From Alteripontixanthobacter maritimus (GTDB lineage Bacteria; Pseudomonadota; Alphaproteobacteria; Sphingomonadales; Sphingomonadaceae): 64,000 nucleotides of DNA. The translations under genes were made by a program, and so were the position numbers. The stretch is taken from NCBI RefSeq assembly GCF_003340475.1, contig NZ_QBKA01000002.1, positions 1,993,501 through 2,057,500 on the forward strand, written 5' to 3'. Every line of letters begins with the position of its first letter. Positions within the stretch are counted from its first letter, which is position 1. Below are positions 1-64,000 of this stretch, piece by piece. Below the pieces are notes generated by a model, which was given only the letters and a program-made list of their open reading frames with translations, was not told the origin of the DNA and made no database searches.

Positions 1-24
1 TGAGCCTGGCTTTAGCGAGATACG

Positions 25-61
25 AAAGGGCGGCGCTTCCACCAAGAAGCGCCGCCCTTTT
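25..61. terminator. Intrinsic terminator at the left edge
   Basis: A 14-bp perfect stem (25-38 against 47-60, loop 39-46) of GC-rich sequence is preceded by AAA and followed by TTTT. It can end a + strand gene lying off the left edge, and it sits just past the stop of the minus-strand smr gene at 75. It is therefore probably a shared terminator for two convergent genes. Bases 1-24 may be the tail of the upstream gene, but this cannot be shown. Confidence 0.8.
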
Positions 62-74
62 CATTGTAATGTGT

Positions 75-731
75 TCAACGGCGCAGGACGAGGTATAGCG
101 CGCCGTCCCCGCCATGGCGGCGATGCGCCTTGCGGATGGCAGCGATCGACCCGCCATGTTCGCTCGCCGCAAGCCAGTCGAAAATCTTGGCACGAATGGC
201 CCCGCGTTTTGTCCCCCTGTCGGCGGCATCAACCGGGCGCTCCTTGCCGGTCACCACCAACACCACCCGCGCCCCCATTGCTTGCGCCTGCGCCATGCCG
301 TCCATCAATCTGTGGTAAGCTGCGTCGAGGCCGTGCCCATGCAGGTCGAGCGAGAAATCCGGCGCGACATCGCCGGCTTTCAAGCGGCGGTCCCAATGGC
401 CGTCCAGCGAACCACCGCTGGGCGCTCGCGGGCGAGTAACACGAACCGGAGCCTCGCGTGCAGGCGCAGGAGCACTGCGATGCGCTTCCATCGCCGCATT
501 GAAGGCCTGCCGATCGAGGCGTGGCGGTTGCGACGCTGTGGGTTTTGCCGGCGCAGGCGTGGGAGCGGGGGCAGGTTTGACAATGTTGGCTTTCGGGTCG
601 GCGCCCCGTTTCGCTCGGGTTATCTGTGTGAAATCCGTCGGGTCTAAAGGTGCCACCGTATCGGCAAGCGCTTCCCATGCGCGCGCTTCATCGTCGGTCA
701 GGCCGCGAGGCGTGCGGCGCTGCTGGATCAT
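75..731 (-). CDS. Smr/MutS2-family domain protein
   Basis: This 218-residue protein ends in a Smr domain: the DLHGHGLDAA motif lies near residue 120, followed by the VVLVVTGKER strand and the GDGALYLVLRR end. Smr domains are DNA/RNA nucleases or nucleic-acid binders, and small proteobacterial members have no firmly known role. The first ~100 residues are proline/alanine-rich and probably disordered. I chose the ATG at 731 because it overlaps the mltA stop as ATGA. A longer reading frame to 896 lies inside mltA and is unlikely to be used. It is the last gene of the Tim44-like/mltA/smr group and is probably translationally coupled to mltA. Confidence 0.88.
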   Translation of the reverse strand: MIQQRRTPRGLTDDEARAWEALADTVAPLDPTDFTQITRAKRGADPKANIVKPAPAPTPAPAKPTASQPPRLDRQAFNAAMEAHRSAPAPAREAPVRVTRPRAPSGGSLDGHWDRRLKAGDVAPDFSLDLHGHGLDAAYHRLMDGMAQAQAMGARVVLVVTGKERPVDAADRGTKRGAIRAKIFDWLAASEHGGSIAAIRKAHRRHGGDGALYLVLRR

Positions 732-1957
732 TTTTCCGCTTGGATGCGCGCAACCGTACCCTTGGGCATAAACACCAGCGCATTGCCGCGCCCGCTCATT
801 CCGCCTGCAACGTCGCGGGCCCGCTCGCCCGCGCCCCAGAAGGTGTCGAAACGGTTCGCGCCTTTGATCGCGCCACCGGTGTCCTGCGCGACCCACATAC
901 CGTCGGCCTCAGCCCGGTCGAGGTCGAGCCAGACCGGCGCACCAAGCGGTACGAATTTGGGATCGACAGCCACGCTATCCTCGGCAGACACGGCCACGCC
1001 CATCGCGCCGATCGGGCCCTCTCCGGTCAGTTCGCGAAAGAAAATCCAGCTTTCGTTGAGGCGCATCAGATCCGCGCCCGCTTCCGGATTTTCGCGGATA
1101 TAGGCCATGATACCCTGCATCGATCCCGCATATTGTCCGGGTCCGTCACCCAGCAGACCGCGCTCACGCATGACACTGCCGATGCCGGTATAGGCGCGGC
1201 CGTTCTGCCCCGCATATCCGATTCGCATCACTTCACCGTCGGGTGAAATCAGCCGGCCGGAGCCTTGTATTTGGAGGAAAAACAGCTCCACCGGGTCTTT
1301 CGCCCAGCCCAATTCGAGCCCGCGCCCGGCCAGCGCGCCCTGTTCGATCTCGGCGCGCGTATAATATCGCGTGAAAGTGCCATCTGCACCGTACCGGCCC
1401 AGCGGTGGGCGGCCCTCACGCTCGGCTTCGGGAATATCGTTGGGCCAGGCGCGCACCAGATCGTCGGGCATGGCGTAGACCGGCGTGTCGTAGCCCGGCA
1501 GGCGCACCCGGCTTCCTGCAATCTCCGGTTCGAAATAGCCGGTGGCGAACGCCGTGCCGTCACCGATGCGTACCGGTTCCAGATAGGTTTCGAAGAAGTT
1601 TTGTGCGTTACTGTCGGGCCAGCTTGTCGCCGCGGCGCAGGCAGGCTCCCAATCGCTGGCGGCTAGCAGACCGGTGGCATCATTGCGGACTATCAGTTTG
1701 GGGCAACTTCGCCGGAATGCAACCAGCGCGCTGGCGGCGTCATCCGGCGTCACACCGAGGCTGCTGAAGGCCGGACCGGATGCTATTCCAGCCAGTCGCG
1801 CATTGTCGATAAACGGCACTGCCTCGGGAACCGGCACTGATACCGGTATATTTGCTGGCGGCACGGTGGCGCATCCGGCAAGCATTGCGGCAGCAACGCA
1901 CATGGCGGACAAATGCGACCGGAAGCGGCGGCGCACCGCCTTGCCGTAAGCGGTCAT
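728..1957 (-). CDS. mltA: Membrane-bound lytic murein transglycosylase A
   Basis: The 409-residue protein opens with a basic segment, a hydrophobic stretch and the lipobox LAGC, so it is a predicted lipoprotein. MltA enzymes cleave the MurNAc-GlcNAc bond of peptidoglycan and form 1,6-anhydro products. The MltA domain is visible in TGYFEPEIAGSR and LGWAKDPVELFFLQIQGSGR. The C-terminal 3D domain, with its conserved aspartates, is in SVAVDPKFVPLGAPVWLDL and VAQDTGGAIKG. The length fits the family. It lies between a Tim44-like gene, 8 bp upstream, and the Smr gene that overlaps its stop codon, so the three are probably cotranscribed. Confidence 0.93.
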   Translation of the reverse strand: MTAYGKAVRRRFRSHLSAMCVAAAMLAGCATVPPANIPVSVPVPEAVPFIDNARLAGIASGPAFSSLGVTPDDAASALVAFRRSCPKLIVRNDATGLLAASDWEPACAAATSWPDSNAQNFFETYLEPVRIGDGTAFATGYFEPEIAGSRVRLPGYDTPVYAMPDDLVRAWPNDIPEAEREGRPPLGRYGADGTFTRYYTRAEIEQGALAGRGLELGWAKDPVELFFLQIQGSGRLISPDGEVMRIGYAGQNGRAYTGIGSVMRERGLLGDGPGQYAGSMQGIMAYIRENPEAGADLMRLNESWIFFRELTGEGPIGAMGVAVSAEDSVAVDPKFVPLGAPVWLDLDRAEADGMWVAQDTGGAIKGANRFDTFWGAGERARDVAGGMSGRGNALVFMPKGTVARIQAEK

Positions 1958-1965
1958 GCCGGTAA

Positions 1966-2625
1966 TCAGCCTTCGTCTGTTTCATCGACCAGCCAGTTCG
2001 GCCCGCCGGAATCGACATTGCGCATGAAGGTCCACACATCCCGGCTCTCGATCGCATCGTCGAGTGAACCGGCGATAACCGAACCATTCTTGTCGCGCGT
2101 TACCGCAGCAATATCGGCCACGAACAGAACCGCGACGCGCGCAATTCGCCCGTCGAGCGACGCGCTATGGATCTTGGTATCCTCGATCCGGATCAGCGCA
2201 TTTTCCAGCGTCTCGCCGGCAGCATCACGCGCGTCGATGGCGGCGGCGAAACTTTCATACACATCATCGTCGCACAATTCGCGCAAGGTTTCGCGGTCAC
2301 CCTTCCAGAACGCCTCGAGCACCATGGCGTATGCGCCCTGCGCGCCTTCTAGGAAGGACGTCAGATCGAAGCTACGGTCGACCGCAGTGATATCGCGCAC
2401 ACCGCGTTCGACCGCGGGAATGGCACCTTCCATTTCCGGCGCGTGATCGCGATTTTCGCGCAGGCGCAATTGCGGCATTGTGGCAGGCGGGGGGGAGTTC
2501 TGGCGGTCCAGCCGGTGCGGCACGGATTCCTCTTCATGCTCGGCACGGCGTCCCAGCACCGAATACAGCCGGAGGCCTAGAAAGGCTGCAATGACCGCGA
2601 GAACCACAATTTCGAATATCGGCAT
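1966..2625 (-). CDS. Tim44-like domain, membrane-anchored protein
   Basis: The 219-residue protein has one N-terminal membrane segment (about residues 3-22), a charged proline-containing linker, and a C-terminal Tim44/TimA-like domain from about residue 75 (FLEGAQGAYAMVLEAFWKGD to the end). Alphaproteobacterial Tim44-like proteins are relatives of the mitochondrial import motor subunit. Their bacterial role is not settled, and an envelope association is inferred from the anchor. An AGGT Shine-Dalgarno precedes the ATG at 2625. It is first in the minus-strand group with mltA and smr, divergent from secB. Confidence 0.85.
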   Translation of the reverse strand: MPIFEIVVLAVIAAFLGLRLYSVLGRRAEHEEESVPHRLDRQNSPPPATMPQLRLRENRDHAPEMEGAIPAVERGVRDITAVDRSFDLTSFLEGAQGAYAMVLEAFWKGDRETLRELCDDDVYESFAAAIDARDAAGETLENALIRIEDTKIHSASLDGRIARVAVLFVADIAAVTRDKNGSVIAGSLDDAIESRDVWTFMRNVDSGGPNWLVDETDEG

Positions 2626-2962
2626 AACACTACCTGCTTGAATGACCGGCTGCTAAATCCGCCGGAGCCAGGCATAGCAGCGCAAACCTGCAGCTTTGCC
2701 TAACAATCTGTATGTTACCTATCTAGGTCGGGATATCAAATCGGCAAGCGTCGTGAGCGGCCATTTCAGTGCGAATTGGATGCGATCCGCGCGGCATATC
2801 GGGCGGACCGACGACAGTTGATGTATACGAGCCGGCTTATAACAGGTCCCGCCATAACCAATTGTGCCGCTGCGCCCCTACTGCTAGGCGCGCAGCCAAA
2901 TGCCGCCCGGGATACCGGCGCGGCCGATCCAGAACCGAATTAGCAGAGGAATCGCTTGCACT
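2626..2962. other. Divergent intergenic region, Tim44-like gene / secB
   Basis: These 337 bp between two divergent genes should hold both promoters. I see an AGAGGA ribosome-binding sequence for secB at 2945-2950 and a locally AT-richer patch around 2697-2745. I found no convincing -35/-10 pair, hairpin, RNA gene or coding frame. Confidence 0.5.
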
Positions 2963-3532
2963 ATGGCTGATGAAAACGAAAATGGGCCCGACATCCTCAC
3001 CGATCTCGACATGGACCCGGTCGATAATGGCCCCGACGCCGCGGCCCTTAATGGCGAGGATACCCAGCCCGTCGCAGGCATCATCAACCAGTATGTGAAA
3101 GACCTGTCGGTCGAAAACCCGAACGCACCCGATTGCTTCCAGTGGCAGGAACAGCCCGCCATCGACCTGCAGTTCAACATCGGCGCGCGCAAGGTAAACG
3201 AAGAATTGCAGGAAGTGGAATTAAAGCTGCAAGTCACTGCCAGCACCGAACAGGGCAAGGTTTATATCGTCGAACTGTCCTATTGCGGCCTGGTCGGCGT
3301 GCGCAACCTGCCTCCGGAGCACGAGCACGCTTTCCTGTTCGCCGAGGCACCGCGCATCCTGTTTCCGTTCGTGCGCCGCATCGTGGCAGACGCCACGCGC
3401 GACACCGGCTTCCAGCCGCTGATGCTCGACCCGATTGACTTCAACGGCCTGTATATGCAGCAGCTGGAGCAGAAGGCGCAGCAGGAAGCCGCAGCGGAAG
3501 CAGCTGGCGGATCGCCGGTCGGCAACGCCTGA
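2963..3532 (+). CDS. secB: Protein-export chaperone SecB
   Basis: The 189-residue protein carries the SecB fold: INQYVKDLSVENPNAP near residue 37, then FNIGARKVNEE, VTASTEQGKVYIVELSYCGL, and the conserved LFPFVRRIVADATRDTGF. SecB is a cytosolic tetramer that keeps precursors unfolded and hands them to SecA. The ATG at 2963 is chosen for AGAGGA 12 nt upstream; an in-frame ATG at 2900 has no support. Compared with the usual ~155 residues it has ~35 extra acidic residues at the N-terminus and an Ala/Gln-rich C-terminal tail. murJ follows after 46 bp and is probably cotranscribed. Confidence 0.96.
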   Translation: MADENENGPDILTDLDMDPVDNGPDAAALNGEDTQPVAGIINQYVKDLSVENPNAPDCFQWQEQPAIDLQFNIGARKVNEELQEVELKLQVTASTEQGKVYIVELSYCGLVGVRNLPPEHEHAFLFAEAPRILFPFVRRIVADATRDTGFQPLMLDPIDFNGLYMQQLEQKAQQEAAAEAAGGSPVGNA

Positions 3533-3578
3533 CCCCCGATACTCCCGAACCCCCTGAAAGCGCCGGGCGCATGATGGT

Positions 3579-5150
3579 ATGAGCCTGCTGAAAAATGTCG
3601 GTACGATCGGCGGGCTGACGATGGTCAGCCGGCTGTTCGGCTTCGTGCGCGATATGCTGGTGGCGCGCGTGCTGGGCGCGACGGCGATGGGGGATGCCTG
3701 GCAGCTGGCTTTCATGCTGCCCAATATCTTCCGCCGCCTGTTTGCCGAAGGGGCCTTCGCATCCGCCTTCGTGCCGCTGTTCAACCGGCGCATGAAGGAG
3801 GATGGCGACACCAGTGAAGCGCGTGAATTCGCGGAAAACGTGCTGGCGGTATTGCTGCCGATCCTGATCGTATTTGGCGGCATCGCGTTGATCGTGATGC
3901 CGTGGGTGGTGGCCTATTTCGCGCCTGAAGGATTGGCGGAAGACGGCGACAGCCTGGCTATCGCGACCATGATGGCGCGCATCACTTTCCCCTACCTTTT
4001 GTTCATGAGCCTCGCCACGCTGTTCGCTGCGGTGCTCAATTCGCTCTCGCGCTTCGCCGCCGCCGCTGCGGCACCCATCCTTCTCAACATCTGCCTGATT
4101 ATGGCGCTGGTTTACGGCGTAACCCTCGATGGCGGAGTGGACGCCCGCCGCGAAGCCGCGTTCTGGATGGCAATTGCGCTGTCGCTGTCGGGGCTGTTGC
4201 AGCTTGTCTGGTTGATGATCTGGATGCGGCGAGCGGGTTTCCGTATCGGCCTTATCGCGCCCCGAATCACCGGCGGAGTAAAGGAGCTGGGCATATTGGT
4301 CGTCCCGGCCATATTCGGCGCCGGGGTCTATCAGATCAGCCGCTTCATCGACATGTTCTTCCTGTCTACGCTGCCGGTCGGCAGCTACACCTACCTCGCC
4401 ATGGCGGACCGCTGGAACCAGTTGCCGCTCGGCATAATCGGCATAGCGCTCGGCACCGCGATCCTGCCCGCTCTCAGCCGCTATATCGGGCGCGGCGAAG
4501 GGGAGGAGGCGCAGCGCCTGCAATCCAACGCGGTGGAGCTTGCCATGTTGCTGACGGTGCCGGCTGCCGTCGCCCTGTTCGTAACCGGCAGCGCATTCAC
4601 CCGCGTGTTCTTCGCTGCGGGCGAGTTCACGGTGGAGGATGCGATGATTACCGGCACAGTGGTGTCCGGACTGGTTATCGGCTTGCCCGCCTATGTGCTC
4701 GTGAAGGTGCTGACCCCCAATTTCTTCGCGCGGAAAGATACGCGCACGCCGGTTTACACCGCCGCGGCTTCGCTGGCGGTGACGATCGCGCTCAATGTCG
4801 TGCTGGTGCCGCAGATCGGCGTGCTGGGATTGGCCGTCGCAGGCTCAGTGGGCGCATGGTGCAATGTGGCGCTGCTGTATTTCCTGCTCGCCCGGCGCGA
4901 CCTGTTCCGCCTGCCGCCGCGTATTGCTGGACGGTTGGCGCGCATAACGATCGCCGCGCTGGTCATGGGGGTTGCACTCTGGCTGCTGATGCCGCTGGTC
5001 GATCCCTGGTTTACGGGTAACGTGGCGCAGAAAGCGGGCGGTATCGCCGCCATCGTGTCGGCTGGTCTCGCGGTGTTCGCGATTTGCGCGTTGGCCTTGC
5101 GTGTGGTCGACAAATCGACCATCCAGCGGCTGATGCGAAGGCAGGGTTGA
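3579..5150 (+). CDS. murJ: Lipid II flippase MurJ
   Basis: The 523-residue polytopic membrane protein has the MurJ/MviN pattern of about 14 hydrophobic segments. It opens with MSLLKNVGTIGGLTMVSRLF, in which the SR-x-x-G-F region is a family hallmark, followed by VARVLGATAMGDAWQLAF. MurJ flips undecaprenyl-linked peptidoglycan precursor across the inner membrane. It lies in the order secB-murJ-trpS, 46 bp after secB and 80 bp before trpS, all on the + strand and likely one transcription unit. The length is normal and no disruption is seen. Confidence 0.96.
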   Translation: MSLLKNVGTIGGLTMVSRLFGFVRDMLVARVLGATAMGDAWQLAFMLPNIFRRLFAEGAFASAFVPLFNRRMKEDGDTSEAREFAENVLAVLLPILIVFGGIALIVMPWVVAYFAPEGLAEDGDSLAIATMMARITFPYLLFMSLATLFAAVLNSLSRFAAAAAAPILLNICLIMALVYGVTLDGGVDARREAAFWMAIALSLSGLLQLVWLMIWMRRAGFRIGLIAPRITGGVKELGILVVPAIFGAGVYQISRFIDMFFLSTLPVGSYTYLAMADRWNQLPLGIIGIALGTAILPALSRYIGRGEGEEAQRLQSNAVELAMLLTVPAAVALFVTGSAFTRVFFAAGEFTVEDAMITGTVVSGLVIGLPAYVLVKVLTPNFFARKDTRTPVYTAAASLAVTIALNVVLVPQIGVLGLAVAGSVGAWCNVALLYFLLARRDLFRLPPRIAGRLARITIAALVMGVALWLLMPLVDPWFTGNVAQKAGGIAAIVSAGLAVFAICALALRVVDKSTIQRLMRRQG

Positions 5151-5230
5151 CCGGCGCCCACCGCTCCAGCTGACAGACCCCGCCACCCAACGCACCCCCT
5201 CCGGCCCTCCACCAGCAGGACATATTCCCG

Positions 5231-6367
5231 ATGCGCGCAGACACGCAAACCGAAACCCCACTCAAGACGGCGCCCCAAACTTCACGGCGCATCGTTTCGG
5301 GTATCCAGCCGACCGGCAATCTCCACCTTGGCAATTATCTTGGGGCGATCCGCAACTGGGTGCGAATGCAGGACGAGATGGCTGAGGCGAACCGCATTGA
5401 AGCAGTCGAGGGCGGTAGCGCAGCGCAGAATCAGTGTCTGTTCTTCCTTGCCGACCTTCACGCATTGTCGCTGCCGCACGATCCTGCGGAGCTGCGGCGT
5501 GGCACGCTGGAAATGGCTGCCGCGCTGGTCGCGTGCGGGATCGACCCGGCGCGTTCCATCCTGTTCAACCAGGCACAGGTTCCGGCCCATGCCGAGCTGC
5601 AATGGCTGCTGTCGGGCACCGCGCGGATGGGCTGGCTCAACCGTATGACGCAGTTCAAGGACAAGGCCGGCAAGCACCGCGAGGGGGCCTCCATCGCGCT
5701 GTTCACCTATCCCGTGCTGCAGGCGGCCGACGTACTGCTGTACCAGGCAACCCATGTGCCGGTTGGCGAAGACCAGAAGCAGCATCTGGAACTGGCCCGC
5801 GACATCGCGCAGAAGTTCAACAACGACTTCGGGGGCGCAAGCGACGACGACGGCAAAGGCGGCACCATTTTCACGTTTCCCGAACCGATCATCCCGCCGC
5901 AGGCTGCGCGCATCATGTCGCTGCGCGACGGAACAGCCAAGATGAGCAAGTCCGACCCGTCCGAAATGAGCCGCATCAACCTCAATGATGATGCCGATAT
6001 GATCATGAAAAAGGTGAAGAAGGCAAAGACCGATGCGGAGCCGCTTCCGTCCGAACTCGATGGGCTCGACGGTCGGGCTGAAGCGCTTAATCTGGTGACG
6101 ATCTATGCGGCCATGACGAACACGATGCCTGCCGACGTGCTGGCTGAATTTGCCGGACGGGGCTTCGGCCAGTTCAAGCCTGCATTGGGCGAAGTGCTGG
6201 TAGAAACCCTGGCACCGATTACCGGACGGTTCGCTGCATTGCTGAAAGATCGCGAAGAACTGGACGCGATTCTGGCACGCGGTGCAGCCCATGCGCGCGA
6301 ACTGGCGCGGCCAACTTTGTCCTCGGCCTATGAAGCACTCGGTCTGGTGCGTGTGGTAACCGACTGA
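5231..6367 (+). CDS. trpS: Tryptophanyl-tRNA synthetase
   Basis: The 378-residue class I synthetase charges tRNA(Trp) with tryptophan. The HIGH-like signature is in IQPTGNLHLGNYLGAI (about residues 26-41) and the KMSKS loop is in GTAKMSKSDPSE (about 236-247). An ~20-residue N-terminal extension precedes the usual start of the Rossmann fold. A short insertion (ASDDDGKGG, near residue 205) widens the catalytic-domain loop seen in TrpRS enzymes. AGGA lies 10 nt before the ATG at 5231. It is the last gene of the secB-murJ-trpS run. Confidence 0.97.
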   Translation: MRADTQTETPLKTAPQTSRRIVSGIQPTGNLHLGNYLGAIRNWVRMQDEMAEANRIEAVEGGSAAQNQCLFFLADLHALSLPHDPAELRRGTLEMAAALVACGIDPARSILFNQAQVPAHAELQWLLSGTARMGWLNRMTQFKDKAGKHREGASIALFTYPVLQAADVLLYQATHVPVGEDQKQHLELARDIAQKFNNDFGGASDDDGKGGTIFTFPEPIIPPQAARIMSLRDGTAKMSKSDPSEMSRINLNDDADMIMKKVKKAKTDAEPLPSELDGLDGRAEALNLVTIYAAMTNTMPADVLAEFAGRGFGQFKPALGEVLVETLAPITGRFAALLKDREELDAILARGAAHARELARPTLSSAYEALGLVRVVTD

Positions 6368-6512
6368 TTTGTCGGCAATGCTGATATTTATTTAGTCGAT
6401 TATTCAAACCGAGTTCACATCTCCCCTTGTAGGAAAAGGATATGGATGACAGCTTGCGCCCTCCTCGATCGATGGGCCGCTGTGGCATCGATAGCTAACC
6501 AGGGGTACGCAC

Positions 6513-7256
6513 ATGACGAAAGTTATAATCAGGAAAGCCGCCCTTTCGCGCGGTTTCAAACTCGCAGCGGCACCGCTGATGCTGGCTGGACTGGCTGCTT
6601 GCGCCACGCCATTCAAGGCGGATGTCTCGCGCTTCCAGAGCCCGAGCATGTTGCCCGCGCCGCAGGGTCAGACTTTCGCTGTGGTGGCTGACGATCCAGC
6701 ACTGGCTGGCGGGCTGGAATTCTCCCGCTATGCCGACGTCGTGGAAGCCGAAATGGCGCGCCTCGGCTATAGTCAGGCCGCTTCGCCCGATGATGCGACA
6801 TTGCTGGTGCGCTTCGATTACGGGATCAGCTCAGGGCGCGAACGGATCCGTTCAACCGGCCTGCGCGATCCGTTCTTCGATCCGTGGCATGGTTACGGCT
6901 ACCGTTCGTTCGGCTATCGCAGCCGCCTGCGCTATCACCGCCCGTTCGGCTATCGCAGCCGGCTGGGCTACGGCGCGAACTGGGGCTATGGCTTCTACGA
7001 TCCATGGTTCGGTGGCCCCGATATTCGCAGCTACACCGTATATACCAGCGGCGTGGACATGAAGATCGACGACAAGGCTACCGGCGAACGTCTGTTCGAA
7101 GGCAAGGCGGAAGCGGTATCGACGTCCAACCGGCTGCAATATCTGGTGCCCAATCTGGTGGACGCGATGTTCACTGACTTCCCCGGCAATTCCGGTGAAA
7201 CGGTGCGAATATCGATCAAGCCCGAGGAACAGGTCGTCCAGCGCCGCCGTCGCTAG
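6513..7256 (+). CDS. DUF4136 lipoprotein with FGYRSRL repeats
   Basis: The 247-residue predicted lipoprotein (signal sequence ending LAGLAAC) has the DUF4136 pattern: FSRYADVVEAEMARLGY near residue 70, DATLLVRFDYG, then VDMKIDDKATGERLFEGKA near 190. The function of DUF4136 is unknown. A central Tyr/Gly/Arg-rich section (about residues 125-160) contains two copies of FGYRSRL separated by RYHRP. AGGGG precedes the ATG at 6513. The gene is monocistronic with a strong terminator after it. A second DUF4136 gene lies at 38258. Confidence 0.85.
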   Translation: MTKVIIRKAALSRGFKLAAAPLMLAGLAACATPFKADVSRFQSPSMLPAPQGQTFAVVADDPALAGGLEFSRYADVVEAEMARLGYSQAASPDDATLLVRFDYGISSGRERIRSTGLRDPFFDPWHGYGYRSFGYRSRLRYHRPFGYRSRLGYGANWGYGFYDPWFGGPDIRSYTVYTSGVDMKIDDKATGERLFEGKAEAVSTSNRLQYLVPNLVDAMFTDFPGNSGETVRISIKPEEQVVQRRRR

Positions 7257-7283
7257 ACTGCTGTAACACTACGAAAAATCGCG

Positions 7284-7311
7284 AAAGGCGGGCCGCATGG
7301 TCCGCCTTTTT
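7284..7311 (+). terminator. Intrinsic terminator after the DUF4136 gene
   Basis: An 11-bp stem (one G-T pair) with the tetraloop GCAT at 7295-7298 ends in TTTTT. It lies 28 bp past the stop at 7256. The hairpin is also between convergent genes and may act on both strands. Confidence 0.88.
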
Positions 7312-7336
7312 GCTGTCAGGTTGCTGTCAAGTCCCC

Positions 7337-7771
7337 CTAAACGTTGCGGCAACTAATCCGCATTTTGTGCATGGCGACTGTGGCTCGCTCGCCAGGTTTC
7401 GCTTCGACCTCGGCCTTCTGATCCTTGACCTGGATGGTTAGCAGCAGCGGTTCGGCAACGTTGCAGACTACGCCCCGCTCCGTCTGTTCACAGGTTTTGC
7501 GAACGCGGAGATAATCGTCCAGCGTAACATCGGTATCGTCATCCGTCACCGGTTCGGTTGTGAACGATACGGTAGTTGAACCGCCGAGAAAGAACGTCTT
7601 TACCCCGCCCAGCGTGTTCACTTCATACGTGGCAATGCCGCTTTTGTCGCGGTCACCCTTTTGCTTCATGTCCAATTGCGGCGCCAGACGTTCGCAGAAG
7701 CCCAACTCAGGTGTCTGCGCGCTGGCGATCGTGGCGAGGGAAAGTAAAGCTACGGTCAGTATTGATCGCAT
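7337..7771 (-). CDS. Hypothetical secreted protein
   Basis: The 144-residue protein starts with a clear Sec signal peptide (MRSILTVALLSLATIASA, cleavage likely after ASA). The mature part contains four cysteines (ELGFCERL, RKTCEQTERGVVCNV, MRISCRNV), consistent with two periplasmic disulfides. I do not recognise the family. It stands alone between a terminator on its 3' side and the dut/coaBC operon, whose last gene ends 176 bp upstream of its start. Confidence 0.6.
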   Translation of the reverse strand: MRSILTVALLSLATIASAQTPELGFCERLAPQLDMKQKGDRDKSGIATYEVNTLGGVKTFFLGGSTTVSFTTEPVTDDDTDVTLDDYLRVRKTCEQTERGVVCNVAEPLLLTIQVKDQKAEVEAKPGERATVAMHKMRISCRNV

Positions 7772-7947
7772 GGCATGACCTTTTTGCAGGCGGGGATATC
7801 CCGATACGTAATATAAAGGCGGCCATCTGCATCGACTACAAAAATATCGCGATGCCTATCGATTTGCGGTCGTAGAATGTTGCCAAAACCCCACAACATG
7901 CATCAATGCATGAAAGTCTGATCATTAGCCGACTTGAAGTGTCCAGT

Positions 7948-8418
7948 TTAAAGCTTGCCGTGACCGCCGGTCGAACCGAAGCCGCCGCTGCCGCGCTCAG
8001 TCTCGCCCAGCGTATCCACTTCGTCCCACAAAGCCTGCACTACCGGTGCCAGCACGATCTGCGCCACGCGGTCGCCGCGCTTGATCGGGAACGGTGTGTC
8101 GCCGTGATTAATCAGGATCGCCTTCAATTCGCCGCGATAATCGGAATCCACGGTACCGGGGGCATTGGGCACGCTGATGCCGTGCTTCAGCGCAAGGCCG
8201 CTGCGCGGGCGGACTTGAATTTCGAAACCGTGCGGAATGGCCACGGCCAGTCCTGTTGCCACCGCATGGCGCGCGCCGGGCGCAATCGTGACGTCCTCTG
8301 CCGACACCACATCCATACCCGCCGCGCCATGGCTGGCGTAATGCGGCAAATCCAAGCCCTCGCCATGCGGCAGGCGTCTGATCTGCACCGAAACCGCAGC
8401 GGCAAACTTGTCAGGCAT
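7948..8418 (-). CDS. dut: dUTP diphosphatase
   Basis: The 156-residue homotrimeric dUTPase hydrolyses dUTP to dUMP and pyrophosphate, keeping uracil out of DNA and feeding dTMP synthesis. The five motifs are visible: [10 protein letters not shown] (1), [12 protein letters not shown] (2), [12 protein letters not shown] (3), [14 protein letters not shown] (4) and the P-loop-like [10 protein letters not shown] (5) near the end. The ATG at 8418 overlaps the coaBC stop by 8 bp and precedes the typical MPDKF start. An upstream in-frame extension to 8514 lies inside coaBC. The coaBC-dut pairing is classical. Confidence 0.96.
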
Positions 8419-10228
8419 CGGCATCGCCGCGCGGATCGATCTCATCCAGTTTGCGCGCCATCTTGTCGACCAGCGCGCGCGCCACTTCCAGCTTGGGCAT
8501 GGTGTCGAATGCATCCGTGCCCGCTTCCGTCACGATATGGACGCGGTTCTCATCGCCGCCCATCACGCCATCCGAAACATCGTTCGCCACGATCCAGTCG
8601 GCACCCTTGCGCTTGCGCTTGGTACGGGCGTTGTCGACCACATTCTGCGTTTCGGCGGCGAAGCCTACCAGCAGCTTGGGGCGCTGGCCGCCGGATGCGA
8701 CATTAGCGAGGATATCAGGGTTTTCTTCCAGCATCAGCGCAGGAGGTGCGCTGCCGCGTTTCTTCATCTTCTGGTCCGCATAGTCGCGCGTGCGCCAGTC
8801 CGCCACGGCAGCCACCATCACCGCGATATCGGCAGGAAGCGCGCCGCGCACGGCATCGGCCATTTCGCGCGCCGATTCCACGTCGACCCGGTCAACTCCG
8901 CGCGGCGTGGTCAGATTAACAGGCCCGGCCACCAGCGTCACTCGCGCGCCGGCATGGGCGGCGGCGGCGGCAATGGAAAAGCCCTGCTTCCCGCTGGAGC
9001 GGTTGGCGATATAGCGCACCGGATCGATTGGCTCGTGCGTGGGCCCGGCCGTGACCAGCACGTGGCGGCCATAGAGCAGGCGGTGCTCCGGATCGGTATC
9101 GAAATCGGGCTGGCCCCATAGCGGGTCGCTCTCGGGACTTTCATCTACCGCTTCTTCGGCAAACGGTTCGGGCGCCGCATCGCCTGCGCCTGTATGCACC
9201 GTATGGTTGATTGCCTCGGCATCGGTAGGGGGAGCGGCACGCCCTGCGCCCTTCTGTGCCAGCAGAGGTCCTGCCGAGACGGCAGTGTCAGTGGCACTAT
9301 CGGCGGATTTTGCAATGGCCGGTTCGGCAGGGACATCTTCGTTGGCAATGGTCTCGCCATTATCGAGCGTCTCAGCTTCTTCCGCCCATTCGGCAGGTTC
9401 GCCCGATTCGGCAAAATCTTCCTGTTCGAGTTCAGCCTCGATCTCTTCGGCAGAGCGGCGCGGCGTGGTGCGTCCGATCAGCGATGAGAGCATTCCGCCG
9501 AACCCGCCGACCTTTTCTTCGTTCTCGGCCTGGCCCTCGCCCGTTTCGACTTCATGTGCCTCGGGCTCGGCCTCGATGGCTTGCATCAGGCTTGCATTGC
9601 CTTGCGGAGTACCAACCGTACCCGCATCGATTTCCAGCAGACCGGCAATTTCGCGCCAGACATTGTCCGGTTCGGGCAACCGGCCGGGGCCGAATTCGCC
9701 GCACGCCATTTCGCCGTCATCGGGTTGCATCACGTGGACGCCCGCCTGCCGCAGCCATTCGACGTTGCGCTGCGTGGCCTTATGCTCCCACATCCGCACG
9801 TTCATTGCGGGCACGGCCATAACCGGCTTGTTCGTCGCGAGGACCAGCGTCGAAGCGAGATCATCAGCGATGCCGGCCGCCATCTTGGCCATCATGTTGG
9901 CGGTGGCGGGGCAGACCACGATCAGGTCGGCTTCCCGGCTCAATTCGATATGGCCCATCTCGGCCTCGTCCTTGAGGTCCCACAGGGTGGTATAGACCGG
10001 CTTGCCCGAAAGCGCGGCGAGCGACATCGGGGTGACGAACTCGCGCCCGCCCTCGGTCAGCACGCATGTTACCGAACCCCCGGCGCGGCGGATCATTCGC
10101 ACCAGCTCGCAAGACTTGTAAGCGGCGATACCGCCGCCAATCACCAGCAGGATCTTAGGCCCCGTCATGCGCGCGTCATGCGCTCCCTCGAAATCGTCTG
10201 TCATTACATTCATTGCGTAACCGTGCAT
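8411..10228 (-). CDS. coaBC: Bifunctional CoaBC with a long acidic linker
   Basis: The 605-residue flavoprotein carries the two enzymes that make 4'-phosphopantetheine in CoA synthesis. CoaC (decarboxylase, about 21-200) has [33 protein letters not shown] and the PAMNVRMW signature with FMN-site asparagine. CoaB (synthetase, about 385-605) has [22 protein letters not shown] and [15 protein letters not shown]. The domains are usually adjacent in a ~400-residue protein. Here ~180 Glu/Ala/Pro-rich residues (202-382) separate them. The start is uncertain: ATG codons at 10228, 10213, 10204 and 10168 are in frame, and the conserved fold begins at the last. Confidence 0.93.
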
Positions 10229-10378
10229 CGGCCATCAGGCCAGCCCCCATGCATCGCTGCTATCCGGACGGCGGCGGTACACAGGATAGTAAATTTAAAA
10301 CTGGCGAAACATGGTAAATGCGCCTTAACTCTTGCGGCAACGATAGTATGCGACGCGCATGCTTCAGGGGAATATTCA

Positions 10379-10783
10379 ATGATTTTGCTTCTGCGTGCCG
10401 CGCTGTTCGTGGCCGGAATGATAATGGTGATGCAGGGGATCGGCTTCCTCGTCACTCCTGAAACCGCAGCTGACAGCCTGGGCGCCGCAGTCGGCGATAC
10501 GCGCAGTCTGGCCGTGCTTCGTGCCGATATGACCGCGTTCTTCGTGGTTGCGGGCGGTGCGATGCTTTGGGGAGCATGGCAGCGCAGTGGCGGAGCGCTG
10601 GTGGTGTCCGCGATGTTGCTGTCCATCGCTTTCCTGGGCCGCATGGTCAGCGCCTTTGCCGACGGGACGTATGAGGGGTTCTGGTTGCCAATGCTGCTGG
10701 AGGCGCTGTTCGTGCTGCTCAGCCTGTTGGGCGCGAAAATGCTGCCGGTGAAGCGCAGCGGACTGCAATCGCTGGGCGTCTAG
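10379..10783 (+). CDS. Small four-helix membrane protein (DUF4345-like)
   Basis: The 134-residue protein has four hydrophobic segments (about residues 3-25, 48-66, 72-90, 101-119) with the TPETAADSLG and RADMTAFFVVAGGAMLWGAW pattern of small DUF4345-like membrane proteins. Its function is unknown. The ATG at 10379 has AGGGGA 7 nt upstream; a longer frame reaching back to 9554 only shadows coaBC. It is divergent from coaBC and converges on ubiB, ending 1 bp before the ubiB stop. The family assignment is from memory of the pattern and is tentative. Confidence 0.7.
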   Translation: MILLLRAALFVAGMIMVMQGIGFLVTPETAADSLGAAVGDTRSLAVLRADMTAFFVVAGGAMLWGAWQRSGGALVVSAMLLSIAFLGRMVSAFADGTYEGFWLPMLLEALFVLLSLLGAKMLPVKRSGLQSLGV

Positions 10784-10784
10784 G

Positions 10785-12341
10785 TTAAAACAGCCAGCCA
10801 AGCGCGGTGGCAGTGGCTACCGCGCCGCCACCCAGAACGGCTGCCAGCACCAGCGCAGGCCAGCGCCGCGCCTCTCTGGTACGGCGTTCCCAAATCAGCT
10901 CGATCTCCGGTACGGGCGGCTGTTCGGGCGCGCCGCCCTTGGCCGGGAAGCGCTCCTCGATCCGCCGAATCAGCTGCGGCAGGCGCAGCAGCGTTTCACC
11001 ATCTTCGCGCAGGCGTTCCGCAATCATTGCTTCCGGGCCCAGCTCGTCCCGGATCCAACTGCGGACGTAAGGCGCGCTGACGTCCCACATATTGATATCG
11101 GGGTCGAGCTGGGTCGCGATACCTTCGACCATCACCATCGTTTTTTGCAGCAGCAGCAGATGCGGCTGGGTCTGCATGTCGAAATCGCGGGTGATGGCGA
11201 ACAACCCGTCCAGCATCTGGCCCACCGAAAGCTCGCTGACAGGCTTGCCGCGCATCGGTTCGCCGACAGCGCGCAGGGCAGTCGCGAATTCCTCTACCGA
11301 ATGATAGCTGGGCACATATTGCGCTTCGAAATGGATTTCCGCGACGCGTTTGTAATTGCCGGTAGTCAGGCCATACAGGATTTCCGCCAGCCATTGCCGT
11401 GCCTGCCGGTCGATCCGGCCCATAATGCCGAAATCGATCGCCGCAATCGTGCCGTCCGCTTTCACGAACAGGTTCCCTTGATGCATGTCAGCGTGGAAGA
11501 ACCCCGCGCTAATGGCTTGGGTAAGGAAGGCCAGCACCAGCCGGTTGGCAAGTTCGGGCAGATCGTGTCCCGCGTCCAGCAAGGCGGCACGGTCCGATAT
11601 CTTGATACCGTCCACCCAGTCGATCGTCATCACCCGGCCATTGGTGCGGTCCCAGTCGATCGCAGGCACTTCGTAGCCGGGAAAATGCGCCATCGCCTCG
11701 CCCAGCTCGCTGGCTGATGCCGCCTCGCGCCGCAGATCGAGTTCGCGGTTGGTCCAGCGTTTGAAATTGGCAATGGTCAGCGCCGGGCGCAGCCGCGATG
11801 CCTCCCCGCCCAGCGCCTCGACATGGGCTGCGGCCCATTCATAGGTGGCGATATCGCGGGCGAGCTGTTCGCGGATGCCGGGGCGCTGCACCTTCACGGC
11901 AACCTCGCGGCCTTCGGTGGTGGTCGCGCGATGAACCTGCGCGATGGACGCGGAGCCGACCGGCTCCGGATCGAACGCGCTGAACAGGTCCTCGATCGGG
12001 CGCTGGAAGCTGGATTCGATGGCGCGGCGAATGGCGCCTGGGTCTTCGGGCGGTAGCTGGTCCTGCAGACTGAGAAGGTTGTGGGCCGCCTCCTCCCCGA
12101 CCAGATCGGGCCTAGTGGCAAGCGATTGCCCCAGCTTGATTGCGGCTGGGCCGATGGCGCGGAATGCGGCGGCGTAATCGGGCTGCGCCTTTTGCGACGT
12201 GCCGAAGCGCGCGATACGCACCATCCGGCTCACCTGCGGCGGCGTGTTTGGGTCGCGCTCGATCCCGCGCAACGCGCCATGCCGCGCGGCGGTGCGGCCC
12301 CATTTCAGAAGCCGCCAAATATGCGTGGAAGGCCGCGTCAC
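10785..12341 (-). CDS. ubiB: UbiB-type ABC1 atypical kinase
   Basis: The 518-residue protein belongs to the ABC1/ADCK/UbiB atypical kinases needed for aerobic ubiquinone synthesis. It has the KxGQ motif (IKLGQSLATRPDL), the Ala-rich nucleotide loop (PVGSASIAQVHRA), VKVQRPG, the catalytic HADMHQGNLFV and the IDFGIMG equivalent of DFG. The C-terminus has a hydrophobic segment (ALVLAAVLGGGAVATATALGW), as expected for membrane anchoring. It begins 4 bp after ubiE, so the two form an operon. UbiB has ATPase rather than protein-kinase activity. Confidence 0.94.
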   Translation of the reverse strand: MTRPSTHIWRLLKWGRTAARHGALRGIERDPNTPPQVSRMVRIARFGTSQKAQPDYAAAFRAIGPAAIKLGQSLATRPDLVGEEAAHNLLSLQDQLPPEDPGAIRRAIESSFQRPIEDLFSAFDPEPVGSASIAQVHRATTTEGREVAVKVQRPGIREQLARDIATYEWAAAHVEALGGEASRLRPALTIANFKRWTNRELDLRREAASASELGEAMAHFPGYEVPAIDWDRTNGRVMTIDWVDGIKISDRAALLDAGHDLPELANRLVLAFLTQAISAGFFHADMHQGNLFVKADGTIAAIDFGIMGRIDRQARQWLAEILYGLTTGNYKRVAEIHFEAQYVPSYHSVEEFATALRAVGEPMRGKPVSELSVGQMLDGLFAITRDFDMQTQPHLLLLQKTMVMVEGIATQLDPDINMWDVSAPYVRSWIRDELGPEAMIAERLREDGETLLRLPQLIRRIEERFPAKGGAPEQPPVPEIELIWERRTREARRWPALVLAAVLGGGAVATATALGWLF

Positions 12342-12345
12342 AGGA

Positions 12346-13137
12346 TTACAGTTTCCACCCGGAATGGATCGCCACGGCGCCGCCCAGAATCGGCTCGACC
12401 TTCGTCTGGCAGAAGCCCGCGCCTTGTATCATCGCCTCGAACTGTGGCGGTTTCGGAAACCGGCGGATCGATTCGGCGAGGTAGCGATAGGAATCCTCGT
12501 CGCCTGCAATAACCCCGCCGATCTTCGGCATGATCCTGTGCGAATAGGCGTCGTAAGCCTGCTTGAAACCGGGCCAGCTGGTGGTGGAAAACTCCATGCA
12601 GAAGAACCGCCCGCCATGCTTCAGCACGCGATACGCCTCTGCCAGCGCGCGGTCGATATGGGTCACGTTGCGAATGCCGAAAACGATGGTATAGGCATCG
12701 TATTGGCGTGCAGGATAAGTGAGGCTTTCCGCGTTCTGGCACGACCAGCTAAGCCCGCCTTCCGCATCGTCAATCCCGCGAGCCATCGCGCGTTCGATGC
12801 CCACATCCAGCATATCCTGGTTGATATCCGCAACCGTCACTTCGGCCCCGCGCGCGGCCATGCGGAACGCCACGTCGCCGGTGCCGCCTGCCATGTCGAG
12901 GGTCGCTTCGCCCGGTTGCGGTTTGACGCGGCGCACGAAACGGTCTTTCCACAAACGGTGCATCCCGCCCGACATCGCATCGTTCATGATGTCGTATTTG
13001 GAAGCGACGCTGGAAAACAGGTCGCCAACACGTTGGGTTTTGTCCGCTGGATCGACGGTTTCATAACCGAACGAGCTGGACATGCTTGCCGCTGGTGAAG
13101 CGCCAGTGCTTCCGGACGTGGAATTGGTATCGGGCAT
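12346..13137 (-). CDS. ubiE: Demethylmenaquinone/2-polyprenyl benzoquinol methyltransferase
   Basis: The 263-residue SAM-dependent C-methyltransferase of ubiquinone (and menaquinone, if made) synthesis shows the family motifs SKYDIMNDAMSGGMHRLWK, the SAM-binding DMAGGTGDVAFRMA, GIRNVTHIDRALAEAYRVLK and GGRFFCMEFS. The ATG at 13137 is chosen because the sequence upstream of it is the divergent mutM region. The first ~20 residues (Ser/Thr-rich) are extra to the conserved domain. It is first in the ubiE-ubiB operon, with 55 bp separating it from the mutM start. Confidence 0.95.
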   Translation of the reverse strand: MPDTNSTSGSTGASPAASMSSSFGYETVDPADKTQRVGDLFSSVASKYDIMNDAMSGGMHRLWKDRFVRRVKPQPGEATLDMAGGTGDVAFRMAARGAEVTVADINQDMLDVGIERAMARGIDDAEGGLSWSCQNAESLTYPARQYDAYTIVFGIRNVTHIDRALAEAYRVLKHGGRFFCMEFSTTSWPGFKQAYDAYSHRIMPKIGGVIAGDEDSYRYLAESIRRFPKPPQFEAMIQGAGFCQTKVEPILGGAVAIHSGWKL

Positions 13138-13192
13138 GGCCCCGGCCTTAGGGCTATTTCGGCCGCTCGCAAAGGCTGTTAGGTGCACCGCC

Positions 13193-14020
13193 ATGCCCGA
13201 ATTGCCCGAAGTCGAGACCACCGTGCGCGGCCTGGCGCGCTTTCTGGAAGGGGAGCGGCTGGAACGCGTGCAACTGAACCGCGCCGACCTGCGCTTCCCC
13301 TTCCCCGAAGGTCTGGTGCAATCACTCACCGGCGCGCGGGTAACGACCATGGGCCGGCGCGCGAAATACGGACTGATCGGCACCGACCGCGACCAGACTT
13401 TCATCTTCCATCTCGGAATGAGCGGGCGCTGGCGGATCGACCCCGCGGACGACGAAAAGCACGATCATATGGTGATCGAGACGGCCACCCATCGCTTCGC
13501 TCTCAATGACCCGCGCCGCTTCGGTTATGTCGACCTCGTCGATACGCCGCGCCTGATGAACTGGCCTGCATTTGCCGTGATGGGGCCGGAACCGCTGGGC
13601 GAGGCGTTGACGGCGGAGCACCTTCATGCCGCGCTGGAAGGACGCAGCCAGGCAATCAAGCTGCTGCTGCTTGATCAGCGGATCGTGGCCGGTCTTGGCA
13701 ATATCTATGTGTGCGAGGCGCTGTTCCGTGCCGGCATCCATCCCCGCAAGGCAGGCGGCAAGGTGTCGCGCCCGGCATTGCGAAGGTTGGTGCCCGCGAT
13801 TCGCGAAGTGCTGGAACAGTCGATCGTCGACGGCGGATCGTCCTTGCGAGACTATGCCGCGCCCGACGGCCAGCTTGGTTATTTCGCTACACGGTTTGCT
13901 GTGTATGGGCGCGAGGGAGAGCTCTGCCAGCGCGCCGAATGCGCGGCGGATGGCCGTGTGATCCGGCGCGTGGTGCAAGGCGGGCGCAGCACATGGTTCT
14001 GTCCGCGCTGCCAGCGATAA
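13193..14020 (+). CDS. mutM: Formamidopyrimidine-DNA glycosylase
   Basis: The 275-residue bifunctional glycosylase/AP lyase removes 8-oxoguanine and Fapy lesions. The mature N-terminal proline nucleophile and catalytic glutamate are in MPELPEVET, the H2TH region is around QSIVDGGSSLRDYAAPDGQLGYF, and the C-terminal zinc finger uses CQRAEC and CPRC (residues about 250-273). The ATG at 13193 is fixed by the need for MPE; a longer frame to 13082 is inside the divergent ubiE. The ubiE-mutM divergence is common in alphaproteobacteria. Confidence 0.97.
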   Translation: MPELPEVETTVRGLARFLEGERLERVQLNRADLRFPFPEGLVQSLTGARVTTMGRRAKYGLIGTDRDQTFIFHLGMSGRWRIDPADDEKHDHMVIETATHRFALNDPRRFGYVDLVDTPRLMNWPAFAVMGPEPLGEALTAEHLHAALEGRSQAIKLLLLDQRIVAGLGNIYVCEALFRAGIHPRKAGGKVSRPALRRLVPAIREVLEQSIVDGGSSLRDYAAPDGQLGYFATRFAVYGREGELCQRAECAADGRVIRRVVQGGRSTWFCPRCQR

Positions 14021-14075
14021 GGAGGCCTTAGTGTTTTGAACCGGCGGGAGAGCACCATAAACCGCCCGCAATTCC

Positions 14076-14104
14076 TTGACGCGGCTGCTCCTACTGCCTA
14101 TGTG
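14076..14104 (+). promoter_or_regulatory. Probable rpsT promoter
   Basis: TTGACG at 14076-14081 and TATGTG at 14099-14104 are spaced by 17 bp, close to a sigma-70 consensus. This would give a leader of about 100 nt before the rpsT ATG at 14211. Assigned by eye only. Confidence 0.5.
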
Positions 14105-14210
14105 GCCTGCCTTCCGGTGGCTTGCCGCCGATCCAATGACATATTCGCCCGTCTGAACTGCGCTGCAATATCGCACGCGTGACCATCCGGGCCGCAAAGC
14201 AGGACGATAC

Positions 14211-14471
14211 ATGGCCAATACGCCGCAAGCCAAGAAGCGCATCCGTCGCAACAACCGCCGCGCCGAAGTGAACGGTGCCCGCATGAGCCGCATCCGCACC
14301 TTTTTGAAGCGTGTGGAAGCCGCCATCGAAAGCGGTAATGCAGACGATGCCAAGACCGCCTTGCGCGCTGCGCAGCCAGAACTGGCTCGGGGCGTAGCTC
14401 GCGGTGTGTTCCACAAGAACACCGCTTCGCGCAAAATGTCGCGCCTTTCGAAGCGTGTGTCTGCGCTGTAA
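14211..14471 (+). CDS. rpsT: 30S ribosomal protein S20
   Basis: This 86-residue basic protein has the S20 pattern: [17 protein letters not shown] at the start, [16 protein letters not shown] in the middle and [15 protein letters not shown] at the end. It binds 16S rRNA and stabilises 30S assembly. AGGA lies 8 nt before the ATG at 14211. It lies upstream of dnaA in the same direction, separated by a terminator, an arrangement frequent in alphaproteobacteria. Confidence 0.98.
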
Positions 14472-15077
14472 GCGCCGGCTTCATTTCCTACCTTCCGGTG
14501 GTCCAGGCGCGAATCGCTTAATCCCCCCGGAACAGGCCAGGCATCCTTTGCGATGCTGGCGAATCGATCCAGCCGGTGCATACGCGCCGGCTTTTTCGTT
14601 TGTATCATCCTTAACGCGGGCGGGCTGCGATATGCCCCATCGCCTGCCTCCACTTTAGCAGCTGCGCAGGCGATCCGGGCAAACCCTAGGATGCTCCGCG
14701 ATTCGCAGCTCGTAAGACCGCGTTTCTCGGAGCCGCTATTGGTCCAAACCCAAGGTAAACAGGGTGTTTAACGGCAGCCTGCGGGCTTGCTTCGGTCAAG
14801 AATTTTATTTCAGTTTTTTTACGGATTGGAGCCTTGATCAAGGCCGCCGCTAAAGGCAGTAAGTTGCTTATCGGACAGGGCTGTTACCGCCCTTCCAATT
14901 GAATAAACGAGTGTTTCGAACGCAAGCTGAGAGGCGGTTAAAACCGCATTTTTCGGCGTGGGCGAAGCTGTGATTAAAACCGCGAAATGCGGGACTCGCG
15001 GCAGGCGTTTGCCAAACACCCGGCAGGGCGGGACCGCGCGGCGATCAAGCTGGCGCGAACTTGAGGATGATGGGGCT
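14472..15077. other. rpsT-dnaA intergenic region
   Basis: These 606 bp hold the rpsT terminator and an AT-rich run with poly-T at 14799-14820. They also hold a short hairpin followed by ATTTTT (14934-14953) and two copies of TTAAAACCGC at 14938-14947 and 14974-14983 (36 bp apart). I see no consensus DnaA box (TTATCCACA) and no coding frame with support, so it is not called an origin. The dnaA promoter should be here, but I cannot fix it. Confidence 0.5.
14571..14596 (+). terminator. Intrinsic terminator of rpsT
   Basis: A 9-bp stem (14571-14579 against 14584-14592, one G-T pair) with loop ATAC is followed by a T run and TTCGTTTG. It lies 100 bp beyond the rpsT stop and separates it from dnaA. 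Confidence 0.85.
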
Positions 15078-16490
15078 ATGGAAGATATCGAAGCGGTTAA
15101 TCTCGCGGCCGACTGGTCGGATATCAGCCAGGGTCTGCGCAAGGATCTCGGCCACCAGTTGCACAGCCAGTGGATCAAACCGATCCAGGTCGGCGGATTT
15201 TGCAAGGATACCGGAACGCTCGATCTTTTCCTGCCCACCGATTTCAGCGCCAACTGGGTGCAGGACCGCTTTGCCGACCGCCTGAGCCTGGCCTGGAAGA
15301 TTGCCCGCAGCGAAGTGCGCAATGTGCGAATCGCTGTGCATCCCGGCCGCCGCAAATTGCCCGAACTGCAACTTGGCGGCAGGCAGGCTGCCAATGATGG
15401 CGGCGGCGGAATGGCTGGCGGCGCGGCTGCGGGCGGCGATACCGGTTACACCCATGGACTGTCGGGCCCCGTCGGGCTCGATCCTTCGTTGACCTTTGCC
15501 GCGTTCGTCACGGGTGAGGCAAATGTACTTGCCTGCAATGCAGCGCAGCGCATGGCCGCCAACGAAACGCCGCAATTCTCTCCGCTCTATCTCAAGGGCG
15601 CGACCGGCCAGGGCAAGACGCATTTGATGCACGCCATCGGCCACGCGTATCTGGCGCATCATCCACGCGCCCGGATCTTCTACTGCAGCGCCGAACGGTT
15701 CATGGTGCAATTCGTGCAGGCGCTGAAATCCGGCCAGACAATGGAATTCAAGGCCCGCCTGCGCAGTTTCGACCTGCTGCTGGTGGACGACCTGCAATTC
15801 ATCATCGGCAAGGCCAGCGCGCAGGAAGAACTGCTTTACACGATCGACGCGCTGCTGGCGGAAGGCAAACGGCTGGTCTTTGCTGCCGATCGCGCTCCGC
15901 AGGCGCTCGATGGGGTGGAGCCGCGCTTGCTCAGCCGTCTTTCGATGGGTCTTGTCGCCGATATCCAGCCAGCCGATATCGAGCTGCGCCGTTCGATCCT
16001 GGAAGCGCGGCTTACACGGTTTGCACCGCTTGCCGTGCCTGCCGACGTGATCGATTTCCTCGCCCGCACTGTGACCCGCAATGTCCGTGAGCTGATCGGC
16101 GGCCTCAACAAGCTGATCGCCTATGCCCAGCTGACCGGGCAGGAGGTGTCTCTGGCGCTGGCGGAAGACCAGTTGACCGATATTCTGTCGGCCAACCGCC
16201 GCCGTATCACGATCGATGAAATCCAGCGCACCGTCTGCCAGTTCTATCGCATCGACCGCAGCGAAATGAGTTCCAAGCGCCGCGCCCGCGCTGTGGTCCG
16301 CCCGCGCCAGGTGGCGATGTACCTCGCGAAGAAGCTAACCCCGCGCAGCTACCCCGAAATCGGCCGCAAGTTCGGCGGCCGCGATCATTCCACCGTGATC
16401 CATGCCGTGCGCCTGATCGAAGACCTGCGCACCCGCGATGCCGATATGGACGGCGATGTGCGGAGCCTGCTGCGCCAGCTGGAAAGCTGA
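15078..16490 (+). CDS. dnaA: Chromosomal replication initiator DnaA
   Basis: The 470-residue AAA+ initiator has all four domains. Domain I (residues 1-80) is followed by a short Gly/Ala-rich linker (~105-130). The AAA+ module has Walker A GATGQGKTHLMHAIGH, Walker B LLLVDDLQFI and sensor 2. Domain IV has the DNA-binding helix-turn-helix and the signature GRDHSTVIHAVRLIEDL. The ATG at 15078 is preceded by GGGG and AGGA; a frame extending to 14958 adds 40 unlikely residues. No dnaN follows. Instead a structured repeat element lies directly after the stop. Confidence 0.97.
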   Translation: MEDIEAVNLAADWSDISQGLRKDLGHQLHSQWIKPIQVGGFCKDTGTLDLFLPTDFSANWVQDRFADRLSLAWKIARSEVRNVRIAVHPGRRKLPELQLGGRQAANDGGGGMAGGAAAGGDTGYTHGLSGPVGLDPSLTFAAFVTGEANVLACNAAQRMAANETPQFSPLYLKGATGQGKTHLMHAIGHAYLAHHPRARIFYCSAERFMVQFVQALKSGQTMEFKARLRSFDLLLVDDLQFIIGKASAQEELLYTIDALLAEGKRLVFAADRAPQALDGVEPRLLSRLSMGLVADIQPADIELRRSILEARLTRFAPLAVPADVIDFLARTVTRNVRELIGGLNKLIAYAQLTGQEVSLALAEDQLTDILSANRRRITIDEIQRTVCQFYRIDRSEMSSKRRARAVVRPRQVAMYLAKKLTPRSYPEIGRKFGGRDHSTVIHAVRLIEDLRTRDADMDGDVRSLLRQLES

Positions 16491-16500
16491 GGGGTGTTTT

Positions 16501-16850
16501 AGTTTTGCCTCAAGTGGTGGTGGGAGTTTCTTGTTTAGCCTCAAGCGCCGGCGGTCGCATTCGCTCCCTTAGGCTATCCTCGCTTCGCTGCGGGCGGCCC
16601 TTTGGGCCTATGACTGCCGTGACCTGGAACCGGGTTCAAGATTGCGAGGATAGCGCTAATTCCGTTTGCGACCAGCAAACGGCAAGCATGTCCTGAGCCT
16701 GTCGAAGGGGCCGAACGGCCGCCCGAGCTTATGTGAGGAAGCAAGGAACCCGGATGGGTTCCGCCCGCAGGGTCAAAAAAACTCCCACCCGCAAGGGTCC
16801 TAACAAAAACGCCGCCGCCTGAGGCTAAACAATACCTTCCCACCCGCCTG
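16501..16850. repeat. Structured intergenic repeat, copy 1 (after dnaA)
   Basis: This fills the gap between dnaA and the E1-like gene. The core (16531-16832) begins TTGTTTAGCCTCAAGCGCC and ends with the inverted GAGGCTAAACAA, so terminal inverted repeats are present. A second, outer/inner pair (GGTGGGAGTTT at 16518-16528 against AAACTCCCACC at 16779-16789) makes the ends look nested. Internal hairpins: CCGTTTGC/GCAAACGG with loop GACCA (16662-16682), GGCC-GAAC-GGCC (16709-16720) and GGAACCC-GGAT-GGGTTCC (16745-16762). GCTATCCTCGC near 16573 pairs with GCGAGGATAGC near 16647. No transposase is encoded. Confidence 0.85.
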
Positions 16851-16872
16851 CGGCTTACCCTAAGGCCGCGGC

Positions 16873-17682
16873 GTGACTTACAGCCCGGCCTCGCCTGAAC
16901 GACTGGACCGCTATGCGCGTCATATCGTACTGCCCGAAATTGGCGGTGCGGGGCAGTTCGCCTTGTCGCAGGCGCATGTCTGTATCGTCGGCCTTGGCGG
17001 GATCGGCAGCCCGGTGCTGCAATATCTTGCAGGCGCAGGCGTAGGTCAGTTCACCCTCATTGACGATGGCGATGTGGAAGCCAGCAACCTCCAGCGCCAG
17101 ACTATCTACGCGGCCCGCGATATTGGCCATGGGAAAGCAGTGTCCGCTCGTCGCTGGCTTGCCAATTTCGACGCTGCGCTGGAAGTCACCTTGCATGATG
17201 AGCGTGTCACGTCTGTCAATGCCGAGGCCCTGATCGGCACAGCGCAATTGGTGATCGACGGAACGGATAATTTTGCTACCCGATTGGCTGTGTCGGACGC
17301 CTGCGTGACCCAGCGAATCCCTCTGTTATCCGCCGCCATCGGACGCTTTCAGGGACAGGTGGCGGCGTTTGCGGGGCATCTCGAAGATCAGCCCTGCTAC
17401 CGCTGCTTCGTCGGCGACGCCTTTGATGCCGAGGATTGCGATACTTGCGCAGAGGACGGCGTACTTGGTGCAATGGTCGGCTGGACGGGAAGCTTTGCCG
17501 CCATGCAGGCCATACGCATCCTCCTGCAGGGTCACGCAGCGTTTGGCGGCCCTACCAATGGCGGTGCGAAAGGCGCGCCTTGGGGTCAGCTCCATTTGAT
17601 GGACGGGCTTGCCCCATCGATGCGGACCATGACTTTGCCTAAGGACCCTGCCTGCCGTGCCTGCGGCAGCTTAGAGGGCTAG
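16873..17682 (+). CDS. ThiF/MoeB/HesA-family adenylyltransferase
   Basis: The 269-residue E1-like enzyme adenylates the C-terminus of a small ubiquitin-like sulfur carrier (ThiS or MoaD type). Visible features are the nucleotide site VGLGGIGSPVLQYLAGAGVG, the catalytic-arginine region NLQRQTIY, the adenylate aspartate in VIDGTDNFATR, and two zinc-binding pairs (CYRC at about residue 176 and CRAC near the C-terminus). The start is GTG, supported by the typical MTYSPASPERLDRYARHI beginning. There is no C-terminal rhodanese domain and no carrier gene nearby, so MoeB versus ThiF cannot be decided. Its 3' end overlaps the convergent sirtuin gene by 12 bp. Confidence 0.9.
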   Translation: MTYSPASPERLDRYARHIVLPEIGGAGQFALSQAHVCIVGLGGIGSPVLQYLAGAGVGQFTLIDDGDVEASNLQRQTIYAARDIGHGKAVSARRWLANFDAALEVTLHDERVTSVNAEALIGTAQLVIDGTDNFATRLAVSDACVTQRIPLLSAAIGRFQGQVAAFAGHLEDQPCYRCFVGDAFDAEDCDTCAEDGVLGAMVGWTGSFAAMQAIRILLQGHAAFGGPTNGGAKGAPWGQLHLMDGLAPSMRTMTLPKDPACRACGSLEG

Positions 17683-18384
17683 TACTTCCTCGACCCAGGC
17701 CGGTACCAACTCGCCTGCCGGGCCGAGCCGGCTTTCATCGAACCATGCCGACCCTTCGCTTTGTTCGAGATTAAGTTCCAGCGTCGCTGCGCCGCATTCG
17801 GCCGCATCGCGCACAAACCCCGCAGCCGGATAGACCGCGCCCGACGTGCCGATGGATACGAACAGGTCGGCGCTTCTGATGGACGCATAGATCGTGTCCA
17901 TATCGTAGGGCATCTCGCCGAACCACACGACATCGGGGCGCAGCGCATAGGCCCCGCAGACCGGACAGGGTGGGCGGTCCGCCATGCTGCCCGTCCACGG
18001 CGAGCGGGCTTCGCAAGCGTTGCACAGCGCGCTGTTCAATTGCCCGTGCATATGAAGCACGTCATTTGCGCCGCCGCGTTCATGCAGATCGTCGACATTC
18101 TGGGTGACGAGCAGCAGATCGCACCCGTCCCGTTTGGCCCATTCCCGCTCCAGCTGGGCCAATGCGCGATGCGCCGCATTCGGCTGCACCCCCGCGAGCG
18201 CCGCGCGGCGCATGTCGTAGAACCGCAGCACCAGATCGGGATCGCGCGCGAAGCCTTCAGGCGTGGCGACGTCCTCCACCCGGTGCTGTTCCCACAGGCC
18301 GCCCTCGGCACGGAAGGTGTCGATACCGCTTTCGGCGCTGATACCAGCGCCGGTTAGGATGACGAGCTTTCGAATGTCTGGCAT
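17671..18384 (-). CDS. cobB: CobB-type sirtuin (NAD-dependent deacylase)
   Basis: The 237-residue sirtuin removes acyl groups from lysine using NAD. Visible are the NAD loop GAGISAESGIDTFR, TQNVDDLHERGG, catalytic His in LHMHGQL, the zinc ligands CNAC and CPVCG, and IGTSGAVYPAAGF. The Tyr-x-x-Arg pair in FYDMRR, which in E. coli CobB and human SIRT5 favours succinyl/malonyl-lysine, is conserved, so broad deacylase activity is likely. It is divergent from dapB and tail-to-tail with the E1-like gene. Confidence 0.93.
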   Translation of the reverse strand: MPDIRKLVILTGAGISAESGIDTFRAEGGLWEQHRVEDVATPEGFARDPDLVLRFYDMRRAALAGVQPNAAHRALAQLEREWAKRDGCDLLLVTQNVDDLHERGGANDVLHMHGQLNSALCNACEARSPWTGSMADRPPCPVCGAYALRPDVVWFGEMPYDMDTIYASIRSADLFVSIGTSGAVYPAAGFVRDAAECGAATLELNLEQSEGSAWFDESRLGPAGELVPAWVEEVLAL

Positions 18385-18419
18385 GATGCCGGATCAACCA
18401 CCACAGCGAGAGAATATCA

Positions 18420-19154
18420 ATGGCAGCCACGCGCATCGGCATCATCGGCAGCAAGGGCCGGATGGGTCAGGCCATTGCCGCTATCATCGAAACGGGTGAG
18501 CATGAGCTGGCGGGCGGCGCGGATGCGGGCGAGGATGTGGCAGCGCTCGCCGATCGCAGCGATGTACTGGTCGATTTCAGCACTCCGGGCGCGCTGGCCA
18601 CCAACCTTCACGCCGCCATTGGTGCGGGCATCCCCCTGGTCATCGGCACGACCGGGCTGACGGAAAAGCATCACGCCGCCATCGACGATGCAACGCGCGC
18701 GGTGGCCGTCCTGCAAACCGGCAACACGTCGCTGGGCGTGACACTGCTTGCGCATCTGGTGCGGCAGGCGGCAAGTTCGCTGGGGCCGGACTGGGATATC
18801 GAGATCGTAGAAATGCATCACCGCATGAAAGTCGACGCGCCGTCGGGTACTGCGTTGCTGTTGGGCGAAGCGGCCGCCAAAGCGCGCGGCGTGTCGCTGG
18901 CAGAGCATACCGAAAGCGGGCGCGACGGGCACACCGGCGCGCGGGCCGAAGGCGCGATCGGTTTTGCAGCCCTGCGCGGCGGCACGGTGTCTGGTGACCA
19001 CTCGGTTATTTTGGCGGGCGAGGAAGAACGCATCACCCTATCCCATACGGCCGAAAACCGGCGCATCTTCGCGCGCGGCGCAGTGTGCGCGGCCGAATGG
19101 CTGATCGGCAAGAACGCCGGGCGATACACCATGAACGATGTGCTTGCGCTGTGA
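18420..19154 (+). CDS. dapB: 4-hydroxy-tetrahydrodipicolinate reductase
   Basis: The 244-residue enzyme performs the NAD(P)H-dependent reduction step of the diaminopimelate/lysine pathway. The N-terminal nucleotide site is IGIIGSKGRMGQAI, followed by VLVDFST and IGTTGL. The catalytic His/Lys signature is EMHHRMKVDAPSGTAL (about residues 138-153). GAGAGAA precedes the ATG at 18420. It lies 35 bp from the divergent sirtuin start, and nth follows 10 bp after its stop, suggesting cotranscription. dapE of the same pathway is 2.3 kb further on. Confidence 0.97.
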   Translation: MAATRIGIIGSKGRMGQAIAAIIETGEHELAGGADAGEDVAALADRSDVLVDFSTPGALATNLHAAIGAGIPLVIGTTGLTEKHHAAIDDATRAVAVLQTGNTSLGVTLLAHLVRQAASSLGPDWDIEIVEMHHRMKVDAPSGTALLLGEAAAKARGVSLAEHTESGRDGHTGARAEGAIGFAALRGGTVSGDHSVILAGEEERITLSHTAENRRIFARGAVCAAEWLIGKNAGRYTMNDVLAL

Positions 19155-19164
19155 CTGGCGACTG

Positions 19165-19815
19165 ATGACGAAGGACCAAATTTTCGAATTCTTCCGCCGC
19201 CTGGCGGAGGATAATCCTTCGCCGGAAACCGAGTTGGAATATGGCAATGCCTACCAGCTGGTGGTGGCCGTAGCGCTTTCGGCGCAGGCGACCGATGTGG
19301 GCGTGAACAAGGCCACACGGGCGCTGTTCGCGCGCGTGGAAACGCCGCAGCAGATGCTCGATCTGGGCGAAGATGGGCTGAAGGCGCATATCCGAACCAT
19401 CGGCCTGTTCAATTCCAAGGCGAAGAACGTCATCGCGCTAAGCCAGCTGTTGGTGGACGAATATGGCGGCGATGTACCTGACACGCGCGAGGATCTGGTT
19501 CGCCTTCCCGGCGTAGGGCGCAAGACGGCTAATGTCGTGCTCAATTGCTGGTTCGGGCAGGAGACCTTCGCGGTCGATACTCACATCCTGCGCGTTGGCA
19601 ACCGCACTGGCCTTGCCAAGGGCAAGACGCCCGAACAGGTCGAGGCCAAGCTGGACAAGCGCGTTCCCCAGCCCTTCCGCCTGCACGCCCACCATTGGCT
19701 GATCCTGCACGGGCGCTACGTCTGCAAGGCTCGCACGCCGGAATGCTGGCGCTGCCCGGTAGTGGATCTGTGTAGTTTTCGGAAGAAAGTGCTGGAGGTG
19801 CCGAAGGGGCGTTAG
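19165..19815 (+). CDS. nth: Endonuclease III
   Basis: The 216-residue base-excision repair glycosylase/AP lyase for oxidised pyrimidines shows the helix-hairpin-helix LPGVGRKTANVVLN with the catalytic lysine, the catalytic aspartate in FAVDTHILRV, and the [4Fe-4S] cluster ligands C-x6-C-x2-C-x5-C in CKARTPECWRCPVVDLC. The ATG at 19165 is taken as the start of the conserved MTKDQIFEFF; the preceding in-frame ATG at 19138 overlaps dapB. It follows dapB by 10 bp. A structured repeat lies after its stop. Confidence 0.97.
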   Translation: MTKDQIFEFFRRLAEDNPSPETELEYGNAYQLVVAVALSAQATDVGVNKATRALFARVETPQQMLDLGEDGLKAHIRTIGLFNSKAKNVIALSQLLVDEYGGDVPDTREDLVRLPGVGRKTANVVLNCWFGQETFAVDTHILRVGNRTGLAKGKTPEQVEAKLDKRVPQPFRLHAHHWLILHGRYVCKARTPECWRCPVVDLCSFRKKVLEVPKGR

Positions 19816-19842
19816 GTGTTTCAACTTCAGGCGCCGGCGAGG

Positions 19843-20086
19843 TTGTTTGTATTGCCTCAAGCGCCGGCGGTCGCATCCGCTCCCTTAGGCTTTCCTCGCG
19901 CTGCGCGCTGCGGGCGGCCCTTTGGGCCTATGACTGCCGTGACCTGGCACCGGGTCCAAGATTGCGAGGTTGGCGCTGATCCCGTTTGCGACCAGCAAAC
20001 GGCAAGCGCGAATGCGCGCCCGAGCTTATGCGAGGAAAGCCAAGCGGGCCGGATGGCCCGCGCCCGGCGCTTGAGGGTCTAAACAA
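19843..20086. repeat. Structured intergenic repeat, copy 2 (nth / symporter)
   Basis: This 244-bp copy lies between convergent genes and is the most regular one. Its left end begins at TTGTTTGTATTGCCTCAAGC and its right end is the inverse, GCTTGAGGGTCTAAACAA, with imperfect similarity between the arms extending about 75 bp inward. GGCTTTCCTCGC (near 19889) pairs exactly with GCGAGGAAAGCC (near 20031). Hairpins: CCGTTTGC/GCAAACGG with loop GACCA (19982-20002), GCGC-GAAT-GCGC (20006-20017) and GCGGGCC-GGAT-GGCCCGC (20044-20061). The core around CGGCCCTTTGGGCCTATGAC is identical to copies 1 and 3. Confidence 0.88.
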
Positions 20087-20107
20087 AAAACGCCCGGACA
20101 ACCCCCC

Positions 20108-21358
20108 CTAAACATCATCCGCCGAGATCATTTCCTCGCGGTCGATATCGCCGGTCATGCTGGCGACGGCCACGGTAATTGCCGAATCGCTCGTGACATT
20201 GGTGGTGGTGCGCATCATGTCCATGATCCGGTCGACTCCCGCCACGAAGGCGATGGTTTCCAGTGGCACACCAACCGCGCCGAACACCAGCGCCATCATG
20301 ACGAGGCCCGTGCCGGGGATCCCCGCCGCGCCGATCGATCCTGCCGTCGCGAGCAGTGCGATCATGCCGTAATCCGCCCAGCTGAGATCGACGCCGAAAA
20401 TCTGCGCGCCGAACAAGGTGGCGAGGCCGAGATACATGGCGGTGCCGTCCATATTCACCGTCGCGCCCAATGATACGACGAAGCTGGACGTGCCGGGCGC
20501 CACACCCAGATTGCGCTGGGTGCAGCGCAGCGTGACCGGCAGTGTCGCGTTGGACGATGCGGTGGAATAGGCCACGGCCATCGCGTCGGTAATCCCGCGG
20601 AAAAAATCCACCACCGGCAGCTTCGCCAACAATTTGACGATGGCGGAATACATCAGCACGATCATCAGCAGGCAACCGACATAGTTCAGCGCAACCAACT
20701 TGCTCAATGCAAGCAGCGCATCCACGCCTTGCGTTCCGGCCACCCATGCCATCAGCGCAAACACCCCGAACGGCGTCAGTTCCATGACCACCGCAGTGAC
20801 TTTCTGCATCACCATGCTGCCGCTGTCGAACACACGCGCAACAGGATCGCCGTCCTTGCCCGCCATCAGGATGCCGACACCCAGCAGCAAGGCGAACACG
20901 ATCAGCGGTAGGATATTACCCGCAGCCATGACTTCGACCGGGTTCTGCGGAATGATGCTGAGCACCATGTCCTGCCAGGTTTGGTCCTTGGGTTCGGGGA
21001 TCGGTCCGCGCTCGATGCCGGACAGGTCGAGGCCCACGCCAGGCTTGAACACCGAACCCAGCAGCAGCCCCAGCCACACCGCGATCTGCCCGGTAATTAC
21101 GAACAGCAGCAGCGCCCGCCCACCGACGGAGCCGAGCTTTCGCAAGTCGCCGATGGCAATGACGCCCGACACCAGGCTGAAGAAGATAAGCGGAACCACC
21201 AGCATCTTGATGAAGCCGATAAACACATCGCCGATGATCTTGATGCTTGCGGCGCCCGGCCCCCAGACCAGCCCGACCACGATGCCCAGCACCAGCGCGG
21301 CAATAACCCGCTGCCATAGCGGAATGGCGAACCAGCTTTTCACGTGTTGTCCCCTCAA
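20108..21358 (-). CDS. Dicarboxylate/amino acid:cation symporter (DAACS family)
   Basis: The 416-residue membrane carrier is of the DctA/GltP family and takes up C4-dicarboxylates or acidic amino acids with Na+ or H+. Family signatures are the serine-rich hairpin STASSNATLPVTLRC, the GTSSFVVSLGATVNMDGTA motif with the NMDGT ion/substrate site, and MMRTTTNVTSDSAITV near the end. Eight to ten hydrophobic segments are present. The substrate cannot be told from sequence. It stands alone on the minus strand, between the repeat element and dapE. Confidence 0.92.
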   Translation of the reverse strand: MRGQHVKSWFAIPLWQRVIAALVLGIVVGLVWGPGAASIKIIGDVFIGFIKMLVVPLIFFSLVSGVIAIGDLRKLGSVGGRALLLFVITGQIAVWLGLLLGSVFKPGVGLDLSGIERGPIPEPKDQTWQDMVLSIIPQNPVEVMAAGNILPLIVFALLLGVGILMAGKDGDPVARVFDSGSMVMQKVTAVVMELTPFGVFALMAWVAGTQGVDALLALSKLVALNYVGCLLMIVLMYSAIVKLLAKLPVVDFFRGITDAMAVAYSTASSNATLPVTLRCTQRNLGVAPGTSSFVVSLGATVNMDGTAMYLGLATLFGAQIFGVDLSWADYGMIALLATAGSIGAAGIPGTGLVMMALVFGAVGVPLETIAFVAGVDRIMDMMRTTTNVTSDSAITVAVASMTGDIDREEMISADDV

Positions 21359-21419
21359 ATCCTCGGAGCGAGCCTAGCAATGCCATCCTACGAGGCAAGC
21401 GAATGCGTCTGCTGGATGG

Positions 21420-22601
21420 CTAACTCAGCGCCGCCATTGCGATACGACGATAAATGCGCGCCAACACGGCCAAGTCGGCGACAGCCACGGCCTCGTCGCG
21501 CTTGTGCATAGTCGCGTTGACCAGCCCGAATTCGATGACCGGGCAGATATCCTTCAAGAAGCGCGCATCCGACGTGCCGCCGCTGGTGGAGGCTTCCGGC
21601 ACGACGCCTGTCTCGGCTTCCACCGCATCCGCCACCAACTGCGAAAATTCGCCGGGCGGCGTGAGGAAGCTTTCGCCCGAGATTACCGGCCGCGCGGTGC
21701 CGCCATGCTTTTCGGCGATGGCAATGACCCGCTCTGAAATGCTCGTCCCGGAATGCAGGTCGTTGAAGCGCACCGAAATGCGCGCGGTGGCCTTGGCCGG
21801 GATGACATTATGTGCCGGATTGCCGACTTCCAGTTCGGTAATCTCAAGGTTGGATGGCTGGAACCAGTCGGTGCCCTCGTCCAGCACCAGCGCTTCCAGC
21901 TCGGCCAGTTTTGCTACCAGCCGTGGAAGTGGGTTGTCAGCCAGATGCGGGTAGGCGACGTGGCCCTGCACGCCTTCCACTTCCAGCCAGATATTGACCG
22001 AACCGCGCCGGCCGATCTTCATCATGTCGCCCAGCTGGTTCACACTGGTCGGTTCGCCCACCAGGCACAGGTCCGGCGCTTCGCCGCGTTCGCGGATCAG
22101 GTCGATCAGCGCGCGGGTGCCGTATAGCGCCGGCCCTTCCTCGTCGCCGGTAATGATGAAGCTGATGGTACCGGCGTCCTGCGGAATGTCCGCCACCGCC
22201 TCCACCATGCAGGCGATCGAACCCTTCATGTCGACCGCGCCGCGCCCATACAGCAGGTCTCCACCGGGTGCGGTGCGGATTTCTGGCTCGAACGCATTGC
22301 TCGACCAGCCTTCTCCTGGAGGCACCACATCGAGATGTCCGGCAAAGGCGAAGTGTTTCGACCCGTCCGGTCCGCGCCGGATCGCAAGGCAGTTCTCGAC
22401 CGGCCCGTTTTCAGGATCTTCGGCACCCGCCACGAACCGGTGGCATTCGAAGCCCAGTGGCGTCAGCATGGCTTCGAAAGCATCGAACACCTCGCCGCGC
22501 GCAGGTGTCACACTGGCCGCCTGCATCAATCGCACGGCCTTTTCCACGACAGCCTGTTCGGCAGCGGCGTCCGTCACCTCAGGCAGTCCCGGCGTTTTCA
22601 T
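21420..22601 (-). CDS. dapE: Succinyl-diaminopimelate desuccinylase
   Basis: The 393-residue M20-family dinuclear zinc amidohydrolase cleaves N-succinyl-LL-DAP in the succinylase branch of lysine synthesis. Metal and catalytic motifs are FAGHLDVVPPG, GRGAVDMKGSIACM and ITGDEEGPALYG; STSGGTSDARFL is close to the C-terminus. A second ~12-residue extension precedes the conserved domain. Its start overlaps the 3' end of the GST gene by 23 bp, so translation is probably coupled. Confidence 0.94.
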   Translation of the reverse strand: MKTPGLPEVTDAAAEQAVVEKAVRLMQAASVTPARGEVFDAFEAMLTPLGFECHRFVAGAEDPENGPVENCLAIRRGPDGSKHFAFAGHLDVVPPGEGWSSNAFEPEIRTAPGGDLLYGRGAVDMKGSIACMVEAVADIPQDAGTISFIITGDEEGPALYGTRALIDLIRERGEAPDLCLVGEPTSVNQLGDMMKIGRRGSVNIWLEVEGVQGHVAYPHLADNPLPRLVAKLAELEALVLDEGTDWFQPSNLEITELEVGNPAHNVIPAKATARISVRFNDLHSGTSISERVIAIAEKHGGTARPVISGESFLTPPGEFSQLVADAVEAETGVVPEASTSGGTSDARFLKDICPVIEFGLVNATMHKRDEAVAVADLAVLARIYRRIAMAALS

Positions 22602-23247
22602 ATTGTTCGATTACCCATTGCTCGTCCTCGGCAGCTTCCAGCCAGCCGGTCATCCATTCATGCTCCCACACCGCTTCCATATAGCTTTGTGCAAAGCCGG
22701 GTACGCCCACGCCGTAAGACAGGAAGCGGCTGACCACCGGGGCGAAGGCGATATCGGCGGCGCCGAACGTGCCGAACAGGAATGGCCCGCCCGCGCCGTG
22801 CCGGGCCCGCGCCTCGGCCCATAATTGCAGGACGCGCACGATATCCGCCTCGCAATCGGGCGTGATGGTAACGCCTGAAAAACGCTTGCGCATGTTCATC
22901 GGCATTTCACGGCGCAGCGCGGCGAAGGCGCTGTGCATTTCCGCCACCATCGAACGGGCCATGCCTCGCGCCGCGTCGTCCTTGGGCCAGTACCGATCGC
23001 GCCCCACCTTGTCGGAAAGATACTCCATGATTGCCATGCTGTCCCACACGATCACGTCGCCATCCCACAGGATCGGCACCCGTCCACTGGAAGCCTGCAG
23101 ACCGTTATCGCCCTGCTTGCGCTGTTCCCAGCCCTCGCCCACCATCGGCACCAGGATTTCCTCGAAACCGAGGCCGGACTGCTTCACCGCAAGCCACCCG
23201 CGAAGCGACCAGCTGGAGTAGTTCTTGTTTCCGATAACCAGCTTCAT
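22579..23247 (-). CDS. Glutathione S-transferase family protein
   Basis: The 222-residue protein has the thioredoxin-like GST N-terminus with the Ser-rich active region KNYSSWSLRGWLAVKQSG (Ser as the likely catalytic residue), the cis-Pro in GRVPILWDG, the VWDSMAIMEYL motif, and an all-helical C-terminal domain from about residue 90. The likely role is detoxification or an isomerase-type reaction; the substrate is unknown. AGGAAA precedes the ATG at 23247. It overlaps dapE downstream, and is divergent from the nitroreductase gene. Confidence 0.88.
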   Translation of the reverse strand: MKLVIGNKNYSSWSLRGWLAVKQSGLGFEEILVPMVGEGWEQRKQGDNGLQASSGRVPILWDGDVIVWDSMAIMEYLSDKVGRDRYWPKDDAARGMARSMVAEMHSAFAALRREMPMNMRKRFSGVTITPDCEADIVRVLQLWAEARARHGAGGPFLFGTFGAADIAFAPVVSRFLSYGVGVPGFAQSYMEAVWEHEWMTGWLEAAEDEQWVIEQYENAGTA

Positions 23248-23420
23248 TTGAGCGTTTCCTGACTATTGCGCGCCCACCATACGCGCGTCCAACCGGACGT
23301 AGGGGTTCAGGAAAGCCAAGTCGAGTGTGAACGCCATCCAGGCGGATTGCACCATATTGTCGCCTTCCACCGAACGGTAATTCCTGTATCGCACCCACAA
23401 AACGAAACCTGGGAGCCAGC

Positions 23421-24128
23421 ATGCCATCCGACCTGCCAAAATCCGACCCCATGCATTTCGATGATGTCGTCAAGGGCCGCCGCAGTATTCGCGGTTACAA
23501 GCCGGACCCGGTGCCGCGCGATTTGATCGAGGAAGTGCTGGCGCTGGCCATGCGCGCGCCGTCCTCCATGAATACCCAGCCCTACAACTTCACCGTGCTG
23601 ACCGGCGAACCGCTGGACCGGATACGCGCGGGCAATACCGAGAAGATGCTGGCCGGCGTTCCCGAAAGCCGCGAATTCCGCAGCGGGACGGGTTTCGAAG
23701 GCGCACATCGCGAACGTCAGATCGGTGTGGCGAAACAGTTGTTCGGCGCGATGGGTATCGAACGGGACGACAAGGCGCGGCGGCAGGACTGGGTAATGCG
23801 CGGTTTCCGCCAGTTCGACGCGCCGGTATGCATCATCATCACTTTCGACCGCACGTTGGAGGGGTGGGACGATCCGATCTTCGATTGCGGCGCGGTCACC
23901 ACCATGCTGGTAAACGCCGCATGGTCGCGCGGGCTGGGTGCCGTCATCAACAGCCAGGGCATTATGCAAAGCCCGGTAGTGCGCGAACACGCCGGCATTC
24001 CGGACGATCAGGTCATCATGAAAGCCGTCGCCCTTGGCTGGCCGGACGATAATTTCCCTGCGAACGCCGTGGTGTCCGAACGCAAGGACGTTGCCGAAGC
24101 CAGCCGGTTCCTGGGCTTCGCCGAATAG
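23421..24128 (+). CDS. Nitroreductase-family FMN oxidoreductase
   Basis: The 235-residue flavoprotein has the FMN-binding start VKGRRSIRGYKPDPV (about residues 17-31) and MRAPSSMNTQPYNF. The second FMN region is near the C-terminus in AVALGWPDDNFPAN. Such enzymes reduce nitro-aromatics or quinones with NAD(P)H; the physiological substrate is unknown. GGGAG precedes the ATG at 23421. It is flanked by a divergent GST and a convergent AbgT transporter that ends 5 bp away. Confidence 0.9.
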   Translation: MPSDLPKSDPMHFDDVVKGRRSIRGYKPDPVPRDLIEEVLALAMRAPSSMNTQPYNFTVLTGEPLDRIRAGNTEKMLAGVPESREFRSGTGFEGAHRERQIGVAKQLFGAMGIERDDKARRQDWVMRGFRQFDAPVCIIITFDRTLEGWDDPIFDCGAVTTMLVNAAWSRGLGAVINSQGIMQSPVVREHAGIPDDQVIMKAVALGWPDDNFPANAVVSERKDVAEASRFLGFAE

Positions 24129-24132
24129 CCGC

Positions 24133-25722
24133 TTACGGCGTGTAGAAAGTCGGTGAGCCCGGGCCCACCGGGATATCCAGCAGGAACGTCCAGCCCATGA
24201 AGAACAGCGACCAGAACAGCAGGAAGAATATCGTATAGGGCAGCATCATGGCGATCAGCGTGCCGACGCCTAGGTTCCTGTCATACCGCGTCGCCCAGGC
24301 CAGGATCAGCCCGAAATAGCTCATCATGGGGGTGATGATATTGGTGGTGGAATCGCCGATCCGATAAGCCGCCTGGATCACCTCGGGAGAATAGCCGATC
24401 AGCATTAGCATCGGCACGAAGATCGGCGCAGTCACAGCCCATTGCGCGGATGCGGATCCCAGCGACAGATTGATCAACGCGCAGATGAGAATGAAGAAGA
24501 AGAACACCAGCGGCCCGGTCATGCCGGTGTCCAGCAGGAACTGCGACCCGGTAACCGCTGTAATCGCGCCGAGATTGGTCCAGCCGAAAAACGCCACGAA
24601 TTGCGCGGCGAAAAACACTAGCACGATATACAGGCCGAGCGAAGCTAGCGCGGCTGCCATCGCGTCAATTACATCGCGGTCCGTTTTCATCGTGCCCGCC
24701 ACCCGGCCATATGCATATCCGGTTACGAGGAAGAAAATCAGGATCCACACGACGAATCCCTTGAAGAAGGGTGAATCGATCCGGTCGCCCGTGTCGGGAT
24801 TGCGCAGTACACCCCATTCGGGAAGCAATGTCAGCGCCATCAGCCCCAACACGCCCAGCAGCGCCACGCCCGCCCAGCGCAGCGCCTTGCGTTCTTTCGG
24901 CGCGATCGCCTCCATCATCCGGTCGTCGAGAATGGTGGGATCTGCCCCGGAAGGGTCGTATTTTCCCAGCTTCGGTTCCACGATGAAGATGGTGACGAGC
25001 GAACCTATGGCAGTAATCAAGAACGTGGAACCGACCATGAAATACCAGTTTGCCGTTGCCAGCACGACATAATCGGGATCGATGAGGCGTGCGGCCTCCT
25101 GCGTGATACCGGCCAGCAGCGGGTCGATCGTGCCGATCAGCAGGTTTGCGCTATAGCCGCCCGAAACGCCCGCAAACGCCGCGGCCATGCCCGCCAACGG
25201 ATGCCGCCCCAACGCGTAGAAAATTCCCGCAGCCAGCGGGATCAGGACGACATAGCCCACTTCCGACGCGGTGTTCGAAACGATGCCGGCAAACACGATC
25301 GCCACCGTTACCATGTGCGGCGGCGCGGACAGGACCATCGAGCGTACGGCGGCCGACAACAATCCGGATTTTTCCGCCACGCCAACACCCAGCATCGCCA
25401 CCAGCACCACACCCAGCGGCGCGAAACTGGTGAAATTGCCGACCAGATTGGTAAAGATCCGGCGAATACCGTCCCCGTCGAGCAAACTTACCGCGCGGAT
25501 CATGCCGTCCGCAGCCACGCCAGGTGCGCCTGCGGGCCGGGGATCGATCACGGCCACACCCAACCAGCCCAGCAGACCCGAAATCAGGACGATGCTGAGC
25601 GCCAACACCGCGAACAGCGTGACCGGATGCGGCAGCAGATTGCCCAGCCACTCGACCCCGTCCAAAAACTTCGTAAAGCGATTGCGTGCGGGCAAGGCCG
25701 CCTGTTCCGGTCCATCGGCCAT
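24133..25722 (-). CDS. AbgT-family transporter
   Basis: The 529-residue polytopic protein belongs to the AbgT family (E. coli AbgT imports p-aminobenzoyl-glutamate; Neisseria MtrF and Alcanivorax YdaH export antimetabolites such as sulfonamides). It has the N-terminal FLDGVEWLGNLLPHP, VLVAMLGVGVAEKSGL and VGYVVLIPLAAGIFYALGRHP, and ends in an IGDSTTNIITPMMSYFG hairpin typical of the family. GGAGAG precedes the ATG at 25722. No abgA/abgB hydrolase genes are adjacent, so uptake is not supported by context. Confidence 0.9.
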   Translation of the reverse strand: MADGPEQAALPARNRFTKFLDGVEWLGNLLPHPVTLFAVLALSIVLISGLLGWLGVAVIDPRPAGAPGVAADGMIRAVSLLDGDGIRRIFTNLVGNFTSFAPLGVVLVAMLGVGVAEKSGLLSAAVRSMVLSAPPHMVTVAIVFAGIVSNTASEVGYVVLIPLAAGIFYALGRHPLAGMAAAFAGVSGGYSANLLIGTIDPLLAGITQEAARLIDPDYVVLATANWYFMVGSTFLITAIGSLVTIFIVEPKLGKYDPSGADPTILDDRMMEAIAPKERKALRWAGVALLGVLGLMALTLLPEWGVLRNPDTGDRIDSPFFKGFVVWILIFFLVTGYAYGRVAGTMKTDRDVIDAMAAALASLGLYIVLVFFAAQFVAFFGWTNLGAITAVTGSQFLLDTGMTGPLVFFFFILICALINLSLGSASAQWAVTAPIFVPMLMLIGYSPEVIQAAYRIGDSTTNIITPMMSYFGLILAWATRYDRNLGVGTLIAMMLPYTIFFLLFWSLFFMGWTFLLDIPVGPGSPTFYTP

Positions 25723-25868
25723 ATTGTCTCTCCGCCTCGTCGCTAAATCGATCGTGCCGCGACTGAAGAGGGACCAGCGCGAATTCTCTTATCAGAGTAC
25801 CGCCCTATACTGAACGAGCGATTGCCCGGCTATTGCCGTAGATTTCGGGAAAACACGGCCTGTTGGTG

Positions 25869-26519
25869 TTAAAGGTTCGCATCTTCCAGAATAGCTGCGC
25901 GCAATTCGGGAATGCCATGCTTGGTTTCGGCGCTGGTGACATGGAGCGCGGGGTAGGCGGCGGGGTGCGCGCGGGCTTCAATCTCGACTGCCGCGATCAC
26001 TCTGTCGAGTTCGGACGCCTTCAGCTTGTCCGCCTTGGTCAACACGATGCGGTAGCCCACCGCTGCGCCATCGAGCATCTGCATCATGTCGCGGTCGACA
26101 TCCTTGAAACCGTGGCGCGCATCCACCAGCACCAGATTGCGGGCCAGCACCTGCCGCCCACGCAGGAAGGTCTTTACCAGCTTCTTCCACTTGTCGACCA
26201 CGGCGAGCGGCGCCTTGGCGTAACCGTAGCCCGGCATATCGACCAGCCGCAGCACGGTCGGATCGCCGACTTCGAAATAATTGAGCTCCTGCGTCCGACC
26301 CGGCGTTACCGAAGCGCGCGCGATCGACTTGCGGCCCGTAAGTGCGTTCAGCAGGCTGGATTTGCCGACATTGCTGCGCCCGCAAAACGCGATTTCCGGC
26401 ACTGTCGGTTCGGGCAGGAATTTCAGTTGCGGTGCGGATAGCAGAAAGTCCACCCGGCCTGAAAACAGTTTGGCCGCCTCGGTTTCGCGGTATCCCTCCG
26501 CTTCCTTTTTCTTCGTCAC
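25869..26519 (-). CDS. yihA: Ribosome-biogenesis GTPase YihA/YsxC (EngB)
   Basis: The 216-residue GTPase is needed for 50S assembly. G-motifs are GRSNVGKSSLLN (G1), TPGRTQ (G2), DMPGYGYAKA (G3), TKADK (G4) and TSAETK (G5). The start is GTG at 26519, overlapping the yidC stop as GTGA; the family beginning (charged lead, then LFSGRVDFLLSAPQLKFLP) follows directly. A much longer frame back to 26984 is the yidC antiregister and is rejected. It is the last gene of rpmH-rnpA-yidD-yidC-yihA. Confidence 0.95.
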   Translation of the reverse strand: MTKKKEAEGYRETEAAKLFSGRVDFLLSAPQLKFLPEPTVPEIAFCGRSNVGKSSLLNALTGRKSIARASVTPGRTQELNYFEVGDPTVLRLVDMPGYGYAKAPLAVVDKWKKLVKTFLRGRQVLARNLVLVDARHGFKDVDRDMMQMLDGAAVGYRIVLTKADKLKASELDRVIAAVEIEARAHPAAYPALHVTSAETKHGIPELRAAILEDANL

Positions 26520-28285
26520 GTCTTTTTCGCCGCTTCGGCTTCCGCTGCCTTCTTCGCGCGATCTTCCGCGGCCTGTTGCTTGAGCTGCGGGTGACGCGAG
26601 TAGAGGTAGCTTTGCTGAGCCAAGGTCAGGAGGTTCGACGTTGTCCAGTAAAGCAGCAGCCCGGCCGCGAATGGTGCCATTACGAACATCAGCACCCATG
26701 GCATGATGTTGAACAGCTGTTGCTGGACAGGGTCCATCGCAGTCGGGTTGAGCCGGAAAGTGAGCCACATTGTCACACCAAGCAGCACTGCCAACACACC
26801 GATGGCCAGGAAGCTGGGCGGATCGAACGGCAACAGGCCGAACAGGTTGAGAATGGTGGCCGGATCGGGCGCGGACAGATCGCGGATCCACAGGATGAAC
26901 GGTTCGTGCCGCATCTCGATCGCCAGGATCAGCACCTTGTACAGCGCGAAGAAGACCGGAATCTGCAGCAGCATGGGCAGGCACCCGGCAAGCGGATTGA
27001 CGCCTTCCTTCTTGTACAGCGCCATCACTTCCTGCTGTTGTTTCTGCTTGTCTTCCTTGTGCCGTTCCTGGATCGCCTTCATCTTCGGCTGGATCGCGCG
27101 CATGGCAGCCATGCTGGCAAAGCCCTTCTGCGCGATGGGGAACATGGCGGCACGGATCAGCACCGTCAGCAGGATGATGGCGAGGCCGAAATTGCCAACC
27201 AGTTCATCAAGCGAAGTCAGGAGCCAGAAGATCGGTTTTTCGAACCAGCGGAACCAGCCCCAATCGATCGCGAGATCGAACTTGGCGACCCCGGCTTCCT
27301 CGTACCCATCGAGGACATCGCTTTCCTTCGCGCCCACGAACAGCTGCGTCGTGCGGCTGACCTGGCGGCCCGACTGCACGGTTTCGGGCGCATAGATCAG
27401 GTCTGCGCGATAGCGATCCTGACCCAGCGAACGGAACGTGCCGTCCGCGCGCGTTCCGGCATCGGGAATAAGTGCGGACATCCAGTAAATATCGGTAAAG
27501 CCGATCCACTTGGCCGATCCTTCACCATCGACCGTGCCCATTTCCTCGATATCATCGTAATCATAGCCGAAATCGACGGCGTCCCCGAACATCCCGATGG
27601 GGCCGGAATGTACGTTCCATGTGCTGGCGCTGGCTGTCAGGCTGGTCCGGTTGACCAATGCAAATGGCGTAACCACCACCGGACCGCCGGCAGTGTTGAC
27701 AACCGTCTGCCGGGCGGAAATCATGTACTGGTCGTCCACCGAAAGCTCGATCTGGAACCGTTGGCCCGCACCATTGTCCCACCTGAGCGTGACCGGCGTT
27801 GCAGGCGTCAGCACGTCGCCATCGGTTTCCCAAACGGTGCGTGCGTCGGGCAGTGTGGCGCCGGAACCGACCCAGCCGAACTGCGCGAATTGCTGGACAG
27901 GCGTGCTTTGCGGGGCGAACATCCGCACCGGCCCGCTATCCTTCTCGACCGTCTGGCGGTGCGACTTCAACACGATATCGTCGATCCGCGCACCGACAGG
28001 ATTGATCGAGCCCGCCAGTTCGCCCGCATCGATGCGGATGCGGCCCGAGCTGGCAAGAGCGGTATCGAGATCGGTATCGACCATGGTTTCGGCCAGATCG
28101 TCGCTCACGCGGGTGCTGCCGTCTGCCAGCCGCCCTTCGGCCCGCTGGGTCGGTGCGTCGACCCGGCCAGCCGCGGTAACAGGAGTGTCCGGCTGCGGGT
28201 AGACGTACCGCATGCCGGCTTCCCAGCCGAACAGGAGCAGGCCGCATAGCACCACTGCGAGCAGGAGATTGCGCTGGTTATCCAA
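26516..28285 (-). CDS. yidC: Membrane protein insertase YidC
   Basis: The 589-residue insertase places proteins in the inner membrane, with or without SecYEG. It has the Gram-negative layout: N-terminal membrane segment (MDNQRNLLLAVVLCGLLLFGW), a large periplasmic domain (about residues 60-340), then the conserved five-helix core beginning around GNFGLAIILLTVLIRAAMFP. The positive hydrophilic-groove region and the cytoplasmic hairpin with MKAIQERHKEDKQKQQQE follow. The C-terminal tail is Lys/Ala/Glu-rich. yidD lies 94 bp upstream and yihA overlaps its stop. Confidence 0.96.
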   Translation of the reverse strand: MDNQRNLLLAVVLCGLLLFGWEAGMRYVYPQPDTPVTAAGRVDAPTQRAEGRLADGSTRVSDDLAETMVDTDLDTALASSGRIRIDAGELAGSINPVGARIDDIVLKSHRQTVEKDSGPVRMFAPQSTPVQQFAQFGWVGSGATLPDARTVWETDGDVLTPATPVTLRWDNGAGQRFQIELSVDDQYMISARQTVVNTAGGPVVVTPFALVNRTSLTASASTWNVHSGPIGMFGDAVDFGYDYDDIEEMGTVDGEGSAKWIGFTDIYWMSALIPDAGTRADGTFRSLGQDRYRADLIYAPETVQSGRQVSRTTQLFVGAKESDVLDGYEEAGVAKFDLAIDWGWFRWFEKPIFWLLTSLDELVGNFGLAIILLTVLIRAAMFPIAQKGFASMAAMRAIQPKMKAIQERHKEDKQKQQQEVMALYKKEGVNPLAGCLPMLLQIPVFFALYKVLILAIEMRHEPFILWIRDLSAPDPATILNLFGLLPFDPPSFLAIGVLAVLLGVTMWLTFRLNPTAMDPVQQQLFNIMPWVLMFVMAPFAAGLLLYWTTSNLLTLAQQSYLYSRHPQLKQQAAEDRAKKAAEAEAAKKT

Positions 28286-28379
28286 GGTGAAGACGATCCT
28301 CGATCAATGCACCGCCGACATGGCGCCGGCGGGAACGGCGCCGCAATATGGGAGCCCGGTGAAATCTGATGTCACGGCG

Positions 28380-28589
28380 TTACGGCACAGGGTCGTAACC
28401 GTGTCCCCCCCAGGGGTGGCAGCGCAATATACGTTTCGCCGCCATCCATCCACCCTTGATTGCGCCATGCTTCTCCAGCGCCTCGATCGCGTAGGCGGAA
28501 CAGGACGGGGCGAAGCGGCAGGACGGCGGCAATATGCGCGACGGGCCAAGCTGCCAGCCGCGCGCAATCCAGATTAGCAGGGTCTTCAT
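28380..28589 (-). CDS. yidD: Membrane protein insertion efficiency factor YidD
   Basis: The 69-residue protein helps YidC-dependent insertion at the inner membrane. It shows the family signature [19 protein letters not shown] with its conserved cysteines, and [14 protein letters not shown] at the end. Its ATG at 28589 overlaps the rnpA stop (ATGA), fixing the start and suggesting coupled translation. Confidence 0.95.
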
Positions 28590-28999
28590 GTGGCTGAACC
28601 GGCAGTCGAATTGCGGGATTTGCCGGATTTCCGGCGAGGGGCGCGCTTGCGATCCCCCTCCCCACGCCGCGCCCGCTCGAGCGCCCGGGACAATTCAGCC
28701 CGCATGGTGGCGAAGTCCCGCTCACGCCCGCCTTCGCGCCCGATCAACACATGGTCGTGCCCCGCCAAACCCTCGGTCGGCAGGGCATCGCGCAGCAATT
28801 CGCGGAACCGCCGTTTCATGCGGTTGCGGATTACGGCATTCCCGATCTTCTTGGTGACAGTAATCCCGAACCGCTTGGCCACGCCGTCATTCGGCCGTGT
28901 CAGCAACACGAAGCCGGGCCGCGCATTGCGAAGCCCGCGATTCGCGGCGAGGAAGTCGGCGCGTTTCGTGATGGTGGTGGGGGCGGACGGAGAAGTCAT
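28586..28999 (-). CDS. rnpA: Ribonuclease P protein component
   Basis: The 137-residue basic protein assists the catalytic RNA in tRNA 5' maturation. The RNase P signature is [21 protein letters not shown] (about residues 50-70), with an [11 protein letters not shown] strand before it. The C-terminus has an Arg/Lys-rich tail of about 25 residues. It is preceded by 382 bp of repeat-bearing sequence instead of directly by rpmH, and followed by yidD with an ATGA overlap. Confidence 0.94.
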
Positions 29000-29033
29000 C
29001 GATCGCTATGATAGTGCGGTTGGGGGTGAGAGT

Positions 29034-29380
29034 CTTTTTTGTTTTGCCTCAGGCGCCGGCGGTCGCATTCGCTCCCTTAGGCTTTCCTCGCGCTTCGCGC
29101 TGCGGGCGGCCCTTTGGGCCTATGACTGCCGTGATTGTATTTTGTTTGGCCCTCAAACGCCGGGCGCTCGCATCCGCTCGCTTGGCTTCCTTGCATCAGC
29201 TTGGGCGGCCGTTCGGCCTTGCGGTTTGCCGGTCGCAAACCGAAATCGCGCTAAGCTATAGAAGTGGTATCAAGAATCTGGTCACGGCAGTCATAGGCCC
29301 AAAGGGCCGCCCGCAGCGACGCGACCGTCAGGTCGCATGAGCGAGGTTACCGCACACCCGGATGGGTGTGCGAAAAACAA
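29034..29380. repeat. Structured intergenic repeat, copy 3 (between rpmH and rnpA)
   Basis: This copy fills the rpmH-rnpA gap and is rearranged. The left part (29034-29134) is in + orientation (TTTTGCCTCAGGCGCCGGCGG through CTATGACTGCCGTGA). The middle (about 29140-29330) is an inverted element beginning TTTGTTTGGCCCTCAAACGC. The core arms at 29100-29134 and near 29281-29316 form an inverted repeat of about 35 bp. Hairpins: CGGTTTGC/GCAAACCG (29222-29242), GGCC-GTTC-GGCC (29207-29218) and CGCACACCC-GGAT-GGGTGTGCG (29351-29372). The middle copy of the GGAT-type loop region has non-complementary arms, so that hairpin is lost there. Confidence 0.85.
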
Positions 29381-29381
29381 A

Positions 29382-29516
29382 CTAAGCGCAGAGTTTCTTG
29401 CGGCCCTTGCGGCGACGGTTGCGTAGCACCTTGCGGCCGCCGACCGTTGCCTTGCGGGCAAAGAAACCGTGGCGGCGCTGGCGCACCAGATTGCTTGGCT
29501 GGAATGTCCGCTTCAT
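29382..29516 (-). CDS. rpmH: 50S ribosomal protein L34
   Basis: This 44-residue, very basic protein has the L34 signature [20 protein letters not shown] and ends GRKKLCA. It binds 23S rRNA in the large subunit. It is too short for most ORF filters and was read directly from the minus strand, with ATG at 29516 and TAG at 29382. It is normally followed closely by rnpA; here a 382-bp gap with a structured repeat intervenes. Confidence 0.98.
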
Positions 29517-29574
29517 ATCGACCTCTGAGAACTGTCTGTCACCGGCACCTCCCGAACATACGGAACGGCACCAT

Positions 29575-29601
29575 AAAAAAGGGCCGCCAGCTAGGGCGAC
29601 C
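29575..29601 (-). terminator. Intrinsic terminator of the 29619-30416 gene
   Basis: Read on the minus strand, a 7-bp stem GGTCGCC/GGCGGCC (one G-T pair) with loop CTAGCT is followed by CTTTTTT. It lies 18 bp past the stop at 29619 and upstream of rpmH, insulating rpmH from the gene behind it. Confidence 0.75.
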
Positions 29602-29618
29602 GTGTTGCATGAAATCCG

Positions 29619-30416
29619 TTAGAGCGGCTCCGACCCTGAGTCAAGCAGCGCGTAGGCGATCTGCGGCATAGGCTGATCCGATGGCTGCGCAACGCGAACC
29701 GCGTCTCCAGCACTATCCTTCATCCAGCCGCGAATATCACGCGCCGTCAACCATAGCGCCTGTTCGTGCGGCACGGAATTGGTCAGATCGTAAAACGCGC
29801 GAGCATCCGGCGCTGCCATGCCCATTTCGATGTAGTAATTCAGATACATGCTGTTTTCGGGCGCTGTCGCGGCGAAATCATCCGCCTGCAACCCATCTTC
29901 GTCAAGCCAGCTATGTACTGCGAACTCGGCGCCCTCATCGACCCGGCGCGTTGCGCCTGCCCAGAACAATTCCACCGCACCGGAGCGGACCGAGCCACCG
30001 CGCGGCACGTGGGTCGCAAGCCCTGCCGAGCGGATCATCCGGCCCAAGGCAAGGTTCGCGCGGTCGTCGTCAGTACCGGGGCATTCGACCAGTTGCAGCG
30101 TCTCGATACCGGGATGCGCGGCCAGCATGGCGGCGAAATGCGCCGGGCTGCCGGTATTGGTCGCATCGACGAGCGCGGCACGGCTATCGTCCAGCACGCG
30201 AAACGGGCCGTAGCTTGCGATACCTTCCGGCACATCAATGGAATGCGCGCTGACCAGGCGGTTGGCGCTGGCCGTTTGCGACGGCGAAGCTTCGACCCAT
30301 TCTTCGACGATGGTAGTGGTTACGACCATACGACTTTGTACGGTTTGCGCGGATAGTGGCGCTGCGAACAGAGTGGCAAGGGCCAGGAAAAGAGCAACAA
30401 CACCGCGCATGTGCAT
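29619..30416 (-). CDS. Periplasmic protein with ClpP/crotonase-like fold (tentative)
   Basis: The 265-residue secreted protein has a Sec signal peptide (cleavage near LSAQT). The order of a LVECPGTDDDRANLALGRMI helix, THVPRGGSVRSGAVELFWAG (where related proteins have a CxSAC nucleophile motif) and FAVHSW resembles the COG3904-type ClpP-like periplasmic proteins. The likely serine is in GSVRSG and the histidine is in the VHSW stretch, but the full catalytic set cannot be confirmed. A stand-alone gene with its own terminator. Confidence 0.5.
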   Translation of the reverse strand: MHMRGVVALFLALATLFAAPLSAQTVQSRMVVTTTIVEEWVEASPSQTASANRLVSAHSIDVPEGIASYGPFRVLDDSRAALVDATNTGSPAHFAAMLAAHPGIETLQLVECPGTDDDRANLALGRMIRSAGLATHVPRGGSVRSGAVELFWAGATRRVDEGAEFAVHSWLDEDGLQADDFAATAPENSMYLNYYIEMGMAAPDARAFYDLTNSVPHEQALWLTARDIRGWMKDSAGDAVRVAQPSDQPMPQIAYALLDSGSEPL

Positions 30417-30570
30417 CCGTTTGCGCTGGCGGGTCTTGCGGTATTGCCAACACGAATGGTTGCCGCGCCGGTAAGGATGTTTTGCGATAATCGTGCGCGC
30501 CGCAGCAACACCCCTCGACAGTGCCTGGCAAACCCGCCAGACAGGCGCAGAACAAACAGGGGGTGTTGCA

Positions 30571-32079
30571 GTGGTCGCTCTGGTCCGGACGGTGGCCTAT
30601 CTCGGGCTGGAAGCGCGCGGCGTGGAAGTGCAATGTCAGGTCGCGCCCGGCATGCCGCGCTTCGCTATTGTGGGCTTGCCGGACAAGGCTGTGGGCGAAA
30701 GCCGCGAACGCGTGCAGAGCGCATTGAGCGCGATGGGCCTGTCGCTTCCGCCCAAACGCATCACCATCAACCTGTCGCCCGCCGACCTGCCTAAGGAAGG
30801 CTCGCATTACGATCTGCCCATCGCGTTGGCCCTGTTGGCGGCGATGGGGGTAACCGATGCGGAGCAGCTTGGCGACTGGATCGTGGTAGGCGAACTGGCG
30901 CTGGACGGGCGCATCGTGGCGTCGCCCGGCGTGCTGCTCGCGGCGATCAAGGCCAACGAAGCGGAAACCGGCCTGATCTGTCCGGCAGCGCAAGGGGCGG
31001 AAGCGCGCTGGGCCAGCGGCGTGCCGATTGCCGCCGCGCCCGACCTGGTCAGTCTGCTCAACCACCTCAAAGGCACCGCACGCCTGCCCGACCCTGAGCC
31101 GGGCGAGGTAGAGCCCGCCCCGCCCGGCCCCGATCTCAAGCAAGTGAAGGGCCAGGAAACCGCCAAGCGCGCGTTGGAAATTGCTGCCGCCGGGGGGCAC
31201 AATCTGCTCATGAACGGCCCGCCCGGTGCGGGCAAAAGCCTGCTTGCATCATGCCTTCCCGGCATTTTGCCCGAACTTTCCCCGGCCGAGGCGCTGGAAG
31301 TGTCAATGGTGCAATCGGTCGCAGGCACCCTGCAGGAAGGTCGCATCAGCCGTGCCCGCCCGTTCCGCGCGCCGCACCATTCCGCCAGTATGGCCGCGCT
31401 GACCGGTGGCGGGCTGAAGGTAAAACCGGGCGAAGTCAGCCTGGCGCACCTTGGCGTATTGTTCCTCGACGAACTGCCCGAATTCCAGCGGCCTGTGCTC
31501 GATTCCCTGCGTCAGCCACTGGAAACCGGCAAGGTTGATGTGGCGCGCGCCAACGCCCATGTCAGCTTTCCCGCCCGCGTGCAGTTGATCGCGGCAATGA
31601 ACCCGTGCCGCTGCGGCCATCTGGGCGATCCTGCGCTGGCTTGCAGTCGCGCGCCGCGATGTGCCGCCGATTATCAGAGCAAAGTTTCCGGGCCGATGCT
31701 CGACCGGATCGACCTGCATGTCGATGTCGACCCGGTCAGTGCCGCCGATCTCGGTCTGCCGCCATCTGCCGAAGGTAGCGCCGAAGTCGCGGCCCGCGTG
31801 GCCGCAGCGCGCGCGCTTCAGACGGCCCGATCCGGGGAAACCGGTGCGCGCAGCAACGCAGAATTGGACGGCGAGCCATTGGAGAAATTCGCCGGGCCGG
31901 ACGAAGCGGGTCGCAAGCTGCTGATGCAGGCTGCCGAAGCCATGCGCTTGTCCGCACGGGGCTATACCAGAATGCTGCGCGTGGCCCGAACCGTAGCCGA
32001 CCTTGCCAAGGCGGATACCGTGGGCCGCATTCACATCGCGGAGGCATTGAGTTATCGTCGGCAGCCACCAAGGGCCTGA
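30571..32079 (+). CDS. YifB-family Mg-chelatase-like AAA ATPase
   Basis: The 502-residue protein is of the YifB/ComM family. It has an N-terminal Lon-like fold (LGLEARGVEVQCQVAPGMPRF), then the ATPase core with Walker A GPPGAGKSLLASCLPGILP and Walker B LAHLGVLFLDELPEFQRP. MNPCRCGHLGDP and a C-terminal Mg-chelatase domain follow. In Vibrio and Haemophilus ComM is a branch-migration helicase that helps integrate transforming DNA. The start is GTG at 30571, chosen for AGGGGG about 8 nt before it; a longer frame to 30493 has no ribosome-binding site. The serpin gene follows 23 bp later. Confidence 0.93.
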   Translation: MVALVRTVAYLGLEARGVEVQCQVAPGMPRFAIVGLPDKAVGESRERVQSALSAMGLSLPPKRITINLSPADLPKEGSHYDLPIALALLAAMGVTDAEQLGDWIVVGELALDGRIVASPGVLLAAIKANEAETGLICPAAQGAEARWASGVPIAAAPDLVSLLNHLKGTARLPDPEPGEVEPAPPGPDLKQVKGQETAKRALEIAAAGGHNLLMNGPPGAGKSLLASCLPGILPELSPAEALEVSMVQSVAGTLQEGRISRARPFRAPHHSASMAALTGGGLKVKPGEVSLAHLGVLFLDELPEFQRPVLDSLRQPLETGKVDVARANAHVSFPARVQLIAAMNPCRCGHLGDPALACSRAPRCAADYQSKVSGPMLDRIDLHVDVDPVSAADLGLPPSAEGSAEVAARVAAARALQTARSGETGARSNAELDGEPLEKFAGPDEAGRKLLMQAAEAMRLSARGYTRMLRVARTVADLAKADTVGRIHIAEALSYRRQPPRA

Positions 32080-32102
32080 TTGCCTTGCCGAAAGGATGTT
32101 CG

Positions 32103-33341
32103 ATGAGAAAGATCCTGACAAGTTGTGTTGCTGTTCTGGCGCTTGCCGCCTGTACCCAGAACGCCCCTGCGCAGCCCACACCCGCCCCATCCGAAACTGA
32201 CGAAGTTCAAGCGGCACGTCCAACAGGACCGCTCGCCGTCTATACGGTGCTCGCCGATGCCGCGGCCGCGGATGAAAACATCGTCTATTCTCCAACAAGC
32301 GCGGCGCAGGCCTTCGGCCTTGTCCATCTTGGCGCTCGCGGAGAAACAGCGGCCCAGATCGAGCAGACTTTCGCGCTGCCTGCGGGCGCGAAAGGTGATG
32401 CTCAGTTGGGGCATCGGCGCACCGCATTGTCGGATCCCGGCGTGGGCGTGAAGCTGCGCATTGCGAACGCGCTGTTCCTGGCCGATAATTACAGGTTGCG
32501 AGACCGGTACGTGGCCGATGCCAAGGCAATATATGGTGCCACTACCGATACGGTGAACTTCAAATTACGTCCGGCCGCTGCAGCGCGCACTATCAACGCG
32601 TGGGCGGATCGCGAAACCAACGGACTGATACCGCAAGTCGTCACACCGCAATCCATTGTCCGCGACGCGGCAGCCTATCTTGCCAATGCCACCTATTTCG
32701 AGGGAGACTGGTCGCGCGCATTCACGCAGGTCGAACGCGCTCCCTTCCTGTTCGGCAACGGGCGCGAAACCACTTTCGACCTGATGAAGGCGGAGGCCGA
32801 TTACGCGACCGTCATCGATAATGGCTGGCGCGCCGTCCGGATGCCGTATGGCCGCATGCGCCGGTTCGTGATGGACATTATGCTGCCGGAAGAGCGTACG
32901 GCAAAGCTGCCGGAACTTGGGGTTGCCCGGATTGCCAAACTCGACAGCCAGCTTACGAAAGCGAAGCCGGCAAGCACACGGTTGTGGTTGCCACGTTTCG
33001 AGGCGGATATGGAGCAAGACCTGATTGCGCCATTACGGCGATTGGGCCTGACTTTGCCGTTCGACAGAGCGGCAGCCGACCTGACGGGCATGTCTCACCC
33101 TGCTTCGGCCCGGCTTTACATCGAAAAGGCGTTTCAGGTCGCGAAATTGCAGGTTTTCCAAACCGGCACCAAGGCAGCGGCGGCGACCATTGCCGTTGCC
33201 GTGCCGGTTTCCGTGCCGCCACCCTTTACAGGCAGGGAATTCCGGGTGGACCAGCCGTTCCTGTTTGCCATTCGCGATACGCAAACAGGCGAAATTCTGT
33301 TTTTCGGCCGAATTGCCTCACCCGACCCATATTCCGGCTAG
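32103..33341 (+). CDS. Serpin-family lipoprotein (predicted inhibitory)
   Basis: The 412-residue protein starts with a lipoprotein signal (LALAAC) and a Pro/Ala/Glu linker, then the serpin fold: ENIVYSPTSAAQAFGLVHLGARGETAAQI, the ANATYFEGDWSRAF breach region, and the C-terminal QPFLFAIRDTQTGEILFFGRI signature. The reactive-centre hinge is GTKAAAATIAVAV (from residue 355), the small-residue pattern of inhibitory serpins. Numbering from the invariant Gly puts Val-Ser at P1-P1'. AAAGGA precedes the ATG at 32103. It would trap serine proteases at the outer membrane or periplasm. Serpins are uncommon in Proteobacteria. Confidence 0.9.
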   Translation: MRKILTSCVAVLALAACTQNAPAQPTPAPSETDEVQAARPTGPLAVYTVLADAAAADENIVYSPTSAAQAFGLVHLGARGETAAQIEQTFALPAGAKGDAQLGHRRTALSDPGVGVKLRIANALFLADNYRLRDRYVADAKAIYGATTDTVNFKLRPAAAARTINAWADRETNGLIPQVVTPQSIVRDAAAYLANATYFEGDWSRAFTQVERAPFLFGNGRETTFDLMKAEADYATVIDNGWRAVRMPYGRMRRFVMDIMLPEERTAKLPELGVARIAKLDSQLTKAKPASTRLWLPRFEADMEQDLIAPLRRLGLTLPFDRAAADLTGMSHPASARLYIEKAFQVAKLQVFQTGTKAAAATIAVAVPVSVPPPFTGREFRVDQPFLFAIRDTQTGEILFFGRIASPDPYSG

Positions 33342-33413
33342 GCTTGTGGCACCTCGTCGGGCGGCTTACTTCCCGGACAAATTCAAGAACAAGATGAACC
33401 CGGAGACCGCACG

Positions 33414-35114
33414 ATGGAACAGATCGGCGAACACCTCGAAACGATGCAGCGCCGCGCGCTCGATCCGGCGCATGTCGATGCAATTGCCGCTATTGCCAGG
33501 GAACGCAGTTATGACGCGGGCGAAATGGTGGCCGAGGTGGGTCAGCCGATGGACCGGTTCGTCTATGTCATTGAAGGCGAGATAGAAGTGGTGGACCCCT
33601 ATTCTGGCGAGCGGATGATCGAGTCCAGCCTGGGTCCGACGCAATTCATGGGCGAGCTGGCGTTTCTCAATGCGGGCAGTTTCACCCTGCCGATGCGCGC
33701 AGCCAAACCGACCCGGACATACGAGGCCCCGCGCGAGGCGATGCTGGACCTGATGGCCAAAGTCCCCGAACTTTCAGACCATATCATCACGGTCTTTTCC
33801 GCCCGTCGCCGCAATCAGTACGAAGCCAATCGCAGCTCCATCAAGCTGATCGGCGCTGACAAGGACGCGGCGGTACGCAAAGTCGCCAGCTTCCTATCGC
33901 GCAACCGCATCCCGTTCCAGTCCTTCGACCTCGACGGCAAGGATGAGGAAAGCGCCCAGCTCTGCAAGATTGCGGACCACGAGCCCTCTGTCATCTTCGA
34001 CAAGGATACGGTGGTCGATGCACCCACGCCGGTGAAGGTGGCCCGGCTGCTGGGGCTGGACCTCGATATCTGCCACGACGAACCTGTCGATCTGCTGATC
34101 GTCGGCGGCGGCCCCGCCGGCACGGCGGCGGCGGTCTATGCCGGGTCCGAAGGGCTGAACGCGCTGGTGGTGGAGGATATCGCCATCGGCGGGCAGGCGG
34201 GCACGTCCAGCCGGATCGAGAACTACATGGGCTTTCCAACCGGCATTTCGGGGGCAGACCTCGTCTATCGCGGGCAGATACAGGCGCTAAAATTCGGCAC
34301 TCGGTTTGCCATGCCGCGCCGAGTGACAGGGCTGTCGCGCAGCGAAGATGGCACGTTTTGCATTACCCTGGATCATGACGATCCCGAGGACAGGCTGGAA
34401 AGCACGGAGTGCGAATCCTCCAGCTCCGGGCAGCTATGTGCCACCGCCATTCTGGTCGCGACCGGCGTGCAATATCGCAAGCTGCCGATCGACCGGCTTG
34501 AGGAATTCGAAGGCAAAGGCATTTTCTACGCCGCCACCGAAATGGAGGCCCGGTATTGCGCCAATCGCGAGGCAGTTATCGTCGGCGGCGGCAATTCCGC
34601 AGGGCAAGCCGCGATGTTCTTGTCGCGCGGGGCGAAGCACGTACATATCCTGGTGCGCGGCGACAGCCTGGCGGATTCGATGTCCTCCTATCTGGAAGAA
34701 CGGCTGGTCGCGGATGAGCGCATAACGATCCATTACAACAGCGAAGTCAGTGCGCTGGACGGCGATGAATGGCTGGATGCGATCGAGGTCGATACGCCGG
34801 ATGGCAAGGAAACCCTCGAATGCGGGGCGCTGTTTATCATGGTCGGTGCCGCGCCCAATACCGACTGGCTGCAGGGTCATGTCGAGCTCGACGAACGCGG
34901 CTTTGTGAAAACGGGCGAGGCGGCGGGGTCAGAGTCGATCTTCGCCACGTCTACCGCCGGTATCTATGCAGTGGGCGACGTCCGCCATGGCTCGGTCAAG
35001 CGAGTGGCATCGGCTGTCGGCGAAGGGTCGGTGGTGGTTTCCGCGATCTGGCAATACGTCGCGCAGCATAGCGAAAGCGTGCGCGCGGGCGACCGTTCGC
35101 AGGATGGCGAATAA
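33414..35114 (+). CDS. cNMP-binding domain fused to thioredoxin-reductase-like flavoprotein without CxxC
   Basis: The 566-residue protein has three parts. Residues ~1-125 are a cyclic-nucleotide-binding-like beta barrel (GEMVAEVGQPMDRFVYVIEGE). Residues ~141-222 are a thioredoxin/glutaredoxin-like module (VRKVASFLSRNRIPFQSFDLD). From ~225 a thioredoxin-reductase-like FAD/NADPH unit begins (IVGGGPAGTAAAVYAGSEG, GGQAGTSSRIENYMGFPTG, VIVGGGNSAGQAA, VGDVRHGSVKR). In classical reductases CATC precedes the NADPH motif; here it is AATEMEARYC, so the redox cysteine pair is absent. A regulated NAD(P)H oxidase or diaphorase role is possible. CGGAGA precedes the ATG. Confidence 0.9.
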   Translation: MEQIGEHLETMQRRALDPAHVDAIAAIARERSYDAGEMVAEVGQPMDRFVYVIEGEIEVVDPYSGERMIESSLGPTQFMGELAFLNAGSFTLPMRAAKPTRTYEAPREAMLDLMAKVPELSDHIITVFSARRRNQYEANRSSIKLIGADKDAAVRKVASFLSRNRIPFQSFDLDGKDEESAQLCKIADHEPSVIFDKDTVVDAPTPVKVARLLGLDLDICHDEPVDLLIVGGGPAGTAAAVYAGSEGLNALVVEDIAIGGQAGTSSRIENYMGFPTGISGADLVYRGQIQALKFGTRFAMPRRVTGLSRSEDGTFCITLDHDDPEDRLESTECESSSSGQLCATAILVATGVQYRKLPIDRLEEFEGKGIFYAATEMEARYCANREAVIVGGGNSAGQAAMFLSRGAKHVHILVRGDSLADSMSSYLEERLVADERITIHYNSEVSALDGDEWLDAIEVDTPDGKETLECGALFIMVGAAPNTDWLQGHVELDERGFVKTGEAAGSESIFATSTAGIYAVGDVRHGSVKRVASAVGEGSVVVSAIWQYVAQHSESVRAGDRSQDGE

Positions 35115-35118
35115 AGCG

Positions 35119-35481
35119 TCAATTCATGCGCTGCGTGTCCGACGTGTCCGGTTCGCCCAGCTCCGCATACCACCGGGCGTAACGGGTGTTGCGCGCCATG
35201 CGGCGGTTTTCATCAGGCGCGCCGTCGTTCCACCAGACGGGGCCGCGCTCACCCAGCGCCTCTTTTGATAATTGAACGGCAGCGCGGGCGGCGCGCATGG
35301 CTTCGGCATTGCCGCTGCGCTTGGCATCGCGTACGGCGCGGCGCGCATCCATCAGGGCGTTGACGTGCTGCTGGCGTTCGTCTTCGGTCAGGTTAGGGTT
35401 CGCGGCGCGCCACAACCGGCCTCGCACCACGATGTAGCGCCCATCAGGCGTGCGCGGCGGGCCGTCTGCATCGGACATCAC
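35119..35481 (-). CDS. Conserved hypothetical charged protein
   Basis: The 120-residue cytosolic protein (no signal, no membrane segment) opens with a conserved-looking DGRYIVVRGRLWRAANPNL block, followed by an Arg/Lys-rich alpha-helical region (DARRAVRDAKRSGNAEAMRAARA) and WWNDGAPDENRR. I have seen this pattern in rhizobial and sphingomonad proteins, but I know no function and no named family. The start could be either of the first two Met codons. It is convergent with the preceding fusion gene, ending 4 bp from it, and shares direction with the HxlR regulator 18 bp upstream. Confidence 0.75.
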   Translation of the reverse strand: MMSDADGPPRTPDGRYIVVRGRLWRAANPNLTEDERQQHVNALMDARRAVRDAKRSGNAEAMRAARAAVQLSKEALGERGPVWWNDGAPDENRRMARNTRYARWYAELGEPDTSDTQRMN

Positions 35482-35499
35482 GAATGCTCGCCTACGAGG

Positions 35500-36081
35500 C
35501 TATCCGTTGGCCGCAATACGTTCGGGCTTGCTGGCAGGCGAGCGGTCCATATCGTCGAGTTCCACGAAATCGCCCGCCACGAAAGGGCCGCAGCATTGGG
35601 CCACGGTGCCGTCGCTGCGCTGGCCCAGTTCCGCGCGCGGCGTCATGGCGAGGTCTTCAGGAGCGAGGATGCGGCCGTCATGCGACAGGATCGCGACCGG
35701 ACCGATGGGCAGCATATCGCGCCGGTCAACCAGCACCGGATCTTCAGCAATGAAATCCATCCCGTATTTCTGGCCCCACTGCCGCAGCGCTACCATCGTG
35801 GGCAACAGGTCGAGCCCCTTCGCCGTCAGACGGTATTCGATGCGGCGGCGGTCGCCCTCGCACGGCTGGCGATCGAGAATGCCGTTGTTAACCAGCCGCC
35901 CCAGCCGGTTCGACAGGATATTGCGTGCAATGCCCAACTCGGTCAGGAATTCCTCGAAATGATGGAGCCCGTTGAAACTGGCGCGCAGGATCATGAAGGA
36001 CCACCGCTCCCCCATCACTTCCAATGCTTGCGGCAGGCCGCATTCGGACAGTTCCGCCAGCGGTTCGCGTACTTGACCCAT
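35500..36081 (-). CDS. HxlR-family winged-helix transcriptional regulator
   Basis: The 193-residue protein has the HxlR/MarR-like winged helix: ECGLPQALEVMGERWSFMIL near the N-terminus with the conserved Cys, FEEFLTELGIARNILSNRLGRL and GILDRQPCEGDRRRIEYRLTAKG. HxlR proteins often sense electrophiles or formaldehyde through the N-terminal Cys. A C-terminal extension of about 80 residues follows the DNA-binding domain and is not recognised; it holds a CC pair (TVAQCCGPFVAGD). GGAGA precedes the ATG at 36081. Its target is unknown. Confidence 0.88.
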   Translation of the reverse strand: MGQVREPLAELSECGLPQALEVMGERWSFMILRASFNGLHHFEEFLTELGIARNILSNRLGRLVNNGILDRQPCEGDRRRIEYRLTAKGLDLLPTMVALRQWGQKYGMDFIAEDPVLVDRRDMLPIGPVAILSHDGRILAPEDLAMTPRAELGQRSDGTVAQCCGPFVAGDFVELDDMDRSPASKPERIAANG

Positions 36082-36147
36082 ACCTTGTCTCCTGAGCCGA
36101 GCTTACCGTAACGTCATCCAAAGCCGAAACGAAAATTTCACAAGCGT

Positions 36148-36777
36148 TTACAATAGGCCGCGCGCGACGAGACCGGCCTCGAGCGCATCCGCATCCTTGA
36201 ACAGATGCGTCTGCCATCCAGCCAGCGCGGCGGCGGTGATGTTGTCCGCGTTGTCATCAATGAAGAACATCCGCTCGCCCGCATGGCCGAACCGGCTTTC
36301 GGCGGCACGATAGATGGCGGGATCGGGCTTCGCCAGTTTCTCCCGGCCGGACACAAGGATATCGTCAAAAAGGTCCAGCGTGGGTTCGGTGGGGCGAAAC
36401 ACATCCCAGAACTCCGCGCCGAAATTGGTCAGGGCAAACAGGGGCACACAGCGTTGTTGCAAGCGGCGCACAAGTTCATGCGTGCCCTCCACCGGCCCGG
36501 GAATGGTTTCGAGGAAGCGGGCGCGATAGGCGTCGATCTGGTCGGCATAGCGAGGAAACTGGGCCTTGCGTTCCGCGATCATGGGATCGAGCGGACGGCC
36601 GGCGTCATGCTGGAAATGCCAGTCCTCTGTGACGACATTAGCAAGGAACCAGTCGAGTTCGCTTGTGTCGGGGATTAGCTTCGCAAACAGGACGCGGAGG
36701 TCCCATTGCACCAGAACGCGGCCGACATCGAAGACGACCGCGTCGATGGCTCCTGCAGTATCGGAGCCGTTCGTCAT
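36148..36777 (-). CDS. HAD-family hydrolase (YihX-like)
   Basis: The 209-residue HAD superfamily phosphatase has the nucleophile motif VVFDVGRVLV near residue 15, LTNFGAEFWDVF (motif 2 region), the lysine in REKLAKPDPAIY (motif 3) and FIDDNADNITAA (motif 4). The Gly-Arg after the first Asp, with no second Asp, matches the YihX-like group, whose E. coli member acts on glucose-1-phosphate. The true substrate is unknown. It is downstream of rpmJ on the same strand. Confidence 0.88.
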   Translation of the reverse strand: MTNGSDTAGAIDAVVFDVGRVLVQWDLRVLFAKLIPDTSELDWFLANVVTEDWHFQHDAGRPLDPMIAERKAQFPRYADQIDAYRARFLETIPGPVEGTHELVRRLQQRCVPLFALTNFGAEFWDVFRPTEPTLDLFDDILVSGREKLAKPDPAIYRAAESRFGHAGERMFFIDDNADNITAAALAGWQTHLFKDADALEAGLVARGLL

Positions 36778-36811
36778 GTGGGGGAGCCGGACATCGCCGC
36801 CCGGCTACACC

Positions 36812-36937
36812 TTAACCCTGGCGTGCCTTGAAGCGGCGGTTCGTCTTGTTGATCACATAGGTGCGACCACGACGACGGATCACGCGGCAATCGCGATGGC
36901 GAGCTTTCAGCGACTTCAGGCTGTTGCGAACTTTCAT
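36812..36937 (-). CDS. rpmJ: 50S ribosomal protein L36
   Basis: The 41-residue protein [20 protein letters not shown]... ends [10 protein letters not shown] and has the alphaproteobacterial, zinc-less L36 form with one cysteine instead of the four-ligand set. The start at 36937 was read within a longer frame that begins at 37012. It completes the set of small ribosomal genes in this window. Confidence 0.96.
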
Positions 36938-37071
36938 GGGATTTCTCGTTCCGGTAAAATAGTTACGGCAGCGACAGATGGTGCCCGATGCCGGAAAATC
37001 AAGGCGCGCCACTATGGTGAAGCAAGCATCGAGTCAAGCGCGGATGGCGGTTCGGGGCGTCTTAAAACGCG

Positions 37072-38124
37072 TCAGGCGGCCGGTCGTGCGCTACGCCTAA
37101 CACGGTTCTGCAGGGCCGGCATATCCTCACGCAAAGCGCCCAGCATCCGTTCCCATTGCAGGGCATGAAATACGATCGTGTCGAGATCGGCGTGGGCAGG
37201 TTTCCAGCCCAATTCGCGGGTAATCCGGCTATTGTCGGCCACCAGCGAATCGGGATCGCCCGCGCGCCGCGCCTCGTATTTACGCTGAACCACGGTATTG
37301 GTCTGCCGGTCGACCGCGTCCAGCACCTCGTTCACCGAAAACCCACGCCCGTAGCCGCAATTCAAAGTCATGGATCGTTCGGGCTGAGCGATCAGTGCCT
37401 CCAGCGCCAGCACATGAGCCTGCGCCAGATCGCTGACATGGATGTAATCGCGCACGCCGGTGCCATCGGGTGTATCGAAATCGGTGCCGAACACCGCCAC
37501 GCCGTAACGCTTGCCCAGCCCTGCCTCGACCGCGACCTTGATGAGATGCGTCGCACCAGCGGTCGATTGTCCGCTGCGCGCATCGGGGTCCGCGCCCGCC
37601 ACGTTGAAATAGCGCAATGCTGCATAATTCATTGAGGCAACAGATGCAGTATCAGCCAGCATTTGCTCCGTCATCAGCTTGGACCAGCCATAGGGGTTGA
37701 TCGGCACGGTCGGCGTATCTTCGGTCACTCGCGCAACATCCGGCACGCCATACGTCGCCGCCGTGCTGGAGAAGATCATGTGCCGTACCCCGCCCGCCAC
37801 GGCGCTGGCGATAAGCTGGCGGCTGCGTACTGTATTGTTGTCGTAATAGGCCAGCGGATCGGCGACCGAATCTGGGACCACGACACTGCCTGCAAAATGT
37901 AGGATCGCACCGATGCCAAGCTCGCGGATGATGCGCGCCACCAGTTCCGCATCGGCAATGTCGCCTTCGTAGAACGGTACGCCTGCAGGAACGGCGAAGC
38001 GGAACCCCGTTGCCAGATTGTCGATCACCGCAACCGGCCAGCCTGCATCGAGCAGGGCGAGCACGGCGTGACTACCAATATAGCCGGCACCGCCAGTCAC
38101 CAGCACGGGGCATTTTGTATCCAT
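37072..38124 (-). CDS. galE: UDP-glucose 4-epimerase
   Basis: The 350-residue short-chain dehydrogenase/reductase interconverts UDP-glucose and UDP-galactose for surface polysaccharides. The NAD site is VTGGAGYIGSHAVLAL, the catalytic serine is in IFSSTAATYG, and the Tyr-x-x-x-Lys pair is YGWSKLMTE. The C-terminus carries NCGYGRGFSVNEVL. The ATG at 38124 places the Rossmann fold 9 residues in; an ATG at 38139 is also possible. It is divergent from the DUF4136-M14 pair. Confidence 0.95.
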   Translation of the reverse strand: MDTKCPVLVTGGAGYIGSHAVLALLDAGWPVAVIDNLATGFRFAVPAGVPFYEGDIADAELVARIIRELGIGAILHFAGSVVVPDSVADPLAYYDNNTVRSRQLIASAVAGGVRHMIFSSTAATYGVPDVARVTEDTPTVPINPYGWSKLMTEQMLADTASVASMNYAALRYFNVAGADPDARSGQSTAGATHLIKVAVEAGLGKRYGVAVFGTDFDTPDGTGVRDYIHVSDLAQAHVLALEALIAQPERSMTLNCGYGRGFSVNEVLDAVDRQTNTVVQRKYEARRAGDPDSLVADNSRITRELGWKPAHADLDTIVFHALQWERMLGALREDMPALQNRVRRSARPAA

Positions 38125-38257
38125 GCGAAGCGCTATCACCCCAAATGGTAAACAGCCTGTTTATATCTGGCTTCGAGCAGTGCGATCCGGTTCGGCAGCC
38201 GATACCGGACACCCTTTGCCCGCCCATGCGTTGAATAGGGGACGAAGGAGATTACCA

Positions 38258-38887
38258 ATGCAGATGAAGCGCCACCTTAAAGCCATCCTTGCCAGCGCCG
38301 CCGCGCTCGCCACTCTTTCAGCCTGCGCTACCGTGCCGCGCGCAGGGCCAGCGGAAGTCACTCGCTTCGTAGCGCCTGCCGCTACAGCGCAGCTGGGTCA
38401 GGGAACGATCTTTATCGAAACCGCGCCCGGGCTCGGGAATTCGGGTATGGAAATGGCTGCCTACAAGGCCGCCGTAGCGCGTGAACTTGCGGCGCAGGGC
38501 TACCGCGAAACCAGCCGCGCCGAAGCGGACCAGGTGGCCCAGGTCAGTCTAGAACGCGTCGTCAACGAACCGCTTACCGGCAGGCGCGGTCCCGTCAGCG
38601 TGGGCGTCGGCGGGTCCACCGGCAGCTATGGTTCCGGGGTCGGTGTCGGTGTCGGTATCAATCTGGGTGGCGGCGGGCCGAAAGATGTGGTCACAACGCG
38701 CCTCGGCGTGATGATCCGTGACAAGGCTGCCGGGACCTCGCTATGGGAAGGCCGCGCCGGATTTTTCGCCGATACGCGCAACGACCTTGCGCAGCCCGCG
38801 CGAAGCGCCGATGCGCTGGCCGACGCATTGTTCGAAGGCTTTCCCGGCCGCGACGGCGAAACGATCGAGGTAGACCTTCCCGAATGA
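38258..38887 (+). CDS. DUF4136 lipoprotein
   Basis: The 209-residue predicted lipoprotein (signal to LSAC) is a second DUF4136-type protein with the start [23 protein letters not shown] and the later [19 protein letters not shown] pattern. A glycine/valine-rich section of about 35 residues ([20 protein letters not shown]) separates the halves. GAAGGAG lies 7 nt before the ATG at 38258. Its stop overlaps the start of the M14 carboxypeptidase (ATGA), so the two are probably translated together. Function unknown. Confidence 0.85.
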
Positions 38888-40047
38888 CCAATACGACAGA
38901 CGCTGCGCAGACCGGCGACACAATCCACGTCGACGCCGCTTTCGACAGCGGCAATATCGAAGTTCTATCGGTCAGTGGTGCCACAGCAGTGCTGGCCTTG
39001 CGGAAGGATCATGCGTCGGAATTTCGCCAATGGTACCACTTCCGCGTTTCGGGCGCGGCTGGCCGCGAATTGGAACTGAAGATCACCGGACTGGAAGACA
39101 GCGCCTATCCCGCAGGTTGGCCGGGTTTCGACAGCTGTGTCTCGGAAGACCGGGAATATTGGGGCCGTGCATCATCCACTTATGACAAGGGCGAACAGAA
39201 CGGCACGCTCACCATTCGCTACACCCCGGCCAGCGACATTGCATGGTTCTCCTACTTCGCACCCTATTCGATGGACCGGCATCATGATTTGGTGGCGGAA
39301 GCTGCTGCAAGCGAAGGCGTTGACTATCGCCGCCTTGGTTCCACGCTGGATGGCCAGCCGCTCGATTGTCTTTCCATGGGCGACGGACCGCTTTGTGTCT
39401 GGCTCTATTGCCGCCAGCATCCAGGGGAAAGCATGGCCAGCTGGTGGGCAGAAGGCGCGCTGGAATGCCTGACCGACCCGGCCGATACGGTCGGGCGCGT
39501 GTTGCGACAGAAATGCCGTTTCCATATTGTGCCCAATTGCAATCCCGACGGTTCGCAGCGCGGGCATCTTCGCACCAACGCGGCGGGCAGCAATCTAAAC
39601 CGCGAATGGGAGAACCCCACTGCCGAGGCATCCCCGGAAGTGCTCGCCATTCGTAACGCGATGGACGAAGCCGGGGTCGATTTCGCGATGGACGTCCACG
39701 GCGACGAAGCCATTCCTGCGGTGTTTTTGGCAGGGTTCGAAGGCATCCCGTCGATGACCGACGAACTATATGACGGCTTCACAAGCTACCGCGCGATCCT
39801 GGAACGGCGCACGCCAGACTTCCAGACCGCGAAAGGCTATCCGGTTTCCAAACCCGGCACGGCCAATCTTTCGATGAGCACCAATCAGGTGGCCGAACGC
39901 TACAATGCGGTAGCCATGACCTTGGAAATGCCTTTCAAGGATAATGACGACGCGCCCGATCCCGAACAGGGATGGAGCCCCGAACGCAGCCGCGCGCTGG
40001 CAAGAGATTGCCTTGCCGCGTTGCTCGAATGGATCGAAGCGCGCTAG
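38884..40047 (+). CDS. M14-family zinc carboxypeptidase (cytosolic CCP/AGBL-like)
   Basis: The 387-residue protein lacks a signal peptide. After an N-terminal beta-domain (about 1-140) comes the M14 core: zinc ligands in [13 protein letters not shown] (His179, Glu182) and DVHGDE (His272), and the substrate-binding [14 protein letters not shown] and AGSNLNREW region. The catalytic glutamate is in MTLEMPF near the end. The cytosolic M14 class with an N-terminal domain resembles the tubulin-deglutamylase-like family. Bacterial substrates are unknown. Its start overlaps the DUF4136 gene. Confidence 0.9.
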
Positions 40048-40085
40048 GCAAGTAGGCCCGGTGCAACGGGACGGGGGGAATTCGA

Positions 40086-41357
40086 ATGTCACAAACGTCT
40101 TTGGGCGGCCGCACGATCTGGGGCCGTATCCTGGTTGTCGTATTACTGCTTTTCGCGGTGGCGGCACTCGCCTCACAGATCGACGGGGACCTGTGGTATG
40201 TCCGCCAGCTCGACATGATGCGCGAACCCACCATGTGGTTGTCGCTTATTCTGGCGATCGTTGCTCTCACAGCTGCGGCAGGTCAACGTATCTGGCTGGC
40301 GGTAGGTTTCGTCGCGGTGGCGCTGTTCCAGTTCGTGTCTATTTGGCCTTACACGCGGCTGGCAGGCACCGACGAACCCGAACAGGTCTATGCCGATGCG
40401 GATTGCTTCACCGCGCTTTCGCTGAACGTCTATCAGGACAACAAGGATCACCAGGCGGTGCTCGACCTGATTGCCGCGCAGGACCCCGACATCCTGTTGC
40501 TGATGGAAACGAACAAGCGTTGGCTGGACGCCATGCAGCCTGCGCTGGCGGGTTACCCGCACGTGCTGTCCGAACCGTTGGAAAACACATACGGCCTGAT
40601 CTTCGCCAGCCGCATTGCGGTCGACCGGATGCAGACGGTGGATAATACCGAGGCTGAAACGCCCACTCTTTATTCCCTGCTCACCCATTCCAATGGCGGC
40701 CGTTTTGAATTTATCGGCCTGCATCCACGCCCGCCACTGCCGGGGCAGGATACCGCCGCGCGTGACAAATCGATCCTGATGGCCGGTATGGACACGCGCC
40801 TGCCGGACGTGCTGGTGATGGGCGACTTCAACGACGTGCCATGGTCCCATACGACATCGCAGTTTCGCGAAGGTGGGGGTTATCGCGATCCGCGTGCCGG
40901 TCGGGGGAGCTTCCCGACCTTTCCTGCGAACTACGCCTTCATCGGCTGGCCGCTCGACCATGCATTCGCGAAGAACGGTGTGACTATCCGCGATTATTCC
41001 GTTCTCAACAATGTCGGGGCCGACCACCTGCCCGTTATGGTGACCGCGTGCGTCCCATCCTCCGCACCAACCGAACCGCTCGGCTCACCGGAAGCAGAGC
41101 GCGGCAATGTCTCCAAATCCTCCGATGAAGGGGACGGCAAGGGCACCGGTGTAACCGACGCAGCGGAGCAGGACGCTCCGGAACCGGACGCGACTTCGCC
41201 ATCACCTGCTGCCGACCGCCCTTCGCAGGACGTGTCCGAACGCTATGATTCGCCGGCTGAGAGGCCTGCTAACACGCCGCTCCCTGACCCGTCAGTCAGC
41301 GCGGATGACGAGGCTGTCCGGCCCGAACGCGTGAGGGAGCAAATGCGAGAGCAGTAG
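40086..41357 (+). CDS. Membrane endonuclease/exonuclease/phosphatase-family protein
   Basis: The 423-residue protein has three hydrophobic segments (about residues 14-30, 48-65 and 70-88), then an EEP domain: SLNVYQDN, ILLLMETNKRW, VMGDFNDVPWS (near residue 242) and VGADHLPVMV with the catalytic histidine. Similar proteins act on phospholipids, sphingolipids or nucleic acids; the target is unknown. Residues past ~320 form a Ser/Pro/Glu/Asp tail of about 100 residues with no fold. Its last 66 bp overlap the 3' end of the convergent cdd gene. GGGGGG precedes the ATG. Confidence 0.85.
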   Translation: MSQTSLGGRTIWGRILVVVLLLFAVAALASQIDGDLWYVRQLDMMREPTMWLSLILAIVALTAAAGQRIWLAVGFVAVALFQFVSIWPYTRLAGTDEPEQVYADADCFTALSLNVYQDNKDHQAVLDLIAAQDPDILLLMETNKRWLDAMQPALAGYPHVLSEPLENTYGLIFASRIAVDRMQTVDNTEAETPTLYSLLTHSNGGRFEFIGLHPRPPLPGQDTAARDKSILMAGMDTRLPDVLVMGDFNDVPWSHTTSQFREGGGYRDPRAGRGSFPTFPANYAFIGWPLDHAFAKNGVTIRDYSVLNNVGADHLPVMVTACVPSSAPTEPLGSPEAERGNVSKSSDEGDGKGTGVTDAAEQDAPEPDATSPSPAADRPSQDVSERYDSPAERPANTPLPDPSVSADDEAVRPERVREQMREQ

Positions 41358-41729
41358 GCGCTGAGGCCCATCCGGCGAATCCGTGATTACGGCCGGATCG
41401 GAGCTATCTAGCGAAGCCAGTTCGTGTAGAACTTGACGACACCTGCCACACGGCTGGACAGTCTGACACTCGTCCGCGCCCGCAACCGCGACTGCGACCA
41501 GCCCACCACGCCTTCCTGAGGCAAGCGCAGCGCCCACCGCAAGCGTTTCGGCGCAAAGCGACAGCCCATAGCTCGCATTCTCGACATTGGCGGCCGTCAC
41601 GATCTCGCCATCGGAAAAGAGCAGCGCGGCCCCGACCCTGAACCCGGAATAGGGCGCGTAGGCTGTCGCTGCCGATGCACGAGCCGCTGACAGGAGGCTG
41701 GCAGGTTCGACACCAAGCGTGCTGCTCAT
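41292..41729 (-). CDS. cdd: Cytidine deaminase
   Basis: The 145-residue homotetrameric enzyme deaminates cytidine/deoxycytidine to uridine. The zinc and catalytic residues are in NVENASYGLSLCAETLAVG (Cys and Glu) and the PCGRCRQVL pair near residue 95. The ATG at 41729 overlaps the stop of the upstream GH25-like gene (ATGA). The last 22 codons overlap, antisense, the tail of the EEP gene. The sequence stays family-like to the C-terminus (HLLPHAFGPDSLVIRAD), so it, not the EEP tail, is under constraint there. Confidence 0.93.
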   Translation of the reverse strand: MSSTLGVEPASLLSAARASAATAYAPYSGFRVGAALLFSDGEIVTAANVENASYGLSLCAETLAVGAALASGRRGGLVAVAVAGADECQTVQPCGRCRQVLHELASLDSSDPAVITDSPDGPQRLLLSHLLPHAFGPDSLVIRAD

Positions 41730-42463
41730 GGCCGCACCACGACCCAACGCAGCGGTTCGTCCGCCGCGTCGCTGCGCAGCGCGGTATTGGCGGTCCATAA
41801 CAGCCATGGCCGCCCCGCATATTCCGGTTCGAACCGCGTACGCGTCAACCACAGGTTCCGGTCCATCCGGGCGGCAAGACCGTATTGCTCCTCGAAGGCG
41901 GGGGACACTTTCAGAATCACGCTTTGCCCCGCATGGTTCTCAATCTGGTTGACCAGCGTCATCACTTCGCTTTCGATCGCCGCATCACTAACCCGTTCCT
42001 CGCAGGACGCACCCGTCGTATCGAGCGACAGCACGGGTGGCAGCAAGTCCGCATCGCGCGGCACCATGGTCACGAAGTTTGCAGACTGGCCATCGGCCAT
42101 CACGCACGGGTCGAACCGGTGCACTGCCCCCACCCGCATCCTGGCAGCGCGGGCCGCTTCGAACCGGTTGGCGAAGCGCGCATTCTGTCCCTCAGCACCA
42201 TCGCTCGCTTCGAGATAGACGAACTGCGCTCCGAGCGCGCGTGCGGTGCGGAAATTTACCGCTCCGTCGCTATCGCCCACCAACATTCCCTGCTCCGCGA
42301 ACAAGGCTTCATCGGGCCGCCAGTTCTGGGTGTCCCACCAGAACCAGCCTGCCGCAGCAGTCAAGGCGAGCAGGAGCAGAGCGCCCAGCTTCATCGCCCA
42401 ACCGGAGCAGGCCGTTTTGCTGGTTCCAACACGCTTGTGGCGGATAGGTTTTCTTGCTGCCAT
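41726..42463 (-). CDS. GH25-like lysozyme-fold protein with degraded active site
   Basis: The 245-residue protein has one membrane segment (about residues 24-41). The GH25 muramidase fold shows as FVYLEASDGAEGQNARFANRF, AARAARMRVGAVHRF and LPPVLSLDTTG. In active GH25 enzymes the latter motif is DxE (LDVE-type); here it reads LDTT, so the catalytic Glu is missing. The N-terminal Asp signature (usually GIDVSHHQ) is also altered to GMLVGDSDG. It may bind peptidoglycan rather than cleave it. cdd overlaps its stop. Confidence 0.7.
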   Translation of the reverse strand: MAARKPIRHKRVGTSKTACSGWAMKLGALLLLALTAAAGWFWWDTQNWRPDEALFAEQGMLVGDSDGAVNFRTARALGAQFVYLEASDGAEGQNARFANRFEAARAARMRVGAVHRFDPCVMADGQSANFVTMVPRDADLLPPVLSLDTTGASCEERVSDAAIESEVMTLVNQIENHAGQSVILKVSPAFEEQYGLAARMDRNLWLTRTRFEPEYAGRPWLLWTANTALRSDAADEPLRWVVVRP

Positions 42464-42486
42464 GATGTTCGCGCGCGTCCTGCCGA

Positions 42487-43026
42487 TCAGCCGCGAATAT
42501 GCAGCACGCAGATGAGCGTGAACAGCCGCCTTGCAGTGGCAAAATCCGTTTCCACCTTGCCCTCCAGCCGCTCCATCAACAGCTCCGCCGCGCGGTTGTG
42601 TACGCCGCGCCGCGCCATATCGATGGTTTCGATCTCTGCTGCAGTTGCCTTGCGTATCGCCTGGTAATAGCTGTCACAAATGGCAAAATATTCGCGGATC
42701 GGACGGCGGAAGCGGGCCAGCCCGATAATCAGCGTTTCCAGTATGTCGCCATGACCTTCACCGGCCCCGTCACCAGTGCCGGAAGAGCCATCGGCAATCA
42801 TCATCGCCAGCCGTCCGTCCTGCACTGCCAGTTGCAGCCGGTAAGGCCCGTCATGCCCCGCAGCCGCCGCGCGCACTGGCTTAAACGTGTTCTCCTCGAT
42901 CAGATCGAAGATTGCGATCCGACGTTCCTGTTCGACATCGGCGTTGCGCCACAGGATCGTCTCCTCGTCGAGGGCGATGTGGGCAATACGCCACGTATCT
43001 TTGAAAGGGATTTCCGAACCGGACAT
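42487..43026 (-). CDS. UPF0262 family protein
   Basis: The 179-residue cytosolic protein matches the UPF0262 family found in alphaproteobacteria: WRIAHIALDEETILWRNADVEQERRIAIFDL near the start and RRPIREYFAICDSYYQAIR later. Function is unknown. The ATG at 43026 is supported by the conserved beginning; the longer frame to 43506 overlaps dnaB. It is divergent from dnaB. The GH25-like gene starts 23 bp past its stop. Confidence 0.85.
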   Translation of the reverse strand: MSGSEIPFKDTWRIAHIALDEETILWRNADVEQERRIAIFDLIEENTFKPVRAAAAGHDGPYRLQLAVQDGRLAMMIADGSSGTGDGAGEGHGDILETLIIGLARFRRPIREYFAICDSYYQAIRKATAAEIETIDMARRGVHNRAAELLMERLEGKVETDFATARRLFTLICVLHIRG

Positions 43027-43152
43027 GGGCTGCCGCTTGTGCAGGTGCGAAGGGATGCGGGCAAGTCTTTCCACATGGCGTGGATAAATGCTGGCTCCGT
43101 CCGTCGCCTTCGGCCCTTGCCCCGGGCGGCGCGACCCCGCATTTAGCGTGGC

Positions 43153-44694
43153 ATGAGCGATTCCGATGTCATCGAACGGCCCGTAGCCGAAACGCCCGAC
43201 GCGCAGGGCAAGGGCGGCAACACGGATGTACCGGGCCGCGCCCTGCCCTCCAATATCGAGGCGGAAGCCGCGTTTCTGGGTGCGGTGCTGATCGACAACC
43301 GCGTGATCGAGGAATTGCCGACCCCGATTCGCCCCGAGCATTTCTTCGAACCCGTCCATCAGCGCGTTTATGAACGCATTCTGGTGCTGCTCGACCGAAA
43401 TGCGGTGGTTACGCCGGTTACGCTCAAGCCCTATTTCGAGGCCGACGATGCGCTCAAGGCGCTTGGCGGAATTACCTATTTGGCCCGCTTGACGGCCGAT
43501 GGACAAGGATTGTTGCAGCCACGCGAACTGGCCGAACAGATTTACGACCTCGCATTGCTGCGCGAACTGGTCAGTGTGGGCCGCAACCTTGTGGAAGGCG
43601 CGTTCGACACATCCGAAAGCGTGGCGCCGATGGAACAGATCGAACAGGCCGAAGCCAGCCTGTTCCAGGTCGCGGAAGGCGCGGCGTCCGGCACCGAGGC
43701 CTCAACCTTCGGCCAGGCGACAACCAAGGCGCTGGGCATGATCGAAATGGCGATCAATTCCGGCGGCAACATCGCCGGCAAAACCACCGGGCTCACCAGT
43801 ATCAACGACAAGATCGGCGGCCTGCACGATTCCGACCTCATCATCCTGGCGGGGCGCCCGGGCATGGGGAAGACCTCGCTTGCCACCAACATCGCCTATA
43901 ACTGCGCCTCCCGCCTGCTGCGCGACAAGCGAGACGGTATCGCTGAAGCGGAATCGGTGGGGGCCGGGACGGCGTTTTTCAGCCTGGAAATGAGCGCCGA
44001 CCAGCTTGCCACGCGTATCCTATCTGAACAGGCCGGCATTTCGGGTGAGGCACTGCGGATGGGCAAGATCAGCCGCGACGATTTCCAGAAACTGAGCTTT
44101 GCCAGCCAGGAACTGGCCGAATTGCCGCTATATATCGACGATACCCCCGCGCTTACCATCGGTGCGTTGCGCACCCGCGCCCGGCGGCTGAAGCGCAAGC
44201 ATGATATCGGCCTGATTGTGGTCGATTACCTACAATTGTTGCAAGGGTCCGGCCGCGCGAACGACAACCGCGTAAACGAAATCTCGGAGATTTCGCGCGG
44301 GCTAAAAACGCTGGCGAAGGAGCTGGAACTGCCGGTCATCGCGCTTTCTCAGCTAAGCCGTGCGGTAGAGCAGCGCGAAGACAAGCGCCCGATGTTGTCG
44401 GATTTGCGCGAGTCCGGCTCTATCGAACAGGACGCGGATATGGTCTGGTTCGTCTTCCGCGAGGATTACTACATTGCCAGCCGCGAACCTAAGGTCCCGC
44501 AAAGCGACGACGACATGGCCACGCACGAGGCGCACGCGACCTGGCAGGCGGAAATGGAGCGGGTCTATGGCCTCGCCGAACTGATCGTGGCCAAACAGCG
44601 CCATGGTTCCACCGGCAAGGTGCGGATGCGGTTCGAGCCCAAAATTACGAAGTTCAGCGACTTGGCAGACGACGAACGACAGGCTTACGACTGA
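43153..44694 (+). CDS. dnaB: Replicative DNA helicase DnaB
   Basis: The 513-residue hexameric helicase unwinds DNA at the fork. The N-terminal domain (NIEAEAAFLGAVLIDNRVIEELP) is followed by a linker helix and the RecA-like core with Walker A AGRPGMGKTSLATNIA, Walker B VVDYLQLLQG, the QLSRAVEQREDKRPMLSDL region and an arginine finger. Compared with short DnaB proteins it carries an insertion around RDKRDGIAEAESVGAG and one near EPKVPQSDDDMATHEAHAT. It has no inteins. A PLD gene converges on its 3' end. Confidence 0.97.
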   Translation: MSDSDVIERPVAETPDAQGKGGNTDVPGRALPSNIEAEAAFLGAVLIDNRVIEELPTPIRPEHFFEPVHQRVYERILVLLDRNAVVTPVTLKPYFEADDALKALGGITYLARLTADGQGLLQPRELAEQIYDLALLRELVSVGRNLVEGAFDTSESVAPMEQIEQAEASLFQVAEGAASGTEASTFGQATTKALGMIEMAINSGGNIAGKTTGLTSINDKIGGLHDSDLIILAGRPGMGKTSLATNIAYNCASRLLRDKRDGIAEAESVGAGTAFFSLEMSADQLATRILSEQAGISGEALRMGKISRDDFQKLSFASQELAELPLYIDDTPALTIGALRTRARRLKRKHDIGLIVVDYLQLLQGSGRANDNRVNEISEISRGLKTLAKELELPVIALSQLSRAVEQREDKRPMLSDLRESGSIEQDADMVWFVFREDYYIASREPKVPQSDDDMATHEAHATWQAEMERVYGLAELIVAKQRHGSTGKVRMRFEPKITKFSDLADDERQAYD

Positions 44695-44698
44695 CGTA

Positions 44699-45904
44699 TC
44701 ACAGACCCAGGTTCAGCCGCCGGCTGATGTTGTAATCCAACCCTGAAACGAGCAGCCAGCCGAGGTTCCAGCGCACCCTGTTCCACAATGTGGCGCGGCG
44801 GCGGTGGCGTTCGGGTGTAATCTCGCGTGACGCGGCAATGTGGTCCGAAACGAATTCGCGCATCCGCCTCGCCAGCGCGGGATCGTCCAGCCGCAGCATG
44901 ATTTCCAGATTGAGATAGAGGCTTCGCATGTCGAAATTGGCGCTGCCGAGATACACCGCATTGTCCACCACCACGAGCTTGGTATGCAGTTTGCACGGTT
45001 CGAATTCCCAGATCTTCGCGCCTTCGCTCAGGAGATAGTGATAAAGCGACCGGGTCGCACCCAACGTAGCGTTGTTGTCGGACTTCCCGGCCATCAGCAG
45101 CCGCACCTCGCCACGCCGGGCAATCGCGCCGATGCGCTTCATGAACTTTTTTGGCGGGCTGAAATAGGCCATGAACAGGTCGAGCCTGCTCGCCCGGTCG
45201 AAATCGTCCCGGACGCGCTGCGCCCATGTGCTCAGGCCTCTTGTCGGACCTCCAACCAGCCAGCTGGCCTTGTTATCGGTTCCGCCGGTCCACACCCAGT
45301 CATCCGCCGTATCGCGGATTTCGCTGAAATGACCTTCACCGTCATCGGTCCAGTCGTGCAATTTGGCGAACCATTTGACCAGACCTTCGACAGCCGTCCC
45401 TTCCAGATGCACGCCGATGTCGTTCCAGCCATTCTTGTTTGGCGGGTTGAAGTAATCGTCCTCGATATTGAAGCCACCGAACATGGCGCGACTGTCGTCC
45501 GCGATCGCCATTTTCTGATGGTTGCGGATCAGATAGCGGTGGGTCCATTTGGAACTGAAGCTGAAATGTCGTCCGCCTGCATCGGTATAGGGGGCAAAGA
45601 ATTCGTCGGTTGCCGGCGATCCGAACCGGTCGGTTATCAGCACACAATTGACACCGCGCGCAGCAGCCGCGACCAGCTCGTCGCGCAAAGCGGTGCTGAC
45701 TTCATCCTCCGCAAAAATATAGAAACATAGCTTGAGCGAGGTTTGGGCATTGCGGACCAGCTCAATCAGCGCATTGCGCCGATCCTCGCCTGCCGGATAG
45801 AAACGCAGCGATTGTCCTTGAGATTCAAAATCGAACGGTTCTGGATCGCGGTAATCGTTCGCTGTTGCCGCGGCCTCGCCTTCGGTCGTTTCAAGTGTCC
45901 CCAT
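44699..45904 (-). CDS. Phospholipase D-type phosphatidyltransferase (cardiolipin synthase-like)
   Basis: The 401-residue protein has two HKD motifs: HQKMAIADDSRAMFGGFNI (about residues 135-153) and HTKLVVVDNAVYLGSANFD (about 318-336). There is no N-terminal membrane segment, but basic C-terminal helices are present. Such proteins join or exchange phosphatidyl groups (cardiolipin synthase) or hydrolyse phospholipids. AAAGG precedes the ATG at 45904, which is chosen over one at 45979. It is convergent with dnaB and divergent from rpoZ. Confidence 0.88.
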   Translation of the reverse strand: MGTLETTEGEAAATANDYRDPEPFDFESQGQSLRFYPAGEDRRNALIELVRNAQTSLKLCFYIFAEDEVSTALRDELVAAAARGVNCVLITDRFGSPATDEFFAPYTDAGGRHFSFSSKWTHRYLIRNHQKMAIADDSRAMFGGFNIEDDYFNPPNKNGWNDIGVHLEGTAVEGLVKWFAKLHDWTDDGEGHFSEIRDTADDWVWTGGTDNKASWLVGGPTRGLSTWAQRVRDDFDRASRLDLFMAYFSPPKKFMKRIGAIARRGEVRLLMAGKSDNNATLGATRSLYHYLLSEGAKIWEFEPCKLHTKLVVVDNAVYLGSANFDMRSLYLNLEIMLRLDDPALARRMREFVSDHIAASREITPERHRRRATLWNRVRWNLGWLLVSGLDYNISRRLNLGL

Positions 45905-46067
45905 GGGGTGACCTTTTGGCGGCGGTGGCCGAACTGCGCAAGTCGCTGGGAACGCGGCCGGAGACACGCCCGCAAACATAGCGGAAAATCTTGACTTTTG
46001 GCGGCACGGGCCGTAATGGCCGCCTTCACGTTCTCCTTATCAAACCTGCATTTTACGGAGTGCCCTT

Positions 46068-46412
46068 ATGGCGCGCGTTACCGTCGAAGATTGTGTCGAC
46101 AAGATTCCCAACCGTTTCGACCTCGTTTTGCTTGCGGCCCAACGGGCACGCGAGATTTCTGGTGGTGCCGAACTCAACGTGGACCGGGACCGGGACAAGA
46201 ACCCCGTCGTGGCGCTGCGTGAAATCGCGGAACAGACGTTGAAGCCCAAGGAACTGATGGAATCGGTGGTCACTGGCCTGCAGAAGATCCTGCCCGACGA
46301 TGATGACGATATCGATGAAATCGGTTCGCTGAGCCAGTCGGCAGAAGCCTTGCGGATTACTGCGTCGGCCCCGACCCGCTCCACCAGCGTGGGTGCCGAT
46401 TACGACGGCTGA
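46068..46412 (+). CDS. rpoZ: RNA polymerase omega subunit
   Basis: The 114-residue protein has the omega signature [21 protein letters not shown] and [11 protein letters not shown]. It stabilises the beta' subunit. GGAG precedes the ATG at 46068. A short acidic C-terminal extension ([12 protein letters not shown]) follows the conserved core. A strong terminator lies right after the gene. Confidence 0.96.
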
Positions 46413-46433
46413 GGCAGCTTCACGGTAGCTATG

Positions 46434-46470
46434 AAAAAGGGCCGCTCCGTTCACCGGAAGCGGCCCTTTT
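46434..46470. terminator. Bidirectional terminator between rpoZ and the DUF3072 gene
   Basis: The stem AAAAGGGCCGCT / AGCGGCCCTTTT, with a few extra pairs into the loop (TCCGTTCACCGGA), is flanked by A-runs on the left and T-runs on the right. It can end rpoZ on the + strand and the DUF3072 gene on the minus strand. Confidence 0.9.
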
Positions 46471-46492
46471 CGTATCTATGGCAAAGTCGGCG

Positions 46493-46726
46493 TTATTTGC
46501 TGCGGCCGGTTTCTTCCTGCAGCGCGTCGATAGTCTTGGACGCTTCAGCCTTGGTAAGATCGGTATCGAACGCTTCCGGCTCGTCCGCTTCTTCGCTCAG
46601 CGTCTTGAGGTAACTTGCCTGTGCGCCGGTCATCTTCTCGTCGCCTGTGGTCCAATTGTCCGGATCCTTTACCGCGTTAGAGGTCGGCTCGGACTTGGGA
46701 TGTTCGTTCGGGGTCGTGGCAGTCAT
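46493..46726 (-). CDS. DUF3072 small protein
   Basis: The 77-residue polar protein contains the DUF3072 pattern MTGAQASYLKTLSEEADEP and LTKAEASKTIDALQEETGR. Function is unknown. A perfect AAAGGAG lies 7 nt upstream of the ATG at 46726, which fixes the start against one at 46753. The bidirectional terminator after rpoZ also serves this gene. Confidence 0.88.
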   Translation of the reverse strand: MTATTPNEHPKSEPTSNAVKDPDNWTTGDEKMTGAQASYLKTLSEEADEPEAFDTDLTKAEASKTIDALQEETGRSK

Positions 46727-46877
46727 GTGAATTCTCCTTTGCCCAATCAACACACTTGTTCTTCTAATGTTCCAGCTGCATGTGTAATTTTGATCTTGCC
46801 GTCAGCCATCTCGACCGACGGCTTTGCCTTCGCTACAATCTTCCGCGAAGGGCGGATTGCATGAACGGGTTCTTCGG

Positions 46878-47984
46878 ATGAGCGATCTTGGGGAAGCAGC
46901 CGGGGCCATGGCAACCGGAGGGTTGGTCGCACGTGCGGTCGAGCCCGCAGCGGGCGGAACGGCGCAGGGCGCGGACGGTGACACGGTAACCGTCGGTCAT
47001 ACCGGTGAAGCGGCCTGCCTCAATTGCCGCACACCGCTAGCTGGCGCGCATTGCCACCATTGCGGCCAGAAGGCGCATTTGCATCGGACCCTTGGCGCAT
47101 TCTTCCATGATCTGGTCCATGGCGTGCTACATTTTGAAGGCAAGTTGTGGCGCACACTCCCAGTATTGGCCTGGCAACCGGGGAAGCTGACGCGCAATTA
47201 CATCGACGGACAGCGCGCGCGGTACATCTCGCCCATCGCGCTGTTCCTGTTCACCATCTTCATCACCTTCGCGCTGATTAGCCTGTTTGGTGGCGTTGGA
47301 AACTTCGACAACGGTCCTGATATCGCCACCGAACCCGAAGTCATCGAAACGGTGGCCGAGATCGATCGACGGGTGGCGAGCAAACAGGAAACCTTAACCG
47401 ATCCCGACATCAGCGAAGGCTATGCTGCCGAACTTCGGGAGGAAATAGCAACGCTGAAGGAGGAGCGCGTCTTTTTCGCCAAGCTCGCAGGCATGTACGA
47501 AACAGGCGAAATACCGCAGGATGAAGAATTGGTGGTGGCGGACAGCACGCCCGGAAATATCGTGGATTCGATCAACGATGCCTGGAAGAAGGCCAAGGAA
47601 AACCCCGATCTGCTCGTCTACAAACTGCAGACCAATTCATACAAGCTGAGCTGGCTGCTGATACCGCTCAGCCTGCCGTTCATATGGTTGCTGTTCCCCT
47701 TCAGCCGCAAGTTCCGGATGTACGATCACACGGTGTTTGTGACCTACTCGATCGCTTTCATGACCTTTCTGGCGATTATCATGACCGCGCTTGGCGCGAC
47801 CGGTTGGGGACCTTTGGTGCTGCTACCCATGCTGTATGCACCGTTTCACCTGTATCGCCAGTTGAAGGGCACATACGGTTTGAGCCGGTGGGGCGCGACC
47901 TGGCGGATGCTGGTGCTGTCCGTCTTTATCTGGATCGTCATCAGTCTGTTCATAACGATCATGACGGTGCTGGTCGTCAGCTGA
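46878..47984 (+). CDS. DUF3667 zinc-ribbon membrane protein
   Basis: The 368-residue protein has an N-terminal zinc ribbon (CLNCRTPLAGAHCHHCGQKAH, about residues 54-74), then LHFEGKLWRTLPVLAWQPGKLTR, a membrane helix, a large acidic loop (about 145-250) and about four further C-terminal membrane helices. DUF3667 proteins are unassigned. The acidic loop and zinc ribbon suggest a regulatory or assembly role. The ATG at 46878 is chosen as the first good start; no strong SD is seen. Confidence 0.8.
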   Translation: MSDLGEAAGAMATGGLVARAVEPAAGGTAQGADGDTVTVGHTGEAACLNCRTPLAGAHCHHCGQKAHLHRTLGAFFHDLVHGVLHFEGKLWRTLPVLAWQPGKLTRNYIDGQRARYISPIALFLFTIFITFALISLFGGVGNFDNGPDIATEPEVIETVAEIDRRVASKQETLTDPDISEGYAAELREEIATLKEERVFFAKLAGMYETGEIPQDEELVVADSTPGNIVDSINDAWKKAKENPDLLVYKLQTNSYKLSWLLIPLSLPFIWLLFPFSRKFRMYDHTVFVTYSIAFMTFLAIIMTALGATGWGPLVLLPMLYAPFHLYRQLKGTYGLSRWGATWRMLVLSVFIWIVISLFITIMTVLVVS

Positions 47985-48377
47985 TTAGCTGCAAGGGTAC
48001 TCCGTCACCAGCACCTCTCTCCAAGCTTTCTTCAGCGTCATCGTTTTGCGTCGGCTTTCGGGTATGGCGCCGAGGCGGCTGATGATGAAAGGGACATCGA
48101 TACCCTTTTTCCGGGCGGCAGCCGGGACGCAGTAAAGCGGCTTGCCCGCTTTGGTAGCGACCTCGTTGGCAGCCTTCACAGTCTCGGCTGCGTCCTTGAT
48201 CTGCGCCATGCGGGGTTTGGTCCGTTTGTCGAACATGGCGCGCATGCCCTTTGCATTCAATTCCTTGGCGTCGCGGTAAAATTCGTCCGCGTTCGCATCG
48301 CCTGGCGCAGCGGTAAGCGGAGCGGCAAGCAGCGCAGTGCCTGCGGCGATAACCAGAAAATTGAACCGTTTACGCAC
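47985..48377 (-). CDS. Rap1a/Tai-like periplasmic protein (tentative)
   Basis: The 130-residue protein has a Sec signal peptide (MRKRFNFLVIAAGTALLAAPLTAAPG). Its mature part ends with a pattern resembling Rap1a/Tai-type domains: PLYCVPAAARKKG, an LGAIPESRR turn and VLVTEYPC, with two conserved cysteines. Type VI amidase immunity proteins use this fold, but many members are unrelated to toxins. The GTG start at 48377 is supported by GGGGAGGG 7 nt before it; the upstream ATG at 48410 has no SD. No T6SS effector lies nearby. Confidence 0.55.
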   Translation of the reverse strand: MRKRFNFLVIAAGTALLAAPLTAAPGDANADEFYRDAKELNAKGMRAMFDKRTKPRMAQIKDAAETVKAANEVATKAGKPLYCVPAAARKKGIDVPFIISRLGAIPESRRKTMTLKKAWREVLVTEYPCS

Positions 48378-48472
48378 GGAATTGCCCTCCCCTAAATGAC
48401 CGCCTGTCACCTAGCCGGCGGCGATGAACGCACACTGACGACACTTCGCACGCTAATCACAGACAAACGAAC

Positions 48473-48500
48473 GGGGCGCGTTCCAGCTGGAACGCGCCCC
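48473..48500. terminator. Perfect 28-bp palindrome downstream of ftsH
   Basis: GGGGCGCGTTCCAG and its complement form a 14-bp stem with almost no loop, 36 bp past the ftsH stop (48536). On the minus strand it is followed by GTTCGTTTG rather than a strong T run, so it is a probable terminator with a poor tail. Confidence 0.6.
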
Positions 48501-48535
48501 GCAAAATCGTCTTGCGACCTTTTAATGCGAACCCG

Positions 48536-50497
48536 TCAGGCCCCAGCCGGCGCACCTTCGTCGGAGCCGCCGAACCGTTTGCCCGCCTTTGGAATAGACG
48601 ACCCGCCCACCGGACGCGCTACGGGTCCGCTCGGTTCATCGGGGCGTTCCAGCTTGCCGGTTTCCATCAGCTCGTCGATTTCCTTGCCGGTCAGCGTTTC
48701 ATATTCCAGCATGGCCAGCGCGAGCACGTGGAGCTTGTCTTCCTGCCCTTGCAACACGTCGGTTGCCCGCTTGTGCGCGTCGTCGACCAACTTGCGAATT
48801 TCGCTGTCGATCAGCTTGTTCGTTTCTGCCGAGCCCATCGTGCGGCTGGTTTGACCCATGCCGAGATAGCCTTCCTGCTGCTCTTCATATTGCAGCGGGC
48901 CAAGCTTGTCCGACATGCCCCATTTGGTAACCATGTTGCGCGCCAGATTGGTGGCATACTGAATATCGGACGATGCGCCCGAACTCACCTTGTCATGGCC
49001 GAAGATGATTTCTTCCGCCACGCGGCCGCCCATCGCCACGGCAAGGTTCGCGTGCATCTTGTCGCGGTGGTAGGAGTAATTGTCCCGTTCCGGCAGGCGC
49101 ATCACCATGCCCAGCGCACGTCCGCGCGGGATGATGGTAGCCTTATGGATAGGGTCCGACGCCTCTTCGTTCAGCGAGACGAGCGCATGGCCTGCCTCGT
49201 GATAAGCGGTCATCTTCTTCTCGTCGTCGGTCATGACCATCGAACGGCGTTCGCTGCCCATCATCACCTTGTCCTTGGCGTCCTCGAACTCGCGCATGGC
49301 GACCAACCGCTTGTTACGACGGGCGGCAAGCAGCGCCGCCTCGTTCACCAGATTGGCGAGATCGGCGCCGGAGAAGCCGGGCGTACCACGCGCGATGGTG
49401 CGCGGGTTAACGTCGGGCGCGAGCGGCACCTTCTTCATGTGCACGTCGAGGATCTTCTCGCGCCCCTCGATATCAGGGATCGGCACAACGACCTGACGGT
49501 CGAAGCGGCCGGGACGCAGCAGGGCCGGGTCCAACACGTCGGGACGGTTGGTGGCCGCGATGATGATGATGCCTTCATTGGCCTCGAACCCGTCCATCTC
49601 GACCAGCAGCTGGTTCAGCGTCTGCTCGCGCTCGTCGTTCGAATTGCCAAGACCGCCACCGCGCGAACGGCCGACCGCGTCGATCTCGTCGATGAAGACG
49701 ATGCACGGCGCGTTCTTCTTGGCCTGCTCGAACATGTCGCGCACGCGGCTTGCACCTACGCCGACGAACATTTCAACGAAGTCCGAACCGGAAATGGTGA
49801 AAAACGGCACACCGGCCTCGCCTGCGATTGCGCGGGCCAGCAGTGTCTTACCGGTACCGGGAGAACCGACCAGCAATGCGCCTTTGGGAATCTGTCCGCC
49901 GAGCTTGGAAAACCGCGACGGGTCTTTCAGAAATTCGACGATTTCCTCAAGTTCTTCGCGCGCCTCGTCGATGCCAGCGACATCGGCAAAAGTGACCTTG
50001 CCTTGCTTTTCAGTGAGCATCTTGGCCTTGGACTTGCCGAAGCCCATCGCGCCGCCCGCGCCGCCGCCTTTTTGCACCTGACGCAATGCGAAAAACGCAA
50101 TACCGAGGATCAGCAGGAATGGCAGGGTCTGCAGGAGAATAGCGCCGAACAGGCTCATTTCCTCTCGCGGAGCGCCGGAATAGGTCACGCTGTTCTGCTC
50201 AAGCAGCCCGGTCAATTCGGTATCGCTGGCGACCGGCACGGTGACGAAGGGTTCCTTGTCCTTCAGCACACCGGTGATGCGGTCTGGCGCGATCTGCACT
50301 TCTTCCACCTGGCCAGCCGCAACCTTGTCGCGGAAATCGGAATAGCGGATGGTGTTGCCCGCCTGCTGCTGCCCGCCATTGAACAGCGAAACCGCCAGCA
50401 TAAGGGCGACGAAAATACCGCCCCATACCATCATGCTTTTAATCCAGGGGTTTGGGCCGCCCTGTCCGGGTTCGTTCGAATCGTTCTGGTCGTTCAT
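48536..50497 (-). CDS. ftsH: ATP-dependent zinc metalloprotease FtsH
   Basis: The 653-residue membrane-bound AAA+ protease degrades damaged membrane proteins and some cytosolic regulators. Two N-terminal membrane segments flank a periplasmic domain. The AAA core has Walker [21 protein letters not shown], Walker [17 protein letters not shown] and the SRH motif with [18 protein letters not shown]. The zinc site is [11 protein letters not shown]. The C-terminal tail is Pro/Gly-rich. AAGG precedes the ATG at 50497. Confidence 0.97.
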
Positions 50498-50580
50498 GTC
50501 AGCAGGAACCTTTCACCCTGCCAATGTAGGATACCCCCTCTGAATGACAAGCTAACGCGCCGATGCGAAAGAGCGCGTCG

Positions 50581-50615
50581 ACAGGGCGGCGAAGGTGTCC
50601 CCCTCGCCGCCCTGT
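50581..50615. terminator. Hairpin ending the glucan locus
   Basis: A perfect 12-bp stem (ACAGGGCGGCGA / TCGCCGCCCTGT) with an 11-nt loop lies 26 bp past the stop of the sugar transporter gene at 50641. It has no clear T tract on the minus strand and could act as a terminator or block 3' decay. Confidence 0.6.
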
Positions 50616-50640
50616 TTGGCAGTCTGCCAAAGGAACTCCG

Positions 50641-51936
50641 CTAGACCGCAGGCCGCCGCGCATACCAGCCAAAGCCGGCGATGATGGCGTAACAGATTGC
50701 CGGTATCGCCATGGCCAGATAGAGGCTGCCCGAAACATCGGCCAGCATCCCCGTCAGCAGCGGGATGACCGCGCCGCCGAAGATGGCGACATTGATGATG
50801 CCAGATCCATCCGCCGCACGGCTTCCCAGCTTCTCGCAGGCGAGGCTGAAGATGGTCGGGAACATGATTGAATTCATCAGACCAATGGCCAGCAGACTGT
50901 AACCCGAAAGCTCACCTGTCGTGTTGGTGGACACCAGAAGCAGCGTAATCGCCCCGATGGCAACGAAAGCCAGCAGCTTGCCCGGGCTGACCACGCGCAG
51001 CAGGCCCGAACCAATGAAGCGGCCAATCATCGCGCCACCCCAATACAGACCAATCAACGGGCCTGCACGTGCTTCGGTCAGGCCCATCACACCGGGCTGC
51101 ATTAGATAGTTCACAATGATCGAACCGATCGACACTTCCGCGCCAACATACAGGAAGATGCACAACGCCCCGTAGCCGAAGCGGGGACGTTTCAGGAGGT
51201 CCGCACCACCCAGTCCCGTGCTGGGTTCATGCCGCTCCCCCTTCAGCTTGTTGCGGAACATCCATACCACTGTCGCCACGATGGCAAGCATGATGGCGAT
51301 GCCGATGTAACCTGTCACAATCGCCTGGCTGCCAGCCGTGCGATAGGCGTCCAGCTCGGCACCAGACAGATCTTCCGCCTTCAGACTGGCAATGCTGCCA
51401 AGGATCAGAATTGATCCTGCAATCGGGAAAATGGTGGTGCCAAACGAGTTGAATGCCTGCGCGAAGGTGAGCCGGCTATGGGCCGTTTGCGCCGGGCCGA
51501 GCAGCGAAATTAGCGGGTTCGCCACGACCTGCACCAGCACCACACCGCTAGCGAGTACGAACAGGGCAAACAGGAACAAGGCATAGGTTGCGGTCTGGCT
51601 GGCCGGAATGAACAGCAGGCAGCCGACCATCATTACCAGCAGGCCGGTCACCGCGCCGCGCATATACCCGATTTTCTTCACCAGCTTCGCGCCCGGAATG
51701 CCAATCACCAGATAGGCGGTGAAGAAGCAGAACTGGACCAGCATCGCCTGCGTGAAGTTGAGCGTGAAAAGCTCCTTCAGCTTCGGAATGATGACATCGT
51801 TGAGCGAGGTGATTCCGCCAAAGATGAAGAACAGCGCGAAGACGAACCCCTGCAGCCCCGGCGCGTTTATGCCGCTGCCTTCCTGCTCTATGGGTAGCGG
51901 GTCTGTGCTCGACGATACCTCGGGTGCCAGCGCCAT
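50641..51936 (-). CDS. FucP/GluP-type sugar:H+ symporter (MFS)
   Basis: The 431-residue MFS carrier has 12 membrane segments and the FucP/GluP-type layout: GFVFALFFIFGGITSLNDVIIPKLKELF near the start, then GARLIGIPGAKLVKKIGY-like and PNNPLISLLGPA-like patterns (seen here as IGIPGAKLVKKIGYMRG and VVANPLISLLGPAQTAHSR). E. coli FucP and Brucella GluP move fucose or glucose/galactose with protons. GGGAGGATAATTC precedes the ATG at 51936. It follows the GH3 gene by 42 bp and would import the glucose released. It is the last gene of the locus. Confidence 0.9.
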   Translation of the reverse strand: MALAPEVSSSTDPLPIEQEGSGINAPGLQGFVFALFFIFGGITSLNDVIIPKLKELFTLNFTQAMLVQFCFFTAYLVIGIPGAKLVKKIGYMRGAVTGLLVMMVGCLLFIPASQTATYALFLFALFVLASGVVLVQVVANPLISLLGPAQTAHSRLTFAQAFNSFGTTIFPIAGSILILGSIASLKAEDLSGAELDAYRTAGSQAIVTGYIGIAIMLAIVATVVWMFRNKLKGERHEPSTGLGGADLLKRPRFGYGALCIFLYVGAEVSIGSIIVNYLMQPGVMGLTEARAGPLIGLYWGGAMIGRFIGSGLLRVVSPGKLLAFVAIGAITLLLVSTNTTGELSGYSLLAIGLMNSIMFPTIFSLACEKLGSRAADGSGIINVAIFGGAVIPLLTGMLADVSGSLYLAMAIPAICYAIIAGFGWYARRPAV

Positions 51937-51978
51937 GAATTATCCTCCCAAATAACTTCTTTTATTTTTAAGTTCGCG

Positions 51979-54528
51979 TCAGAACGGTCCGTTGCAGCCA
52001 GCCGCGGGTGGTTGGCTCACGATCCGCGCGCTGGCGAGCTCCAGCACCAACGGGGTGGACGATTCCAGCATGATCCGGTCGAGGCCGGAATCGCTTTGCG
52101 TACCTGTATCGAAGCAGCGGAGCGGCACCGAGATGGTCCGGAACCCCTTCTGCGCTGCAAGTGCCAACGTCGGTGCAAGGTCGATCCCGGTGGCCCCTTC
52201 GCGCCCGCTTTTCAGAATGACCGCGCCTTCCGGGCGGGCATCCAGCTTGACCAGCATCTCCAGCGCCTGATCCGCCGTGTCCTCGACCCCTGCGAAATCG
52301 AGCTGCAGGGTTGCAGGGCCCGTCCATGTAAGACGCCGCGCATCTTCCTGCGCGGTCCGGTCGAAACCTGCCGCAACGAAATTCCCGCCCCCGCTGCTAC
52401 CGACGAGGTTGACCAGCGCGCTGGTCACTCCGCCGTCGATGACGGTCGCGGTGGCGAGTTGGTCGAGGCCGCGGTCGAACAAACGCACTTCACCGGCAGC
52501 GCCTGCGACCGCGTCGCTGCACGTATCAGGCAAAGTACCGACTTGCGGTACATTGGCGTAGGTGTAGCCGGTGCCCAGCGGGAACAGCGGCGTACCGCGT
52601 CCGCCGCAACTGTTGGGCCAAGGGAACGATAGCCTGCCGGTAAAGCCGCGCGGTGTTTTCCCATCACGCCTCGCGATCAGCACGTCGGCAATACCGTTGG
52701 CCTGCGTGCCCGGCAGCCATGCGGCCACAAAAGCATCGGATGCGTTCATTTCGGGATTGGTGAACATCGGACGGCCCGACAGGAACACCGATACGGTCGG
52801 CACACCCTTGGCCCGGATGGCTTCAAGCGATGCAAGATCGGTTGCGCTGGCGGGCTGGTAATCCAGCGTCGCCACATCGCCCTGAAATTCTGCATAAGGC
52901 GTTTCGCCATACACCACGATGGCCACATCGGGTTTCTGCTTGAAAGACCCGTCCTCGCTCAGCACAGCCGTACCGCCTGCGGCACCGGTGGCGGCGTCCA
53001 GCGCCTGCCAGATGGTCTGGCCATTGGTGAAGTCTTCGGACGTGACATCCGCGCCCTGCCAGCTTACCGTCCAGCCGCCCGATTGCATGGCCATGCTGTT
53101 TGCACCCGGCCCGGTCACCATGACGCGCGCGCCGGGCTTGATCGGCAAAACGGAACCGTTGTTCTTTAAGAGGACGAGCGATTTCGCCACCGCCTCGCGT
53201 GCAAGGTCGAGATGTTCCTGTTTGCCGACGGTTGCATAGGGTGCCGTGTCGCGCATCGGGTTGTCGAGCAGGCCAATCTTGGCCTTCACCCGTAGGATCC
53301 GTCGCACCGCATCATCCAGCCGCGCCACCGGGATCGTGCCGTTTTGCGCCTGTTCCAGCGTGTTGGCATACAGGTCTTTCCAGCTGTCGGGCGCCATGAA
53401 CATGTCGAGCCCGGCATTGATGGCCTGCGCGCAATCCGTCGCCTCGCAGCCGCGCACCTGCCCGTGGCCGTTCCAGTCACCCACCAAGAACCCGTCGAAG
53501 CCCATGCGATCTTTCAGAACGTCGGTCAGCAGGGTCTTGTTGCCGTGATGCTTGACCCCGTTCCAGCTGGAAAAACTGGCCATCGCTGTCAGTACCCCGG
53601 CCTCGATCGCAGGCGGATAACCGGCATTATGGATGCGGACGAGTTCCGCCTCGTCCATTTGCGCGTCGCCCTGATCCTTCCCGCCAGCGGTCCCGCCATC
53701 GGCGAGGAAGTGCTTCGCGGTGGCAGCGACCTTGTTTGCGGGCAACATGGCGCGGCTTTCGATCTGACCCTGCAACCCTTCGACCATAGCGGCGGAATAG
53801 GCCGCGACTATGGCTGGATCGGAACTGTACCCCTCATACGCCCGGCCCCAGCGCAAATCCTGCGGCACGGCCAGCGTCGGCGCGAAGGTCCACTCGATGC
53901 CGCTGGCGGCCACTTCCGCAGCCGTTGCGGCGCCGATGCGGCGGATCATGTCGGTATCGCGCGCGGCGCCAAGGCCGATATTATGCGGGAAGATCGTAGC
54001 GTTCGGAATGTTGTTGTGGCCGTGCACGGCATCGATCCCGAAGATCAGCGGAACCGGCGTTCCGCCGCCATCGTAGGACAGGCCGGCTGCGCGGAATTCG
54101 CGCACCATCCGGTCCCAATCAGCTGCGCTCCCGCGTTCGTCGCCATAAGGTCCGCTGTTGCCGCCAGCCAGTAGCGAGCCGAGCGGAAAGGTCTTGAGGT
54201 CTGCTGGCGAGATCGAGCCGATGTCGGCTTGGATCAGCTGGCCGACCTTCTGTTCCAGCGTTAGGCCGGCAATGATACCGGTAATGCGCGCTTCGGTCGC
54301 CGTGTCGGTCAGCGCATCGGGACTGTCCGCATTGGGCCAGTTACCGGGATTGGCCCGGGCTCGTTCAGGCGTAACCATCGTAACGACAGCATCGGCCCGC
54401 GCCGTCGTTGCGGCTGCATCGGCGGCGTCCATCGCCGGGTTCGACATCGTGGCACAGCCCGCCAATCCGATCGCCGAAACGCAGGTGCCCATACCTGCCA
54501 GAACGTTTCTGCCGAATACCCGCTTCAT
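51979..54528 (-). CDS. GH3 exo-beta-glucan glucohydrolase (lipoprotein)
   Basis: The 849-residue GH3 enzyme has a signal peptide with lipobox GLAGC. The catalytic (beta/alpha)8 domain (about 90-440) contains FGIDAVHGHNNI, KHFLADGGTAGGKDQGD and the nucleophile Asp351 in FLVGDWNGHGQ; the second GH3 domain holds VVVYGETPYAEFQGD. A C-terminal domain of about 170 residues resembles the extra galactose-binding-like module of exo-1,3/1,4-beta-D-glucan hydrolases. It removes glucose from beta-glucan ends. I read the ATG at 54528; the much longer frame to 55485 is the MFS gene in another frame. Confidence 0.92.
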   Translation of the reverse strand: MKRVFGRNVLAGMGTCVSAIGLAGCATMSNPAMDAADAAATTARADAVVTMVTPERARANPGNWPNADSPDALTDTATEARITGIIAGLTLEQKVGQLIQADIGSISPADLKTFPLGSLLAGGNSGPYGDERGSAADWDRMVREFRAAGLSYDGGGTPVPLIFGIDAVHGHNNIPNATIFPHNIGLGAARDTDMIRRIGAATAAEVAASGIEWTFAPTLAVPQDLRWGRAYEGYSSDPAIVAAYSAAMVEGLQGQIESRAMLPANKVAATAKHFLADGGTAGGKDQGDAQMDEAELVRIHNAGYPPAIEAGVLTAMASFSSWNGVKHHGNKTLLTDVLKDRMGFDGFLVGDWNGHGQVRGCEATDCAQAINAGLDMFMAPDSWKDLYANTLEQAQNGTIPVARLDDAVRRILRVKAKIGLLDNPMRDTAPYATVGKQEHLDLAREAVAKSLVLLKNNGSVLPIKPGARVMVTGPGANSMAMQSGGWTVSWQGADVTSEDFTNGQTIWQALDAATGAAGGTAVLSEDGSFKQKPDVAIVVYGETPYAEFQGDVATLDYQPASATDLASLEAIRAKGVPTVSVFLSGRPMFTNPEMNASDAFVAAWLPGTQANGIADVLIARRDGKTPRGFTGRLSFPWPNSCGGRGTPLFPLGTGYTYANVPQVGTLPDTCSDAVAGAAGEVRLFDRGLDQLATATVIDGGVTSALVNLVGSSGGGNFVAAGFDRTAQEDARRLTWTGPATLQLDFAGVEDTADQALEMLVKLDARPEGAVILKSGREGATGIDLAPTLALAAQKGFRTISVPLRCFDTGTQSDSGLDRIMLESSTPLVLELASARIVSQPPAAGCNGPF

Positions 54529-54546
54529 AATCCGCCGCCCATCGCT

Positions 54547-54560
54547 TGTTAACGTTATCA
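54547..54560. promoter_or_regulatory. Operator-like palindrome upstream of the GH3 gene
   Basis: TGTTAACGTTATCA is a near-perfect 14-bp palindrome (12 of 14 positions symmetric, centre CG) of the LacI-family operator kind, 19-32 nt before the GH3 start. Two related sites lie between the TonB receptor and the halogenase. A LacI-type gene is encoded in the same locus. Confidence 0.6.
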
Positions 54561-54617
54561 AACGTGTGTGACGCACCCAACGAAGCTTTGCAACCCGCTT
54601 CTGGCGCACGGTGTGGG

Positions 54618-55871
54618 TTACGCTTGTTCTGGTGCGACCTGGACAGGTGCATAGGGTGCCGGAGCAACTCGCGGCGCGGTTGCCAATAGCAGCGCCGCAG
54701 CACCACACAGCATGGCCAGCAACGCCAGCAATCCGCTGAAGCCGAACAGCGGCACGAGGGTTAGCACCAGCCACGGCATCACCAGCGACGGGCCGGAATT
54801 CGTGAGATTGAAAACACCCATATCGCGCCCTCGGCGGGCCGGATCGGGTAACACCCGAAGGGTCTGGCTGGTATGGAGCGACAGGAACGCTGCCGCCGGC
54901 ACGCCGAACAGGACATAGCTTGCGATGGCCTGCGCCGGGCTTTGCGCCAACGCCATTAAGGCAAGGCCGGCTGCAGCGACAAGCGCGCACACAGCCAGCG
55001 GCAGGATCGGCCGATCGCGCCGGTCGATCCAGCGTCCTGTAAAAAGCGCCAACGGTACCGCTACGATCAGCACAGCCGACAATACCTGCGCCGTGCCCCG
55101 CTCGTCGAGGGATGGATCGATGGAGGCGAACCACAGCAACGCGTATGCAAACAAGGCCGCTTCGCAAATCTGGACCAGCAACCGCGCCAGCCACATCCGC
55201 ACCACGATCTGCTTGCGCTGCGGAGGAACCGCAGACCGTGCACCGCGCACAGCATGCGGTTCGAGAGCGGCTATGTGTTTCGGTCTCCCGAAAAGCAGTA
55301 CCGGCATTACGCAGCCCGCCACCATCAGGGCCACGGCGATAAGCCGGGCGCCGAAGCCGTCCAGCACTGCTGCAAATCCGCTGAAAGTCACAATGGCACC
55401 CGACAGCGCGCCCAGTGCCGGTGCCACCGACAGCAATCCCCCCAGCAACCCCTTCTGCCGGTCCGGAACGCAATCGCCGGCCCATGCAAACAGGGGCCCC
55501 AACATCATGTTAAGGGCGATCTGCCAGCAACAAATCAATATCAGGAGCTGCATGAATCCGGTCGCATAGGGCATCGCGACCAGAAGCCCGCCAGAAAGGA
55601 CCAGCCCGGCCCAGATATAGCCGCGCCGGCCGCCTGTAAGATCGCTCGCCCAGCCAAATGCGATATTGGCAATGCTGGCGCAAATCGCACCGGCAAAGGT
55701 CAGGTAGGCGATCCAGCTGACTCCCGCATCGCTTGCAAGGTCCATTATCCGGCCCGGCAAAAGTAGGGTGAGGAGCGGCGCGTAAGCAATCGAACCGCCG
55801 GCCACGGCCAGCGCGTAAAGTAGCAAGAAGCGCGTGCGCTGCCGACCCCTATGACCAGCCTCAGCGGTCAT
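54618..55871 (-). CDS. MFS transporter (glycoside/oligosaccharide uptake, inferred)
   Basis: The 417-residue carrier has 12 predicted membrane helices, with a typical MFS loop GWASDLTGGRRGY between helices 2 and 3 and DPARRGRDMGVFNLTNSGPS later. It lies between the LacI regulator (30 bp upstream) and GH3 in the glucan locus, so a role in moving glucosides or short beta-glucan products is likely. It is not closely recognisable as a named subfamily. Confidence 0.82.
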   Translation of the reverse strand: MTAEAGHRGRQRTRFLLLYALAVAGGSIAYAPLLTLLLPGRIMDLASDAGVSWIAYLTFAGAICASIANIAFGWASDLTGGRRGYIWAGLVLSGGLLVAMPYATGFMQLLILICCWQIALNMMLGPLFAWAGDCVPDRQKGLLGGLLSVAPALGALSGAIVTFSGFAAVLDGFGARLIAVALMVAGCVMPVLLFGRPKHIAALEPHAVRGARSAVPPQRKQIVVRMWLARLLVQICEAALFAYALLWFASIDPSLDERGTAQVLSAVLIVAVPLALFTGRWIDRRDRPILPLAVCALVAAAGLALMALAQSPAQAIASYVLFGVPAAAFLSLHTSQTLRVLPDPARRGRDMGVFNLTNSGPSLVMPWLVLTLVPLFGFSGLLALLAMLCGAAALLLATAPRVAPAPYAPVQVAPEQA

Positions 55872-55901
55872 AATGGCCCGTCGAACCGCACCCGTTCTGC
55901 A

Positions 55902-56993
55902 TCACGTCCCGCTCTTGCGCCTGGTGGTGGCACTGGCCGGTGGCGCGGTAGAGGCGCGCAGCACCAATTTCGAAGGAATATCGATTGGGCTGTCCGGCCT
56001 CTTCGCGCCCCGCTTCGCCGCGATGATCAGTTCCACTGCACGGCTGGTGGTTTCCGCCACAGGTTGATCGATCGCTGTCAGGGGGGGGTTGGCCAGTGCT
56101 GCAATAGGCGTGTTATCGAAACTGATAACGGACAGATCGCCTGGCACGGCCAGCTCGCGTTCCTGTGCGACTTCCAGCACCGAGATTGCCATGTGATCGT
56201 TGCTGGCCAGGATAGCGGTCGGCGGGTCGGCCAGATCGAGCAGCTGCAACGCCGCGATCCGGCCCGAAGCGGGGCTGAAATCACCCTGCGCGCTAAGTCC
56301 TTCAGCCGATAATTCAGCCTCGTCCATTGCGGACCGCCAGCCATTCTCGCGCCAACGGGACAGCACGTAATCGTCCGGCCCCTTTATAAAACCGATGCGC
56401 TCGTGCCCCAGGTCTATCAGATGCTGAGTGGCGTTACTGGACGCCTGCGTATCCCCCATGATGAGCGGGATGCCGCCTGCCGAACCCCCTTCTCCGCCGG
56501 ACGATCCGATCTGCGCGAATGGAATGCCGTATTCGTCCAGCAGGCCGACGATCAGCGGATTGTCGGAATGCGGCGGGGTGAGGATCACGCCATCCGGCTG
56601 CAGCGCGGCAATGGCAGCCTTGAGTTCGCGCTCGACATGATCGTTATGCGTATCGACCAGTTCGAAAATCATGCGGTAGCCATGTTCGGCACACTTTAGC
56701 ATTCCGCCCAGCAGCATCTGGTCGACCCAGTCGCTGCCCTGCCGGGATTGCCATTCGGCAATGGTGCGCTCGCGGTCGTTCAGGGCCAGGATCAGGTATG
56801 AACGCGATCCGCTCATCCGCTGCGCTGCAATGGAAGGATGATAGCCCAGCCGGTCGATGGATTCCTGCACGCGCGCCTGCATTTCAGGGCGGACGTTGGG
56901 TTCCTTGTTGATAACGCGGCTGACGGTCTGCATCGACACGCCCGCATCGGCCGCCACGTGCTTGATCGTTACCGCCTGCCTGCGCCGCGCCAT
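55902..56993 (-). CDS. LacI-family transcriptional regulator of the glucan locus
   Basis: The 363-residue repressor has the LacI helix-turn-helix VTIKHVAADAGVSMQTVSRV (about residues 8-27) with the hinge region RMSGSRSYLILAL, and a periplasmic-binding-protein-like effector domain (VISFDNTPIAALANPPLTAI near 290). The ATG at 56993 overlies the usual start; the longer frame to 57110 is in GH16. It starts 4 bp after the GH16 stop. I infer it binds the central-CG palindromes near 54553 and 61420 and is induced by a beta-glucan breakdown product. Confidence 0.92.
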   Translation of the reverse strand: MARRRQAVTIKHVAADAGVSMQTVSRVINKEPNVRPEMQARVQESIDRLGYHPSIAAQRMSGSRSYLILALNDRERTIAEWQSRQGSDWVDQMLLGGMLKCAEHGYRMIFELVDTHNDHVERELKAAIAALQPDGVILTPPHSDNPLIVGLLDEYGIPFAQIGSSGGEGGSAGGIPLIMGDTQASSNATQHLIDLGHERIGFIKGPDDYVLSRWRENGWRSAMDEAELSAEGLSAQGDFSPASGRIAALQLLDLADPPTAILASNDHMAISVLEVAQERELAVPGDLSVISFDNTPIAALANPPLTAIDQPVAETTSRAVELIIAAKRGAKRPDSPIDIPSKLVLRASTAPPASATTRRKSGT

Positions 56994-56997
56994 GGTT

Positions 56998-58020
56998 TCA
57001 GTTGCCTTCGTCCCGGGCGCAGGCGGCCCCAGTTGCGGGATCGGCGGCGCATTGCCAGACGCGCACATAGTCGATCGCGAAACGTTTGGGAAAGCCTTCT
57101 GGCGAAACACCTTTCAACCCGCGTTCTTCGGGCAGGCCCCCACCGATCGCGAGGTTGAGGATCAGGTGAAAATCCTGGTCGAACGGCGCGTTTGGCGCGT
57201 CGGTCGCCGTGGTTGACCAATCCGCAGCGGTCTTGCTGGCGAACGATACGCCGTCCACCGCCCACAGAAAGTGCCCCTCCCGCCAGATTACCGTGTAGGT
57301 GTGAAACTCGTCGATGGATCCAGCCAGCGGAGCTTCGGTGCTGTCGAGCAGATTATCAGGCCATGCGCCGCCGAAATGCAGCGTGCCCAGCACGGTATTT
57401 TCCTTTCCGCCCGGACATTTTGCGCAAGGAACGCCCCAATTGACCGCTTCCATGATGTCGATCTCGCCCGACATCGCCCAACTGCCATAGACATTGTCTT
57501 CAGGCAGCATCCAGATGGCGGGCCATGTGCCCTGCCCCTGCGGCAGCTTGGCGCGCACGTCGATCCGACCATATTTCCAGGCAGCCTTGCCCTTGGTGAC
57601 CATCCGGGCAGAACTGTATGGCTGCGTCCGAGTTGCGATTTTCTTAGCCGCGGTGTCCTGCAGGTATGGCGGGAAGGCCGGGCCTGTCGTATCGCCCTTA
57701 CGAGCCACGATGTTGAGGATACCATCCGCCACGAATGCGTTGCGCGCATCATCGGTATAGCACTGGCGTTCGTCATTACCGCCGCCCCAACAATCCACGT
57801 CGAAACTCCATTTGGCAGCATTGATCGCGGTCCCGTCGAACTCGTCCGACCAAACCAGTGTCCAGCCATCCTGCGGCGGCATGGCGATTGCGGCAGGCAA
57901 CTCGGGTTGCGGTGCGGCGGAGATGGCGGTCTCACCACCGTTACCCCCCCTGCCCACGCCGCATCCCGTGGTCATCGCAGCCAGCGTTACTGTTGCGAAT
58001 ATCGTTTTTGCAAAACGCAT
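56998..58020 (-). CDS. GH16 beta-glucanase (laminarinase-type lipoprotein)
   Basis: The 340-residue protein has a lipoprotein signal (TTGC). The GH16 fold is plain: WSDEFDGTAINAAKW, then the catalytic signature GEIDIMEAVN (Glu186 nucleophile, Asp188, Glu191 acid/base), and FHTYTVIWREGHFLWAVDG. The one-residue insertion in the E-[ILV]-D-[IVAF]-x-E motif is characteristic of laminarinases and agarase-like members, while lichenases lack it, so beta-1,3-glucan is the best guess. GGGAGGTGAACCG before the ATG at 58020 is a strong ribosome-binding site. Confidence 0.93.
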   Translation of the reverse strand: MRFAKTIFATVTLAAMTTGCGVGRGGNGGETAISAAPQPELPAAIAMPPQDGWTLVWSDEFDGTAINAAKWSFDVDCWGGGNDERQCYTDDARNAFVADGILNIVARKGDTTGPAFPPYLQDTAAKKIATRTQPYSSARMVTKGKAAWKYGRIDVRAKLPQGQGTWPAIWMLPEDNVYGSWAMSGEIDIMEAVNWGVPCAKCPGGKENTVLGTLHFGGAWPDNLLDSTEAPLAGSIDEFHTYTVIWREGHFLWAVDGVSFASKTAADWSTTATDAPNAPFDQDFHLILNLAIGGGLPEERGLKGVSPEGFPKRFAIDYVRVWQCAADPATGAACARDEGN

Positions 58021-58070
58021 CGGTTCACCTCCCGGGTGCGGCCATCCTTGGCGCGCTTGTCAGTTCAACG

Positions 58071-58107
58071 AAAACAGGCCCCTGCACGGCCTTACCATGC
58101 AGGGGCC
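58071..58107 (-). terminator. Intrinsic terminator after the TonB receptor gene
   Basis: A perfect 10-bp stem (GGCCCCTGCA / TGCAGGGGCC, 58077-58107) with an 11-nt loop is followed on the minus strand by TGTTTTCG. It lies 31 bp past the stop of the receptor gene at 58138, so GH16 needs read-through or its own promoter. Confidence 0.8.
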
Positions 58108-58137
58108 CGCCCGCTTGTTCAAACTGCGAAGCCGACC

Positions 58138-61100
58138 TTAGTAGGTGAACCGCGCGATGAAAGTGTAGCGGCGGTCGTTTCGGAAGGCAGAACGGGTAAT
58201 TCGGTTGCCGTCAAAGTCGACCAGCTGCGATGTCTCAGTCACTTCATCCAGCAGGTTCACACCCTGTACGCCAATTTTCAACTGATCGGTAATATCGTAG
58301 AAAATTGATGCGTCCAGCTGGCCCGTATCCTCGCCGAAAATGGGCGAGAACGGGAAGATCACATCACGCGGCGTCTGCAGGAATTCGGACCGCCAATTAT
58401 AGGCGGCACGGGCCGACAGGGGGCCAGCTTCGTAGAACACGACCGCGTTCACCGTATGTTTGGACACGCCCGCCAAAGGCAGACCGTCCGAAAGACCCCC
58501 GAGGTTGCCAGCCAGATCCGGATTCTCAAAGTCGGAAGCGTCGACATAAGTATATGTCAACTGCGACCCCAATCCCGAAAACACCCCAGGCAGGAAGTCA
58601 TAGGTCTGCTGGTAGGCTACCTCCACTCCCTTCAGCAAACCGCCCAGGTCGCCGGTCGGGACGTCGAACCGAACGTCTGTGACATCGCCTTCCGGCGAGG
58701 TAACGCTGCGGATTTCCGAACCGGCCGAGACGATCTGTTCCAGATCTTTCAGGAAGCCGCTGACTGTAAGCGAGCCGACCCTGGCAAAGTACCATTCGAA
58801 AGACAGGTCGTAATTCCAGCTTTCGGTTGCCGTCAGCTGACGGTTGCCCGTTTGAATACGGAACAACGGTCCTGTTTCCAGGATATTGGCCTGCCGCAGA
58901 TCGCCGGTATTATCAATCAGCGTCCCGCCTGCGCGGTACAGCGCCAGGTCCGGCCGCGTGATGTTCTTCGACACCGCGCCGCGAATGATTTTGCCGCCTC
59001 CGAAATCGAACTTGATGTTAAAACTGGGCAACCAGGCATCGAACTTGAAGTCCGCATCGTCGTTCAATTCACCATCGCCGACGATCGAGCCGAATTCGGC
59101 CTGCCGTGCAGGCGACAATTCGCAGAATCCGGGGATATTGATGTTCCCGCCATTCGTATCGAAACCGGCGCAGGTTGCAGCGAAGTCAATATTGCCCGCA
59201 CTATCGAGAGTGAAGCCGGTAAGGCTTGGAAACTCGATCAATCCGCCGGCTTCGACACTGGTCTCGACATAGCGCAGGCCGAAATTGCCGTTCACTGTAA
59301 TATCGCCGCCGAAGATCGCATCGCCGTTGAAATCGATCCGAGCGTAATACGCCTCGGTACTTTCATCGACATCGGAAATTTCGCCCGGCAGGAAAACCGT
59401 ACCGGGTACCAACCCGCTGCGATTGTAGATCGGGCCGTAAGGCGCGAAATCGGCAAAGTCGCCAACCCGGCGAATATCTTCCACCTGATCCACGATTTCA
59501 CGGTTGAGGTAGTCACCGACCAGATCGTCGCCGCCGAAGAAGATGCCCGCGCCGCCGGGAATTGGCAACGGCACCTTGCCACGCTGGAAGTTGTCGAACG
59601 GCGTGCGCACCTGGCTGTATGGCACTTCACCTGCCAAGGCCGGATTGCCAGTCCATGGAATCGATAGATTACCCCAGTTGGAGAAGTTGGAGGAGCGCGT
59701 CACGCGATTGCGATCAGCCCAGCGTGCGCCGAACCGGATACGCTCAAGCGGACCCATGTCGAGATCGTATTCCGCATCGACACGGTAGGAGTCGAGCGAA
59801 CCTTCGTTCCGCACCTGGTTATCGATTGCGAACCAGTAAAAGGACTGGTCGAAGTCCTGAAAGTAGTTGGCGCCGGCACCTTGAGGGGCGAGGAACTGTA
59901 CCGACGGCGTATTCCCGGTAAGGTCGATATCGATGTTCGATCCCTTGAACTCGGTGAAGATAAGGCCGTTCTGCATCGCGGCGATAAAACCGTCTTCATT
60001 CCGGTCCGAAGTGATCCGCTGGATCTCGCCGTTAAAGCGCAAACGATCCGTCGGGCTCCAGCTGGCCTGGAACGCCAGATCTTCCGTTTCGGCCTGGTCC
60101 TCACGCTGAAAACGTAGGAATTCCGTTTCCAGCGGCTGCCCATCGTTGCGGGTCAGCGTACCCGACTGGAAAATCCCGGCATTGTCGAACTGAAACGTGG
60201 TTCCGCCGAGTGGAACGGGATACAATGCATCGTTATTGACCAACGCCAGCACCGCAAATTCGTCCAGCGTACCCTCGGTCTTGGCGCGCAGATATTCGGC
60301 CGTCAGCAACAGATTGCCGGTCGGGGATTCGTACTGGAGGATGGCGGACAAAGCATTGCGATCACGCTGCAAGGTGGTGGTGCGTGCACCGGCACCCTTG
60401 GGCACCAGCACCGAACCGTCGGGCGGAAAGTTAGTTTCGTCGAAGCCGGTGGGGCCGCCAAAGCCACCCGAACCGACATCCTGCGTGCGCAAACATGGGC
60501 CGGACAGATCAGCCGCACGATAGCAAGGATCGGTAACCTGGGAGGCATCGGTACGGGTCACAAGTTCGGACTGCGCATAGCCCAACTGGATGCCGATACG
60601 GCCCGCATCATTTTCATAAGTCTGGCTGGCCAGCACAGAAAAACCCGGGGACCACTCTTCTGCCAGATCGCCGTAATTGGCCTCTACCGTTCCTGAGATC
60701 GTTAGCCCGGGGAAATCCAGCGGCTTTCGGACCACGAGATTGACTGTGCCGGAAATGCCGCCCTCGATCATGTCGGCGGTGTTGTTCTTGAACACTTCCA
60801 CACGGCCCAGCAGTTCGGGCGATATATCGTTGAAGCTGAGATTGCGCCCGCCATTGGCGGAGAAGATGTCCCGGCCGTTCAGTTCGGACCGGACATAAGG
60901 CAGACCGCGGATGACAACGCCCGAACCTTCGACCGAGAAGCGATCGGGATCGTCGCGCTGTTGGAAGCGGCTGATATTGACGCCGGGGACGCGCTGCAGC
61001 GCCTCGGCAACCGAACGGTCGGGCAAAGCGCCAATATCTTCGGCGGTAATCGCATCCACGAAAGTGTCTGCATCGCGCTTGATATTCTGCGCGTTTTCGA

Positions 61101-61311
61101 GACTGGCGCGAAAGCCGCTGACCACGATTTCGTTGGAAGTCTCGACAACTTCGTCCGGTTCCATCGTGCTGGGCGTTTCCTGTTCGTCCGCATCCTGGTC
61201 CTGCGCAAACGCAGGACTGGCTAGTCCGATGCATAGCGCGAGGCTGGATACCGTCATGAGGCTGCGAAGCCGGCCGTCAGGGCCGGTGGTGAGCTGAGTG
61301 CTAGTAGACAT
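58138..61311 (-). CDS. TonB-dependent receptor, glucan uptake (inferred)
   Basis: The 1057-residue outer-membrane receptor has a signal peptide ending in SPAFAQ and an EIVVSGFRASL TonB-box-like segment. The plug domain contains DIGALPDRSVAEALQRVPGV, and a C-terminal barrel with many aromatic strands ends in TFIARFTY (terminal aromatic residue). The length and the plug of the sphingomonad carbohydrate-type receptor family fit import of oligosaccharides. GGGAGGATCAC before the ATG at 61311 decides the start against 61368. It sits next to GH16, GH3 and a halogenase. Confidence 0.93.
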   Translation of the reverse strand: MSTSTQLTTGPDGRLRSLMTVSSLALCIGLASPAFAQDQDADEQETPSTMEPDEVVETSNEIVVSGFRASLENAQNIKRDADTFVDAITAEDIGALPDRSVAEALQRVPGVNISRFQQRDDPDRFSVEGSGVVIRGLPYVRSELNGRDIFSANGGRNLSFNDISPELLGRVEVFKNNTADMIEGGISGTVNLVVRKPLDFPGLTISGTVEANYGDLAEEWSPGFSVLASQTYENDAGRIGIQLGYAQSELVTRTDASQVTDPCYRAADLSGPCLRTQDVGSGGFGGPTGFDETNFPPDGSVLVPKGAGARTTTLQRDRNALSAILQYESPTGNLLLTAEYLRAKTEGTLDEFAVLALVNNDALYPVPLGGTTFQFDNAGIFQSGTLTRNDGQPLETEFLRFQREDQAETEDLAFQASWSPTDRLRFNGEIQRITSDRNEDGFIAAMQNGLIFTEFKGSNIDIDLTGNTPSVQFLAPQGAGANYFQDFDQSFYWFAIDNQVRNEGSLDSYRVDAEYDLDMGPLERIRFGARWADRNRVTRSSNFSNWGNLSIPWTGNPALAGEVPYSQVRTPFDNFQRGKVPLPIPGGAGIFFGGDDLVGDYLNREIVDQVEDIRRVGDFADFAPYGPIYNRSGLVPGTVFLPGEISDVDESTEAYYARIDFNGDAIFGGDITVNGNFGLRYVETSVEAGGLIEFPSLTGFTLDSAGNIDFAATCAGFDTNGGNINIPGFCELSPARQAEFGSIVGDGELNDDADFKFDAWLPSFNIKFDFGGGKIIRGAVSKNITRPDLALYRAGGTLIDNTGDLRQANILETGPLFRIQTGNRQLTATESWNYDLSFEWYFARVGSLTVSGFLKDLEQIVSAGSEIRSVTSPEGDVTDVRFDVPTGDLGGLLKGVEVAYQQTYDFLPGVFSGLGSQLTYTYVDASDFENPDLAGNLGGLSDGLPLAGVSKHTVNAVVFYEAGPLSARAAYNWRSEFLQTPRDVIFPFSPIFGEDTGQLDASIFYDITDQLKIGVQGVNLLDEVTETSQLVDFDGNRITRSAFRNDRRYTFIARFTY

Positions 61312-61412
61312 GTGATCCTCCCGAAAATCGCGGTTCGAAAATTTCGAATCCGCCCGCCCCGCACACATTGCCGGTGCATAGATCGGGCTTCCATTTTGCG
61401 GCTATCGCATAT

Positions 61413-61426
61413 TGTTAGCGTTCACA
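61413..61426. promoter_or_regulatory. Operator-like palindrome, site A (TonB receptor / halogenase)
   Basis: TGTTAGCGTTCACA (centre CG at 61419-61420) matches the GH3 upstream site at most positions and is palindromic at 10 of 14. It lies about 102 bp from the receptor start. Its centre is 21 bp from that of site B, which puts both on the same face of the DNA helix. Confidence 0.55.
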
Positions 61427-61433
61427 AGAAACA

Positions 61434-61447
61434 AATGAACGTTCACA
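61434..61447. promoter_or_regulatory. Operator-like palindrome, site B (TonB receptor / halogenase)
   Basis: AATGAACGTTCACA contains the perfect 10-bp palindrome TGAACGTTCA around the CG at 61440-61441. With site A, two turns of helix away, it suggests cooperative binding by a dimeric LacI-type regulator to control both divergent genes. Confidence 0.6.
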
Positions 61448-61536
61448 ATCGACACTGACACGATGTTGCAATATGGCCACAAGAGGCCGGGCAGGATAGT
61501 CCGGCCAATGGGCTTACAGCAGGATATCTGACGCGC

Positions 61537-63045
61537 ATGGCTATCGGAAAAATCGTTATCGTGGGTGGCGGCACGGCGGGTTGGATGGCGGCGGCGGCCA
61601 TGTCGCGGCTGGTTTCGGGCAACGACGTGTCCGTCACGCTGGTGGAAAGCGAGCAGATCGGCACGGTTGGCGTGGGGGAGGCGACCATTCCGCACTTCGT
61701 CGACTTCAACCGTCTCCTCGATATCGACGAACGCGAAATGTTGAGCGAGGTGCAGGGCACGTTCAAGCTGGGTATCCAGTTCGTCAACTGGGGTCAGATC
61801 GGGGAGAGCTATTTCCACCCGTTCGGCAATTACGGCTATCAGATCGACGGGGTCGATTTTCACAATATCTGGCTGAAGCAACGGATGGAAGGCAACGATC
61901 GCCCGATCCACGCCTTCAGCGCCGAAACCATCGCCGCAATGCATCGCAAGTTCAGCCGCACGGAAGACTTCCAGCGCGACGATCTACCGCCGATCAATTA
62001 CGCCTATCATCTGGATGCGGGCCGCTACGCCCAATACCTGCGGAAATATGCCGAAGCGCGCGGCGCTGTCCGGCGTGAAGGCAAGGTGGCGGATGTCGCG
62101 TTGTATGGCGAAACCGGCCATGTCGCATCTGTGACGCTGGACAGCGGCGATGTGATCGAAGGCGATTTCTTCATCGATTGCTCCGGCTTTCGCGGTCTGC
62201 TGATCGAACAGGCGCTAGCGTCAGGCTATGAGGATTGGAGCCAGTGGTTGCCCTGCAACCGCGCGGTCGCCCTGCCATGCACCAATGATGGCGGCACCCT
62301 GCCCTACACCCGCGCCACCGCGCACAGCGCCGGCTGGCAATGGCGCGTCCCCTTGCAGGAGCGCAACGGTAACGGCCACGTCTATTGCAGCGAGTACATG
62401 TCCGACGATGAAGCGCACGCGATCCTGCGCAACAATCTGGATGGCGAGGTGCTGGCCGAGCCTAATTTCCTGCGCTTCACCACCGGGCGTCGCAACAAGT
62501 TCTGGAACGGCAATGTGGTGGCGCTGGGGCTGTCGGCAGGCTTCATGGAGCCGCTGGAATCCACGTCCATCCATCTTATCAACACCGGCATTTCCAAACT
62601 GGTGGCGCTGTTTTCCCTAGACGGCGTGACGCAGGCGCAAGAGGATGCGTTCAACCGGCTGACAGGCAAGGAATATGCCCGCATCCGCGATTTCCTGATC
62701 CTGCATTACAAGGCCACCCAGCGCACCGACAGCGCGTTCTGGGATTACTGCCGCACGATGGACGTGCCCGAAACCTTGCAGGAAAAGATCGACCTGTTTC
62801 GCGCCAACGGCCAGATCTTCCGCGAGGAGGACGAACTGTTCACCGCCACCAGCTGGGTCGCGGTGATGCTGGGCCAAGGCATCGCGCCGACCGGATACAA
62901 CCCGATGACCGCCACGCTAAAGGAACCAGCGCTGAGCGAGGAGCTGTCCGAAGTCGAACGGTCCATCACCCACCTGGTCGGCGCCATGCCATCGCATAGG
63001 GACTATGTGCAGAAATACTGCCCGGCGCCTGCAACCATGTCCTGA
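61537..63045 (+). CDS. Flavin-dependent tryptophan halogenase-family protein
   Basis: The 502-residue flavoprotein belongs to the tryptophan-halogenase/PrnA family: the FAD site GGGTAGWMAAA near residue 11, the catalytic lysine in GTFKLGI (about Lys77), the WQWRVP motif (267-272) that blocks monooxygenase turnover, and EPLESTSIHL for chloride/FAD contacts. Members adjacent to TonB receptors in marine bacteria are common, and their substrates are mostly unknown. It is divergent from the receptor gene and shares its regulatory region. Confidence 0.88.
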   Translation: MAIGKIVIVGGGTAGWMAAAAMSRLVSGNDVSVTLVESEQIGTVGVGEATIPHFVDFNRLLDIDEREMLSEVQGTFKLGIQFVNWGQIGESYFHPFGNYGYQIDGVDFHNIWLKQRMEGNDRPIHAFSAETIAAMHRKFSRTEDFQRDDLPPINYAYHLDAGRYAQYLRKYAEARGAVRREGKVADVALYGETGHVASVTLDSGDVIEGDFFIDCSGFRGLLIEQALASGYEDWSQWLPCNRAVALPCTNDGGTLPYTRATAHSAGWQWRVPLQERNGNGHVYCSEYMSDDEAHAILRNNLDGEVLAEPNFLRFTTGRRNKFWNGNVVALGLSAGFMEPLESTSIHLINTGISKLVALFSLDGVTQAQEDAFNRLTGKEYARIRDFLILHYKATQRTDSAFWDYCRTMDVPETLQEKIDLFRANGQIFREEDELFTATSWVAVMLGQGIAPTGYNPMTATLKEPALSEELSEVERSITHLVGAMPSHRDYVQKYCPAPATMS

Positions 63046-63070
63046 AATCTATTTCCCTGACCCGGAATGG

Positions 63071-63100
63071 CCCCGATCGCTGACAAACCAGCGACCGGGG
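63071..63100. terminator. Imperfect hairpin between the halogenase and aldehyde dehydrogenase
   Basis: CCCCGATCGCTG / CAGCGACCGGGG pairs over 12 positions with one mismatch and the loop ACAAAC. It has no T tract. It lies between two convergent genes and may act as a terminator or RNA stabiliser. Confidence 0.45.
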
Positions 63101-63123
63101 CGCAGAATCAGGTGCATTTGGCG

Positions 63124-64000
63124 TCAGGCAGTGCCGGTGATTGCCTTCACTTCCATGAAATCTCGCATGCCGTGCACGCCGCCCTCGCGGCCATTGCCGG
63201 ATTGCTTGTACCCGCCAAACGGAGCGCCCGGAGCAGGGGCCCAGCTGTTGACCGAGACCATGCCCGCGCGCAGCCTCGGGGCGATTTCGGACGCAGCCTG
63301 CGGATCGCCGGAAATCACGGCGGACAGGCCGTAATCGGTATCGTTCGCAATGGCGACGGCCTGATCGAGATCGTCATACTTCATGATCGTGACGACGGGA
63401 CCAAAGGTTTCTTCCTTCGCAATCCGCATGTCGGGTGTCACGCCGCTGAAGACGGTCGGCTTGATATAATAGCCGCGATTGACGCCCGCTGGCAGGTCCG
63501 GCCCGCCGGTTTCCAGCTTCGCGCCTTCGTCGATGGCCGAAGTGATCAGTTCGCGGATCTTGTCATGCTGGGTCTTGTTCACGACCGGGCCCATATGGCC
63601 GCCTTCGACCATCGGATCGCCCACTTCCTGCGAATTGACGATCCGGTTGGTGACGGCGATGGCCTCCGCCTCGTCATCCTTGTGCACCAGCACTCTGGTG
63701 GGGGCGATGCAGCTTTGCCCGGCATTGGCCATCACGCCGCCGATGGTTGGCGGGAGCACCTCTTCCAGCTTCGCACCGGGCAGCACGATGTTGGGCGCCT
63801 TGCCGCCCAGTTCCTGATGCACGCGTTTCAGCGTATCTGCTGCCGCCTTCGCCACCAGGATCCCTGCGCGGGTGGAGCCGGTGAAGCTGACCATGTCGAT
63901 GCCCGGATGGGCTGAAATCGCCTCGCCCACGGTCGGCCCGTCACCCTGCACCAAGTTGAAGACGCCGGGGGGAACACCGGCAGCGTCCAGTATTTCGGCG
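63124..64000 (-). CDS. Aldehyde dehydrogenase, C-terminal part (cut by the window edge)
   Basis: The frame is open to the right edge (AEILDAAGVPPGVFNLVQGD is its visible start) and the true N-terminus lies outside. The catalytic glutamate is in HQELGGKAPNIVL and the catalytic cysteine in ANAGQSCIAPTR. The NAD-type family end (KEETFGPVVTIMKY, APFGGYKQSGNGREGG) is typical of ALDH enzymes that oxidise aldehydes to acids. The substrate is unknown. It lies on the opposite strand to the halogenase. Confidence 0.9.
   Translation of the reverse strand, partial: AEILDAAGVPPGVFNLVQGDGPTVGEAISAHPGIDMVSFTGSTRAGILVAKAAADTLKRVHQELGGKAPNIVLPGAKLEEVLPPTIGGVMANAGQSCIAPTRVLVHKDDEAEAIAVTNRIVNSQEVGDPMVEGGHMGPVVNKTQHDKIRELITSAIDEGAKLETGGPDLPAGVNRGYYIKPTVFSGVTPDMRIAKEETFGPVVTIMKYDDLDQAVAIANDTDYGLSAVISGDPQAASEIAPRLRAGMVSVNSWAPAPGAPFGGYKQSGNGREGGVHGMRDFMEVKAITGTA

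Follow-up and report, generated by a model that had tools for sequence, protein, structure and literature searches.

The gap between rpmH and rnpA in the genome analysed here was found to hold one complete and one half copy of a dispersed repeat, and arms of this repeat family occupy the same place, directly behind the rpmH stop codon, in many related genera. The reading that we prefer, though tentatively, is that the gap is an old mosaic 3′-end hairpin cassette which has been remodelled by recombination with dispersed copies. In outline, an interspersed mosaic repeat of Erythrobacteraceae and some relatives fills the gap; its unit is an arm of ∼85–105 nt with three or four short hairpins and conserved linkers, and two inverted arms around a centre make a full element of ∼240 bp ending TTTGTTTT/AAAACAAA. 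One arm would have resided beside the rpmH stop since before the split of many present genera, where its hairpins may close off the rpmH transcript at its 3′-end and protect the mRNA there; in most species a GC-rich hairpin with a short T tract follows, and ahead of rnpA this may work as a terminator, perhaps a leaky one. The version at this site has changed repeatedly, from A to B and back; recombination with dispersed copies, or gene conversion by them, would be the route, as they have in common with it both the end TTTGTTTT and the core GCTGCGGGC-hairpin-TTGCGG. In the present genome such an event may have spared arm A while a dispersed element's centre and distal arm took the place of the terminator-like hairpin; the half element would be an addition.

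Both genes lie on the minus strand of the window (the whole stretch of DNA analysed, 64,000 nucleotides), and their coordinates (Table 1) bear out the 382-bp spacing (29000–29381) noted in an earlier, sequence-only reading of this DNA. In the direction from rpmH to rnpA, arm A (29380–29298) comes first, then a centre with a reversed B-type arm of a dispersed element (29297–29135) and last the half element (29134–29030), whose B arm is oriented opposite to the complete element. The inverted inner element and the inverted repeat of ∼35 bp that the sequence-only reading had described were thus both recovered: the complete element (29135–29381) abuts the oppositely read half element (29030–29134), and the inverted repeat measures 37 bp, is 100% complementary and has 147 nt between its arms. 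It corresponds to the conserved core of the family, present once per orientation; the core alone recurs, at 97–100% identity, at three other places of the genome. Covariance model R1 matched arm A at 29291–29373 (E 2.3e-12), and the B-arm model matched 29149–29219, inside the region of the centre and B′-type arm (E 4e-5). The junction TGCCGTGA-TTGTATTTTGTTTGGCC between the two elements recurs at ∼2187640 of contig G000:C2, the elements that follow it having opposite orientations at the two sites. When the gap was folded as RNA (transcribed strand), a free energy of –192.7 kcal/mol was obtained (shuffled mean –136.4; z –9.36; none of 100 shuffles was as stable), in agreement with the very stable fold that had been predicted.

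Table 1. Genes and repeat parts at the rpmH-rnpA locus (positions in the window)
Feature	Position	Strand	Basis
rpmH, ribosomal protein L34, 44 aa	29382..29516	-	TIGR01030, 70.4 bits, cut-off 37.65
Arm A, directly after rpmH stop, begins TTTGTTTTT	29298..29380	-	nhmmer E 8e-18, model trained without the window
Arm A hairpin 1	29351..29372	-	sequence; helix covaries in relatives
Arm A hairpin 2	29321..29336	-	sequence; helix covaries in relatives
Arm A hairpin 3, adjoining core GCTGCGGGC	29296..29308	-	sequence; helix covaries in relatives
Centre and right (B′-type) arm of dispersed element	29135..29297	-	at most 84% identity to other copies
Right arm of 37-bp perfect inverted repeat (family core)	29282..29318	+	
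Left arm of 37-bp perfect inverted repeat (family core)	29098..29134	+	
Half element: end GAGTCTTTTTTGTTTT, B arm, core; cut in centre at TGCCGTGA	29030..29134	+	sequence, own-genome matches
rnpA, RNase P protein component, 137 aa	28586..28999	-	TIGR00188, 59.1 bits, cut-off 38.35

Elsewhere in the same genome the repeat is abundant. Sixty-four pieces matched the gap, and grouping by hand reduced these to 27 places, the gap included. Two others lie in the window (16515–16742 and 19843–20091) and are presumably the first and second copies that the sequence-only reading had counted before the one at rpmH. A typical copy is ∼240 bp long, with inverted ends TTTGTTT/AAACAAA and partly complementary arms: an arm starting GCCTCAAGCGCCGGCG leads into the core GCTGCGGGCGGCC...TATGACTGCCGTGACC, after which come the variable centre and, reversed, the other arm. 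None of the copies fell wholly within a gene according to a simple gene call, and several overlapped the end of a called gene by up to 33 nt. Nested and truncated copies were present, some sitting within one another's ends. At three sites (16460–16860 and 19800–20100 of the window, and G000:C2:2191500–2191850) copies were bordered by short TTTTTTGTTTGGCCTCAAGCGCCGGCG-like end fragments of other copies, as if elements had been replaced repeatedly within older ends. As regards distribution, 21 of the 27 grouped copies fell in the 1.52–2.57 Mb interval of the 2.66-Mb contig G000:C2, on which two distant sites (3696–3842 and 2562855–2563001) bear near-identical copies and flanks, as from a duplicated segment.

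To place the gap among relatives, 110 rnpA loci were surveyed (30, including that of the present genome, plus 80 that are mostly Erythrobacteraceae by title). A gap could be read in 107 of them, whereas rpmH and rnpA were not neighbours in three genera. The gap was measured from the rpmH stop to the DF motif of RnpA, and in the window this distance includes 42 nt of rnpA. Two pairs of rows had identical sequences (L064_G012 and L152; L065_G031 and L135). Rows were assigned to the Erythrobacteraceae-like clade or to the outside group from a tree of RnpA and YidC; one RnpA alignment took nine of the 12 sequences first tried, L066, L071 and L072 being left out. Outside the clade (26 rows), the distance was 20 to 38 nt in 21 rows and 62 to 104 nt in five, so the near-adjacency of the two genes that the sequence-only reading took as the usual state holds true there. 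Inside the clade, 71 of 81 rows had a gap of at least 100 nt; one outside row brought the number of such long gaps to 72. Profile models of the two arm types, built from 10 rows (A) and eight rows (B), recognised an arm at E < 0.05 in 46 of the 72 long gaps. In 44 of the 107 readable gaps (one a duplicate) an arm lay right behind the rpmH stop, defined as within 30 nt of it, 26 being of type A and 18 of type B. Shuffled gaps gave no match in 1560 for either model, and 17 of the 27 rows with A and 10 of the 18 with B had played no part in training. The presence of arms at the same spot in so many relatives, together with the lack of matches in shuffled gaps, argues that the occupant of the gap is old. 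An arm is not required, however, since 28 survey rows had a long gap with no recognised leading arm, and some Qipengyuania rows among these carried the hairpin only.

These results do not support the picture of a lone insertion into a tight operon. The comparison of spacing in relatives that the sequence-only reading had put forward as a check revealed long gaps with family arms to be widespread, the arms mostly adjoining the stop codon of rpmH, and this is the outcome which that reading had named as evidence against an insertion. That the genome acquired the element in a single recent insertion is hardly credible: arm A is at the same place in many genera, and the inner part of the gap element is at best 84% identical to other copies of the genome, even though the extra half copy was seen only in the window among the gaps read, and the dispersed-type centre is common only to the window, L103 and L122.

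The loci at which rpmH lies apart from rnpA (L098, L099, L100, L253 and L254) belong to three related genera. In genomes G015 and G032, rpmH precedes an exonuclease III-like gene (named by eye), and no arm was detected behind rpmH at E < 0.05. In genome G017, an incomplete assembly in which rpmH was not found, rnpA follows an ammonium-transporter-like gene (also by eye), with a weak remnant of arm A between the two (E 0.0021). It is possible that breaks at the repeat lie behind the rearrangements of rpmH and rnpA; there is a hint of this in one case only.

Arms A and B are of nearly equal length, and both join hairpin 3, followed by GCGGGCTCCC....GGGAGCCCGTTT, at the same place. When the A/B label of the 44 rows was mapped onto the RnpA+YidC tree (a quick, two-protein tree in which 33 of 107 inner branches are open), at least 12 changes were required; L126 (A) and L166 (B), for example, are sisters on a starred branch, and the arm likewise differs between E. 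fulvus (A) and E. dokdonensis (B). The labels are still clustered, since all four labels together need 32 changes and shuffled labels needed 58 on average. So many changes of arm type would also suit a still mobile element that prefers sites behind stop codons, the A and B arms at rpmH then representing independent insertions. We consider this hot-spot explanation unlikely, yet a serious contender. Against it stands the fact that A and B arms join the same stretch of hairpin 3 and terminator-like sequence at the same place, which is more easily explained by recombination within shared sequence than by insertion.

The position of dispersed arms bears on the same question. A covariance-model search for arm A in 20 genomes (14 near, the present one included, and six farther) found copies in 12. 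At E ≤ 0.01 the number per genome ranged from 0 to 31, and the matches came to at least 137 in all; these counts are lower bounds, as no more than 150 candidates were scored in each genome. Placement was analysed for 55 of the 59 matches with E up to 7.3e-5 (out of the 137), three at rpmH and one in G015:C18 being left out. The nearest upstream gene was in sense orientation for 32 of these 55 arms and antisense for 21, with no call for two; seven arms were flagged as inside a called ORF, at least some such ORFs being spurious. A sense stop codon lay no more than 16 nt before the start of the arm in 18 of the 55. Random placement in the same intergenic stretches, performed for the 50 arms with both neighbours (all 18 among them), rendered 3.4 (sd 1.6), and none of 2000 trials reached 18. 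Such an excess behind stop codons, far above chance, is what a hot-spot element would produce, as are copies nested in one another's ends. Placements shared between genera weigh the other way. Homologous genes flanked the arm on the same side in 11 of 1246 cross-genome arm pairs, where a rough reckoning of the chance expectation gives about one. Arms were shared behind rpsA in two genera, before an ilvE-type aminotransferase gene in three and beside obgE in two; a response-regulator gene was followed by arm A in three (the present genome, G002 and G014), and two further pairs were less clear. In the response-regulator case, arm A starts 6 to 8 nt after the stop codon in three genera, the present one included (L200, L228 and L246); the gene is LytTR-like, as named below curated cut-offs only, and a hisA-like gene was named by eye. 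Shared placements of this kind speak for long residence at gene ends. The possibility that GANTC (CcrM) sites mark the ends of the element was suggested by GACTC or GATTC beside rnpA in ten gaps and was rejected: in the 30 nt before each dispersed A arm, counted by eye, GAGTC was present for only ∼5 of 55 arms, about the number expected by chance.

Signs of ongoing transposition were sought in the present genome. No target-site duplication was apparent: in the 17 of 24 copies with readable ends, the longest common stretch averaged 3.88 compared with 3.75 for re-paired flanks (155 of 500 re-pairings were as high), in a test not anchored to the exact ends. Symmetry of the flanks beyond TTTGTTT was likewise not supported (5.53 matches in own pairs against 5.18 in re-paired ones; 310 of 2000 re-pairings as high). 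A search for the Y1 transposase (PF01797), the only transposase sought, found no match in this genome and did find matches in five of 14 control genomes. Both the lack of a duplication signal and that of a Y1 transposase count against a hot-spot element. Taken with the junctions described above, these results incline us to the view that arms were exchanged by recombination or gene conversion, although repeated insertion behind stop codons may also have taken place.

An element with no role for rpmH or rnpA, decaying slowly in the gap as a neutral selfish repeat, would also leave nested and truncated copies and relatives without arms. The structure of arm A renders this improbable. In an alignment of 13 sequences, selected because they aligned cleanly and themselves the source of the structure drawn (12 came from the 26 leading A arms, and the last was the reversed arm of L142), nine of the 20 base pairs of the three helices changed on both sides, and 91.8% of the cells were paired. 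The covariation score was 0.357, and slid controls reached at most 0.078. In a broader set of 19 sequences, RNAalifold detected double changes in six of 21 pairs, with hairpin 2 misaligned. Compensatory changes in all three helices indicate that the structure of arm A is under constraint, and long retention at rpmH and a few other genes is a further argument against neutrality.

A covarying structure might also belong to an independent small RNA or to a substrate of RNase P, the sequence-only reading having suggested that RNase P might cut the element. This is very improbable. Rfam gave no match inside the gap at E up to 1 (its sole match was outside the gap, far below the gathering score), no sigma-70-like site was found in the gap by simple consensus, and, as no tRNA-like gene was found in the gap either, cleavage of a tRNA-like element by RNase P was dropped.

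The second part of the proposed cassette is a GC-rich hairpin of the form GGGC...GCCCGTT with a short T tract, which was present between rpmH and rnpA in 61 of the 72 long gaps according to a fixed pattern requiring at least two T. Among the 11 misses, six had a variant of the hairpin visible by eye (L066, L075, L106, L131, L146 and L150), L175 had the hairpin without a T tract, and L115 gave an ambiguous picture. The pattern was absent from the gap of the window: the hairpin's place is taken here, as in L103 and L122, by a dispersed-type centre GCTGCCG..ACCA (in the window GACTGCCGTGACCA), so that 29135–29297 occupies the position of the terminator-like hairpin of most relatives. Loss of this hairpin was confined to these three among the gaps read. 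The T tract of relatives is only 2 to 4 T long, and a terminator scan requiring 5 T in 8 did not flag the hairpin in L118 or L127. The scan flagged nothing on the minus strand inside 29000–29381 either but, since it is strict enough to miss the hairpin of relatives, its silence in the window is no evidence. At the 15 dispersed sites read, few of the fourth hairpins had a T tract, which would suit a neutral repeat. We infer that the hairpin of relatives may act as a terminator, in which case rnpA would lie behind an attenuating hairpin in most of the family. The genome of the window would appear to have lost that hairpin by recombination with a dispersed copy; as arm A was left intact and the terminator-like hairpin was replaced, more read-through into rnpA is predicted.

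These findings bear on how such repeats are regarded. Intergenic palindromic repeats are usually seen as scattered selfish DNA; here, many genera have kept one repeat family at one and the same pair of essential genes, its version having changed at least a dozen times. Nor are rpmH and rnpA always a tight two-gene operon, since in most of the species surveyed in this family the two are separated by a long gap that holds a terminator-like hairpin. A bolder idea, which we find doubtful but worth stating, is that mobile 3′-end cassettes situated behind the stops of rpmH, rpsA and further core genes are exchangeable, their versions being swapped repeatedly at the same site across the family, so that repeat exchange rather than point mutation would rewire transcript ends and the coupling of L34 to the RNase P protein. 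Since natural variants (arm A, arm B, the hairpin only, neither) exist among relatives, a role of these repeats at transcript ends is directly testable.

Intergenic mosaic elements are known from other alphaproteobacteria, such as the RIME/ABC elements of Rhizobium and Bru-RS of Brucella. These resemble the repeat in the gap in being intergenic, palindrome-rich and modular, with a length of ∼100–250 bp; they are not known to have resided for long at one orthologous operon with switching of arms. None of the literature matches listed dealt, by title or the start of the abstract, with this repeat or with a long rpmH-rnpA gap in Erythrobacteraceae. A table row in one paper apparently assigns 3,055 REPs, by an automatic tool, to Erythrobacter cryptus (PMC12306157). 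A REP/RAYT system was rejected for the present genome, which lacks the Y1 transposase. REP/BIME and CGTC-tagged REPs (PMC3733652) are extragenic palindromes forming inverted pairs, as here. The GTAG tag of REPs was not seen by eye in the arm A consensus. Most rows of the arm A alignment have CGTC after hairpin 2, a position at which B arms lack it. The arms of the gap repeat also differ in size from REP palindromes, being 85–105 nt long with several hairpins, against 20–40 bp. MITEs, as presented in PMC10969869, are likewise small, non-coding and present in many copies with inverted terminal stretches; the gap repeat differs in showing no signal of target duplication and in having no known parent transposon, the transposase search having covered Y1 only. 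Also similar, as described in the same paper, are the BOX and SPRITE elements of Streptococcus pneumoniae (PMC10969869), which belong to another phylum: these small repeats form clusters and insert into each other, and SPRITE resembles a terminator.
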